Below, piece after piece: positions 1 to 64,000 of a stretch of DNA of 64,000 nucleotides (positions within the stretch are counted from its first letter, which is position 1; each line of letters begins with the position of its first letter). This DNA comes from Rugalucina vietnamica. Taxonomy: Eukaryota; Mollusca; Bivalvia; Lucinida; Lucinidae. The notes beneath the pieces are model-generated. The model saw only the letters and a list, made by a program, of their open reading frames with translations. It did no database searches and was not told the DNA's origin. The translations under genes were made by a program, and so were the position numbers. The stretch lies in assembly GCA_964017185.1 (NCBI GenBank), contig OZ024878.1, positions 18,789,851 to 18,853,850 on the forward strand. Reading direction: 5' to 3'.

Positions 1-413
1 GGAAATTAATCTTGGTCGTTCCATCAGGTGGAATTGTCGGTATAACACCGTTTTTTTTTTGTTGCTGGTATTCGGCCGCATACTTCCGCATTGAAATTGG
101 GTGGCAATGCAAGGTTGAATGGGTTTAAAATCAATTTTTAATGATTTTGTCATTTTTCACTCAAAAATCAATCAGAAGTGCTAAATTGAGTTCAGTTTTC
201 GCTGAACGATTCTCGGGCGAGGGGCAAGCTGACTTCGCTATAAACAAAGCGCACAAGGTGTCCCTGAAAGGTAGAAATAACCTGTATATCAGTTGCGTTT
301 TTAATGGTTTTAAGTATACTTATTTAAAAAAACTGTTTTCGTTTAATATAAATTGTTAGAATATGATTAAATGACCTCTACAAAGTCAGGCCACCTATGA
401 AACAAACACGCTT

Positions 414-3400
414 TTAAGCCTTAGACAGATACTGAGATACAGACCTACAATCTGACTCTGTGGGAACTTCTGGGCTAAGGTCAACCTCAAGATTCTCTTC
501 TTCTCCAACTATTTCTTCTATTGGGTCCAAACTGCCATAAACTGAAACATATCAATTTGAAACATTTTTTTTAAACTATACATGTATTTGTTTTCGTTTG
601 TTAGTTTTCTGGTTTAATGTCTCAATCAACAGTTTTTCAGTCATTTTGGGACAGAGCCAGACTAATCATAATCATAATTTTACTATAAAGACAGCTGAGT
701 AATTGTAATTTAATTGTTACTGATAACCCTGTAATCGCCCAATCTCTGGCCCACAGCTTCCTGGGTATTAACTAGTACAAAGAGAAGTTAACATGTCTTG
801 CTGAAAGACACAGCCAAGTATTAGTGGGGTTTGAACCCTCAACCCCTGAGTAATAACATACTACCCACTATGTCACTGCACACCCGTCACTATATGAGCC
901 GCGACGCGAGAAAACCGGTCTTCGGGGTTTCCAACCAGGTCTGACACAAACCGACATGTACAGTCCCAGAAGCAGCATAGAAGCTTGAAATTTCGGATTT
1001 AATAAGCAGAGAAAGTGTACTATCCGTGTAGCGAAAACAAAGGCGCTGATCAGCTTCGCAGTTACTGCGAAGCTGATCTGCGCCTTTGTTTTCGCATAGG
1101 CAAAAATACAGTTTTCTTGTGACGCGGCTCATATTTTTTTAACAATATATTTTTTCAATTTGTTTTTAACTCCTTTACATCATTATCAACAACTTCAATG
1201 TTATATTGGGACATTCAGTGATCATAACATCACTGTTCCTGGGCAACCCTCTCAGAAGCAGATTACCCGTATTTAGTGCACATTTAATTATGTTTTCACC
1301 ATTGAATGACAACTTCTTTTCTAGAATCAGTGGCTGTAAAAATATTTTCATGACCAAATCTTCATGAAAAGAAAGTAAAAGATCCATTACAGGTCAGCAA
1401 ATCTGAGCTAAAGCATTAGACACTATAAAAGGAACAGCTACGTGGGAAAACCAACATTGAACAATTTTGGGTTCCCGACCAAGTCCGACACAGACCTGAC
1501 TGTACAGTCACAGAAGACTAGAAGCTTGAAATTTCGGATTAAGAAGAAGAGGGATTGCACTATCCTTGTAGCAATAACAAAGGTGCTGATCAGCTGTGCA
1601 GTTACTGCACAGCTGATCTGCATCGTTGTTTTCACCTGAGAGTTTAGTTTGTTTTCTTATGCAGTGGCTCAAATACTATAAATGATCTTTATTTTACTAG
1701 AAGATCATTGTTGAAATTTTGTGCAACGCGGGTGTAATAAACTGCAATGTTTTTAACAGACAGCTTGGTTTTACTTTGGTAATGCTGGTCAATGTCAGGC
1801 CTGGCCCCGAGGTTATAAAACTTTTTTCATGCTCAACTCAGCTGAGACTAAAATTATCCTGCTCATAAATGTTAAAATGCCAACAATTGTTGGCATTTTT
1901 AACTTTTATTAGCAAGATAAATTACAGGCTTTGGCAATATGAACCTTAAATTTGAACCAATTTTGGTTATTTCATTAATTATGAGCAGTTTAAATTTCAT
2001 GCTCAGCTGAGTTGAGCATGAAAAAAGTTTTATAACCTCCGGACCTGGTCACACTGTTTATCCAGGGACAATCAATGCAACTGAGAACAACCGACACAGA
2101 TTAAACCAATATCAAGCTACAGGTAAACCTCATTATAACGCTATCGTTGGGATCTACAGAAACAGACCATGTTATAAGAAAACAGTGTTATAATGAGGGT
2201 GCTAACGATAGACATTTTGTAAAATAATCATTTTGGGAGCCATAACATGGCCGTGCTATAATGAATACCACATTATAATGAGGTATAACTGTAATGTATA
2301 TGGTTCAAATAAGTTCTCAGACTGGTATTTACTCCCTACTTTAATTACTGATTTGATTTCACTTTTGTTGTCTTTGTTAGTTGTTCCACAGAGGTACTGA
2401 CAGCCTACAGTTTTATATTGATATGATCATGTTTTTGTTCTCAGTTTTGTTGATAGCCTCTGGATAACTGGTCCCGAGGTTATAAAAAATGTTCACGCTC
2501 AGCTGAGACTAAAATTTATCCTGCGCATAAATGTTAAAATGCCAACAACTGTTGGCATTTTAAAATTCATGAGCAGGATAAATTACTGGCTTTGATGGTC
2601 TATCACCAAAACTTAAATTCATTTTTGCTATTTCTGACAGTATATTTAAGAGCAGTTGAAATTTCATGCTCAGCTGAGTTGAGCATGAAATAAGTTTACA
2701 ACATCAGGGCCTGTTGTGTAGTGAGCACCAGTGTACAGCCCAAAATTCAGATTTTCTCCTACTCACCAGATGATCTCCCACCCTGTTCTTGCCAATCTTC
2801 TGTGTAACCATTCTCCCTGAAAAAAAACATTTTGACATCAATAATGTACATGTGAAAAAATTTGATATGTCGGGTTAAAGGAAGACTTGAAACAGCCATA
2901 CTCTAGACCATAAGGAAAACATGTCCATGTAATGTACCCTTTAATATACCCACTTTTATGTAAGAAAACTGGGGTACACATTGGTATACATTTTTCTTAT
3001 TTTTTATCTAAAACAGAGATTGTGGGTACTCGTTAAAACCGCCATGGCAAGGCTTACATGTACCCACAATCAATGTCCTTAAGCAAAAGTATTATTCCAT
3101 TCGTTTCCAATGAAATTTTCAATTTTTAAGGCTGAAAAAAAGTCTCGATAATTGCATGGTCAAGTTTTCGTAAAACTTTAACTATAATAGGCTATCAAAG
3201 ACTGCATAATTTACTCACACTTGAATTCTAGAACTCACTAGTAATTGGGGAAATAAAATTTTCTCTTCATAAAAGCCACATAAAAATTTCCAAACTTTCT
3301 AGACATTAAACAACCAAGTTTATGACCAGACTGCACACAAACTCGCATTAACTTACACAGGTTTGTCTAGTCCAGGAGGACACTCCTGTGAAGCTGGTGA

Positions 3401-4605
3401 TTTCGCTATCTTCGCTATCTTATACAGCTCCTCCTGAAAGCAAAGTTACTCAAAATTACCATGACAAAAGACTTGATAAAGTGAGTATCTGATGATAACT
3501 GATGATAATTGAGCCGTGACGCGAGAAAACCGTTGTTCAGGGTTTCCGACCAGGTGTGATACAAATCGGCCTGTACAGTCACAGAAGCTGGCTAGAGGCT
3601 TGAAATTTTGGCTATAAGTAAAGGCGAATTGTACTATCAGAGTAGCAAAACAAAGGCGCTGATCAGCTGTGCAGTTACTGCACAGCTGATCTACACCTTT
3701 GTTTTCGCATAGGCAAAAAACCAGTTTCCTCATGATGCGGCTCAATTATCTAAAGGATACTTTTGCTCGTTTCTTCAAAATAAGAATGCTGCAGAGGTCG
3801 ATATCGCACCTGCATTGGGCAAAATAACTTAGAGAATAGGTATCTTTTAGGCCATATCATGGTCAAGGTGCATGCTGCAGGGGTTATTCTGGCCCCGAAA
3901 TACGATGATCAAGAAAATGGCTCATTCAGCCTAAATTGGTGAAATTTTACAATCATTCTGCCAATTTCAATGAGATTTTTGGCTAAACATTGAGCAAATC
4001 TCTCACAATCTCCCCAGAAAATAATCCCTGATGCTGGAAGGATATATGACAACTACTATGCCAGGTTTCATGTTTGTAGCTATCACTGCAGTGCTACATA
4101 CAGAAATCAAGAAACATAATCTTGGCACAAAAATAACTGTAAAACATACATGTAGGTCAAATTCAGCTGGTCAAAGTGCAAGCCTGAATGGTATATTGAC
4201 TATATTCAGGAAAATTACTATGAAAACTGAGCCGCCGCATGGGAAAACCAACAATCTGCATAGGCGAAAACAAAGCCGCAGATCAGCCGTGCAGTAAATG
4301 CACGGCTGATCAGTGCTTTTGTTTTCGCTCCAGCGATAGTGCAATACCTCTTCCTCTAAAATCCAAAATTTCAAGGTTCTAGCCTGCTCCTAAGATTATT
4401 ATAAACAGGCCGGTTTGTGTCGGACTTGGTCGGAAACCCAAATTGTTGGTTTTCTCACGCACAGGCTCAACTGACTTTTATGCTTGTATTTCTTCTGACC
4501 TTAGAATATTGGAAACACGGCAACTGTCCCTGTTTATCAGTTTGGCTTGAACCATGATCTGGGAAGATCTGTTTTTTGTCCTTGTCAAGCTCAACCTCCT
4601 CTATT
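414..4605 (-). CDS. 3' part of an unrecognised multi-exon gene (four exons)
   Basis: Four exons on the minus strand can be joined: 4500-4605, 3357-3433, 2767-2816 and 414-541 (stop TAA at 414-416). Each is bounded by AG and GT sites (for example TTTTTTTTCAG before the third and GTAAGT after the second). The phases agree at every junction: phase 0, then 2, then 1. The 361 nt encode about 119 C-terminal residues. The piece is hydrophilic, with a proline/glycine stretch (ECPPGLDKPV) and an acidic tail (EEIVGEEENLEVDLSPE). I recognise no domain and assign no function. The start and upstream exons are not found. MITE copies A3 and A4 and foldback copies sit in the introns. The agreement of phases is the main evidence that this is real; an alternative donor exists inside the last exon (GTAGGTCTGT). 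Confidence 0.6.
600..886 (-). repeat. tRNA-derived SINE with conserved core
   Basis: On the minus strand a tRNA-like head (B box GGTTCAAACCC near 827-837) is followed by the 'caagacatgtta' segment. A core then ends near 604-660 with 'caacagtttttcagtcatttt'-like sequence. The same head-core arrangement recurs at 63,004-63,175 (minus), and the core alone recurs at about 59,762-59,830. It lies downstream of the last exon of the 0.4-4.6 kb gene, within its intron. Confidence 0.65.
896..1130. mobile_element. MITE family A, copy A1
   Basis: About 235 bp running from GAGCC to GGCTC with about 20-bp terminal inverted repeats. It is flanked by the direct 4-bp duplication ATAT (892-895 and 1131-1134). 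A near-perfect internal hairpin occupies 1031-1095, with arms GCGAAAACAAAGGCGC and its complement. It has no coding capacity; the open frame across it is a by-product of the hairpin. Confidence 0.9.
1437..1670. mobile_element. MITE family A, copy A2 (degraded ends)
   Basis: Same internal layout as A1, with the TIR continuation GTGGGAAAACCAACA and hairpin loop CTGTGCAGTTACTGCACAG, but the left terminal bases are degenerate. No clear target duplication. Confidence 0.75.
1800..2047. mobile_element. Foldback MITE family C, copy 1
   Basis: The ends GAGGTTATAAAACTTTTTTC and its complement flank a central palindrome (CCAACAATTGTTGG) and CAGCTGAG motifs. Closely similar copies lie at 2469-2712 and 52,034-52,282, so this is a dispersed family of about 245 bp. 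Confidence 0.8.
2128..2287. repeat. Dispersed repeat family D ('CCTCATTATAAC' motifs)
   Basis: Repeated CCTCATTATAAC / GTTATAATGAGG motifs occur in both orientations, with an inner 'ccataacatgg' segment. A second copy in the opposite orientation is at 56,158-56,342. It is probably a short non-autonomous DNA element; no target duplication was identified. Confidence 0.65.
2469..2712. mobile_element. Foldback MITE family C, copy 2
   Basis: Same organisation as the copy at 1800-2047: GAGGTTATAAAA end, CCAACAACTGTTGG centre and CATGCTCAGCTGAGTTGAGC in the right arm. It lies less than 450 bp from copy 1 in the same orientation. Confidence 0.8.
2913..3173. mobile_element. Foldback MITE family B, copy 1
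   Basis: The terminal inverted repeats GGAAAACATGTCCATG and CATGGTCAAGTTTTCG flank a central palindrome of the type GATTGTGGGTAC...GTACCCACAATC. The family is about 250 bp. Better-preserved copies are at 46,262-46,525 and 51,450-51,695. Confidence 0.75.
3511..3743. mobile_element. MITE family A, copy A3
   Basis: GAGCC...GGCTC ends with the 4-bp target duplication AATT on both sides (3507-3510 and 3744-3747). The hairpin loop carries CTGTGCAGTTACTGCACAG. It lies in the intron just upstream of the 3357-3433 exon of the unrecognised gene. Confidence 0.9.
4229..4468. mobile_element. MITE family A, copy A4 (reverse orientation)
   Basis: Same family with the hairpin near the left end. The target duplication AACT is present at 4225-4228 and 4469-4472. 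The hairpin centre is variant (GCCGTGCAGTAAATGCACGGC), with matching changes on both arms. Confidence 0.9.
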
Positions 4606-4777
4606 CTAAAATCCGACTAGCTGTCCATTTAACTGAAAATAAGCTACACATGTAAATCTGGTGGTTTAAAATACATAAGTAATGACCAAAAAACTACACA
4701 CATTCATCATCATATTGAGGATTTAAGCAAGAATTTTAAGCAAGATTTTGGGGAAAATTAGGTCGGAAACTGGAAAC

Positions 4778-4890
4778 CAGAGGACCAATGGTCCTGTAAA
4801 CGCTCACCTGAGATCTGCTGCATATACCAATAAACATGTTTGAATATCATGGTATTTAACTCTAGTGCAGGGCAGATGAAGACTTTAATC
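4778..4890 (-). repeat. Terminal fragment of dispersed repeat F ('AGGACCAATGGTCCT')
   Basis: Contains AGAGGACCAATGGTCCTG followed by 'aaacgctcacctgagatc'. The same end is seen at 63,890-64,000 in this orientation and at 24,000-24,123 reversed, where it terminates the longer element starting at 22,807. Confidence 0.7.
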
Positions 4891-4984
4891 AACAATTTTC
4901 TCGAACATTTTTAGTCATTCAAAACAGCTTTGACATTTGGGTAGCTTTGTGGTTGATCTCAATTGCCACTTAGAATAATGATTT

Positions 4985-5217
4985 GAGCCGCCTCGTGGGA
5001 AAACCAACAATGTGGTTTCCGAACAGGTCTGACACAAACCGGCCTGTACAAGCACAGAAAAGAGCTAGAAGCTTGAAATTTTGGAGTTAAAGAGAGGAGG
5101 AATTGTACTATCCGAGTAGCGAAAACAAAGGCGCTGATCAGCTTCGCGGTACCGCGAAGCTGATCTGCGCCTTTGTTTTCGCCTATGCAGATTGTTGGTT
5201 TTCACATGAGGCGGCTC
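4985..5217. mobile_element. MITE family A, copy A5
   Basis: Well-preserved copy with target duplication ATTT (4981-4984 and 5218-5221). The hairpin centre GCTTCGCGGTACCGCGAAGC is symmetric. Confidence 0.9.
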
Positions 5218-5570
5218 ATTTAATGGCTAGCCACTATGTTAGTGTTTGAAAATCCCCAAACCCCAAATAAACAAATACATGTTAAACCATGTCAAACAAT
5301 GTCAATCAGCCCTTAATAAAACAATTTGAAAACATCCTTATAAGTGACCACAAAATGATTGACAGAAATATTTTACTGGTTGCTGGTACAATCAATTGCC
5401 CCTGTCACTCTAAGATTTTGAGGGTATGCAAGGGAAATTCAGTTTAGCAGTTTGTTTCGTCAAATGGACAGGTTATTTTTTTTATTCGTCCTAGTTGACG
5501 TTGTAAATCTTTATGTATTTTCTCATAATAAGGTAGCTTATGAGTGTTCTTTGCTTTCTTATTTACCGGT

Positions 5571-5720
5571 CCCGATAGCGTAATTGTTAGAGCGTTCGCT
5601 TCGGAAGCGGGAGGCGCGGGTTCTAATCCGGGCCGCGTCATACCAAAGACGTTAAAAATGGTACGAGTGGCTACCTTGCTTGGCGCTCAGCATTAATAAG
5701 GCAAGCACCGGCTTCTCTTC
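5571..5720 (+). repeat. tRNA-derived SINE (tRNA-Pro-like head)
   Basis: The head resembles a tRNA. The A-box region has TAGCGTAATTGTTAGAGCG, an anticodon-like loop TTCGGAA would read CGG, and a T-arm has GGTTCTAATCC. The tail 'ctaccttgcttggcgctcag' belongs to a SINE body rather than a tRNA 3' end. I call it a SINE, not a functional tRNA gene. Confidence 0.7.
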
Positions 5721-5844
5721 TCTCAAAAAGACAACTTCAATGGTGAGAGCTCCATGTAATACTCTGTTTATGAGGTGTTTGGAGTACTTGGCAGATTCAG
5801 ATATACTTTAAAAAAAAACACACACATTTTTTGGCTTGTCTTAC

Positions 5845-6528
5845 CAGGCTCTGCTCAAGCCAAGATTTAGGTAGTGTACTCGGAGGTAATTTTGGTACGG
5901 ACGTGCCGCCCGATACTTTAAAACATACCCCATTCATATATCTGGTAATCGAAAAAAGGGACCCATTCATATATCATGCCTTTGAAAAAAGTAACCCATT
6001 CATATATTTGATTGTACAAAATTTTGACCTTTCTGAGCTGTGTATGTCAGCAAAAAAGTGCTCTTAAACATGGATGTCCGAAATTTGGTCATTCACAGAC
6101 TAGATATGGAAAAATGGGGCTATTCATATATTTTGACTTGTAAAAGGTAACCCATTCATATATCTGGCAAGGCTGAAAAAGGGGGATATTCGGGCGGCAC
6201 ATCCCTACTATGTCATATATAGGTAGTTACCCACTCCCCACTCCCCCCAAGATTATCCCTTCCACTTATGAAATAGAGGAATTTGCAAAAAATTCTCTAA
6301 CAGATTTTGCTGAGAAATGTTTCATTAGAAAGCTGCATATTTTGCAAGCAACTTTGGCCAGGAATGATGCTGCAATTTTTGCATAGCTATTTGTTTTCCC
6401 AGGGTCTCTATAGAAGAGACCCTGGTTTTCCTCAGTATTAGCAATTTCATGCACATTTTCAAACCTCAATGGAGGTACAAAACCTCGATTGAGGTACGCT
6501 ACCCAAATCCTGGCTTGAGCAGAGCCTG
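5845..6528. mobile_element. Non-autonomous DNA transposon with 37-bp TIRs
   Basis: CAGGCTCTGCTCAAGCCA at the left (5845 on) is mirrored by TGGCTTGAGCAGAGCCTG ending at 6528; the inverted match extends to about 37 bp. The pentamer CTTAC lies directly outside both ends (5840-5844 and 6529-6533) as a likely target duplication. The interior has several 'cccattcatatat' direct repeats. An internal segment recurs in reverse at 62,461-62,580. There is no transposase. Confidence 0.8.
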
Positions 6529-6579
6529 CTTACCTATTGAGGTAATCGACACCAGATTTGCAAGTATCTAGCCCTATCT

Positions 6580-6802
6580 AGTAAAACCGGGGTATGAGAG
6601 GGTTTATCTTTTTTTCTTATTTTTGATTCAAAACATAGATTGTGGGTACTCGTTTGAACTCCCTCGGCGAGGCGGTTCTAACATGTACCCATAATCTATG
6701 TTTTGAGCAAAAATAAGAAAACTAACAATATTTCTCTGATTAAATTTTCATTTGTTTTGCAACTGAAAAATATCTCTGTATTGCATGGGCAAGTTTTCGT
6801 AC
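6580..6802. mobile_element. Foldback MITE family B, copy 2 (left end incomplete)
   Basis: The central palindrome GATTGTGGGTAC...GTACCCATAATC is intact and the right end GCATGGGCAAGTTTTCG is conserved. The left terminal repeat is eroded. Confidence 0.7.
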
Positions 6803-7387
6803 TGTTTTGCATCATTGGCATTGTACCGGTTAGTGGCATACCACGGTTAGAGGGTCAGATCAGGGAAGTGTAATATACAAGGAATAAGCTCAGAACGACT
6901 TCAAACGCCCCATCATTGTAACCGCCAGTTTATCACCTACTTGACATAAATTGATAAGTACTTGCGATAATTGCGCAATATTGCATGGTTTTCCGCCATC
7001 CAGTATCGAAAATCCCTTATCTGGCCGAAACAGCAACCTGTCACGCTTTTATTTGCATCATTTATATATTCATTTTAATAAATAAATATAAATTTACGAT
7101 ATTTAAAACATGTTTGACTGGCAGTAGCTGGTCCAGTATGGTGTAATTTGTAATGATCAAGGCAGATCCGAAAGCATTCCTTGAAAATTATCCATGAAAA
7201 TACATGATTTTAGGTCATTCTTGTAAAGAGTTTGTAATGTAATATGAATAGAATGTGCTAGATCAGCTGGCTAACTGTCACTCTGCTCCGCTTCTGTACC
7301 TCGTTACACTTCCATGACTTCGTCAGTAGGAGAGGTTTATCGGAATACCGATGGAAATATTCCGTCTAGGAATGTGCATGCTAACTA

Positions 7388-7535
7388 CAATTCTAACACG
7401 ACGTTATCGTCTTTCCCATTGAACCTAATGGAAACGTCACAGTTTGCAAAATAATTCACTGTAAACAAAATAACGCGCGTGAGGTGGCGTTGTGACGTCG
7501 CACATAAACATTCATATCCGCCGAGAAGGAGTCCA
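7388..7535. repeat. Dispersed repeat family E, copy 1
   Basis: A block with 'cccattgaacctaatggaaa' and 'gcacataaacattcat' is shared with 12,008-12,160 over about 150 bp. Its class is unknown. The rest of 6803-7583 shows no gene. Confidence 0.6.
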
Positions 7536-7583
7536 TTGGAAAACATTTTGAAATACTAGAATTTGTTTTCTATGTGAAAACTG

Positions 7584-9200
7584 ATGTCTCCCCCCTTTCT
7601 ACGTGCATGTCCAAAATATGCAAGCAAAAGTTATAGTTCTTGTGCATCACATATCCTGTCACTCTGTTTTGTAAGTGTACCAAGTTTCATTGAAATATCT
7701 CTTACGGTTTTCAAGTTATAGAGGGGGCACGAAAGTGTTTGGAAAATAATCAAAGGGAAATAACTCCAAAGATATGAAAGCAAGAGTAATGATTCTTGTG
7801 CATCATGCTTTATAAGTGGACCATGTTTCATTGAAAAATCTCTAATGGTTTTTGAGTTATAGAGCAGACACGAAATTGAATGAAAAATAATCAAAGGAAA
7901 ATAACTCCAAGATATGCCAGCAAGAGTTATGGTTCTTTAGCATGACACATCATCTCATCGTGCTTTATAAGTTTACCAAGTTTCATTGAAATATTTCTTA
8001 TGGTTTTCAAGTTATAGAGTGGACATGAAATTGTATGGAAAAATAATCAAAGGGAAATAACTCCAAAGATATGAAAGCAAGAGTTATAATTCTTGTGCAT
8101 GACACATCGTCTCATCATGTTTTATAAGTGTACCAAGTTTCACTGAAATTTCTCTTACGGTTTTCAAGTTATAGGGTGGACACGAAATTGTATGGAAAAT
8201 AATCAAAGGGAAATTACTCCAAAGATATGCAAGCAAGAGTTATGGTTCTTTAGCATGACACGTAATCTCATCGTGCTTTATAAGTGTACCAAGTTTCATT
8301 GAAATAACTCTTACGATTTTCGAGTTATAAAGCGGACACGAAATTGTATGGAAAATAATCAAAGGGAAATAACTCATAAAATACTCAAGCCAGAGTTATG
8401 ATTCTTGTGCATGACACATTGTCTGATCATGCTCACTAAGTGTACCAAGTTTAATTGAAAAATCTTAAATGGTTTTCAAGTTATACAGCGGACAGGAAAT
8501 TGTATCGAAAATAATCAAAGGGAAATAACTCCAAAAATACTCAAGCCAGAGTTATGGTTCTTGTGCATGACACATCGTCTTGTCGTGGTCTACAAATGTA
8601 CAAAGTTTCATTGAAAAATCTTAAACGGTTTTCAAGTTATACAGCGGACACGAAATTGTATCGAAAATAATCGAAGGGAAATAACTCCAAAAATACTCAA
8701 GCTAGAGTTATGGTTCTTGTGCATGACACATCGTCTCGTCGTGGTTTACAAGTGTACCAAGTTTCATTGAAAAATCTTTAACGGTTTTCAAGTTATACAG
8801 CGGACACGAAATTGTATAGAAAATAATCAAAGGGAAATAACTCCAAAAATGCTCAAGCCAGAGTTATGGTTCTTGTGCATGACACATCGCCTAGTCGTGG
8901 TCTACAAGTGTACCAAGTTTCATTGAAAAATCTTTAACGGTTTTCAAGTTATACAGCGGACAGGAAATTGTATCGAAAATAATCAAAGGGAAATAACTCC
9001 AAAAATTCTCAAGCTAGAGTTATGGTTCTTGTGCATGACACATCGTCTCGTCGTGGTTTACAAGTGTACCAAGTTTCATTGAAAAATCTTTAACGGTTTT
9101 CAAGTTATAGAGCGGACACGATTTGTGACGGACAGACAGACAGACAGACAGACGCACGGGGAAAAACAATATGTCTCCCGACCCTGTCGGGGGGAGACAT
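7584..9200. mobile_element. DNA element with inverted ends enclosing a ~156-bp tandem array
   Basis: The ends ATGTCTCCCCCC (7584) and GGGGGGAGACAT (ending 9200) are inverted repeats. Inside are about nine tandem units. The anchor 'aaataatcaaagggaaata' recurs near 7745, 7884, 8041, 8197, 8352, 8508, 8665, 8820 and 8976. Spacing is 155-157 bp except the first interval, which is 139 bp. The array ends in a (GACA)n run near 9128-9155. There is no coding potential. Confidence 0.85.
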
Positions 9201-9771
9201 AATTAGCATTTATTTATTATAAGTCGTGTTAGAATCGAAATAATTTTACTTTACGGTGAATTATCTTTGATTAACCCGTGATGTTGTCGGGCCATCCTTA
9301 AAAAATTCTTTGTTTGCTGTCACCCGACCGACCCTATGTTTTTGGCCCGACTCAAAAAATTTTATTGAAAGTTCTTGGAGAAAATTTTTTTTTCCGATTT
9401 TTCCCCGGTGCCGAATTGGTAATGAAATGATTCGGTTCGGTTCGGTTTCATATTTTTGGTTCGGTTCGCCTTGCGGCAATTAGTCCTACCGACAGACTGG
9501 TTATCAAACGCGGTTTCAAACGCGGATAAAATCATGTATAAATGTGAAGACCAGTCACAATATTTCGGCGACAAATGGCGGAAAAACGCCCAAGAGACGA
9601 TGGGACCGTCGTTTTATGTAGCAGTATATTTCGAAACAACAGCTGTATTTTAAAGAATAGACTATACAGTTTTGACCACGCATGGTCCTGGGAGGATGTC
9701 CTCCGAGACCTATCTCAAGAACTAGAAGATCCTCCCCATAAAACGGAGGAAATAACTATATAAGTTTAACA
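9201..9771. other. No gene recognised
   Basis: Contains a short (GGTTC)n-like stretch near 9430-9470 and short overlapping open frames on both strands. Nothing resembles a conserved domain. Confidence 0.5.
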
Positions 9772-10536
9772 TTGAAACTGTGCAAATGGAGTAAATTATG
9801 GCTGCTAGATTTCTCAGTTCAAAAATGTAAAGTCATTCAATATGGAAATGTACAAAATCACTTCGAGTACAAACTTATAGATTCAGCTGGTAATCTACAA
9901 CCGTTGCCAACGGACTCCACAGAGAAAGACTTAGGAATATGGTTTCAAGACAATTTAAAGTTTGATAAGCATATAAACTATATTGTGAACAGGTCAAATA
10001 AATTACTGGGTTTGATTAAGAGAACATTTAAAGCACTTGATAAGGATTCATTCTTAATTTTGTATAAGAGTCTTGTACGTTCAATATTGGATTATGGAGG
10101 AAGTGTTTACTATCCATCAACGAAAAAGAACATTCAGTTAATTGAGAACATACAACGACGAGCTACAAGAATTGTACCAGAATTAAGAGGACTTACATAC
10201 AGTGAAAGACTCAAAAGCTTAAAACTACCAACGCTACTATATAGAAGAAAGCGGTATGACTTAATACAGTTATATAAGATAGTTCACGGATATGAGGATA
10301 TAAAAGCAGAGAAATTCTTTGAATTTAATGAAAATTGCACGAGAGGCCACCTGTTCAAAATACAGAAAAAAGGATGTAAAAAGAATCTGCGTTTGAATTC
10401 TTTCCCGATGCGTTGCATAAATCAGTGGAACTCTCTAAGTGAAGACATAGTTTCCAGTGACACGGTGCTGAAATTTAAGACCAGACTCGACAGAATTCTC
10501 CTGCCAGACAGATATGATCTGGCAGATATATACTAA
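9772..10536 (+). pseudogene. 5'-truncated non-LTR retrotransposon, C-terminal RT region
   Basis: An open frame of 254 codons matches the segment after the RT palm of jockey/CR1-like non-LTR elements: KCKVIQYG, EKDLGIWFQDNLKFDKHI, then LYKSLVRSILDYG, IENIQRRATRIV and LKLPTLLYRRKRYDLIQLYK. The catalytic motifs are missing, so the copy is dead by 5' truncation. Downstream, the 3' end carries a short tandem tail of CAAGAAT units (about 10,631-10,655), as in elements that lack poly(A). The minus-strand fragment at 12,964-13,707 is a relative. Confidence 0.8.
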
Positions 10537-10678
10537 CTGGACTATCACTTAAACCGGAACCGGATAACGCGAAAAAGTACAGAGCAAAGTAAAGAGAGAG
10601 TATACAAGCTCCAACGAGCTTTCGCGACTCTTCAAGAATCAAGAATCAAGAATCTAAATCACAGGGAGAAGTTTTGAC

Positions 10679-11496
10679 TAGGGATGTCAAAGAATGCCGA
10701 AATTGGTATTCGAATATTCGCATAGGATATTCGAATATATTCGAATATTCGAATGATATACACATCTATGCCCAATAGACCCATTACGATGACTTACTTG
10801 GTGGTACATGTATTGAAAATATTAGGTACATGTATATGCATGGTATCGTATCTGGGCTATACCAATGGCGCCATGTAAGAAAATCAACAAATTTTGCACA
10901 GAAAACTAGACAATCTGGAGGTGTTTAATAATGACGAATCTCTGGGGTTCTGTCTGAGAAAGCAATTACACACAATTATCATCAAGCCAAGATTAAGTTC
11001 TGCATGCATGTCGTTGATATCCGCCACCAAGAATGCTTAGGGTCTATTGTAATCGTGTGCCCTACATGTACTTTGTGAACGGTCTGTTCCTAAAGGATTG
11101 AGTTGTCAATCTATCCAGTCATCATAAGTTTTCACATGACACAGCTAAAATTGTAGGACTTTCACACCTTAAAAACGTTTATTGATTGCAAGCAATCCTT
11201 TCTTCTCAACTTGAATCAAGAAACTTGAATCAACAAAGTGTCAAACTGTTAATTGAGCAATCTCAATTTGCAAGTGTGTCAAAATGTTGGCCATCTTGAA
11301 TTACTCTACAGAAAAGCAGGATTACTGGTCATATTATTTTTCGACCTTTGGCCTTAAATTTCAGTCCTCCTTTAAACTGATAAAAGACATTATTGCAGGT
11401 TAGAAAATTATGCGAATATTCGAATCCAGAAATCGCATTCGAATATTCGTACGAAATGCGAATATTCGAACATTCGAATATTCGTTGACATCCCTA
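10679..11496. mobile_element. Non-autonomous hAT-like element
   Basis: TAGGGATGTCAA at the left end and TTGACATCCCTA at the right end are inverted repeats. The octamer GTTTTGAC flanks both sides (10,671-10,678 and 11,497-11,504). An 8-bp duplication with such ends is typical of hAT transposons. Clusters of ATTCGAATATTCG lie just inside each end. There is no transposase, so it is non-autonomous. Confidence 0.88.
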
Positions 11497-11750
11497 GTTT
11501 TGACCCTAGTTTGAAATATGTTACTTTCACCCTGTCTAGTACAGGTCCTGAACAACAACAGTTCAGCTGTTGATGCATTTTCTGTATTGATGACATCGGC
11601 CAGCAAACTAAGCAAAAAACCTTTGCTGAAAGCTACAGATGGGCCAAGATATACAGGTTTGAACTTCTATATTAAACCCTAGTACGTCACAACTATTAAA
11701 AAAATAAAACTTGGTCCGATTGAAGTGACATCTGGTCATCTATCCCAGAC

Positions 11751-11935
11751 CATGAGCGGACTGGCACAGGGGTAGAGTGAGGGATTCCGGTTCAAGAGGT
11801 CCTGGGTTCGATCCTCAGGGCCATTCGCTGAAGCCTTGAGCAAGTCACAATTCCACTGCTCCTGCGGAAATTGATCGACTCTGTTCACAGTAAAAAAATA
11901 CCAAGGTTCAGCCAAGCATTCTGCTGTGTTCATTT
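11751..11935 (+). repeat. tRNA-derived SINE, family 2
   Basis: A-box-like GGCACAGGGGTAGAGTG and B box GGTTCGATCC are followed by a body with 'ttgagcaagtcac' and 'aattgatcgactctgttc' and an A-rich end. Related copies lie at 43,270-43,440 (plus) and about 43,590-43,727 (minus). Confidence 0.75.
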
Positions 11936-12007
11936 TTTTTTTCTTTTGATTGAATGTTGAAAATTTTTCCAGGTACAGGAATAAATTAATTTGATTAAAT
12001 TATTTAA

Positions 12008-12160
12008 AACCATTCTACCACGACGTTATTGTTTTTCCCATTGAACCTAATGGAAACATCACAGTGTGAAAATTAACAATCACGGATTCACCGTAAACAA
12101 AATAAGGTGGCGTTTTTGTGAAGTCTCACATAAACAGTTACATTCATGGCCACCGAGAAT
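12008..12160. repeat. Dispersed repeat family E, copy 2
   Basis: About 150 bp similar to 7388-7535, including the shared 'cccattgaacctaatggaaa' block. Confidence 0.6.
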
Positions 12161-12207
12161 GAGTATACTGTAACGGTAAAACACTGTAAAATATAAGCAT
12201 TTATCGG

Positions 12208-12528
12208 CTATTAAACAACGATTCTCATCGCTACCGCGTTGAGATGGCCGGAAGTAAACAATGGATGAGACTGGATTCCGGGCGTACCTTGTAAAACGGC
12301 GAAAACGGGTAACCAGCGATCAAACCGAAAGTAACCTCTGATTGCGTCAGACTTGATAGACCAATGAAAACAAGCGGTTCAGTCACATGGAAATTTGAAT
12401 TTCGTTGTGTCATACTTGATTGACCAATGAAAACAAGCGGCCCAGTCACATGACGAACGGGATTTCCTTTACTGTAAGCCACTGTGGCCATCTCAGTGCG
12501 GTAGCGATGAGAACTGCTGTTTAACAGA
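12208..12528. mobile_element. Inverted-repeat element with internal tandem duplication
   Basis: CTCATCGCTACCGCGTTGAG on the left is mirrored by 'ctcagtgcggtagcgatgag' on the right. The interior contains two tandem copies of a segment with 'gaccaatgaaaacaagcgg'. Target duplications were not resolved. Confidence 0.6.
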
Positions 12529-12963
12529 TGATTTTGTGGGTATGCAAGGGAATAATTAAATACTTTCTGTGTCCGTTTGAAGCGTAATGATTCCCGGACA
12601 TGCTGATATATATAAGAGTCTTGTAAGTTACGGAATAGTGAATCAGTTTGTCTTTTCAAACTGACGGTCGAGAATTTGGAGAAGCGAAGTTGGTTATCTT
12701 GTGTTTTTTCTCTACATTCAGGATGGCATAGATCTATCAGTATTTCGATTGCTTTCTATAGATTCTAGACATTTTTTTCTAATTTTGCAACTTGTAACTT
12801 GTAACTTGTTGGTAGTAGAATCTTGTAAGTCCTTACGACTTGTCATCTACATCTCTTCTTAGCGATACATTTAAAAGTACTTCCGGTGCTATTTTAAAAA
12901 GTCTTTGATGTGTTGTTATAGGATGGCACTTAATTCTCCTTCCGAATACAGTGAATATATGTT

Positions 12964-13707
12964 TCAATAGTAAATATCTCCAGTTTGGTACTTCTTATCT
13001 CCCATGTATCTATCATACAAGGTCTTGAAGCTGAGTACCGTAGTAGAAGTCACTATTTCCTCGGTGAGATCATTCCATCTATCAATAGTTCTGACACAAA
13101 ATGAGTTTAACCTTAATGTTTTTAATGCTCTTGGTTTAACCAGTTTCTTGCTGTGACCACGGGTATTTATTTCCGAATACTCAAACATTCCATCCATTTT
13201 TACGTCATCTATGTTGCTCAATATTTTGAACACCTGTATCATATCCATTCTATATCTTCTATAGTGGAGTGTTGTTAAGTTTAATTCACGTAATCATTCT
13301 TCATAACTGAGATGAGAAAGTTCTGGCAAAAGTCTTGTTAATCTTCTCTGTACATTTTCAACTGCTCTTATATCCTTTTTCAACACAGGGAACCAGATTA
13401 TGTTTCCATAATCGATGATGGGTCGTATGATAGTTTTATACAAGGTCAATAATGTTTCTTGATCAAGATATGAAAATGTTCGTTTGATTAATCCAACTAG
13501 TTTGTTTGCTCTATTGATTGTCAAGCTAATGTGTTTATCAAACTTTAGGTTTTCCTGTACATACACTCCAAGATCTTTTTCAATTTCAACTGATTTTAAC
13601 ACTTTAGTACTACCCTGTTTATCTGTCATTTCATATTCAAACCTTGGATTTTCTCTCCCAATATGCATAACTTTGCACTTTTCAACATTAAATATCATCA
13701 AGGTCAC
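12964..13707 (-). pseudogene. Non-LTR retrotransposon fragment, C-terminal RT region, with one nonsense codon
   Basis: Same region and family as the fragment at 9772-10,536: FNVEKCKVMHIG, EIEKDLGVYVQENLKFDKH, LYKTIIRPIIDYGN, VENVQRRLTRLLPEL. One in-frame TGA follows LSYEE at about 13,294-13,296, where the relative has arginine, which fits CGA to TGA decay. The frame resumes as LRELNLTTLHYRRYR and ends at 12,964. Upstream of about 13,710 homology stops (5' truncation). The 3' end carries a tandem ACAAGTT tail near 12,788-12,812. Confidence 0.8.
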
Positions 13708-14113
13708 GACTATTGCAGAAAAGCTCAAAAAGATAACAAAAAATATAATTGTAAGTTTTGAAAAAAAGAGTACAAGTATGAGCTTTTGAAAAAGTCTAAA
13801 CAGTAACCCCAAGTATCTGTGCTCTCTTACACTTCCCTGATCAGATATTATCACTGCATATCGGGGAAATGTCAATATAAAACTACAAAGAGTGAGTCTG
13901 CGATGACGTAGCAACCTTTTTGAAACTTACCCCGATCCTAAAACTTTTATGATACCGGTAGATTCAGGAAGGTGGACATTCTGAAGTGAAGATCAAGATG
14001 TCGATGCAGAGCAGCATGGAGTATGGACTGAAACGAAAGTAGAGAAATCGCGGGTAATTATTTCAGACTGGTTTTCTGAAAAATGATAAATCCCGATATC
14101 TAGAAATCCAGCC

Positions 14114-15606
14114 TTGATAGGCTCAGCAAACATGTACAGAGGCTCGCTACAGTCCAACGGAAAGCCGGGCCTACCAGGAACTGCAGGAACAGAAAATGCA
14201 GAAGTGGCAGCTGGATTACCTCCCTTGGACCTCCACTTGAAACAAATAACAATTAGAGAGCTTGCAAAAATTCAAGCCAAATCTGTTAGCCGCCCAATGA
14301 AGCAGATGCTAAACAACCTAACCGAGACTACAGAATCCCAGGAAGTACTAAGACAAACCATGTCTCCCATACGCCTGGCCTTAACATACGCCAAAGAGAT
14401 GGAAAGAGAAACCGGAATTGACTACAGACTTATGGAAGAAGAACCAGAGTTTGAAGAGGGGTGTGTAGCAATGACAGCCAGTGCACCACACTACTGGAGC
14501 AGATTGGGGTCATCTAAGACACGAACCAGCGAGCAACAAGGGCAAGGAAAAGAATTAGTGCTGGACATGATGATGGAGGCCCCCGAAGGAACTGCATTTG
14601 CCTTCACAGATGGTAGCTGCCTCACAAATCCAGGTCCATGTGGGACGGGGCAGTTATCTATCTAGACCAACATCAACCAGTACGACTGAAACGGCCAGTG
14701 GCGAAGAGAGGCTCCATCCTGCTTGGTGAGCTGGTTGCTACACTGATGCACTACAGAACCTTGATGCCTTGTCTCACCAGATTATAAAGGTGATCTGTGA
14801 TAGCCAGTCCGCTGTCGGTATTCTAACCCTCAACTGGAAAGATACCAGCTAAAGAGATGTAACAAGGGATATCAAGAAAGCCAGTACACGCCTTGAACAG
14901 TCTGGTGTTCAGGTAGAGATCAACTGGGCCCCTGTTCTATGGCTGGGAATGAAGAGGCAGACAAATTAGCAATGAAGCAAGCCTATTCACAGATGATAGG
15001 AAAACAACCTCAATCAGTGACATTAAGGCAGCAAGTCAGGCATGCACCCTCTCATAGTGGCAAAGAAGATGGAACACAACAGAAGTAGGAAGAACCTACT
15101 ACAAGTACCACCCTAAAGTCAACACCAAAGTACTATATGACCAGCCAACAAAGGAGGCATATTCCATGATACTACAGCTACAGACAGGATATACCTACAT
15201 TAACGACTACAGATCCAAGCTGAACCAAACACTGACAAATAGATGCAGTTGTGGACAAGTTGAAGATACAGAGCACTATCTACTACAGTGTCCCCTTCAA
15301 GATATACATCGTGATGTAATGGCACGTAACCTTGGACAGAAGATTGGCCTGTATCACCTTGATCTCCAACATCTTCTTGGATCTGAAAGCGACAGTAACA
15401 TCCCAGGATATCAAGAGACAGTAAAGTGGGAGCTGGCTGAATACATCAGGGCCACGGGAAGGTTCACATCACCACCCAAAACTCCCTCAAGTCCACGCTA
15501 TTTGCACCATTTTACAAGTACACTAGAGAAAAGTTACATTAGAGAAAAGCCATACCAGACAGAAACCATACATGAGAGATCTGTGTGTCATAAAGGCCGT
15601 GAATAG
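14114..15606 (+). pseudogene. Decayed non-LTR retrotransposon with RNase H domain
   Basis: Frames from the 3' part of an RNase H-bearing non-LTR element are visible in order. FAFTDGSCLTNPGPCG is the first catalytic Asp context of RNase H. Next comes a GELVATL region, then ICDSQSAV with the third acidic position. A GNEEADKLA helix lies near 14,950. A C-terminal zinc-knuckle-like CSCG...EDTEHYLLQC sits in the frame at 15,166-15,606. At least two frameshifts separate these pieces. The RT itself is absent. Confidence 0.7.
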
Positions 15607-15639
15607 CGGACTATCGGAACGGATTCGAGATTTTATGCA

Positions 15640-15830
15640 TTCGATATGGATAGAATGATAAAAAGTAATTACAGGTATAAGATCAGGGAGAAGAGCAGAA
15701 TCAGAAAAGTTTTCTGATGAAACGTCAAACTCAGTGAAAATATAAAACCAGGGGTTGGGCCTTGGCCGGAGGGGATTAGTCCCTAGCGACCACAAGAAAC
15801 TGTCACTCTGATATTTCAGCAAAGGACATC
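15640..15830 (+). repeat. Dispersed repeat, copy 1
   Basis: The segment 'ccggaggggattagtccc' with its surroundings recurs in the same orientation at about 40,375-40,530. Its class is unknown. The 15,830-16,190 stretch holds no recognised gene. Confidence 0.5.
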
Positions 15831-16734
15831 AAAGCTTTCAATATCTTCAAAGGCAGTACGTTGTTAACGATGCTGTGTATTTATTATTTTGTTATCGATA
15901 AATTTACGTACTTTTCCAGAGCAGGACCTCGGATCCTATAATACATTGGATCCGTGGCAGGACATATTGATGAATGGAGTCACTGCTGAGGCCGCTGCAA
16001 GGACTGTGAAAAAAAAGTTCTGTAAAATTAGGAATGAAATCGAACCCAGCTTTAAGCTATGTGTAGCGGCGAGTCATATGAGGCATGGAGAGCAAAAATA
16101 CCAACGACATGTCCAGAGACTTACATGTAACTATTGAGAAAAGTGAGTGATGATCTAGATCTGTTACAATTAGAACCAAAGCGCCACGTCAAAAATAGGT
16201 TAAAAACCCAAACTGACAACCAGAACATGTTGACCGTAAGCTTAGTGAGCATATTTCAGTTTCCCGGCTAAAGACGGCCAGTCAGTTAACCGAACTTAAT
16301 TGAATACACAAATACGAACATAAGAGGCATAAACAGTACAAAATCGACAACAAAACATTCAACAAAGAACCAAAACAGAAGTATCGCCTTGGGACGCGCC
16401 GAAGGTCAGTAATATGATATGCATGGAAATTAAAAAGGTACAAGTAGGCAAATATCAGGAAAAGGCGCAATCAGAAAAAGATTCCCACTCCAAAAACCTA
16501 TGTGGGAAAAAACCAAACTAACAATCAGGAACTTATACCATGATACATATCGTAAGCCGAATGAGCAGCTATTTTCCCAATAGGTGGCCACTCAGTTATC
16601 TTAACTTAACTAAAAATATGAAAACATACATAAGGCGCCAACAGCACAAAAAAAATTATACACCAAGACATAAAACAAAAAGAACCACCACAGAAGTATC
16701 GACTTGGAACGATCAGTAACACAAAGTTACTGGC

Positions 16735-16890
16735 GGGCTTAAACCGGTTTTACATGGCCATAACCTCACCCTCAGCTTCTGCAGTGGTTCATAACATTTA
16801 GTTAGTTATTCGGTCCTCGTGGTGAATCTCTAACTAGTCAATGAATCATCAAGAACAAACAAATAAATCATGATAAACATCCTGATGAAT
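16735..16890 (-). repeat. 3' repeat corresponding to the pseudo-LTR
   Basis: Downstream of the RT frame, this region carries the same sequence as 20,310-20,465. Tail repeats follow toward 16,190. Confidence 0.7.
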
Positions 16891-17052
16891 CAAAAACCAG
16901 GACTCACAGACTGAGTAAGCTGCCCGACGATGGAAATCCCTGGGCGCCGAATAACCTACTAACTCCGGAGCAAAAGAAAAACACCAGTTGGACCCCGGTG
17001 GGCCAAGCAACAGACAAGAAGCTCCGGCCCCAACCAACTAAAATGAATAGCT

Positions 17053-20000
17053 TTATGTCGGGGCCATCATAGAGTCTGACGCCCGACCCACCGGCGTGCA
17101 ATTAAAGAAGGCAGCATAGTTATCAACCATGATTGGGTTAAAAACTAAGCATGCAGACTATACGTCTGTAACGTGTTATGATTTTCCTGAACTGAAAAGA
17201 AAAATCATTAATTCCTTTAAGTTTCTTAAATTTGTAAACCAAGTCACCATAAAATTCAGGTTCCGAAAGGCTCTCACTTAAAAGCGTCTTTAACCCAACA
17301 TTATATTTGGAAATCAATTCATAGTGTCTACGATAAAATTTAGAAAATGTTTTTCGAAGCTTATGATACCGATAGCCCTGTTGGAGAAGTTTTGCCGTTA
17401 AACATTTATTTCGAGCGTTGAAGTCTGTAACATGATTGCAGACTCTAGCAAACCTAATAAGTTGCGAAATGTATACACCATAAGAAGCACGACGAGGAAC
17501 GTCACCATCCAAAAAAGGAAAATTTACTATATCAAAATCAAAGTCATCGCGCTTATCATAAATTTTAGAAGAAACAAATCCATTTGCAACAGGAAGATGT
17601 AGATCTAAAAAGGGGGCTTCAGTATCTGAGATATTGGCTTTGTTCAACTGAAGTTCAGGTGGATAAATTTGATTGACCATACCTTCAAAATAAGGGTTGT
17701 CAATGTTCAAAAGGTCATCGAGGTACCTAGATGTGGAATTAAAAGCCTCGATAACATCAGCTTGATTATCATGGTTAAGAGAATCCATGAAATCTCTTTC
17801 GTAGCAGTATAAAAATAAATCAGCTACTAGAGGTGCGCAATTTGTACCCATCGGAATTCCAACAATTTGTCTGTATAACTTGGTCCCAAATCTAATATAA
17901 ATATTATCAAGGAGATAGGATAAGGCGTCGCATACATTCTGACATGACCAAAGTGTATACCGACTTTGGTCAGAGGAAGTGAAAAAAGCCTTTCTGTCAT
18001 TACATGCCAAATAAAGTGAACCATAGTTTTTAATGCCCTTTTGAAGGTCCACTCTATCAAATCCAGAAGTTTTTCTTTTATTAGATTATGTGGTAATGTT
18101 GTATACAGAGTAGAAAAATCATATGTGGACAAGCTTGTCGCACGGAACCCTCTACACTTCAATATACTGAGCACCTCACCAGAATTTTTAATTGACCAAA
18201 ACCAATTTTTATTAGAAGTTTCATACACTGTCTCACAGTATCTTATAACATGAGATTTGATAGCAGTAAGACAGGAAGTTAATAATTTAGAAAGTTCAGT
18301 GGTAGTACAAGAGCTAGAATTTGCAATAAATCTAGCTTTGTATGGTCTTTTGTGAAGCTTAGGTAACCAATACATCGTAGGAAGTTTGTCTTGGCCTTCA
18401 TTGACACAAACAGAAAACTTAACAGGTAAATCGTTTAAGTGGGCATTAACTACAGACACCTCATCAGTATCTGTCTCCAGATAAGCCCTGGTACCATCAA
18501 GCTCCTGTTTTAAGGTGTTAACGTAGTGAAGCCTACAAACGACAACAACATTGTTTGCGGCTTTATCTGCCGGAACCAAGACATACTTTCTATGAAATTC
18601 TTGGATACCCTGCTTCAAATGCCTAAATGACGATTTGGGTTTAGGAGGTAAAAGATTAGTATTTTGTGAATAAAACTTAATACGTTTATCCACGATAGTG
18701 AAGATACTTCTTTTCCATTCTTTAAGAGCATTATCCTCAACACCCTCTCGTTTACACCATCGATTACCGAAATCATTTAATGCAGATGAAATCTCCTCTC
18801 TACATTTGTCGAAATTAATGTAGGAAGGGAATCTATATTTCGGACCTTTAGAAACAATTTTGCGAATTCTAGAATCCGAAATTATTTTTAAATTTCCAGT
18901 AACAATATGTCCAGCGGGTTGATAGACATGTTTTGAATCTTTACAATCTCAAGACTTAGGAGTATTAGCATGGATATCAAGATCAGAAACAAGTTTATTG
19001 AAATTAAAAATTGTATTTCTGATTGGTTTGTTATATTTGTAACAAATAATAGGAGGTTCTGAATTTTGGAAGTAGGTAGGTATAGACTGTATCACTGATT
19101 TATCCTGGAATATGCTTGGTAAATCAATAAAGTCAATTCCTTTATTGATGAAAGGAATTTTAATAAAACTTCTAATGTGATTAGATTCGGTATCGATAAA
19201 TGGACGAAGAGCATGCTGAGTATAACATCTTGTTAACAGTGCAGCGTCATACATTTGATGATTTCTATCGTAAAATCTATTAGCTTCTGTGTCCAAGGAA
19301 CGTAATGCAGCAATAGGTAGAGAACTAAGATACGACAGCATTGGATGTCGACCGTGAATCCTTAGTTTAACAGCTAAATCATTAAGAGAATGTTCAATTT
19401 CAATGCAGCGCACCGTTTACGTTTGTCATTACCCTTTTTCCGTATACCATGAGATCTAGATTTACGTTTACGAGAGTCCGAAAGTGTAAGTACATCAAAA
19501 TCGGGCATTTTGGAAATATTGCCTTCATGGTAAATGTTGTCGTTAAATCCCAGTGGAAAGGGTGTTTGCAGTAATTTTATCCATTTAAGTTCAGTTTCAA
19601 ATCGTTTAATGTTTTTGAATCTAACTGAAGAATTTTGATCATATGAGATTTTCTCCACTGGTTGAACTTTAACATTATTGGGGGAATGACCAGTGCGCTT
19701 AAAATGCTGGTACAGAAATGTATCATTATTTTTGGGCTTTCTGATTCTACGATAGTGCTCACCAAATCGTTTTTGCAAAGTTCGACAAGTTTGTCCAACA
19801 TATTGCATCCTACAATTGTTTGTATTTCAAGTAATAACATATACAAGATCCATTGATTTTCAGTCTAAATCAGAATCATTAACCACTGAAAATGTCCTAC
19901 CATTCACAGATGAAGTGATAGTAGTCTGAGAGCATAAATGATTGCAACAGTTGCACTTCTTGGCATTGCACTTAGAAATACTAGGGTACATTCCAGGTCT

Positions 20001-20303
20001 CTTGAACGGATTAATATATTTACGTAAAATTGGTGATTTGAGTGGAGATAACCTAATCTGAAGATTATTACGAAACATATTAGAATTAGAAGCTCCGTGT
20101 AGATTAACAGTAGATGCCGAAAATAAATTAAGAGGTGTCACCCTTACAGTAGGTAATAAATTTTGAAAATTGTTAGTTGAATGAGGAATCCGTACAGTAG
20201 ACGCGGCATGCAACCTAAGGGGAGTTAATGTAATTCCTAATCTTTTTGTGATAGTCATAGTTGGAAGTATTGTGTTGATACTGCCAAAAGGAGCGACACT
20301 CAT
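17053..20303 (-). pseudogene. Naiad-type EN-RT polyprotein with three in-frame TGA codons at cysteine positions (copy broken by frameshifts)
   Basis: Order from the N terminus: a Cys cluster KCNAKKCNCCNHLC (residues about 110-123); VNGRTF; the GIY-YIG core VYVIT...MQYVGQT with RF.EH and LYQHF...GHS; a basic linker; a conserved region with PIAALRSL and NIRSF-like segments; the CxC-type motif; PAGHIVTGNL; then RT with DFSTLYTTLPH, GIPMGTNCAPL and SRYLDDLL (YLDD catalytic). TGA codons are at 19,860-19,862, 19,827-19,829 and 18,949-18,951. They sit where relatives have Cys: before 'KS.DLVYVIT', after 'VIT', and as the first residue of the CxC motif (here TGA-D-C). The frame is otherwise open across each. 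True lesions are a frameshift near 19,400, one near 18,050 and a small deletion near 17,165. A downstream stop at 17,053-17,055 fits the family C terminus (DSMMAPT). No host function is expected. Confidence 0.85.
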
Positions 20304-20309
20304 ACCGGT

Positions 20310-20465
20310 TATAGAATAAATAATGCACTTAAACCCGTTTTACGAACCCAACCTTGCATGTCGCCCTCAGCTTCTGCAGTGCACCGAAACATCTATTTAC
20401 TTATTGCTTTGTCTTTGTCAACTAGTCAATGAATCGTCACGGCAAACAAATGAATCATAATAAAC
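20310..20465 (-). repeat. 5' pseudo-LTR of the Naiad-type element
   Basis: Matches 16,740-16,890 in the same orientation, including 'cctcagcttctgcagtg' and 'ctagtcaatgaatc'. It ends just upstream of the first ATG of the element. Confidence 0.7.
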
Positions 20466-21054
20466 ACAACTTAAAATCAACAGTTTTGAAAAGACAATAT
20501 TCCTAAAGATGGCAGGTACGCAGAGCGTGAAGCGATGATAACAGACAACTCTATAACTGCTAAAGTTAAAGACTTTACTTTGATCTAAGGACCATATTGC
20601 ACCATTAGGGGTCATTAACCGAATAAACAGTGGTACCACTTTTAGCTCCTTCAGAAGTAGGTCTTTAAGCCTGATAATTACATGATTCTCCTCTGCTGCT
20701 AATATTGACCAAGTCCTACAGGAACTCATTGAAGCAGCCTATTCTTGGTTTGCAAACAAAAAAAAGAAAGAAAGAAAACTGAACACGTTTTAATCCAGAA
20801 ATGATTTATTTCAACACAAAAACACTACTGGTGATAAAGCCCATATGCGAACACAATTTAAATTTGCTCACAGGTTGATTTGCACACTGGAGTGTCTTTA
20901 CCGGAGCAAATTTACACGCGTGTGTTTGGCGCACGCAGATTGGACTTAAAAGTTATTTTTATTTGATTTTTTATTTGATTTTACGTCCCTTTCAAGATTA
21001 TTTCTGCTCATATGAGACGGGCCAATCATTAGGTGAAGTGAATCGAGAAAAACC

Positions 21055-21205
21055 ACCTGGCACACCCGAAAGCAGAACTTGGCTTGTCTCACATGTGCCC
21101 CTTGTAAGGCTTGAACCCACACCGGACACAGCGGTGAGATGATCGAATGGTTATGAGCGTTTATATAATTATCAGTTCTCTTAGCCACTCGGCCACGGGA
21201 CTTAA
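21055..21205 (-). repeat. tRNA-Leu/Ser-like SINE
   Basis: The minus strand starts GTCCCGTGGCCGAGTGGCTA (tRNA type II A-box context), has B box GGTTCAAGCC, then a body ending 'aggtggtttttctcg'. The extra length between the boxes resembles a long variable arm. It begins about 6 nt after the stop codon of actin A, so it would form most of that gene's 3' UTR. Confidence 0.75.
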
Positions 21206-21208
21206 GAG

Positions 21209-28212
<7,004 letters not shown>

Positions 28213-28466
28213 GAGCCGAATGCGATTTGTCTTAGAAGATGTCTTATAGACGTTAATGTTGTTACATACTGAAAATAGAAGAAACATGTTTTCTTCTCTG
28301 CTCCCGTTAAATTGAATGGGAGTATTCTCTTTTAAGAAGCTAAGTAACAGATCGTCTGGCAAACATGGTATGATCAAACTATTTATGCGATATGCCGTAA
28401 GTATATTTGTTATATGTATCCGTCGTATGCAGTCATGAAATTTTAGTCTTAGAAAAACAAACTTAC

Positions 28467-28690
28467 AGGTATCTCGATAAATCTGCCATCTAGTGTCTAC
28501 ATTTTTGCGACAAACAACCCTAATTCATCCCGAATATTATGTCACTTGAGGACACCAATCGCGAAATATGACCAAACTTAAAAGTAAGTTGTGCAGCCTA
28601 TTTTTATCAGTGAACTGACTTAAACATTGTTAAAGTTTGTATTTAGGATTAAGTAGTAAATATAGAAATGACAATCGATACCTTTCAACG
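28467..28690 (-). promoter_or_regulatory. Actin A 5' non-coding exon and promoter block
   Basis: A non-coding exon ends at 28,467 (ACCT|GTAAGT). The next exon starts at 28,268 after TTTCAG and carries the ATG at 28,210-28,212. Upstream, 28,657-28,682 reads GGTATCGATTGTCA then TATATTTA on the minus strand, and 28,599-28,614 has GATAAAAATA. Both blocks are shared with actin B (37,436-37,461 and 37,361-37,379). Where B has a CArG box, A reads CCAAACTTAA. Start-stop ATG-TAG (28,498-28,503) and ATG-TAA (28,262-28,267) occur in the leader. Confidence 0.6.
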
Positions 28691-30289
28691 ACTGTTAGAC
28701 CATTCAACACCTTTACCGAATTAGTCGTCTAACCGTGTCGCTTCTGATTGTAACATACCAGGCAAAATAAATTCAGCCAGTCTTGCCAAATGGACTTTAA
28801 TTATTTCTAGCACATAGGCATTAGCGAAGCGACGATTGTTTGACTATGCCATCATCAAATACAGCTCGGTGATGGTGACGTTACGCCTTTTCGGCATTTC
28901 TTATGATATGGAGAAGCCAAACATACTTAAGGGCCCTTAATGAATCGTGTCTTTCAAGGATCAAACCATTATATTTATTTTCAACAGGGTAGTCAATACA
29001 AAGACTTGTAATATCCAAATGGGGCCAACTATATTAAATCTTGGTTAGAAAATGTATCTAAAGTTCTAAACCGATAATAATTTCCTAATATCTCAGACAC
29101 GGCTAACAAACCTTTAAATGCGTAACCGCCGGTTAAGAAAGAAAATCCGATTCACGCCCTTCCGGTTCCGCATATGAAGACCAAGAAAAGGTAAACAAAA
29201 CATACACTACTAGGATCGATTAATGATTATATTTTAGTACAGAAATATATCGATTATCTATGAATGCTATTTTGTCACTTATTTACTATTGTAACTCAGC
29301 ACCAAAGTAGCTCGCAAAATAATTTGATGGTCTTTGAGTTATTTATTCCCTTCTTCGAACCTGGTGTTCCAACAAGGCCAAAGTCGGCGAAATACAACTA
29401 AAAATTGGACAATTTGCTGGTAAATATCAAATTTTAGTGATTGTTCCACGACAAATTTACAGATATGTATTAACTAAATTGCATCTGATGTCTGTGCCAG
29501 TATTTCGTTGTGTTAGTGCCCGTCATTATCGATTTGAAGGGAAGGAAAAGATGGGTACGCATTTAATCATTAAAATATGAAGGATATATTTCAAGATACG
29601 TTTGAAAACCTCAACCTGTTCAAGTTATGGTATTTATTTCCCTGTAAAGCGTTTTGAAAGACATAAAACCAAGAAAAAACAAATTAAAGTATACAGAATG
29701 CTGTAAAATCGTCTTCATGAACAGGAATATCATGCATGTGAACTGTTGTATAACATGTATTTCATAGACAGTTTGTATTATTTTATATCAAACATTTTCA
29801 CTGCAAATATCACAAACACACCAAATTTGAGTAAGCAACTATTAAAAAAGGACGAGAGAATGTGACAATAATCTTCAGCGTAAAACAATTAACAAAAACA
29901 AAAACTTAAATACATATGTTCTATAATGACTATATTGCTATCATTCTAATGATCAAATTCGTAACCGAAATGTTGACACAAGGTTTTAACCACATATGCA
30001 TAGAATGCATTGGCCAGAGGCAACGAAACTGTCACCAGACCTCACACAATGTTATATATGTACGTTTCTGAAAGAACTAGGCAAAACGAAAATGAGAAAT
30101 ATACACATGTAAGTACAAATATGATTGATACTACTTGTATGTACAGCTTTAAATGGTGGTGACGGATGGCGTATATTTACAAATGAATGATGAAACATGT
30201 TGTGATGAACCATGTTCAGAAACAAAATGAAAATATTTTCAAAATATCTTCCTAATATCATCCAGATTCGACACATGATACATTCATTT
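28691..30289. other. Intergenic, no gene seen
   Basis: An A/T-rich stretch between the two actin genes. The only recognised feature is an inverted fragment of the intronic repeat of actin A near 28,980-29,105. Confidence 0.5.
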
Positions 30290-30520
30290 GAGCCACCTCG
30301 CGGAAAAATCAACAATGTGGTTTCCGAACAGGTCTTACACAAACCGGCCTGTACAGCTATAGAAGCAGACTAGAAGCTTGAAATTTTGGAGTTAAGTAGA
30401 GGAGGAAATTTACTATCCGAGAAGCGAAAACAATTGCGCTGATCAGCTTCGCAGTAACTGCGAAGCTGATCTGCGCAATTGTTTTCGCCTAGGCAGATTG
30501 TTTTTCGCATGCACTGGCTC
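30290..30520. mobile_element. MITE family A, copy A6
   Basis: GAGCC...GGCTC with target duplication ATTT on each side (30,286-30,289 and 30,521-30,524). It lies about 160 bp beyond the stop codon of actin B. Confidence 0.9.
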
Positions 30521-30681
30521 ATTTGTATTTTGTCGGTGTGATCAGAAAATGTCAATCGCTTATGATCAGTTACGGACAATCCTCTCACAACCTTGTTCAT
30601 ATTATCTTTGTAAAAATTGCCTATGGACCTAAATAATTTCCTCAGTGGTAGGCTGATACAAAGTATTTACTTCATTACGAG

Positions 30682-36976
<6,295 letters not shown>

Positions 36977-37170
36977 CGTTTATTTGCTGAAAAAATACGA
37001 ATATAATATAATTAGTAAAAAAAGCAGTTGGTTTAGATGATTCAATGGACACTGCAAAAAACTTTACGAAAGAAATAGGCTACCTTTGCTATATGGGTCT
37101 TTACATGATCAGCATTTAAATGTTAAGAAAAATAATTTTGTGCGTTATTTGAAAGTTAAATAGCACTCAC

Positions 37171-37461
37171 CTTATATGTATCTCGACGAGCGTCTTCTAT
37201 TAAACTCTTGCGAGTATTGTTTCCTCTTCCAACAAAACGGTTTGATGAAAACTGGTCAAAATCGACCATATTTATATTGTTAAATCTCGCGCCTTTCGAA
37301 GAAATAAAGCGATGGTTCCGCGAAATACGTCCAAATAAGGTATACAGGCCAGTCACGGTCTTATTTTTATCTGTGAGCCGGACTTAATGTTAGTAATCAA
37401 TGATACTTATGAATAATTTAAATGGGTCGAGAAGATAAATATAGACGTGACAATCGATACC
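37171..37461 (-). promoter_or_regulatory. Actin B 5' leader exon and promoter block
   Basis: The leader exon ends at 37,171 (AAG|GTGAGT). On the minus strand 37,436-37,461 reads GGTATCGATTGTCA then a TATATTTA box. The segment 37,361-37,379 contains GATAAAAATA, and 37,331-37,340 is CCTTATTTGG, a consensus CArG box (SRF site), the class of element known to control animal actin genes. An upstream ATG at 37,267-37,269 opens a 41-codon frame that crosses the splice and ends inside the actin CDS at 36,960. Confidence 0.65.
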
Positions 37462-37586
37462 CTGGTTAAGTATACTGAAAAAAAAAAATAATTTAGTCAA
37501 ATACGTATACTAGATTACTAAATCTTTATACAACTATACGTACGTGTTACATCCTTTCAGATCAATTTAATGCTTCTTTTATATAC

Positions 37587-37591
<5 letters not shown>

Positions 37592-37631
<40 letters not shown>
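37592..37631. repeat. (CT)n microsatellite
   Basis: About 40 bp of uninterrupted CT repeats upstream of the actin B promoter block. Confidence 0.9.
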
Positions 37632-37636
<5 letters not shown>

Positions 37637-38049
37637 GACGTAGGCATTTTATTCTACAATCCTGGCTGTGGCTTATCTCTTGATGAACATACCCTTATAT
37701 AGCAAATGTTATTTCTAGCTGCTTTACAATTGCGATGTAAAAATAATGTGGAACGACTAAGTGACGTTCATAAGTGTTGAATATTAATCGTCCGTGGAAG
37801 TTATCCGTATTCATTCATGGAATGCGACCGCTATCGGCAGTTTATAAAGTTAAGCACATTTCGTTTATTGGACTCTATACTTCCTATTTTTTCTTTACCT
37901 ATACTCTGCTTAAGATCATCTAAAAATAGCATAACTATGTCAGTATTTAACTTCTCTATATAAGTATTTGAACTTATTTTTAAACCTTAGTCTGACATAT
38001 ACTATTATCTCCTCGAGTCAATTAAAACAAGCAAGTTTTTATTATATGG

Positions 38050-38131
38050 CCATATATGGAAAAGCTTTAGCAGACAGTCTCAGATTATCTTCCATATATG
38101 GAACTAGTCTCAGATTATCTTTCATATATGG
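38050..38131. promoter_or_regulatory. Candidate upstream CArG cluster
   Basis: CCATATATGG occurs at 38,050-38,059 and 38,092-38,101, with a one-mismatch version at 38,122-38,131. The last two are in a 30-bp tandem repeat ('ctcagattatctt...'). They lie about 0.6-0.7 kb upstream of the actin B promoter block. Caution: the same decamer also occurs by chance in repeats and in actin A coding sequence. Confidence 0.4.
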
Positions 38132-38819
38132 AACTTCTAATAATCCATGGCAGGTTTTGGAAAACTTGTTTAAATTCTAACATGACCAATAAAGATCTCG
38201 TACTTACATTTTTATTTTTCAGCAGAATCCATTTTCGGCGGACAAAAATGTTTACGAGCGAGGTCACAAGAGCGATCTCTCCTTTAAATATTCAAAGATT
38301 TGCGAACTGATCGAACTTCGGATAAAATACCAGGTTGTCTCAAAAGTACGTATAACATACAAATTCATTAGAAGCATAGGACTCACGATAAAAAATGATA
38401 GGGATTCAAATCCCACTGGAAAAATTTTTCTCACCAGTTTATCTATTGTTTTTTGGTTGTTTTTTTTTTGTTGTTGTTTTTTTTTTGTGTGTGTGTGTGT
38501 GTGTGTTTTTTTTTATTCTTTTAACGTTTTTATGCAGTAATTTCCTTTGGTTCTTTTCTCGGGAAAATAATGAAATCGGTTGATTAAACTTTCACAGGTT
38601 TTCATGGAAACTCTTTTGACACTTATGAATGTGTTAGTTCAAAGTCCCTTGACGTTCAAATGCAACGAAAGCCATAAACTGTATGTTTTCCTTGTCGTTG
38701 CAAACCGAAACCATAATAATCACACTTACTTGTATGTGGGCTCTCTTTGAAAATAACAAAGGGAATTAGGATCTGGTAAAATCACTTGGAACTGGCAAAA
38801 GTAGCGGTATTCTTCATCT

Positions 38820-39445
38820 CTAGACGCTATGATGGCCCCCACTTAAAGCTATTCATTTTAGTTGGTTGGGGCCGGAGCTTCTTGTCTGTTGCTTGGCCCA
38901 CCGCGGTTCAACTGGTGTTTTTCTTTTGCTCCGTAGTAAGTTATTTGGCGCCCAGGGATCTCCATCGTCGGGCAGCTAACTGAATCTGTCAGTCCTCGAT
39001 TTTGATTCATCGTGGTGGTTATCATGATTTATTTGTTTGTCCTTGATGATTCATCGACTAGTTCGAGATTCACCACGAGGACCGAACAACTAACTAAATG
39101 TTGTGAACCACTGTAGAAGCTGAGGGTGAGGTTAGGTACCTGTAAAATCGATTTAAGCCCGCCAGTAATTTATAGTACTGATCGTTCCAATGCGATACCA
39201 CTGTGGTGTTTCTTATTGTTTTATATCTTGGTATTAAAATTGTTGTGCTGCTTGCATCATATGTATTTTTTTCAAATTTTAGTTAAGTTTAGGTAACTGA
39301 GTGGCCACCTATTGGGAAAATAGTTGCTCATTCGGCTTACGATATGTTTTCATGGTATGACTGTTAATTTAGTTTTTTCCCACCTCGGTTTTGGGATTGG
39401 CAATCTCTTTCTGATTGCGCCGTTTCCTGATCGTTGCCTACTTGT
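38820..39445 (+). repeat. Naiad 3' region fragment (longer)
   Basis: Begins with the 3'-region sequence that reads GWGRSFLSVAWPT in one frame, as at 16,904-17,101 (minus). It continues through the pseudo-LTR segment ('cgactagttcgagattcacc') and one tail unit to about 39,445. Confidence 0.75.
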
Positions 39446-39544
39446 ACTATTCAACAACCGATTCACAAACTGAATATCGTTTTTAAAAGAATGGTTGTGC
39501 TGTATAGTTATTGTTAATACATGTGTACATAAGCGACTTTAAGT

Positions 39545-39780
39545 AAATTTTAATTTTTTTTGTGCTGTTGGCGCCTTATGTATGTTTTCATATTTTTAGT
39601 TAAGTTAAGGTAACTGAGTGGCCACCTATTGGGAAAATAGCTGCTCATTCGGCTTGAGATATGTTTCATGGTATAAGTACCTGATTGTTATTTTGGTTTT
39701 TTCCCACCTCGGTTTTTGGAGTGGGAATCTTTTTTCTGATTGCGCCTTTTCCTGATCTTTGCCTACTTGTACCTTTATAT
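39545..39780 (+). repeat. Second Naiad tail unit
   Basis: Starts 'ttttttttgtgctgttggcg' and ends 'gcctacttgtacc'. Lying about 100 bp after the unit ending at 39,445, it mirrors the tandem tail arrangement on the minus strand at 16.2-16.8 kb. Confidence 0.7.
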
Positions 39781-39867
39781 ACGTATCACTATATTTGTAT
39801 TTGGAAACCGCGTTGAACGAGGAGAGATTCGGAATAGATAGTACGTTACTGTACTTTTCCGATATTG

Positions 39868-40318
39868 CTTGCGTTCGGGAACATTGGTACCATTTTTACC
39901 AATGGTAATCAAACATCGTTCAAGATTTACAAAATAATGTCACCATTGGTATGTCATTGATACCAATTTTACCGACCATTGGCATCAAATAATGCAGACA
40001 AAATTAATTTACCAAAGAGGGAAAAGTCACATTACTAAATATGGCGAGCCTAGATTTATTTCTAGAATTTTGTAAATAAGCACTATTTTGTCATATATAT
40101 GCAAATGTAAATTTTGTCTTAGATGCAAATGTAAATTTAATGAATTACACAATTTACATGTAGAAAATAAAAAAAAAAAATACTAAAAAGACAAAAGGAC
40201 CGTTGTTACCAATGGTAGCATTGGCAGCCGAAAAACGTTCAGGGTTTTCTGGTTCCCATTGGTAAAATGTTACTAATTGTACTTGCAAATTTTACCATTA
40301 GAAGAACCACGAACGCAC
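39868..40318. repeat. Possible inverted-repeat element rich in ACCAATGGT motifs
   Basis: GCGTTCG near 39,871 and CGAACGC near 40,316 are inverted. ACCAATGGT / ACCATTGGT occurs many times between them. A target duplication was not resolved. Confidence 0.45.
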
Positions 40319-40374
40319 TCCATTCTCTGTAAACTGCAATTAATCCTTTAGTTTTCAGTATCTAAACCGACCTT

Positions 40375-40530
40375 TGTCAGAAGCAGAATCAGAATAGTTT
40401 ACTGGTTTGACGTCAAATTGACAATACAATACCAGGAGTATGGGGCTTGACCGGAGGGGATTAGTCCCGAACTCTCACAAGAGAAGTAAATTTAGCCACG
40501 CATTCGTCTGACATTTCAGCAGAGGAGATA
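40375..40530 (+). repeat. Dispersed repeat, copy 2
   Basis: Same sequence as 15,640-15,830 ('ccggaggggattagtccc' with surrounding similarity). Class unknown. Confidence 0.5.
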
Positions 40531-41111
40531 CGAGAATCAGGGAGGTCATTACAATCCCTAATATTGGGGTGGGGGGGGGGGTGCTATGTAAATAGGCATT
40601 TATACTTGCTGAAGGTATGAAATGCAAAGGATTGTTAATTTCTATAACGCATATCCTTTAGAATAAGGTCATCAGTGTGTATTTTGGCTCTCCCTTTTAA
40701 CCTTTGTAAAGCAATATAATTCTATTATCCTTCCTTGTTTTCTGCAGGTCTTCCCATTATAGTTTGTGCCAGTCAAACTACCTTTTTCATATGTATAATT
40801 CCCAGTTACAACCCTAGATGAACGCATTTGCACTTTCTCAAATTCATCTATCAGACCTTCATAATGAGGGTCCCAGACAAAGGTACCTTATTCAGTATAT
40901 GTCTCACCATAAATTTATCAACTGCACGCTGTGGTTAATCTATCTTCCACTACTTCTTAACCTCATCAGAGGACTTCAGAAGGAATTCCGGTATACCAAG
41001 TGCTAAAGGGGGTTAGCTGAAATAAAAGAAAAGTGAAGTGGGTGAAATGAGTTTGTACAGTGAAAGAAGAGTGTTAGTATAGTTTAAAAGATAAAAAACA
41101 GAATCTGGTGA

Positions 41112-42543
41112 TTAGGGAGACACATGCACCACCTGGCAAACAGCATGACTGAACTGTGCCACGGTGGGGAGCATGACAATACTGATGGGTAAAGCGTTCC
41201 AATGTACTGCAGTTCTTGGAAAAAAGCTATACTTGCAGTAATTGGTAGAAGTGCTGATTTGTCTGTATGCCAGCGGGTGGATGAATTTGGACTGCCTGCG
41301 ATTTGGTGTGAGATAGTCAGTTAGAGGGATTGCTACAAGATCATATGTGATCTTGTACAGCATGATCAGTCGGGTATCTATTCGCCTTTGGTCTAATGGA
41401 CGCCAGGAAAGTTTATTGAGCATTTCAGTAACACTGGAGGTGGACCTGTAGTCATGGGTAGCCCACCTGGCCGATCTACGTTGAACAGATTCTATCTTTT
41501 TTATGTCAGTGTCGGTGTGGGGAGACCATACAGAGGAGGCGTATTCCAGCTGTGGTCTGACAAGTGTTTTGTAGGCTGTGGATTTGAGGTCTTGGTTATG
41601 AACTTTGATATTGCGTTTGAGAAAGCCCAGCGTTTGATTTGCTTTTTTAGTGATGTTATTTATGTGATTTCCCCAGCTGAGGTCTTCTGATATTGTGACC
41701 CCAAGGTACTTGGCAGCGGGTACACTTTCAAGTTCAGTGTTGTGTAGAAAGTATTTGGATGGAATGGGAGTCTTGAATCTGGTCACATGTAAGACCTGAC
41801 ATTTTGCTGGGTTAAAGTTCATATCCCAATCTTCTTCCCATTTCTCGAGTTTCAGGAGGTCTTCTTGAAGGATGTTTGCTTCTGAGAGTGAGCTGATGCA
41901 TAGATACATTGCTGTGTCGTCTGCGAAAAGTCTGACTCTTGACCTTACCTGTTCTGGAAGGTCATTAATGTAGGCTAAGAATAGGATTGGTCCGAGAACA
42001 GAGCCCTGCGGGACACCAGAGGAGACAGGGATAGGGCTGGAGCTGATACCGTTGGTTACTACAGATTGTTTCCTATTGTCTAAAAAGTCTTTTATCCATT
42101 TTAGAGTGTCACCCCGAATGCCATAGGCATGAAGTTTTTGGAGCAATTTTTCATGGGCGACTTTATCAAAAGCTTTACTAAAATCTAAAAGTATTAAGTC
42201 TGTCTGTTTTTTGGACTCCATGTTTTTGGAGAGTTCATCAATAAGCATGATCAACTGGGTCTCGCAGGACCGCCGCTCTCGGAACCCATGCTGTAAGTCA
42301 TAGAGGATATTCTGGTCCGTGAAATGTTTTGATATGTTGGATGCCACGATGTGTTCCAGTACTTTGCAAAGAACACATGTGAGCGATATGGGGCGGTAAT
42401 TGGCTGGGTCTGTCTTGTCCCCTTTTTTGAATATAGGGGACACATTTGCTTCCTTCCAGATGGTAGGGAGTTTACCTTGGTCTAAGGACCTCTGGAAGAT
42501 TATTTCAAGAATGGGGGCTAATTTAACCGCACGTTGTAAAAAA
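41112..42543 (-). CDS. Non-LTR retrotransposon reverse transcriptase, open, 5'-truncated
   Basis: A frame of 443 codons from an internal Met, with homology extending upstream to about 42,543 (LAPILEIIFQRSLDQGKLP before VSPIFKKGDK). RT motifs run in order: NYRPISLTCVLCKVLE, QHGFRERRSCETQL, LLDFSKAFDKV (motif A, catalytic Asp), SSGVPQGSVLGPILF (motif B), RLFADDTAMY (motif C, ADD), then the thumb region LEYASSVWSPHT and IESVQRRSARW. It resembles jockey/CR1/L2-like elements. No stop or frameshift interrupts the RT, but the endonuclease is absent, so the copy cannot mobilise itself. It differs from the fragments at 9.8 and 13 kb. Confidence 0.88.
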
Positions 42544-43269
42544 ATTGTGTCACTTTATTTTATATTATGGAGAAATGATACCATGTGAGCAAATACTCAA
42601 CAGTGGTCAACAATTGTGGCACCTATAACTGTCACATTTGTGTGACTTGAAAAAGTATTGCTGGGTGTATGGTGGTAATTCAATGGACCATTGGTTCCGG
42701 TGATTAGTTAAACATTTTGTACGCAAACAATTTCCTGGCTTTGTAACATTTATTGTGGCAACAAGAAAAATGGCCGACTCCACCGAGGTCTGAAATGCAT
42801 TTTAGAAAATCAATGTTTATGAGGTCTTGTCTTCATAATCTGGGACTTATAGTTGGAGAATTATTTGTAAAGTTGTTATATAGTCCCGACAAATAGTTCG
42901 GATAAGAAGTATCATATTGTTTAGTAGAAAAAAAACGCATAAAAATCAAAAAGCTTTACAAGTTTAAGCTTTTTGAAAGCCATGCAATATTTCGCTGCTA
43001 TTTTCACTGTATGACAATGTGTATTCTTGGCACTAGTTCGATTTGATCTAGACTCGTACAACTCAGCTGATGTTTACAGGGCTAAAATGACTTGTCATCC
43101 ATTCTGACCTCGTATCCATCCATAAAACAACATGGCAAAAATAAGCTGTGTTTACACATCAGTTGTTTCACCGAGAATTCCATGGTTAATACAAAGAAAT
43201 GCTCAATGACACTTCGCTAAATTGATGAAACACACATTTAACATTCTAAAAATCCAGTTTTCTCCGGTG

Positions 43270-43440
43270 GAGCGGACTGGCGCAGGGTTAGAGTGGTTGA
43301 CTCAGGTCCCAGCGGTCCCATGTTCAATCTTCAACAGGGGGGCCTTTCATTCTGGCTTTGAGCAAGTAACATTTCCACAGCTCGTGAGGTAATGGGCTGA
43401 AATTGATCGACTCATTAAACAGTAAAAAAATTAAAAAAAA
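43270..43440 (+). repeat. tRNA-derived SINE, family 2, plus copy
   Basis: The head GGACTGGCGCAGGGTTAGAGTGG-type A box (split by divergence), body 'ttgagcaagtaacatttcca' and an A-rich tail match the copy at 11,751-11,935. Confidence 0.7.
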
Positions 43441-43589
43441 TAAAAAAAAATAAAAAAATTGTGTCTTCTTTTTTAACAGATTTATTTTTTCAGCTGTTTG
43501 TCAATCGTGTTCATCTGTGGGGCCGTTTCCGGAGGCAGCCGAACACATTTATGTATTTTTTTTATTTTTTTTGTACTGTGTACTTTCTT

Positions 43590-43730
43590 GATACGTTTCT
43601 GATTATTACCTTAGAAGCAGTGGAAATGTGACTTGTGAAAATGCCACAGCAAAAATGTCCTGGCTGAGGGTCAACCTATGACCTCTGGGACCAGAGTCCT
43701 TCACCACTGCTCCAGTCTGCTCCACTGTTA
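43590..43730 (-). repeat. tRNA-derived SINE, family 2, minus copy
   Basis: The reverse complement matches the neighbouring SINE (head 'ggagcagactggagcagtgg', body 'caagtcacatttccactgct'). The pair is tail-to-tail. Confidence 0.65.
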
Positions 43731-43826
43731 TCTAATAAAGTAAAAATTAACATCAGTTTACACTTAAATATTTATGAATGATTTTTTTTCATGCATGACA
43801 ATGTTTCAAAAGATTTATACCTTTAA

Positions 43827-44341
43827 CCTTTAGCATGCTGAGCAATATAGTGAAATCTATATCGCAGCCCACTGACGTTTTTTCCAATTTTTTTCCGTGT
43901 TTTCTTAATTTTTGAGCCATAAAAACAGCTGAATAAATTCAACAAACGCAGTAAACAAATCTACTTTCGGTTTCGGAAGTCTTTGTTACGCCGATTTCTA
44001 GCGTAAAAATTCATCATACGTACCGTTACGATGTCATATTTCGGGTGTAAATGCACCCAATTTTCCATTTACCAGCGAAAAAAGCGCTGAAAATGCATTT
44101 CTAATGCAAAAATAACGAAAATCCGATCAAAATCGGCCGACAAATCGGTCCCAAAACCACAAGCCGCCATGTTGTTTTCATGCGCAACTGTCTGGGCATC
44201 GCTCATTAATATTCATAAGTAGGCAGTGGGCGAAAAGTGCGGGAAATTTGAAAGCGTTTTTTCTTGTCGACCGCAGTCGCCTCTAGTTGGCACAGATAGG
44301 TATTCCACGGTCGACCGCAGTCGCCTACAGCATGCTAAAGG
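43827..44341. mobile_element. piggyBac-like MITE
   Basis: The ends CCTTTAGCATGCTG and CAGCATGCTAAAGG are inverted and flanked on both sides by TTAA (43,823-43,826 and 44,342-44,345), the piggyBac target signature. It is 515 bp with no transposase. Confidence 0.85.
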
Positions 44342-44656
44342 TTAACTTAAGCTGCATAGTTACACTCCTCCTATGGTGCTTCATTTGAGTCATCTATCAA
44401 ATAACTGACCAAGGCCCATTGCTTAAACTTTGCAACATTAGCTAGATTTTAAGTCTCTATAAAAGCTAGGATACACATCAAGCCTGAATATATTTCTTAC
44501 ATATGTGCCATGAATGTAAGAGCAATATATTGCTGCCTATTATGCAGCTTAAAGGCTTTATTTTCTTTACTTTAATAGTTGTACCCTGGGGATACCTATG
44601 GGATACAAGTAAATGCTGAAAAAATTTCTCATGATAAATTCTATTGTTTTTACTAG

Positions 44657-47600
44657 GTGATTGAGAAGCACCTTGCTGAGCGACAAATTAAGAAAGAGAA
44701 AGATGTTGAACAACTATATCTAGCAAATAAGTAAGTACAGATTGATTTCTTTCAGCCTACTCAGCCTACTGGTTTACATGAAATTATGTCTGACATTGAT
44801 ATATAAGCTGTGACATGAGAAAACCTGTCTTCGGGGTTTCCAACTAGGTCCGACACAAACCAGTCTGTGTAGCCACAGAAGATGTCTAGAAGCTTCAAAT
44901 TTTGGATATATGTAGATAAGGGATTGTACTATCCAAGTAGTGAAAACAAAGGCGCTGATCTGCGTCTTTGTTTTCACATAGGCAAAAATCCGTTTTTCTC
45001 ATGACGCAGCTCATATGATCAAAGGAGGTCAGACGCAAAGCGACACATTGAAAGAAATCAAAGAGTACACATACCAGTACTATTGAACTTTGAATGTCCA
45101 TGACATTTAATGAAAGTATACAGAAATAGATGTAGACTAGACATATTAAAGTAATAATAAATGTTTTGCAAAATTTTGCTTGATAATGATACAAATCACA
45201 TTTATTACTTTGTTCTGCCAACTTTTACTTCTTTGTGAATATGAAATTTCAAGCCTCTACCCTGCTTCTGTGACTATACAGCCTCTGGTTTGTGTCGACC
45301 TGGTCGGAAACCCGCATTGTTGGTTTTCTCATGTGAAGGCTCATATATTATGTATTTTCAGAGGATTAAAAGAATGTGACGACTTGTCTAGATTTAAATA
45401 TCTGAGATATCTATGGCTAAACGGGAACAAGGTACAACAAATATCAGATCATTGAATACATTGCATCATACTATGATACATGTTTGTCTTTCATTTTAAT
45501 ATTTCTGTATTCCACAAAAATTTCAGATCCTTATAGTCAGTGGGTGACCATGTAAACTAAAATTAATACACAAACAATGATGTGATTCAATGTTTCTATT
45601 CTATGTTCTCTCCAATGGTGTGAAGTTATACAGTTCGATTGTCAAACACTTAGATACATTGTAATTCATTGACATAAGTTGAAATAATGAATATGGTCCT
45701 ATCATATAAGCAGAAGATAAAATGAAAAAAGTAAAACAAAACAAGAAAGAAGTTGTTTTAAACTATGATACCAGAAACCACATGAGTCACGTCATGAGAG
45801 ATTTTTGCCTATGCGAAAACAAAGGCGCAGATCAGCTTCGCAGTAACTGCGAAGCTGATCAGCACCTTTGTTTTCGCTACACGGATAGTACAATTCCTCT
45901 ACTTTCTAAATCCAAAGTTTCATGCCTCTAGTCATCTTCTGTGCTTGCACAGCTCGGTTTGATTCCGACCTGGTTGGAAACCCCCAAGACAGGTTTTCTT
46001 GTGCCGTGGCTCACATAATTAGCTTTGCATTATGCTTTATTCCAGTTGCGGCGATTAGACTGTTTATACCAGAATTTCCAGCTTGCGGAGCTGTACCTTC
46101 AGAATAATCAGCTGGTTGAAGTATTTGGTGCTCTCCAGCATTTAACTTCGCTGAAGGTGCTCATGTTACACAATAACCAGCTCACAAAGTTGGACAGACT
46201 CGTCAAAGAATTTAAGAAAATGCAGTGTCTTAAAACATTGAGTAAGTTCACGTATGGCATTACGAAAACACGGCCCTGCAATATAGTATTACAGAGATTG
46301 TTTAAGTTGTAAAAAATGAAAATTTTCAGTTGAAATTTTTTTCTATTTTTTCTTTTTTTTGCTCAAAACTTAGATTGTGGGTACAAGTTATACCTGCCTC
46401 GACCAGTACCCACAATCTATGTTTTGGATCAGAAATAATAAAAAAATAAGTTTACCCTTGCAAACCCCAGTTTTCTATATAAAAATGGGGTATAAGTGGG
46501 TATACTTTTCATGGACATGTTTTCCTGATGAGGAACAATACTACATCAAACATCCAAGCAATAATTTATTGATAAATTATACATGTAGTGAAAATGGTTG
46601 GGAGGAAATGAAACTGGTCGTTAAACGTAGGTGGGCATTCAATTCAAGTGGTCTTTAGCGGAATTTTTACTGCACTGTGATCTTTAGCTGTAAAAATTTG
46701 TTATAATTTTTAGATGAAAACAAAAATTCTAAATTTTCCTCAATTTTGGTCTTTACAGTTGAAAATAGGTAAGTTGAAAATTGATAGAACTTTCAGATGA
46801 AAATAGAGAGGCTTATACTTGTACTCCCTCAGATTTTCTATTTAATGTTTTTTACAGTAACTGTTACTCTTTAAAAGTGGCATTTACATGAGTCAATAAG
46901 CATTCAAATATTTGAGCCGCCTCATGGGAAAACCAACAATCTGCATAGGCGAAAACAAAGACGCAGATCAGCTTCGCGGTAACCGCGAAGCTGATCAGCG
47001 CCTTTGTTTTCGCTACTCGGATAGTACAGTTCCTCTTCTACTTAAATCCGAAACTTCAAGCTTCTAACTCTTTTCTGTGCTTGTACAGGCTGGTTTGTGT
47101 CGGACCTGTTCAGAAACCACATTGTTGGCTTTCCCACAAGGCGGCTCATTTCTCTTCACTTCTTACTTTTTGACCTGCAAATATTTTCAGATTTAGCATC
47201 ACTTATACAAATACATGGGAACGATATATGTGACTATTTGGTAGGGTTTGAAAAAATGTTGTAACTTTGGTGTTGTGTATGCTATGTGGATGCTTTCTGT
47301 GAGAATAGTCTTAAAACAAAAGAAGAGTTAAGAGTGCACTGCACATTGTACACACAGTTCATTTTCAGACACAATATTTTACCGTGCACACCAATTTTAT
47401 ATTTATTTTATGTATGTGAAAATTTGCTATCAGTTTGGTCTGTTGCCCATCATCTTGACATATGAACCTTGTGGGAAAACCAGCAATGTGGTTTCCAAAG
47501 AGGTCTGACACAAACTGGCCTGTACAGTCACAGAAAAGAGCTAGAAGCTTGAAATTTCGGATATAAGTAGAAGAGGAATTGTACTATCCGAGTAGCGAAA

Positions 47601-50600
47601 ACAAAGGCGCTGATCAGCTTCACGGTTACCGCGAAGCTGATCTGCGTCTTTGTTTTCGCCTATGCAGATTGTTGGTTTTCCCATGAGGTGGTTCATATCA
47701 CAGTATCACCACCTTTATTTCGATGCAAGAAAATATCTTTGGGGTTTCCGACCAGGTCTGACTCAAAAACCGGCCACAGTCACAGAGCAAGTCTAGCAGC
47801 TTGAAATTTTGGATTCATTTCATTATGGATCCAAAAGAGTGACTTCCAGATAACAGCATCAGACAAGATGCATGGCATTTCTTAACATTACGAAAACTTG
47901 CCCATGCAATAAACAGATATATTTTAGCTTTAAAAATTGAAAAATTTCAGCTGAAAAATTATGTTATCGTGATGAATGCTTCAGTATTCAGCCTTCAATA
48001 TCTGCTCCACTGGTAGCATGGCTGATTCCTAATGACATGGACCTGAAATTGAGCCCGAAATAGGCACATTTCTTTTACGAAGATTTGGTCATGAAAACTC
48101 TCTCTTCCATTGTCAGATTCAAGAAGAGCATTTTAAGTATTGGTAAGTGGTGAAAATATTTGCACTAAGAACTGGTAATCTATCTGGGAGGCTTATTCAG
48201 AAACAGTGTGGTTACCGGTACTGTTTGGATAACTGATACTTTGACATGACCTCAGCCATAAAAATTTAGAATTTCATATCTGAAAAAATTGGATATCTTT
48301 AATATTTTTGCTATGTTTTGGATCAAAAATAAGAATAACAGGTACCGGTACACACCTGCAAAGGGTATTCATTGCATGGACATGTTATCCTGGAGAATTA
48401 ATATTTTTTTCTATCTTTCAGACTTATTCAACAACCCTGTAGCTCAGGAGTCAGACTATCGGCTGTTTGTCATACATTCTGTACCTTCGGTTGATCTGCT
48501 GGACAGACAAGGTAAAATAACATTGTGTGACAAATTGTGGCAAATTCAGTTGAATAACATTGGGTTGCATTTGCACGGCTTAATTCCAGTCATCCTGACC
48601 TTTTGTACATTTGATTAAAAAAAGTGTTCTTTGTTAACTTTGATGGGACATGAAAACCAACAGCAAAATATGCACCAGTCATTTGTAACCACTGTCCCCC
48701 ACCTACCTGATTTGAAGCTTATGCACCAGTCATTTGTAACCACTGTCCCCCACCTACGACGGCGTAAGAGTGGGGGATAGCCGGGCTGAAGTGCAGGGCA
48801 ATTTTCGAGTGTCCCCGCAGTGCAGGGGAAATGACGGGTTTTTGACATTAGGATCGTTACCCCAAGGAGATTTTCTATTGCTAAGGGCAGGGCAAAGAGA
48901 ACAGTTTTGACCTCCAGTTTGCCCCCTGGGGGTGGGGCTTATAGCAGAGCACTGAAAGCTGAAAAGTCATAATCCCCGCCCTTCCCCGTTACAAATGACT
49001 GGTGCTTTATTGAATCTGTTTCCACAGATCACATGGGTCTGGCAATTTCTCTTTGTGGGACACAGGCAAACAGCATAGCCCAGATCATGTGACACTCCAG
49101 AATTTGGCATCACATCTGGGGCTGTTGGTTTGCTTAGAGAGTACCCACTGTGTATGTTTTGGATCAAAAATATGAAAATCAGGTATACCCCTGCAAACCC
49201 CAGTTTTACTATATAAAAGTGAGGTTTAAGGAGTTATACATTTCGCAAACATGTTTTCCTGATGAATAGGGTTAAAACTTTTCTTATTTCCCATTGTTGT
49301 TTCAGAGGTGCTAAAGGGAGAACGGGAGGCTGCCAAAAAAATATATGACCAGGAACAGGAAAAAATACGGGAAACTGTTGCATTTGGAAGGCGATCTGAG
49401 GGACCACCTGGGTTATATTATCCTGCCAAAGAAATGCATTTAACTAAATTTGGTAGGTATTTCTTTCTGTGTCAAAATTTGCTTTTGGGTAAATTATTAT
49501 ATTCAAATAATTTTTTTTTTCATTGTGATTTACATATATGAATTTTGCAGTGCCTAATGATACATGCAGCATAAAATTACTGACTGCTACTGTTTATTAT
49601 ATGCATTTAATGGGCGTACTATTGTACATACAGATCTGAAAATAATTTAAATCTGGGTAGAAAGCTGATCTCGTTGATTGACAATTCTGTCCTTAAAGGT
49701 ACCAATTACTATAAATAAAAAAGTTACCAAAAGAGTTTGAATTAACACGGGGGTTAAACGATGCTACCTGTGCTGTCGTCGGAGACATTTGTTTACCATT
49801 ACATGCAAAACTTGCTATCATCCAACTCCGAGTACATGTATATTGACAGTCATATCATGTCTAGGATGACAACAAAATAACTAGCACCATATTTATGATT
49901 GTTGACCATATACATGTACTTGGACATCTTGGGTTTGCATGTGATGATATACAAATGTCTCACGTGGGACATGACTCCGTAGCACAGGTAGCATCATTTG
50001 AATCACACCATGATTAAATAAGTTCTTTAAGTAACATTCTGGAACCAGTTGTTCAAAATTAACGACATCATTTGTTAACAATTTGTTAAAATTTCAAACA
50101 TGAATATTACAAATACAGTTATTTTTTGTTGATAAAATGTGAGAATCCTTTGCAATGCAATGTAAAGGATTCTCACATTTTATCAACAAAAAATAACACT
50201 GTATTTGCTTACGTAGTCAGCATTTACTTAACGAGTTAAGATCTTAACGATGACGTTAAGCTAATGAAGTTTTGAACAACTGGCCCCTAATCATTAAGGA
50301 ACCCTTTTCAGGACCTCAGTTACCTAAGAGATTTATAAGACCCGATTCAGGTAGTGTTGCAGTGACATTCCGTTATTAAATAACATTTTTCCCATGTTTT
50401 GCTAAACCATGTTTGTTTTGAAAGTTTGGTGCATTGTGGGCTGTGTCTCTGTTTCCTGTTTGATTTTGAATGTTTGAGAGTTTTTTCCTTTACAGAAATT
50501 ACCAATATACATGTACATATAATGTTTGAGAACATGATGCCAAGATAATCACTTTATGATAAAAGTTTTCAAATTGAGCAGTTCAATCTTGTCACAAAAG

Positions 50601-53600
50601 TTTGAAACAAACTGAGCTGTACAGCCACAGAAGTTTGTTTGAGTCTTAATTTTGATGGAAAATTTAGAGGGAATGTACAAACCATGTCACACAAAAGTGG
50701 TTAGCAGCTGTGTGATCACTCAGTACTTTGCTGAAAGTCATGATACATGTATTTTTTGCATATTATGTTAAAAACAGCTTTTCCTATGCCGCCTGTCTCT
50801 TTACAGCTGTTTGCATGTTTTATTTGAAATTACAGTTAATGATTGTCTCTTCCCAAGCTAATTATTTTTGCAAGACCTCTTGCTGTGAATTAAACTAAAT
50901 GAGCCTGTGCATGTGAAAACCAACAATTTGCATAGGCGAAAACAAAGACGCAGATCAGCTTCGCGGTGACCGCGAAGCTGATCAGCGCCTTTGTTTTCGC
51001 TACACGGATAGTACACTTCCTCTTCTTCTTAAATCCGAAATTTCAAGCTTCTAGCTCTTTTCTGTGCCTGTACAGCCCAGTTTGTGATGGACCTGGTCGG
51101 AAACCAAAATTGTTGGTTTTGTCATGCACAGGCTCAAATTTCTTTGTTTCGCTCACAAGCACTTTAAGTATAAAACTACACTGCACACTTTCATTTGTCA
51201 ATAACTGGAGAAGTAGTATCCTTGTGTGCCGACAGAGACCAAAAGTACAGAGCTTTGGCACAGTACCTTGGTATACTTTGTCTGATTCACAGTAAAGACA
51301 TAGGCGTTATACGCATAATTAAAAAGAAATTTTGTAACAACAAAATGACCATAAAACTGTAGATAATGTAGATACATAACATCACTTCACAGGCATAAAA
51401 CAATCACAGACCAATGACTCAAAGAAGACTGGTTTTGAGCTTTACATCAGGAAAACATGTTCGTGAAATAAATAACCCCATATACCCCACTTTTATATAG
51501 TAAAACTGGGGTATGCAGGGGTATACTTATTTTTGCTCCAAAACATAGATTGTGGGTACTCATTAGAACCGCCTTGCGGAGGCGGTTCTTACGTGTACCC
51601 ACAATCTGTGTTTTGAGCAAAAATAAGAAAAATGTCATTTTTTTTCAAATGAAAATTCTTTAAATATCTCTGTATATTGCATGGGCAAGTTTTCATAATA
51701 AATGAGCCACCTCATGGGAAAACCAACAATCTGCATAGGCGAAAACAAAGGTGCAGATCAGCTTCGCGGTTACCGCGAAGCTGATCAGCGCCTTTGTTTT
51801 CGCTACTGGGATAGTACAATTCCTCTTCTACTTAAATCCGAAATTTCAAGTTTCTAGCTCTTTTCTGTGCTTGTACAGGTCGGTTTGTGTCGGACCTGTT
51901 TGGAAACCACATTGTTGGTTTTCCCACGAGGCGGCTCAAATAATGCTATGAACATGGTAGGAGAAAACATAACGATACCTATGATGATGGTGGTTATAAT
52001 GCCCAGCAGGCTGGAAGGAAACCTAGCTGACCAGGTCTAGATGTTATTAAACTTTTTTCAAGCTCAGCTCAGCTGAGCATCTAAGCTGAGCATGAAATTT
52101 CAACTGCTCAAAGATGTTGAAATAGTCAAAATTAGTGGATAAGTTGGGTTCAAAACTCAAAAACTAGTAAATTAATGCTGCATCCTGCTCATAAATTGTT
52201 GGCATTTTAACATTTATGAGCAGGGTAAATTTTAGTCTCAGCTGAGCTGAGCATGAAAAAAGTTTTATAACCTCAAAGCCTAAGCTTTCTAAATGCACAT
52301 TGGTTTCTCAATGTCATATGCTGCCCTTTCTAATGACATTTGAGCCGCCTCGTGGGAAAACCAGCAATGTGGTTTCCGAACAGGTCCGACACAAACCGAC
52401 CTGTACAAGCACAGAAAAGAGCTAGAAGCTTGAATTTTCGGATTTAAGTAGAAGAGAAATTGTACTATCCGAGCAGCGAAAACAAAGGTGCTGATCAGCT
52501 TCGCAGTTACTGCGAAGCTGATCTGCGCCTTTGTTTTCGCCTATGCAGATTGTTGGTTTTCCCATGTGGTGGCTCATTAATTTTTCTCTGACGAGTTGTT
52601 CAATATTCAACAGCTGCTGTAGCGTTCATTTTCTTGTTGATTGTTCGGCAACATCTTGTGACTGATTTGGCCTGCTTCTTCTGTTTGTTTGTTGTGAAGT
52701 CTGGATAGCATGTCATCATCACGCAGTGGCGGATTTAGAGGGGGTTCAAGGTGTTCGCTCGAACCCCCCTCTGGAGCCAAATTATTTCGTTTTCATGGGG
52801 AATTTAAAGAAATTTTGAGTGAAATTAGGCTGACGAACCCCCCTTTTCTACATTTGAACCCCCTTTTAAAAAATCCTGGATCCGCCCCTGTCACGATGAG
52901 TCATACAGTCGTACTTTTATGAGATGAAAATAATGTTATTTTAGAATAATAATTATGATACAAAAAATTGATAGTATTTGAAAACATTGTTTTGAAAAGT
53001 GTCATTTTAACAATTCATTGTTGTTTTTGTTGACTTGATATGATTTGTGTAATTTACTATTACATGTATAAAGCAAAGTGATGGCTCAGTAGTAGAAATG
53101 GGAGGTCCTGAGTTCAAGTGAACAAGATACTAGCCGCCGCATGGGATAACAAACAATCTGCATATGCAAAAACAAAGACGCAGATCAGCTTCGCAGTAAC
53201 TGCGAAGCTGATCAGCGCCTTTGTTTTCGCTACACGGATGGTACAATTCCTCTACCTTCTAAATCCAAAATTTCCAGCCTCAAACCATCTTCTGCAACTG
53301 TACAGCCCGGCTTGTGTCAGACCTGGTCGAAACACAAATTGTTGGTTTTCTCACGCACAGGCTCATACATTAACTCTCTGTAGTCCTGCAAGTGGTGGCT
53401 CTGTCCCCACTTGGATGAAAAATTGTTCACTTGGATTTTAAGTCACAAAACAAAAAAAAAAAAAAAAAAAAAAAAAAATATTTTAGCAGTCCCCTTAACG
53501 GACACAGCAGATTCACATGAATTATATATTGTATCTATGTGTTGGTTGAAAAAAGCAAGAGTCACTGCCACTCTTGAGGGAAAATACATACATGTTGTTC

Positions 53601-53867
53601 ATAAATTAACAAAATGCAAATTATTTCATTCATCTGATATTTTTATTGTCATTATTTTTTTCAGACACAAGAGACCTGGGAAACAGTTTTCTGCGAGACA
53701 GCCCCCACTACAATACAGAAGAAGATGCTCTAAATGCCCGACGACTGAAAAAATCTGTGACACTTTACACAACATTTGATTGGTCAAAAGTTCCTCGTGT
53801 TGAGGAAAGACGTCAAGCTGAAAATGTGTTTGATTCACCTGAAATTGTCACCCATGTTTATAGATGA
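44657..53867 (+). CDS. LRRC72: LRRC72-like leucine-rich-repeat protein, 5' incomplete (six exons)
   Basis: Exons: 44,657-44,730; 45,362-45,431; 46,046-46,241; 48,422-48,511; 49,306-49,452; 53,665-53,867 (stop TGA). They total 780 nt (259 codons plus stop) with consistent phases and GT/AG sites. LRR signatures: VEQLYLANKGL, FKYLRYLWLNGNK, LAELYLQNNQL, LKVLMLHNNQLTKLD, LKTLSNLFNNPV, then the LRR-cap-like YRLFVIHSVPSVDLLDR. The C-terminal region has ETVAFGRR and LKKSVTLYTTFDWSKVPRVEER, which matches human LRRC72 (known to me as [21 protein letters not shown]). The first coding exon with the start is not found upstream of 44,657. The role is not well established; family members are conserved LRR proteins of ciliated animals. 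Introns hold MITEs A8-A17, family B and C copies and a hAT-like MITE. Confidence 0.9.
44805..45012. mobile_element. MITE family A, copy A8 (hairpin half deleted)
   Basis: Flanked by ATAT on both sides (44,801-44,804 and 45,013-45,016). The internal hairpin has collapsed to a short stem (GTGAAAACAAAGGCGCTG, then CTGCGTCTTTGTTTTCAC), losing the loop arms. Confidence 0.8.
45240..45342. mobile_element. MITE family A, partial right half (A9)
   Basis: Carries the non-hairpin half ('cggaaacccgcattgttggt' to GGCTC). It ends 19 nt upstream of the LRRC72 exon at 45,362, so it supplies sequence at the acceptor region. Confidence 0.75.
45784..46012. mobile_element. MITE family A, copy A10
   Basis: Target duplication ACAT at 45,780-45,783 and 46,013-46,016. 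It ends 33 nt before the LRRC72 exon at 46,046. Confidence 0.88.
46262..46525. mobile_element. Foldback MITE family B, copy 3
   Basis: Ends TACGAAAACACGGCCCTG / CATGGACATGTTTTCC with central GATTGTGGGTAC...GTACCCACAATC. It begins 20 nt after the 5' splice site of the 46,046-46,241 LRRC72 exon. Confidence 0.8.
46914..47147. mobile_element. MITE family A, copy A11
   Basis: Target duplication ATTT on both sides (46,910-46,913 and 47,148-47,151); hairpin centre GCTTCGCGGTAACCGCGAAGC. Confidence 0.9.
47464..47694. mobile_element. MITE family A, copy A12
   Basis: Target duplication ATAT on both sides; end GAACC / GGTTC with paired substitutions in the two TIRs. A partial A fragment follows at about 47,738-47,815. 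Confidence 0.88.
47886..48395. repeat. Degraded family B element, split
   Basis: The left end ACGAAAACTTGCCCATGC (about 47,892) and right end GCATGGACATGTTATCC (about 48,376) resemble family B, but the centre is replaced by unrelated sequence. It stops 27 nt before the 48,422 LRRC72 exon. Another half copy is at 49,138-49,262, about 40 nt before the 49,306 exon. Confidence 0.55.
50042..50287. mobile_element. Foldback element with perfect 45-bp hairpin arms
   Basis: The outer ends 'accagttgttcaaaa' / 'ttttgaacaactgg' are inverted. The centre 50,111-50,208 is a long palindrome around TTTGCAATGCAATGTAAAGG with arms including GATAAAATGTGAGAATCC. A half copy is at about 58,060-58,170. Confidence 0.8.
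50901..51135. mobile_element. MITE family A, copy A14
   Basis: Target duplication AAAT (50,897-50,900 and 51,136-51,139); hairpin centre GCTTCGCGGTGACCGCGAAGC. Confidence 0.9.
51450..51695. mobile_element. Foldback MITE family B, copy 6 (best preserved)
   Basis: Ends GGAAAACATGTTCGTG / GCATGGGCAAGTTTTC; the central palindrome is GATTGTGGGTACTC...GTGTACCCACAATC with a GAACCGCC/GGCGGTTC stem. It lies only 8 bp from MITE A15. Confidence 0.85.
51704..51937. mobile_element. MITE family A, copy A15
   Basis: Target duplication AAAT on both sides (51,700-51,703 and 51,938-51,941); well-preserved TIRs. Confidence 0.9.
52034..52282. mobile_element. Foldback MITE family C, copy 3
   Basis: Same ends as the copies at 1.8 and 2.5 kb (TTATTAAACTTTTTTC at left, GAAAAAAGTTTTATAACCTC at right), in the opposite internal orientation. 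CAGCTCAGCTGAGC is present. Confidence 0.8.
52342..52575. mobile_element. MITE family A, copy A16
   Basis: GAGCC...GGCTC; flanks ATTT and ATTA (one mismatch in the duplication). Confidence 0.85.
52724..52890. mobile_element. Short hAT-like MITE
   Basis: Ends CAGTGGCGGATTTAG and GGATCCGCCCCTG, with internal 'gaaccccc' stretches. TCACG lies directly outside both ends; an 8-bp hAT duplication, if present, has diverged. Confidence 0.65.
53131..53364. mobile_element. MITE family A, copy A17
   Basis: Target duplication ATAC (53,127-53,130 and 53,365-53,368); the left end mutated to TAGCC. It lies in the last LRRC72 intron. Confidence 0.88.
53449..53480. repeat. Poly(A) tract
   Basis: A run of about 30 A residues in the last LRRC72 intron. 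Confidence 0.85.
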
Positions 53868-54094
53868 AGTGATCGTGAGTGTGGAAAAGAAACATAAAGC
53901 ATTTATTTCCTAAGATTTTTTGGTGAAATAATTTCATCATGCAAAATCCTGATATTTGTTGTTCATGCTTGGTACAGAAAAAGCATTTGTCATTGTGTAT
54001 GACTTATGATAAGAGGTCTGATCAACCTAGGTTACAAAAACACTCCGATGAAATATAGGTATTTAAAGCTCTGAAAATTGAATTTTTTTCAATT

Positions 54095-54338
54095 TTTGAA
54101 AATGAAGTTTTTCAGTTTTTGAAAACAAATTTGAAAAATTTTGATATTTTTACTTAGAAGATAAATTGTGAGTACATGTTAGAACCTCCTCTGGATGGCA
54201 TTTCTAATATGAACCCTCAATCTACCTTTTGAGCAAAATGTAAGAAAATATCAAAAATTTTCAAATGAAAATTATCACTTTTTACAGCTGAGAAAATTCA
54301 GTTTATTGCGTAGGCCTGTTTTTGTAATGGTCTTTTCA
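54095..54338. repeat. Degraded family B copy
   Basis: The central GATAAATTGTGAGTAC region and right-end 'attgcgtaggcctgtttttg' are recognisable with many substitutions. It lies just beyond the LRRC72 stop codon and abuts the large inverted repeat. Confidence 0.55.
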
Positions 54339-55443
54339 CACACTGGTCAATGTAAATGCATAGGCAACATCTGAAATGCACAGGGTCCCGTATTAGGACA
54401 CACAGGCTACCTCATAAAATGGCAGATATTTGACAGCTGATGAAGGTATGATACATACTCTCTAATTGTTTTACCATTGTTCAACGATTGTAAAAATCTA
54501 CCACGTCTTAAAGTATCCCCTATCCACTTCCCTCAGCAACTTGAGTAAATTTAAGTAATTTTATTTCAAAATGAAAACATAGACCCAAATTTACTTTTCC
54601 AGGTAACGGTATTTTGTAAGTATATTGCATTTTATTTACAGATTTCTCCCTTAAATACACGATCGAAGCTCTTGTTCTGCCAAGAACATCAAAAGCCAAG
54701 ATAATGAAGTCGAAAGACAAACACCCAAATAATGTCACAACCTTTTAGGAAAATATTCAAGAATTTGATTTACAACGCACATGGCTTCTAAATCCAAAAC
54801 AACGCAGAGGCTTCTCACGAAATTTCAAACTGATGAAATAGAAGGTATTTCATGGTATTTTAGGCGTATGCTTATAATAAGATAATACACTCAGCGTTTT
54901 AAATAGGTGTTGCTAGAGAAGAATCACCTGAACCCTATGAATTTGTAGATCGTCATACAAAGTTTACAAATATGTCTTGGTTTCAATATTGCGACAAGAA
55001 CAATGTTATAAGTGACATCATTTAACACAAATAATCAAGTTAGATAACATTTGTTACGAAATATGGCGCGCCACCCTTTTAAAAGACGTTTTCATCAAAG
55101 AGTATAACAACACACTTGACTTTTAAAATATATGTACAAAATACCGTTACCTGGAACAGTAAATTTTTACCTGAAAAAGTAAATTTTGGTCTATTTTTTC
55201 ATTTCAGAATAAACTGACTTAAATTTACTACCATTGTAAAGGGAAGTGGATAGGGGATACTTTAAGGCACGTGTCAGATTTTACAATCATAATTCATTGA
55301 ACAATGGTAGAACAATTAGGAAGTATGTATCTTACCTTCTTCAGCTGTCAAATATCCACCATTTATGAGGTAGCCTGTGTATCCTAATATGAGAGCCTGT
55401 GCGTTTCAGATGTTGCCTATTCATTTACCTTGACCAGTGTGTT
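54333..55443. mobile_element. Large inverted-repeat element (~310-bp arms)
   Basis: Left arm 54,333-54,645 and right arm about 55,118-55,443 are reverse complements with scattered changes (for example AAAGTATCCCCTATCCACTT and its complement). The loop of about 470 bp (54,646-55,117) has no recognised gene. It starts about 470 bp after the LRRC72 stop. Confidence 0.85.
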
Positions 55444-55581
55444 TCATGTCTGTTCTGTCTTGTGTTTTTATTCCATTTTGCATTTATCATATTTTATTTT
55501 ATAGGACTGTTAAAATGAAAAATTCTGTTACATGGTGATAGTCATATGCATATGTTAAAGTTTAATTGTTCATTTGTTTAT

Positions 55582-55816
55582 GAGCCGCGTCGTGGGAAAA
55601 CCGGATTTTTGCCTAGGCGAAAACAAAGGCGCAGATCAGCTTCGCAGTAACTGCGAAGCTGATCAGCGCCTTTGTTTTCGCTACACGGATAGTACAATTC
55701 CTCTACTTTCTAAATCCAAAATTTCCAGCCTCCAGTCATCTTCTGTGCTTGTACAGGTCGGTTTGTGTCAGACCTGGTCGGAAACCCCGAAGACCGGTTT
55801 TCTTGCGTCGCGGCTC
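55582..55816. mobile_element. MITE family A, copy A18
   Basis: Target duplication TTAT on both sides (55,578-55,581 and 55,817-55,820). Because this duplication does not start with A, it fixes the element ends at GAGCC and GGCTC. Confidence 0.92.
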
Positions 55817-55865
55817 TTATTGTGTTCACTGTTATGTTTTGTTTCCATTTTTAAAAACAACAAAT

Positions 55866-56100
55866 GAGCCTGTGCATGAGAAAACCAACAATTTGGGTTT
55901 CAGACCAGGTCCAACACAAACCAGCCTGTACAGTCACAGAAGAAACCCAGAATCTTGAAAATTTGGGAATAAGTAGAGGAGGAAATGTACTATCCGTGTA
56001 GCGAAAACAAAGACGCTGATCAGCTTCGCGGTTACCGCGAAGCTGATCTGCGTCTTTGTTTTCGCCCATGCAAATTGTTGGTTTTCTCATGCACAGGCTC
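55866..56100. mobile_element. MITE family A, copy A19
   Basis: Target duplication AAAT (55,862-55,865 and 56,101-56,104). It is in opposite orientation to A18, about 50 bp away. Confidence 0.9.
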
Positions 56101-56157
56101 AAATATTACTTTTATTCAAAGGAAAATATGTCTTCTATGGAAGTAAACGCTATACAC

Positions 56158-56342
56158 TTCAACCTCATTATAAATGTGCCTCACTACAATGGACTTTTCA
56201 ATATAACACTGCCATGTCATGGCTCCCAAATTGAATATTTTGCTGAATGTATATAGTAAGTAACCTCATTATAACACGGTTAACTTATAACACAGTCTTT
56301 TTCTATAGACCCAAAGATAGTGTTATTATGAGGTTGGCCTGT
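56158..56342. repeat. Dispersed repeat family D, copy 2
   Basis: Reverse-oriented relative of 2128-2287, with AACCTCATTATAACAC and 'gtgttattatgaggtt' motifs. Confidence 0.6.
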
Positions 56343-56804
56343 ACTTGTAAACAAGCATAAATTGGTACTGATGTGGATATTTGCATGCATAAAACGTGTT
56401 AACATTCCTGCTAATTCATTAAAATGTATAAAATCTTAAGATTTTAATGGGATAATATGTCGAAATACTGCACATCTGTGCGAAAAAAATTTGCTCCAGT
56501 CAAATGTTAACAAAGGTTCTGTTAAGAGAATGTACTATGTTTTCAATCATGTTGACTGTATCGCAAAGTTCAAGGACCATCCCGTCTAAAAGCATAGGAA
56601 CACGAAACTATATCTTGCCTTGTTGTGCCTTGACACTTTCAAAACATAAAACCAGAGAGAAACAGAATTTAGTTTTGAGACTGTGAACTACAAAGTTATC
56701 TGTGATACAGTATTTTGTGATATGTACTGAATAGTGATAAATACATTGTTGTACTATTAGGCTGTTCAGTGTTTTTCATTTGAGCCATGTCGCAAGACAC
56801 ATAT

Positions 56805-57038
56805 GAGCCGCCTCGTGGGAAAACCAACAATGTGGTTTCTGAACAGGTTCTACACAAACCGAGCTGTACAAGCACAGAAGCAGGCTAGAAGTTTGAAATT
56901 TTGGAGTTAAGTAGAGGAGGAATTGTACTATCCGAGTAGCGAAAACAAAGGCGCTGATCAGCTTCGCGGTTACCGCGAAGCTGATCTGCTCCTTTGTTTT
57001 CGCATATGCAGATTGTTGGTTTTCCCATGGAGCAGCTC
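56805..57038. mobile_element. MITE family A, copy A20, beside a TIR fragment
   Basis: Normal internal structure, but the flanks (ATAT and AATT) do not match. A second TIR-like piece (GAGCCATGTCGCAAG) lies just upstream at about 56,782, suggesting a nested or rearranged insertion. Confidence 0.75.
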
Positions 57039-57044
57039 AATTAT

Positions 57045-57520
57045 AAAACAAGTAGAACTTGAAACTGGACCATGAACTTCACGTGTAACTTAAACTAGGC
57101 CATGAAACCAACAAGAAGAACTTGAAACTGGGACATGGCCTTCACATGTAGAACTTAAACTAGGCCATGAATCCAACATGTAGAAATTCTACGTTGAATT
57201 CATGGCCTAGTTTTCATACATGTGAAGTTCATGGCCCAGTTTCAAGTTCTACTTGTTTAATTCATGGCCTAGTTTGTCATACATGTGAAGTTCATGGCCC
57301 ATTTTCAAGGTCTACTTGTTGGATTCATGCCAGCTTCAAGTTCTATACATTGTGTTCATGGCCCAGTTTCAAGTTCTATATTTGGGTTCATGGTCCCCGG
57401 TGATTTCAATTTCCATATGTGAGATTCATGGCCCAGTTTCAAGTTCTACATGTGAGATTTATGGCCCAGTTGCATGTGTTTCAAATCTGTATGTAACATT
57501 CATGGCACAGCTTCAAAATG
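57045..57520. repeat. Minisatellite with an inversion
   Basis: Diverged units of about 35-40 bp contain 'ttcatggcccagtttcaagt'. Units before about 57,185 are in reverse orientation and units after it in forward orientation, giving a palindromic junction near ATGTAGAAATTCTAC. Confidence 0.75.
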
Positions 57521-57599
57521 GCCATAAAACCGGTCTACAACGCAACATCTGCTTTTCCTGCTTTGTAAACTCTGACCGCTCCGAAGTGTAGTTTTCTAG

Positions 57600-58480
57600 T
57601 GGGTTTTTTTTTTTTTTTTTTTTTTTTCTTTTTTTTTTTTTCATAAGCCCCCGTCACACCTAGCCGCATTTCTATATCGTCAAGAAGGTTGCCCAATTGT
57701 TCATGTGCTTTGACATTGCAAAGAATACCTGCTATATTTTAGTAAAAAAGTACATGTTAATGCCGTCATAATACTGACAAGCAGGGCGTTGCCTCGGTGC
57801 ATACATGAAGTTTCTTAAAATTCTTGCGCTTTGCAACGTTTTTGCGCAGCTTTCGTGGCGCTGTGTGTGTTCTTTCCCATGTTCAAAGCATTCATACTGC
57901 GGTTCATCTTTATCCATAATCGCACCAGAGCAATGTTCTCACGGCGTTCAAGAAAATGCATCTAACAGAGACGTGGGATCACGTATAGAGCATGGAGGGG
58001 CAGCGAGCATTTTGTGAATGCTCAAATAAATGCCGTCGTTATGGTGGTTAACGTTCTGGGCCCTGTTGTTCAATCGTTAATTAACGATTCGTCTAAATTT
58101 CAAACATGAATATTACAAATACACTGTTATTTCTGGTGATGAAATGTGAGAATCCTTTGCAATGCAATGTCAAAAGACGTTTAAACGCGACAGGAACGCA
58201 GCGTGGATGTCGTGCAAGAGCAACTTGCATGCGTTGCGAGCATAGTGGAAGCATCGTAAGAGCGCATGGATTCGACAACAAGAACATCTTTAGAATTCGG
58301 TGGAACGCTGTTTGTAAGCTCCGTTGCATCGTCTTGGCCAAAGGGGCGCTTTTACAAGTCTTTTTCTTTAATATAGCAGATTTCCCTTGTGATCTCGCAG
58401 CACTGCGTCAATTGAAAAACGCCGTGAAAAAAAAAGACTGCTGAAACTCGGCTCGGTTTAACGGACTTACAATGCAAACA
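57600..58480. repeat. Probable repeat block, no gene
   Basis: Starts with a T-rich tract (57,604-57,640), then a 'ccccgtcacacctagccgca' stretch and a half copy of the foldback element of 50,042-50,287 at about 58,060-58,170. The short open frames lack any conserved domain. Confidence 0.45.
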
Positions 58481-58586
58481 GTTTAGTGCAGGGGTCTTTC
58501 ATAGGTCTGTGGTTGATCAAGACACTTTATAACGTACCTTCGGCCCTGATATAGTGACCCTTCCAAACCGTTGAAGACTGCAAAAT

Positions 58587-58712
58587 GAGCCACCGCATGG
58601 TAATACCAGCAATTTGCATATGCGAAAACAAAGACGCAGATCAGCTGTGCAGTAACTGCAAAGCAGATCAGTATCTTTGTTTTCCTACACACACAGATAC
58701 TATTGTAGTACA
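58587..58712. mobile_element. MITE family A, truncated copy A21
   Basis: The left TIR and hairpin are present, but the non-hairpin half is missing. There is no right end. Confidence 0.7.
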
Positions 58713-59294
58713 ACCCACGTTCCCAGACTGAAAAGGATCATGGCTTGACGGAGTTTACAATCCAAGATAAGACTAACAGAACACATAAATTTATTTCATT
58801 TGAAAATGAAAAATATAGAAAGACTAAATGTAATTCAATGCATGTAGGTCATGTAGGTTTTGAAAACCTGAAAAAGTATTGCTTCACATTTCAGAACACG
58901 TTATAACGTGGCCAGTCAATGGACCAATCATATTGCTTCAATCTTTTATGCGGTTTAAGATAGTTCACTTTCTTCTGAATAAACTCATTCTAGGCCTTTC
59001 ACTTTTAATCAAAACTCGGAACACATAAAAGATAGTAAATGTCTGTCATGGCGTAATCCATATCTCTTGTCGTTAACGTTGAAATTGTTCGTTATCGTCG
59101 TTTTATTGGCATCTGGGTCCTAGTGTCTGAAAAAAAGAGAGAAAGAAAGAAAAATAAATATATGACCAAATATTAATATTAAGAGTTAAGACGGGGAAAA
59201 GCATCTAGAAGTCGAGCCTAGCTCTAAATTCTATACGATCCCGGTCCCGTTACCAGAGGAAGGGTAGATACGCAGCAAACATATCGCAATTAAT

Positions 59295-59530
59295 GAGCCG
59301 CCTCATGAGAAAACCAACACTTTGCATAGGCGAAAACATAGGCGCAGATCAGCTGTGCAGTAATTGCGAAGCTGATCAGCGCCTTTGTGTTTTCGCTACA
59401 CGGATAGCACAATTCCTCTACTTTCTAAATCCAAAACTTCCAGCCTCTACCCATATTCTATGCTTGTACAGGCCGGTTTGTGTCGGGCCTGTTCGGAAAC
59501 CACATTGTTGGTTTTCTCACGAGACGGCTC
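59295..59530. mobile_element. MITE family A, copy A22
   Basis: Full length from GAGCC to GGCTC with a slightly disrupted hairpin. The flanks TAAT and ATGG do not form a duplication. Confidence 0.8.
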
Positions 59531-60339
59531 ATGGTCTTAACTGGCCATATCAAGAGTTCGTGATCATGTGGTTCCTTATACTGATCTATAGATCTACTAG
59601 TACTGTCGTTGTACATTGAAAGGTCCTTGATTGATAAGAACGCATATCTTTTAAAACTTTCACCTGAGATGACCTCAAAATAAACTTATATCAATAATGA
59701 GAAATGTAACATCTGTCTTGAACCCAGCTGTTTACATGGTTTGCCCTGCGATAAATGTGTTTTGTCCGCATTTTAACGCCACAATCAACGATGTTTCAGT
59801 CATTTCGGGACAAAGCCAACGCTTACTGTCCCAGTCCCAAGTACCACCGTTCCGTGTCTTGAGCCAAACCATTTTTTGTCACACAGCACTGACACTACAC
59901 TCTACGACAGCGCGCTCACAAAACATAATAGGTCGCAAATGTTAATTCACAAGCATGGCGTTCATGAAGACGACAGCCGTTTTGAACGACCTGTTCGGTG
60001 CTTCTACATTACATCTACATGTATGTCCGATGATCTAAAAGTTCTATTTTGGATTTGATATTTTCAGCGAAGACTCGAGTCAGATATACCTGACAAAGAG
60101 GGTAACAGGGTAGATATCTCTACCCTGTGCCAACTCAACCCCCACCCCCATCCCCGTAATGTTGTGCCGCTTTTTGCATGACTGTAAAACGCAGTCACGT
60201 GAAAAAGTGATAGATGATAATCGTAATTGAAATGTAATTGGCTAGTCGTCAAACCGGAACCATACTTCGCTGTGCAGAAAATGACATAACCGTTACTTTT
60301 TTGCGTTAGTGTACATAAGACAAACACAAACTTACGTTG

Positions 60340-60546
60340 CTACTTCTTTTGATTCTGTGCGTTGTTCATCAATTTTTGAACATTTTTCCTGGTGTGTTCC
60401 GTATGCTGTGTATGTTGTTCACTTTCCTTTTTCGATCGTCCTTTACCACTGTGATGAGAGTGCACAAGCTTATCCTGTTCTATATTGTAGTCGTCATACT
60501 CGTCCATGTATTGTTTGTCAGCATCCCCTTGTTTCCCTGTCGACAT
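60340..60546 (-). CDS. NUPR1: NUPR1-like nuclear protein, intact small gene
   Basis: An ATG at 60,544-60,546 opens 68 codons ending in TAG (60,340-60,342). The protein is small, highly charged and without hydrophobic core, as in the NUPR1/p8 family of intrinsically disordered chromatin-associated stress proteins. Family features in order: acidic/aromatic DEYDDYNIEQDKLVHSHHSG, the basic GKGRSKKESEQHT, then HTRKNVQKLMNNAQNQKK, which corresponds to the conserved RKxxxKLxN helix and bipartite nuclear signal. Similarity to the arthropod version is strongest in the GHSGKQRSKRE-type and RKIVTKLMN-type blocks (from memory). A GTAAGT lies 4 nt after the stop, so the 3' UTR may be spliced. Single coding exon. 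Confidence 0.82.
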   Translation of the reverse strand: MSTGKQGDADKQYMDEYDDYNIEQDKLVHSHHSGKGRSKKESEQHTQHTEHTRKNVQKLMNNAQNQKK

Positions 60547-61312
60547 GTCGATTGATTACGATAAATCACAAGAAAAACGACCGTATTAAACACTGAGTTA
60601 AATAAAATATGGCTTGAAGTTGAAGTGTGTTCACCGTACAGTATTTATATGATACTTGCCACGTAAAACTCATACATGTATTGATTGTGCAGCAAGGGAA
60701 AAGAAATTTATGGTTATAAGATTTTGCTTTGGGATGTACAGCGAATACTTCGAATGTCTGAATCGATATCTCTAGACATTTCCTTGATATTTCGATTCCA
60801 TCGTCCTTTTTTTCTCTTTATGAAAAGCGCATACACAGATCAGCTTAGATTTGTTGAGCAGTATGATCTTTTTCTCTGCCCCCACATGTCCTTAAACTGG
60901 CCCATTCAGTAATGTAATCATTTGGGCCACATCATGAGAGGAGAGACTACGTTATTTTCATTAAAGCTCGCAAATGGAGATCAGCCTCCGTATATTAACG
61001 GGCTGATCATGGTCCATATTCGTTTGCTTGTGTCTTGTGTTTTCTTAGTGCGCTCATCGTGAGGCCGTTCAAACATGAGCGGTGTTTTCACGAGATATGA
61101 GTTAGTTGTAAGTCATGTGACACTGTTTACAGTTGACGATTTTATGTGCGATAAAGATGACTTCACATCAAAAATAGAATACCGACAACAACATTAAAGA
61201 TAACACTGTTACATGATCGGTTTACCAGTACTAAATTAAATACATTTCCACGATCAATGACCGAAAATTCGAACCAGCTATCTGCTGAACGCAAGGTGGA
61301 TTTCTCTTGACA

Positions 61313-62458
61313 TGTCAAGCCTCTAGCCATCTTCTGTGACTGTACAGCCTGGTCTGCGTCGGACCTGTTCGGAAACCACATTGTTGGTTTTCTCACGAGA
61401 CGGCTGATTTCTCAGTGCATGAGCATGTACTGATCAAGATAATCTCGACTGTAATAGAGGGACCAGGAATCGTTGCAACTAAATTTTAAGTCCCAACACC
61501 TCCCGACATAGACACCAATCGGTAAAGAAATGCACCACAGAGCATAATTTAGCATTTTTTTCACACACGCAAAAAAGCGTGGTGAAAAGCAGTGTATGAC
61601 CAGCTCTTTCCACAACATGGTAGCCATCCGGCTAGCCTCATCCAAATCCAAAGGCAATGAACACGGCAGAGAGACAGACAAAATAAACAGAAGATGTAAC
61701 ATGAAGAAAAATCACTTTTACCGGGACGTCGATTACCGTTCGGACGGCGATTACCATTTCCACTGGCCCGGGACAATCACCATTGGGACAAGTTCGGGTT
61801 GGCTTTCGGTTACAAATTTTCAACATGCACAATTTTTTCGCGCCTACCGATAGGGTTGCCTCTGCGTCTGATCTGGGGACGCAACTTTTTGCAGCAAGTT
61901 CAGTAGTTTTATGGGGGTCATGGCAGTCACACTTCTTTATTTTTGTGCGTGTTCGCCATTCGATCACACTGCGCACTTACCAACCGCGCAAACACTAAAG
62001 ACACCCCATAAAACTACTAAACTTGCTGCAAAAATTTGCGTCCCCCGATCAGAAAGAGTGAAAAGAGCTGGTCATACTGCTTTTCACCACGCTTTTTTTT
62101 TGCGTGTGTGAAAAAAAAGCTAAATTATGCTCTGTGATGCATTTCTTTCCCGATTGGTGTCTATGTCGGGAGGTGTTGGGACTTTAAATTTAGTTGCAAC
62201 GATTCCTGGTCCCTCTATTACAGTCGAGATTATCTTGATCAGTACATGCTCATGTACTGAAAAATCAGCCGTCTCGTGAGAAAACCAAGAATCACAGAAG
62301 CAGGCTAGAAGCTTGAAATTTCGGATTTAAGAACAAAAAGAATTTTACTATCAGCTCAGTGAAAACAAAGGCGTTGATCAGCTGTGCAGTTACTGCACAG
62401 CTGATCTGCGGCTTTGTTTTCGCCTTTGCAAATTGTTGGTTTTCTCATGGGGTGGCTC
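61313..62458. mobile_element. Large palindromic structure built with MITE A arms and an asymmetric arm
   Basis: The right half of a MITE A (61,313-61,405) and a nearly complete, internally deleted MITE A (62,266-62,458) face each other. Between them 61,406-61,613 is the reverse complement of 62,058-62,265, and 61,870-61,917 of 62,003-62,049. On the right the two segments are adjacent; on the left 256 nt (61,614-61,869) separate them. There is no coding sequence. Confidence 0.82.
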
Positions 62459-62460
62459 AT

Positions 62461-62686
62461 ATATGAATGGGTCACTTTTTTCGAAGGCATGATATATGAA
62501 TAGGTCCTTTTTTTCGATTACCAGATATATGAATAGGGTATGTTTTAAAGTATCGGGCGGCACGTCCGTACCAAAATTACCTCCGAGTTACCCGCTCCCC
62601 CCCCCTCCCCTCCCCCCGAGCCGCGAAGCTGATCTGCGTCTTTGTTTTCGCATATGCAGATTGTTGTTTTTTTCGTGAGGCGGCTC
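62461..62686. repeat. Reverse fragment of the 5.8-kb TIR element joined to a MITE A end
   Basis: 62,461-62,580 is the reverse complement of part of the interior of 5845-6528 ('gggcggcacgtccgtaccaa'). A C-rich run follows, then the hairpin arm and right end of a MITE A (about 62,621-62,686). Confidence 0.7.
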
Positions 62687-62724
62687 AAATGTTACCATTC
62701 GTATAAAATACGAGAACATGAAGG

Positions 62725-62850
62725 GGGCCTATGGTGGTAGAGCGACGGACTCCGAATCGAGAAGTTCTGGGGTTCGAATCCTGCTTTAGTACCGTGTTAT
62801 GTTCTTGAGAAAGACCAATTTACTCTATGAAGTGTCGAGGCTTTGTCAAT
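62725..62850 (+). repeat. tRNA-derived SINE head
   Basis: A box GGTGGTAGAGCGACGG and B box GGTTCGAATCC with 'ttgagaaagacc' body. Confidence 0.7.
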
Positions 62851-63003
62851 ACCCGGAAGCAGCGACTCCGTTCCGACAAAATGTTGACTGAAATGCGAAT
62901 TCGGAGATGGTAGAAAGAAATCCGTTCTTCAAAGTATTATAAAGAATATTTTGTACTGATACGCACTTTTGTTTTTCGATACATTTTTGTATTGTTTGTA
63001 TTG

Positions 63004-63175
63004 AGGCTTAACGTCACAGTCAACATTTTTTCAGTCATTCCTGGGTTTAACCAGTACTGTAGGGAGTTAATATGTCTTGCTCAATGACACAACACGGTGC
63101 CGCTTGTGTGAATCGAACCCAGGACCTCTCGATTCGTAGTCCGACGCTCTACCACTACCACCGCGCTCCCTATTT
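63004..63175 (-). repeat. tRNA-derived SINE, inverted relative to its neighbour
   Basis: The minus strand reads GCGCGGTGGTAGTGGTAGAG, then GGGTTCGATTCAC, the 'gagcaagacatatta' body and the core with 'aatgactgaaaaaatgttga', as at 600-886. It is tail-to-tail with the 62,725-62,850 copy. Confidence 0.7.
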
Positions 63176-63889
63176 GCATACATTTTGTACGAGTGTGCTA
63201 ATGAGCAGCCTAACAGTTAATGACCAGAGCGACCATTTGAGCACTTTTTAGGCAGTATGCATTAAGAATGATTACCTTATTCACCGCACCATTGTAAACT
63301 AGACAAGTCTTTACATTGCCTGAAAGGCTACAAGAAACTATTTAACAATGACATATTCTTTTGATGTATGCAAATTGTTATTTTAATAACTTAATAGGTA
63401 CATGGTGTCAAACAGTCAATACTACATGCCAAAAAAAAAAAAAAAAAAACCCCATAAAACGATGGCCAAATTACTAAATCCTCTGTGATTACGAAGCTTT
63501 ATTGTCTATGACTTGTGAATTCCTCATTTGAAAACTATGTGCTTTGTGCTTTCATGTTTTAAATCTCTGTGATTTGTGACCAGACCCCGCCCCCTCCTGA
63601 CCCCCCCCCCCCCTCTTATAAGACCGGAGTGCAATCAGACTAGACACACAAAATCCATATCTGCGTGCCTAGCATGCCATGCAATCAAGAATGTAGCGTA
63701 CGCGTGATAAAAGGCAATTTGATCCATAGACACCAGAGTTATGAGCTATCTATGTTTGCCATTATATATTCAACCTTTCAAAGTGATTTCTTTACAAAAC
63801 AATTTTCCAATTATTGGATGTCTGAGATTTCGGACATACTGTCCATACACCATCTATAGATCTGCACTTTTTCTGAAACACCTCAAGAC

Positions 63890-64000
63890 CAGAGGACCAA
63901 TGGTCCTGTAAACGCTCACCTGAGATCAGCTGCATATACCAGTAAACATGTTTGAATATTATGGTATTTAACTTCAGTGCAGGGGCAGATAAGCCCTTGG
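63890..64000 (-). repeat. Terminal segment of dispersed repeat F, cut by the window edge
   Basis: Same sequence as 4778-4890 (AGAGGACCAATGGTCCTG and 'aacatgtttgaatattatgg'). It continues beyond the window. Confidence 0.7.

Follow-up and report, generated by a model that had tools for sequence, protein, structure and literature searches.

In-frame TGA codons at conserved cysteine positions and a SECIS match across the stop codon in a decayed Naiad-type retroelement of a lucinid clam

The stretch of Rugalucina vietnamica DNA analysed here (64,000 nucleotides of contig OZ024878.1; "the window") carries on its minus strand a retroelement, which we call copy 1, whose reading frames contain three TGA codons. 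The locus raises the question of whether these codons are ordinary nonsense mutations in a dead copy, with any SECIS score at its 3' end due to chance, or sites at which relatives of the element insert selenocysteine (Sec). Our answer, which we hold with high confidence, is that copy 1 is a dead Penelope-like retroelement of the Naiad type, that its active relatives produce a selenoprotein, and that the SECIS lies at the end of the ORF.

Architecture of the element and its TGA codons

The hallmarks of Naiad Penelope-like elements are a GIY-YIG endonuclease (EN) domain N-terminal to the reverse transcriptase (RT), a CxC linker, an insertion-in-fingers domain, pseudo-LTRs, and the lack of a canonical hammerhead ribozyme. 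The features of copy 1, in order along the minus strand, are as follows.

20361..20466, minus strand: pseudo-LTR-like direct repeat, 5' copy, upstream of the ORF
20303 or 20258, minus strand: possible start Met of the endonuclease frame (candidate only)
19374..20339, minus strand: endonuclease frame, N-terminal, open if TGA is read as Sec
19860..19862, minus strand: site 1, TGA, ..SDLD-U-KSMDLVY..; Cys (TGT) in relative L001
about 19689-19847, minus strand: GIY-YIG stretch (PF01541, E 8.4e-06, 26.4 bits, cut-off 22.6)
19827..19829, minus strand: site 2, TGA, ..YVIT-U-NTNNC..; Cys (TGT) in L001; Cys as well in relatives P0061, P0081, P0086 and P0089
17827..19416, minus strand: linker and first RT part, open if TGA is read as Sec; the family match changes frame at about 18035
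18949..18951, minus strand: site 3, TGA, ..TPKS-U-DCKD.., first position of the CxC linker; Cys (TGC) in L001
17138..18085, minus strand: second RT part, in a different frame (family alignment)
17053..17157, minus strand: last coding piece, matching the C-terminus of relative P0184 at 34 of 34 residues, ending ..RASDSMMAPT then TAA (17055-17053)
16766..16879, minus strand: pseudo-LTR-like repeat, 3' copy, 73.7% identical to 20466-20361
16431..16438, minus strand: probable 3' end of the element, where four other fragments in the window lose their match

The PF01541 match lies in the upstream frame, with RT-type family sequence downstream; the linker motif reads U-D-C in copy 1 and C-K-C in L001, and our second protein search gave 10 relatives, among the best 120 of 1,281 matches, in which site 3 is Cys and CxC is intact. 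The direct repeat (20466-20361 and 16879-16766, 73.7%) corresponds to the pseudo-LTRs, and an Rfam scan of window positions 14500-22500 gave no hammerhead ribozyme match up to E 5. Pfam matches to RVT_1 are below the cut-off in both copy 1 (E 0.085) and L001 (E 2.2e-04); the alignment to the family is clear. The endonuclease frame is 99% identical to P0014 over 144 aa. A Pfam scan of four relatives (P0184, P0123, P0181 and P0001) gave no family, P0123 had no sequence match in the PDB up to E 0.01, and a search of viral contigs returned zero relatives. In P0014, about 300 aa of unrelated protein, in which we read a PHD-like Cys stretch, precede the N-terminal part of the element, which continues as far as site 1; the fusion may reflect insertion into another gene or element.

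Partial tandem copies are usual for Penelope-like elements. A direct repeat of 72% identity (16396-16276 versus 16711-16586, minus strand), one copy of which lies directly past the 3' end of the element, is perhaps such a partial tandem copy.

The endonuclease frame (20339-19374) holds sites 1 and 2, and the RT frame (19416-17827) holds site 3. Alignment to relatives places three frameshifts in copy 1, at about 19404, 18035 and 17158. The first divides the endonuclease frame from the RT frame and is crossed by P0016 without a change of frame, and the other two points are crossed by P0184 in a single frame; because these relatives cross the same points in one frame, the frameshifts look like private decay. 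Copy 1 is frameshifted and dead, such that it cannot give rise to a single-protein product. This is what favours random decay as the origin of the TGA codons. Against it, the three stops are all TGA and all fall at conserved Cys positions. A preliminary description of this DNA, made from the sequence alone, had located TGA codons at exactly the three minus-strand positions listed above and had claimed that no TAA or TAG accompanies them; indeed, neither occurs in the endonuclease or RT frame before its frameshift, the first TAG in each lying past that point (19376-19374 and 17829-17827, respectively). Its reading of the linker motif as TGA-D-C is correct, Cys is retained, as it described, next to the sites in the Cys-rich stretch and at the second Cys position of CxC, and its assignment of the three sites to cysteine positions is borne out by alignment to TGT or TGC codons in L001.

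The same codons in relatives

L001 is a 4.6 kb contig (QIJL01000205.1) filed under a Flavobacteriales MAG, in which it is probably a contaminant, and carries an intact Naiad-like element of the Cys type. It has the same domain order as copy 1, with GIY-YIG and a weak RT match in a frame of 1,013 codons that has no in-frame stop and no TGA. The two elements are 33% identical in the RT and all four sites discussed here align, but L001 has Cys at each of them (TGT, TGT, TGC and TGC at sites 1 to 4). An Rfam scan of L001 gave nothing up to E 1 and hence no SECIS. A genome contig search also returned L002, a Bathymodiolus symbiont MAG with a short, decayed piece, which we left out of the comparisons.

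Three protein searches gave 449, 1,281 and 329 matches, and the best 120 of each were tabulated. Relatives were compared as proteins, and rows with a gap stay in the counts, 3 for each of sites 1 and 2 and 1 for each of sites 3 and 4. At site 1 (best 120 of 449), 31 relatives have W, 9 end exactly before the codon, 1 has L, none has Cys, 76 start after it and 3 have a gap. At site 2 (the same 120), the corresponding rows are W 28, Cys 4, start after 75, end earlier 10 and gap 3. At site 3 (best 120 of 1,281), they are W 24, exact end before 1, Cys 10, S 2, R 1, start after 81 and gap 1; hence Sec at site 3, if it is what the W and the exact end denote, is not universal. The listed relatives that reach sites 1, 2 and 3 thus number 41, 32 and 38, and 40, 28 and 25 of them, respectively, have W or an exact end. 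This argues against random decay and, indirectly, against the case that the preliminary description had named as refuting it, TGA codons private to copy 1. A start after a site is, taken alone, weak evidence, above all for the 81 at site 3, because starts depend on where a Met lies. In the first search (best 120 of 449), 63 proteins start at the first Met after site 2, 7 residues downstream of the site, and 16 of these 63 terminate on the residue preceding site 3. Eleven of the 16 share a length of 286 aa, with that Met as their first residue and the neighbour of site 3 as their last; the sizes of their clusters, as listed, add up to 3,425 members, and no other protein of 286 aa is among those fetched. 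The counts of 63 and 16 were made by regular expression, as was that of the 88 proteins discussed below.

W at these positions could arise in several ways. The first is a nuclear code that reads TGA as Trp, which W at the sites in relatives would fit. Such a reassignment would not place W at conserved Cys positions, however, and the same sites act as stops in nearly identical proteins, in a comparison of W-bearing with bounded proteins that a regular expression had selected: P0110 is 98.4% identical to P0122 over 186 aa and ends exactly at the W of P0122. We know of no animal nuclear code of this kind, and we reject the explanation as having a vanishingly small probability. A second possibility, A>G editing of TGA to TGG, was also rejected: for each of P0001, P0002, P0005, P0015, P0122 and P0123, the differences from bounded relatives include at most one change explicable by A>G. 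The most satisfactory reading of the W, made at the protein level, is TGA under translation table 4; TGG is hard to reconcile with the exact stops in 98%-identical copies and with the lack of an A>G excess. We infer TGA as the codon in the relatives, decoding of UGA as Sec, and past or present activity of the family by this route.

A fourth site lies in the RT.

18535..18537, minus strand: site 4, TGT (Cys) in copy 1, ..NNVVVVCRLHY..; TGC (Cys) in L001

Among the best 120 of 1,281 relatives in the second search, site 4 is Cys in 69 and W in 33, and 7 end exactly before it, such that W or an exact end is found in 40 of the 120; one further relative ends within three residues of the site, and the remainder have F (3), Y (1), an earlier end (4), a gap (1) or a start after the site (1). 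All seven that end exactly before site 4 (P0229, P0230, P0232, P0236, P0237, P0239 and P0240) have Cys at site 3, so that the Sec sites seem to differ among families. Site 4 is possibly a new Sec site, judging from these predicted proteins.

This variation bears on whether Sec has any special redox or metal role in the element. Once a SECIS had been captured, Cys and TGA codons might drift into one another at little cost, the sites then having no such role and the SECIS doing no more than permitting them, an explanation compatible with a selenoprotein element. The varied usage among listed relatives fits such neutral exchange, with Cys in 4 of 32 at site 2 and 10 of 38 at site 3, and with the mixture of Cys, W and exact ends at site 4. 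Against it, Cys is found in none of the 41 listed relatives that reach site 1, and the first Cys residues of the neighbouring Cys-rich stretch stay Cys in nine aligned EN proteins, which suggests favoured positions. We regard neutral exchange as a serious contender, with a probability only slightly under even. Under the selenoprotein reading, possible roles of Sec at these positions are metal binding, redox control and neutral exchange with Cys.

Two observations concern the origin and history of the relatives. P0269 and P0298 are named as proteins of Candidatus Thiodiazotropha MAGs, on contigs of 3-4 kb; because Candidatus Thiodiazotropha lives in lucinid clams, these are probably host contamination and point to bivalves. 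Separately, some relatives are dense in sense-strand A>G changes: P0342, P0321, P0316, P0302, P0300 and P0265 when compared with P0123, and P0318 and P0330 when compared with P0271. Of the 472 residues aligned between P0342 and P0123, 162 differ, and A>G alone would explain 159 of these differences; the corresponding figures are 120 of 124 for P0321, 126 of 133 for P0316 and 54 of 63 for P0302, versus 27 of 143 (P0174) and 17 of 85 (P0271) in comparisons without the pattern. The pattern suggests ADAR-type editing of the element RNA before reverse transcription, and the hypermutated copies are possibly new.

A SECIS match across the stop codon

The 3' end of copy 1 and two further copies in the window contain or lack a SECIS as follows.

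17011..17078, minus strand: SECIS of copy 1, straddling the stop codon (RF00031, SECIS_1, 37.4 bits, gathering 35, E 8.6e-05 in 8 kb, cmscan)
38821..38888, plus strand: weaker SECIS match in a second copy, truncated at its 5' end (30.8 bits against a gathering score of 35; E 0.044 over the 64 kb)
25709..26883, plus strand: third copy, decayed, RT end and 3' region, with the SECIS-bearing stretch deleted

The match in copy 1 is the only one at gathering level among 4,227 Rfam families in the 64 kb window (E 6.9e-04). It has a long lower helix, an AUGA/GA core (AUGA 17070-17067; 3' GA 17024-17023), a 10-bp helix, an AUAAA bulge and a small upper helix, and its predicted fold of -40.3 kcal/mol compares with a shuffle mean of -26.3 (z -4.66; 0 of 200 shuffles as good). 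The 3' region of the second copy (38822-39447, plus strand) is 86.4% identical to copy 1 over 641 bases and in our own reading is in frame, ..DAMMAPT followed by TAA; the predicted fold of its SECIS does not surpass those of shuffled sequences (z -0.62). From the third copy the Rfam scan gave no SECIS match, the stretch having been lost by deletion. Up to E 0.5, the only two SECIS_1 matches in 64 kb are both in this element, at the same place in it. Some sub-gathering matches to miRNA families in the window have lower E-values than the SECIS, so the E-value alone is not decisive.

Other Rfam and repeat observations in the window are set out here in their own right. The miRNA-family matches, MIR1120 (E 3.1e-08), MIR1513 (5.7e-05) and mir-5595 (9.1e-05), all far below gathering (50118-50197; 57051-57253; 56003-56063), are probably hairpin-forming repeats. 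A weak twister-P1 match at 16745-16681 (20.8 bits versus 67.2) was dismissed. Further 3'-region fragments of the element lie at 38822-39447 (plus strand), 39551-39779, 36334-36466 and 26586-26883; all four lose their match at 16431-16438 of copy 1, and this common end marks the probable 3' end of the element.

Two features of eukaryotic selenoproteins are present in copy 1, namely in-frame TGA at Cys positions of relatives (three sites) and a SECIS downstream in the transcript (RF00031, 37.4 bits). The SECIS does not lie wholly within a 3' UTR, since 26 bases at its 5' end (17078-17053) belong to the final codons and stop of the family ORF. The family C-terminus is ..NCTPVGRASDSMMAPT*, and copy 1 encodes the same residues and the TAA (17055-17053) at 17157-17053; a Met codon and the A that follows it form the AUGA core, and the UAA lies inside the bulge. 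The preliminary description had suggested looking for a SECIS on the minus strand of 16190-17052; one exists above the gathering score, but that range would have lost most of its 5' arm.

The C-terminal motif was found in 88 of the 345 fetched proteins, most of which are closely related and so do not represent independent events. In 79 of the 88, the Met precedes M (68 proteins), T (10) or I (1), the codons of which start with A, as the AUGA core needs. The other nine have VV (3), VM (2), IM, IK, MV or IR (1 each), and six of these nine (P0289, P0302, P0316, P0318, P0340 and P0342) are A>G hypermutated. In our reading, P0326 runs through the SECIS region out of frame and shows W at the place of the TGA in the AUGA core of copy 1, which agrees with translation by table 4 and is no proof of it. 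The motif is absent from P0181, which has Cys at sites 3 and 4, and from P0226, which has Cys at site 3 and W at site 4. Some families stop just short of it, for example P0295, which starts after site 4 and ends ..GRISD; the overlap of SECIS and ORF is therefore not universal. With somewhat better than even confidence, we propose that in this lineage the SECIS forms an integral part of the ORF's end, with the C-terminal ..SDSM(M/T) kept for the RNA signal, and that families of this abundant retroelement switch between Cys and Sec in the EN, linker and RT. The stop-straddling SECIS is possibly new.

A SECIS match of this strength across 64 kb and 4,227 families, with a weaker counterpart at the corresponding position of a second copy, is difficult to attribute to chance. 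Together with the positions of the three stops and the state of the same codons in relatives, it leads us to reject random decay as very improbable. The reading put forward in the preliminary description, descent from a selenoprotein Naiad with TGA codons that are not random, is very likely right, given the Cys homology, the block shared among relatives and the SECIS.

A further alternative is that UGA is simply read through by a near-cognate tRNA, or used for regulated termination, yielding EN and RT parts without selenium. In its favour, UGA is the leakiest stop codon, and the stretches between the sites are long and open. Three or four readthroughs would multiply to a very low yield, however; the sites are Cys in L001; and a downstream SECIS is present that plain readthrough would not need. 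We consider this explanation improbable.

Selenocysteine in an abundant retroelement, and known systems

Under the preferred reading, that active relatives of copy 1 make a selenoprotein, the RNA of the element would bear the SECIS at the extreme end of its ORF. The SECIS would recruit the host machinery (SECIS-binding protein, EFSec and tRNA-Sec), such that the upstream UGAs are read as selenocysteine and a single EN-linker-RT protein is made; without this machinery only short pieces would result. The three Sec would replace two Cys of the GIY-YIG Cys-rich stretch and the first Cys of the CxC linker. If this is true, an abundant retrotransposon relies for its spread on the selenium and the selenocysteine machinery that its host supplies. 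The use of Sec in an RT, and at Cys-rich positions of a nuclease that perhaps bind metal, would differ from its usual catalytic redox role. Gene callers truncate such proteins at the blocked codons or print Trp, and thousands of public predicted proteins are probably fragments. A SECIS that lies over a stop codon would also provide a clean test of where in animal messages the signal is permitted. The stop-straddling SECIS and the fourth site are features that a specialist may not expect.

Naiads were reportedly described in 2021, and those of spiders and clams are said to encode selenoproteins with several selenocysteines. These elements reportedly resemble copy 1 in having an N-terminal GIY-YIG, a CxC linker, a C-terminal RT and several in-frame UGAs, and a bivalve setting is likely; copy 1 would be a new copy of a kind of element already reported. 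What is added to the case for selenoprotein Naiads is a scored SECIS and a Cys outgroup at the DNA level. A literature search of limited coverage gave no paper on Penelope-like elements with selenocysteine or selenoproteins, which says little.

The SECIS of the fowlpox virus GPX4 gene was reportedly placed within coding sequence in 2007. Two reviews describe a functional SECIS inside the coding sequence of a fowlpox gene (PMC8310308, PMC6769590), and one of them places all the cellular counterparts in 3' UTRs (PMC8310308). The SECIS of fowlpox GPX4 and of copy 1 both overlap coding sequence; the former lies within the ORF, whereas in copy 1 the coding sequence reaches just 26 bases into the SECIS and the stop lies in the bulge. 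Human and mouse selenoprotein P mRNAs have 10 UGAs and two SECIS (PMC5133445); they share with copy 1 several UGAs per mRNA, selenoprotein P being a secreted protein of the host.
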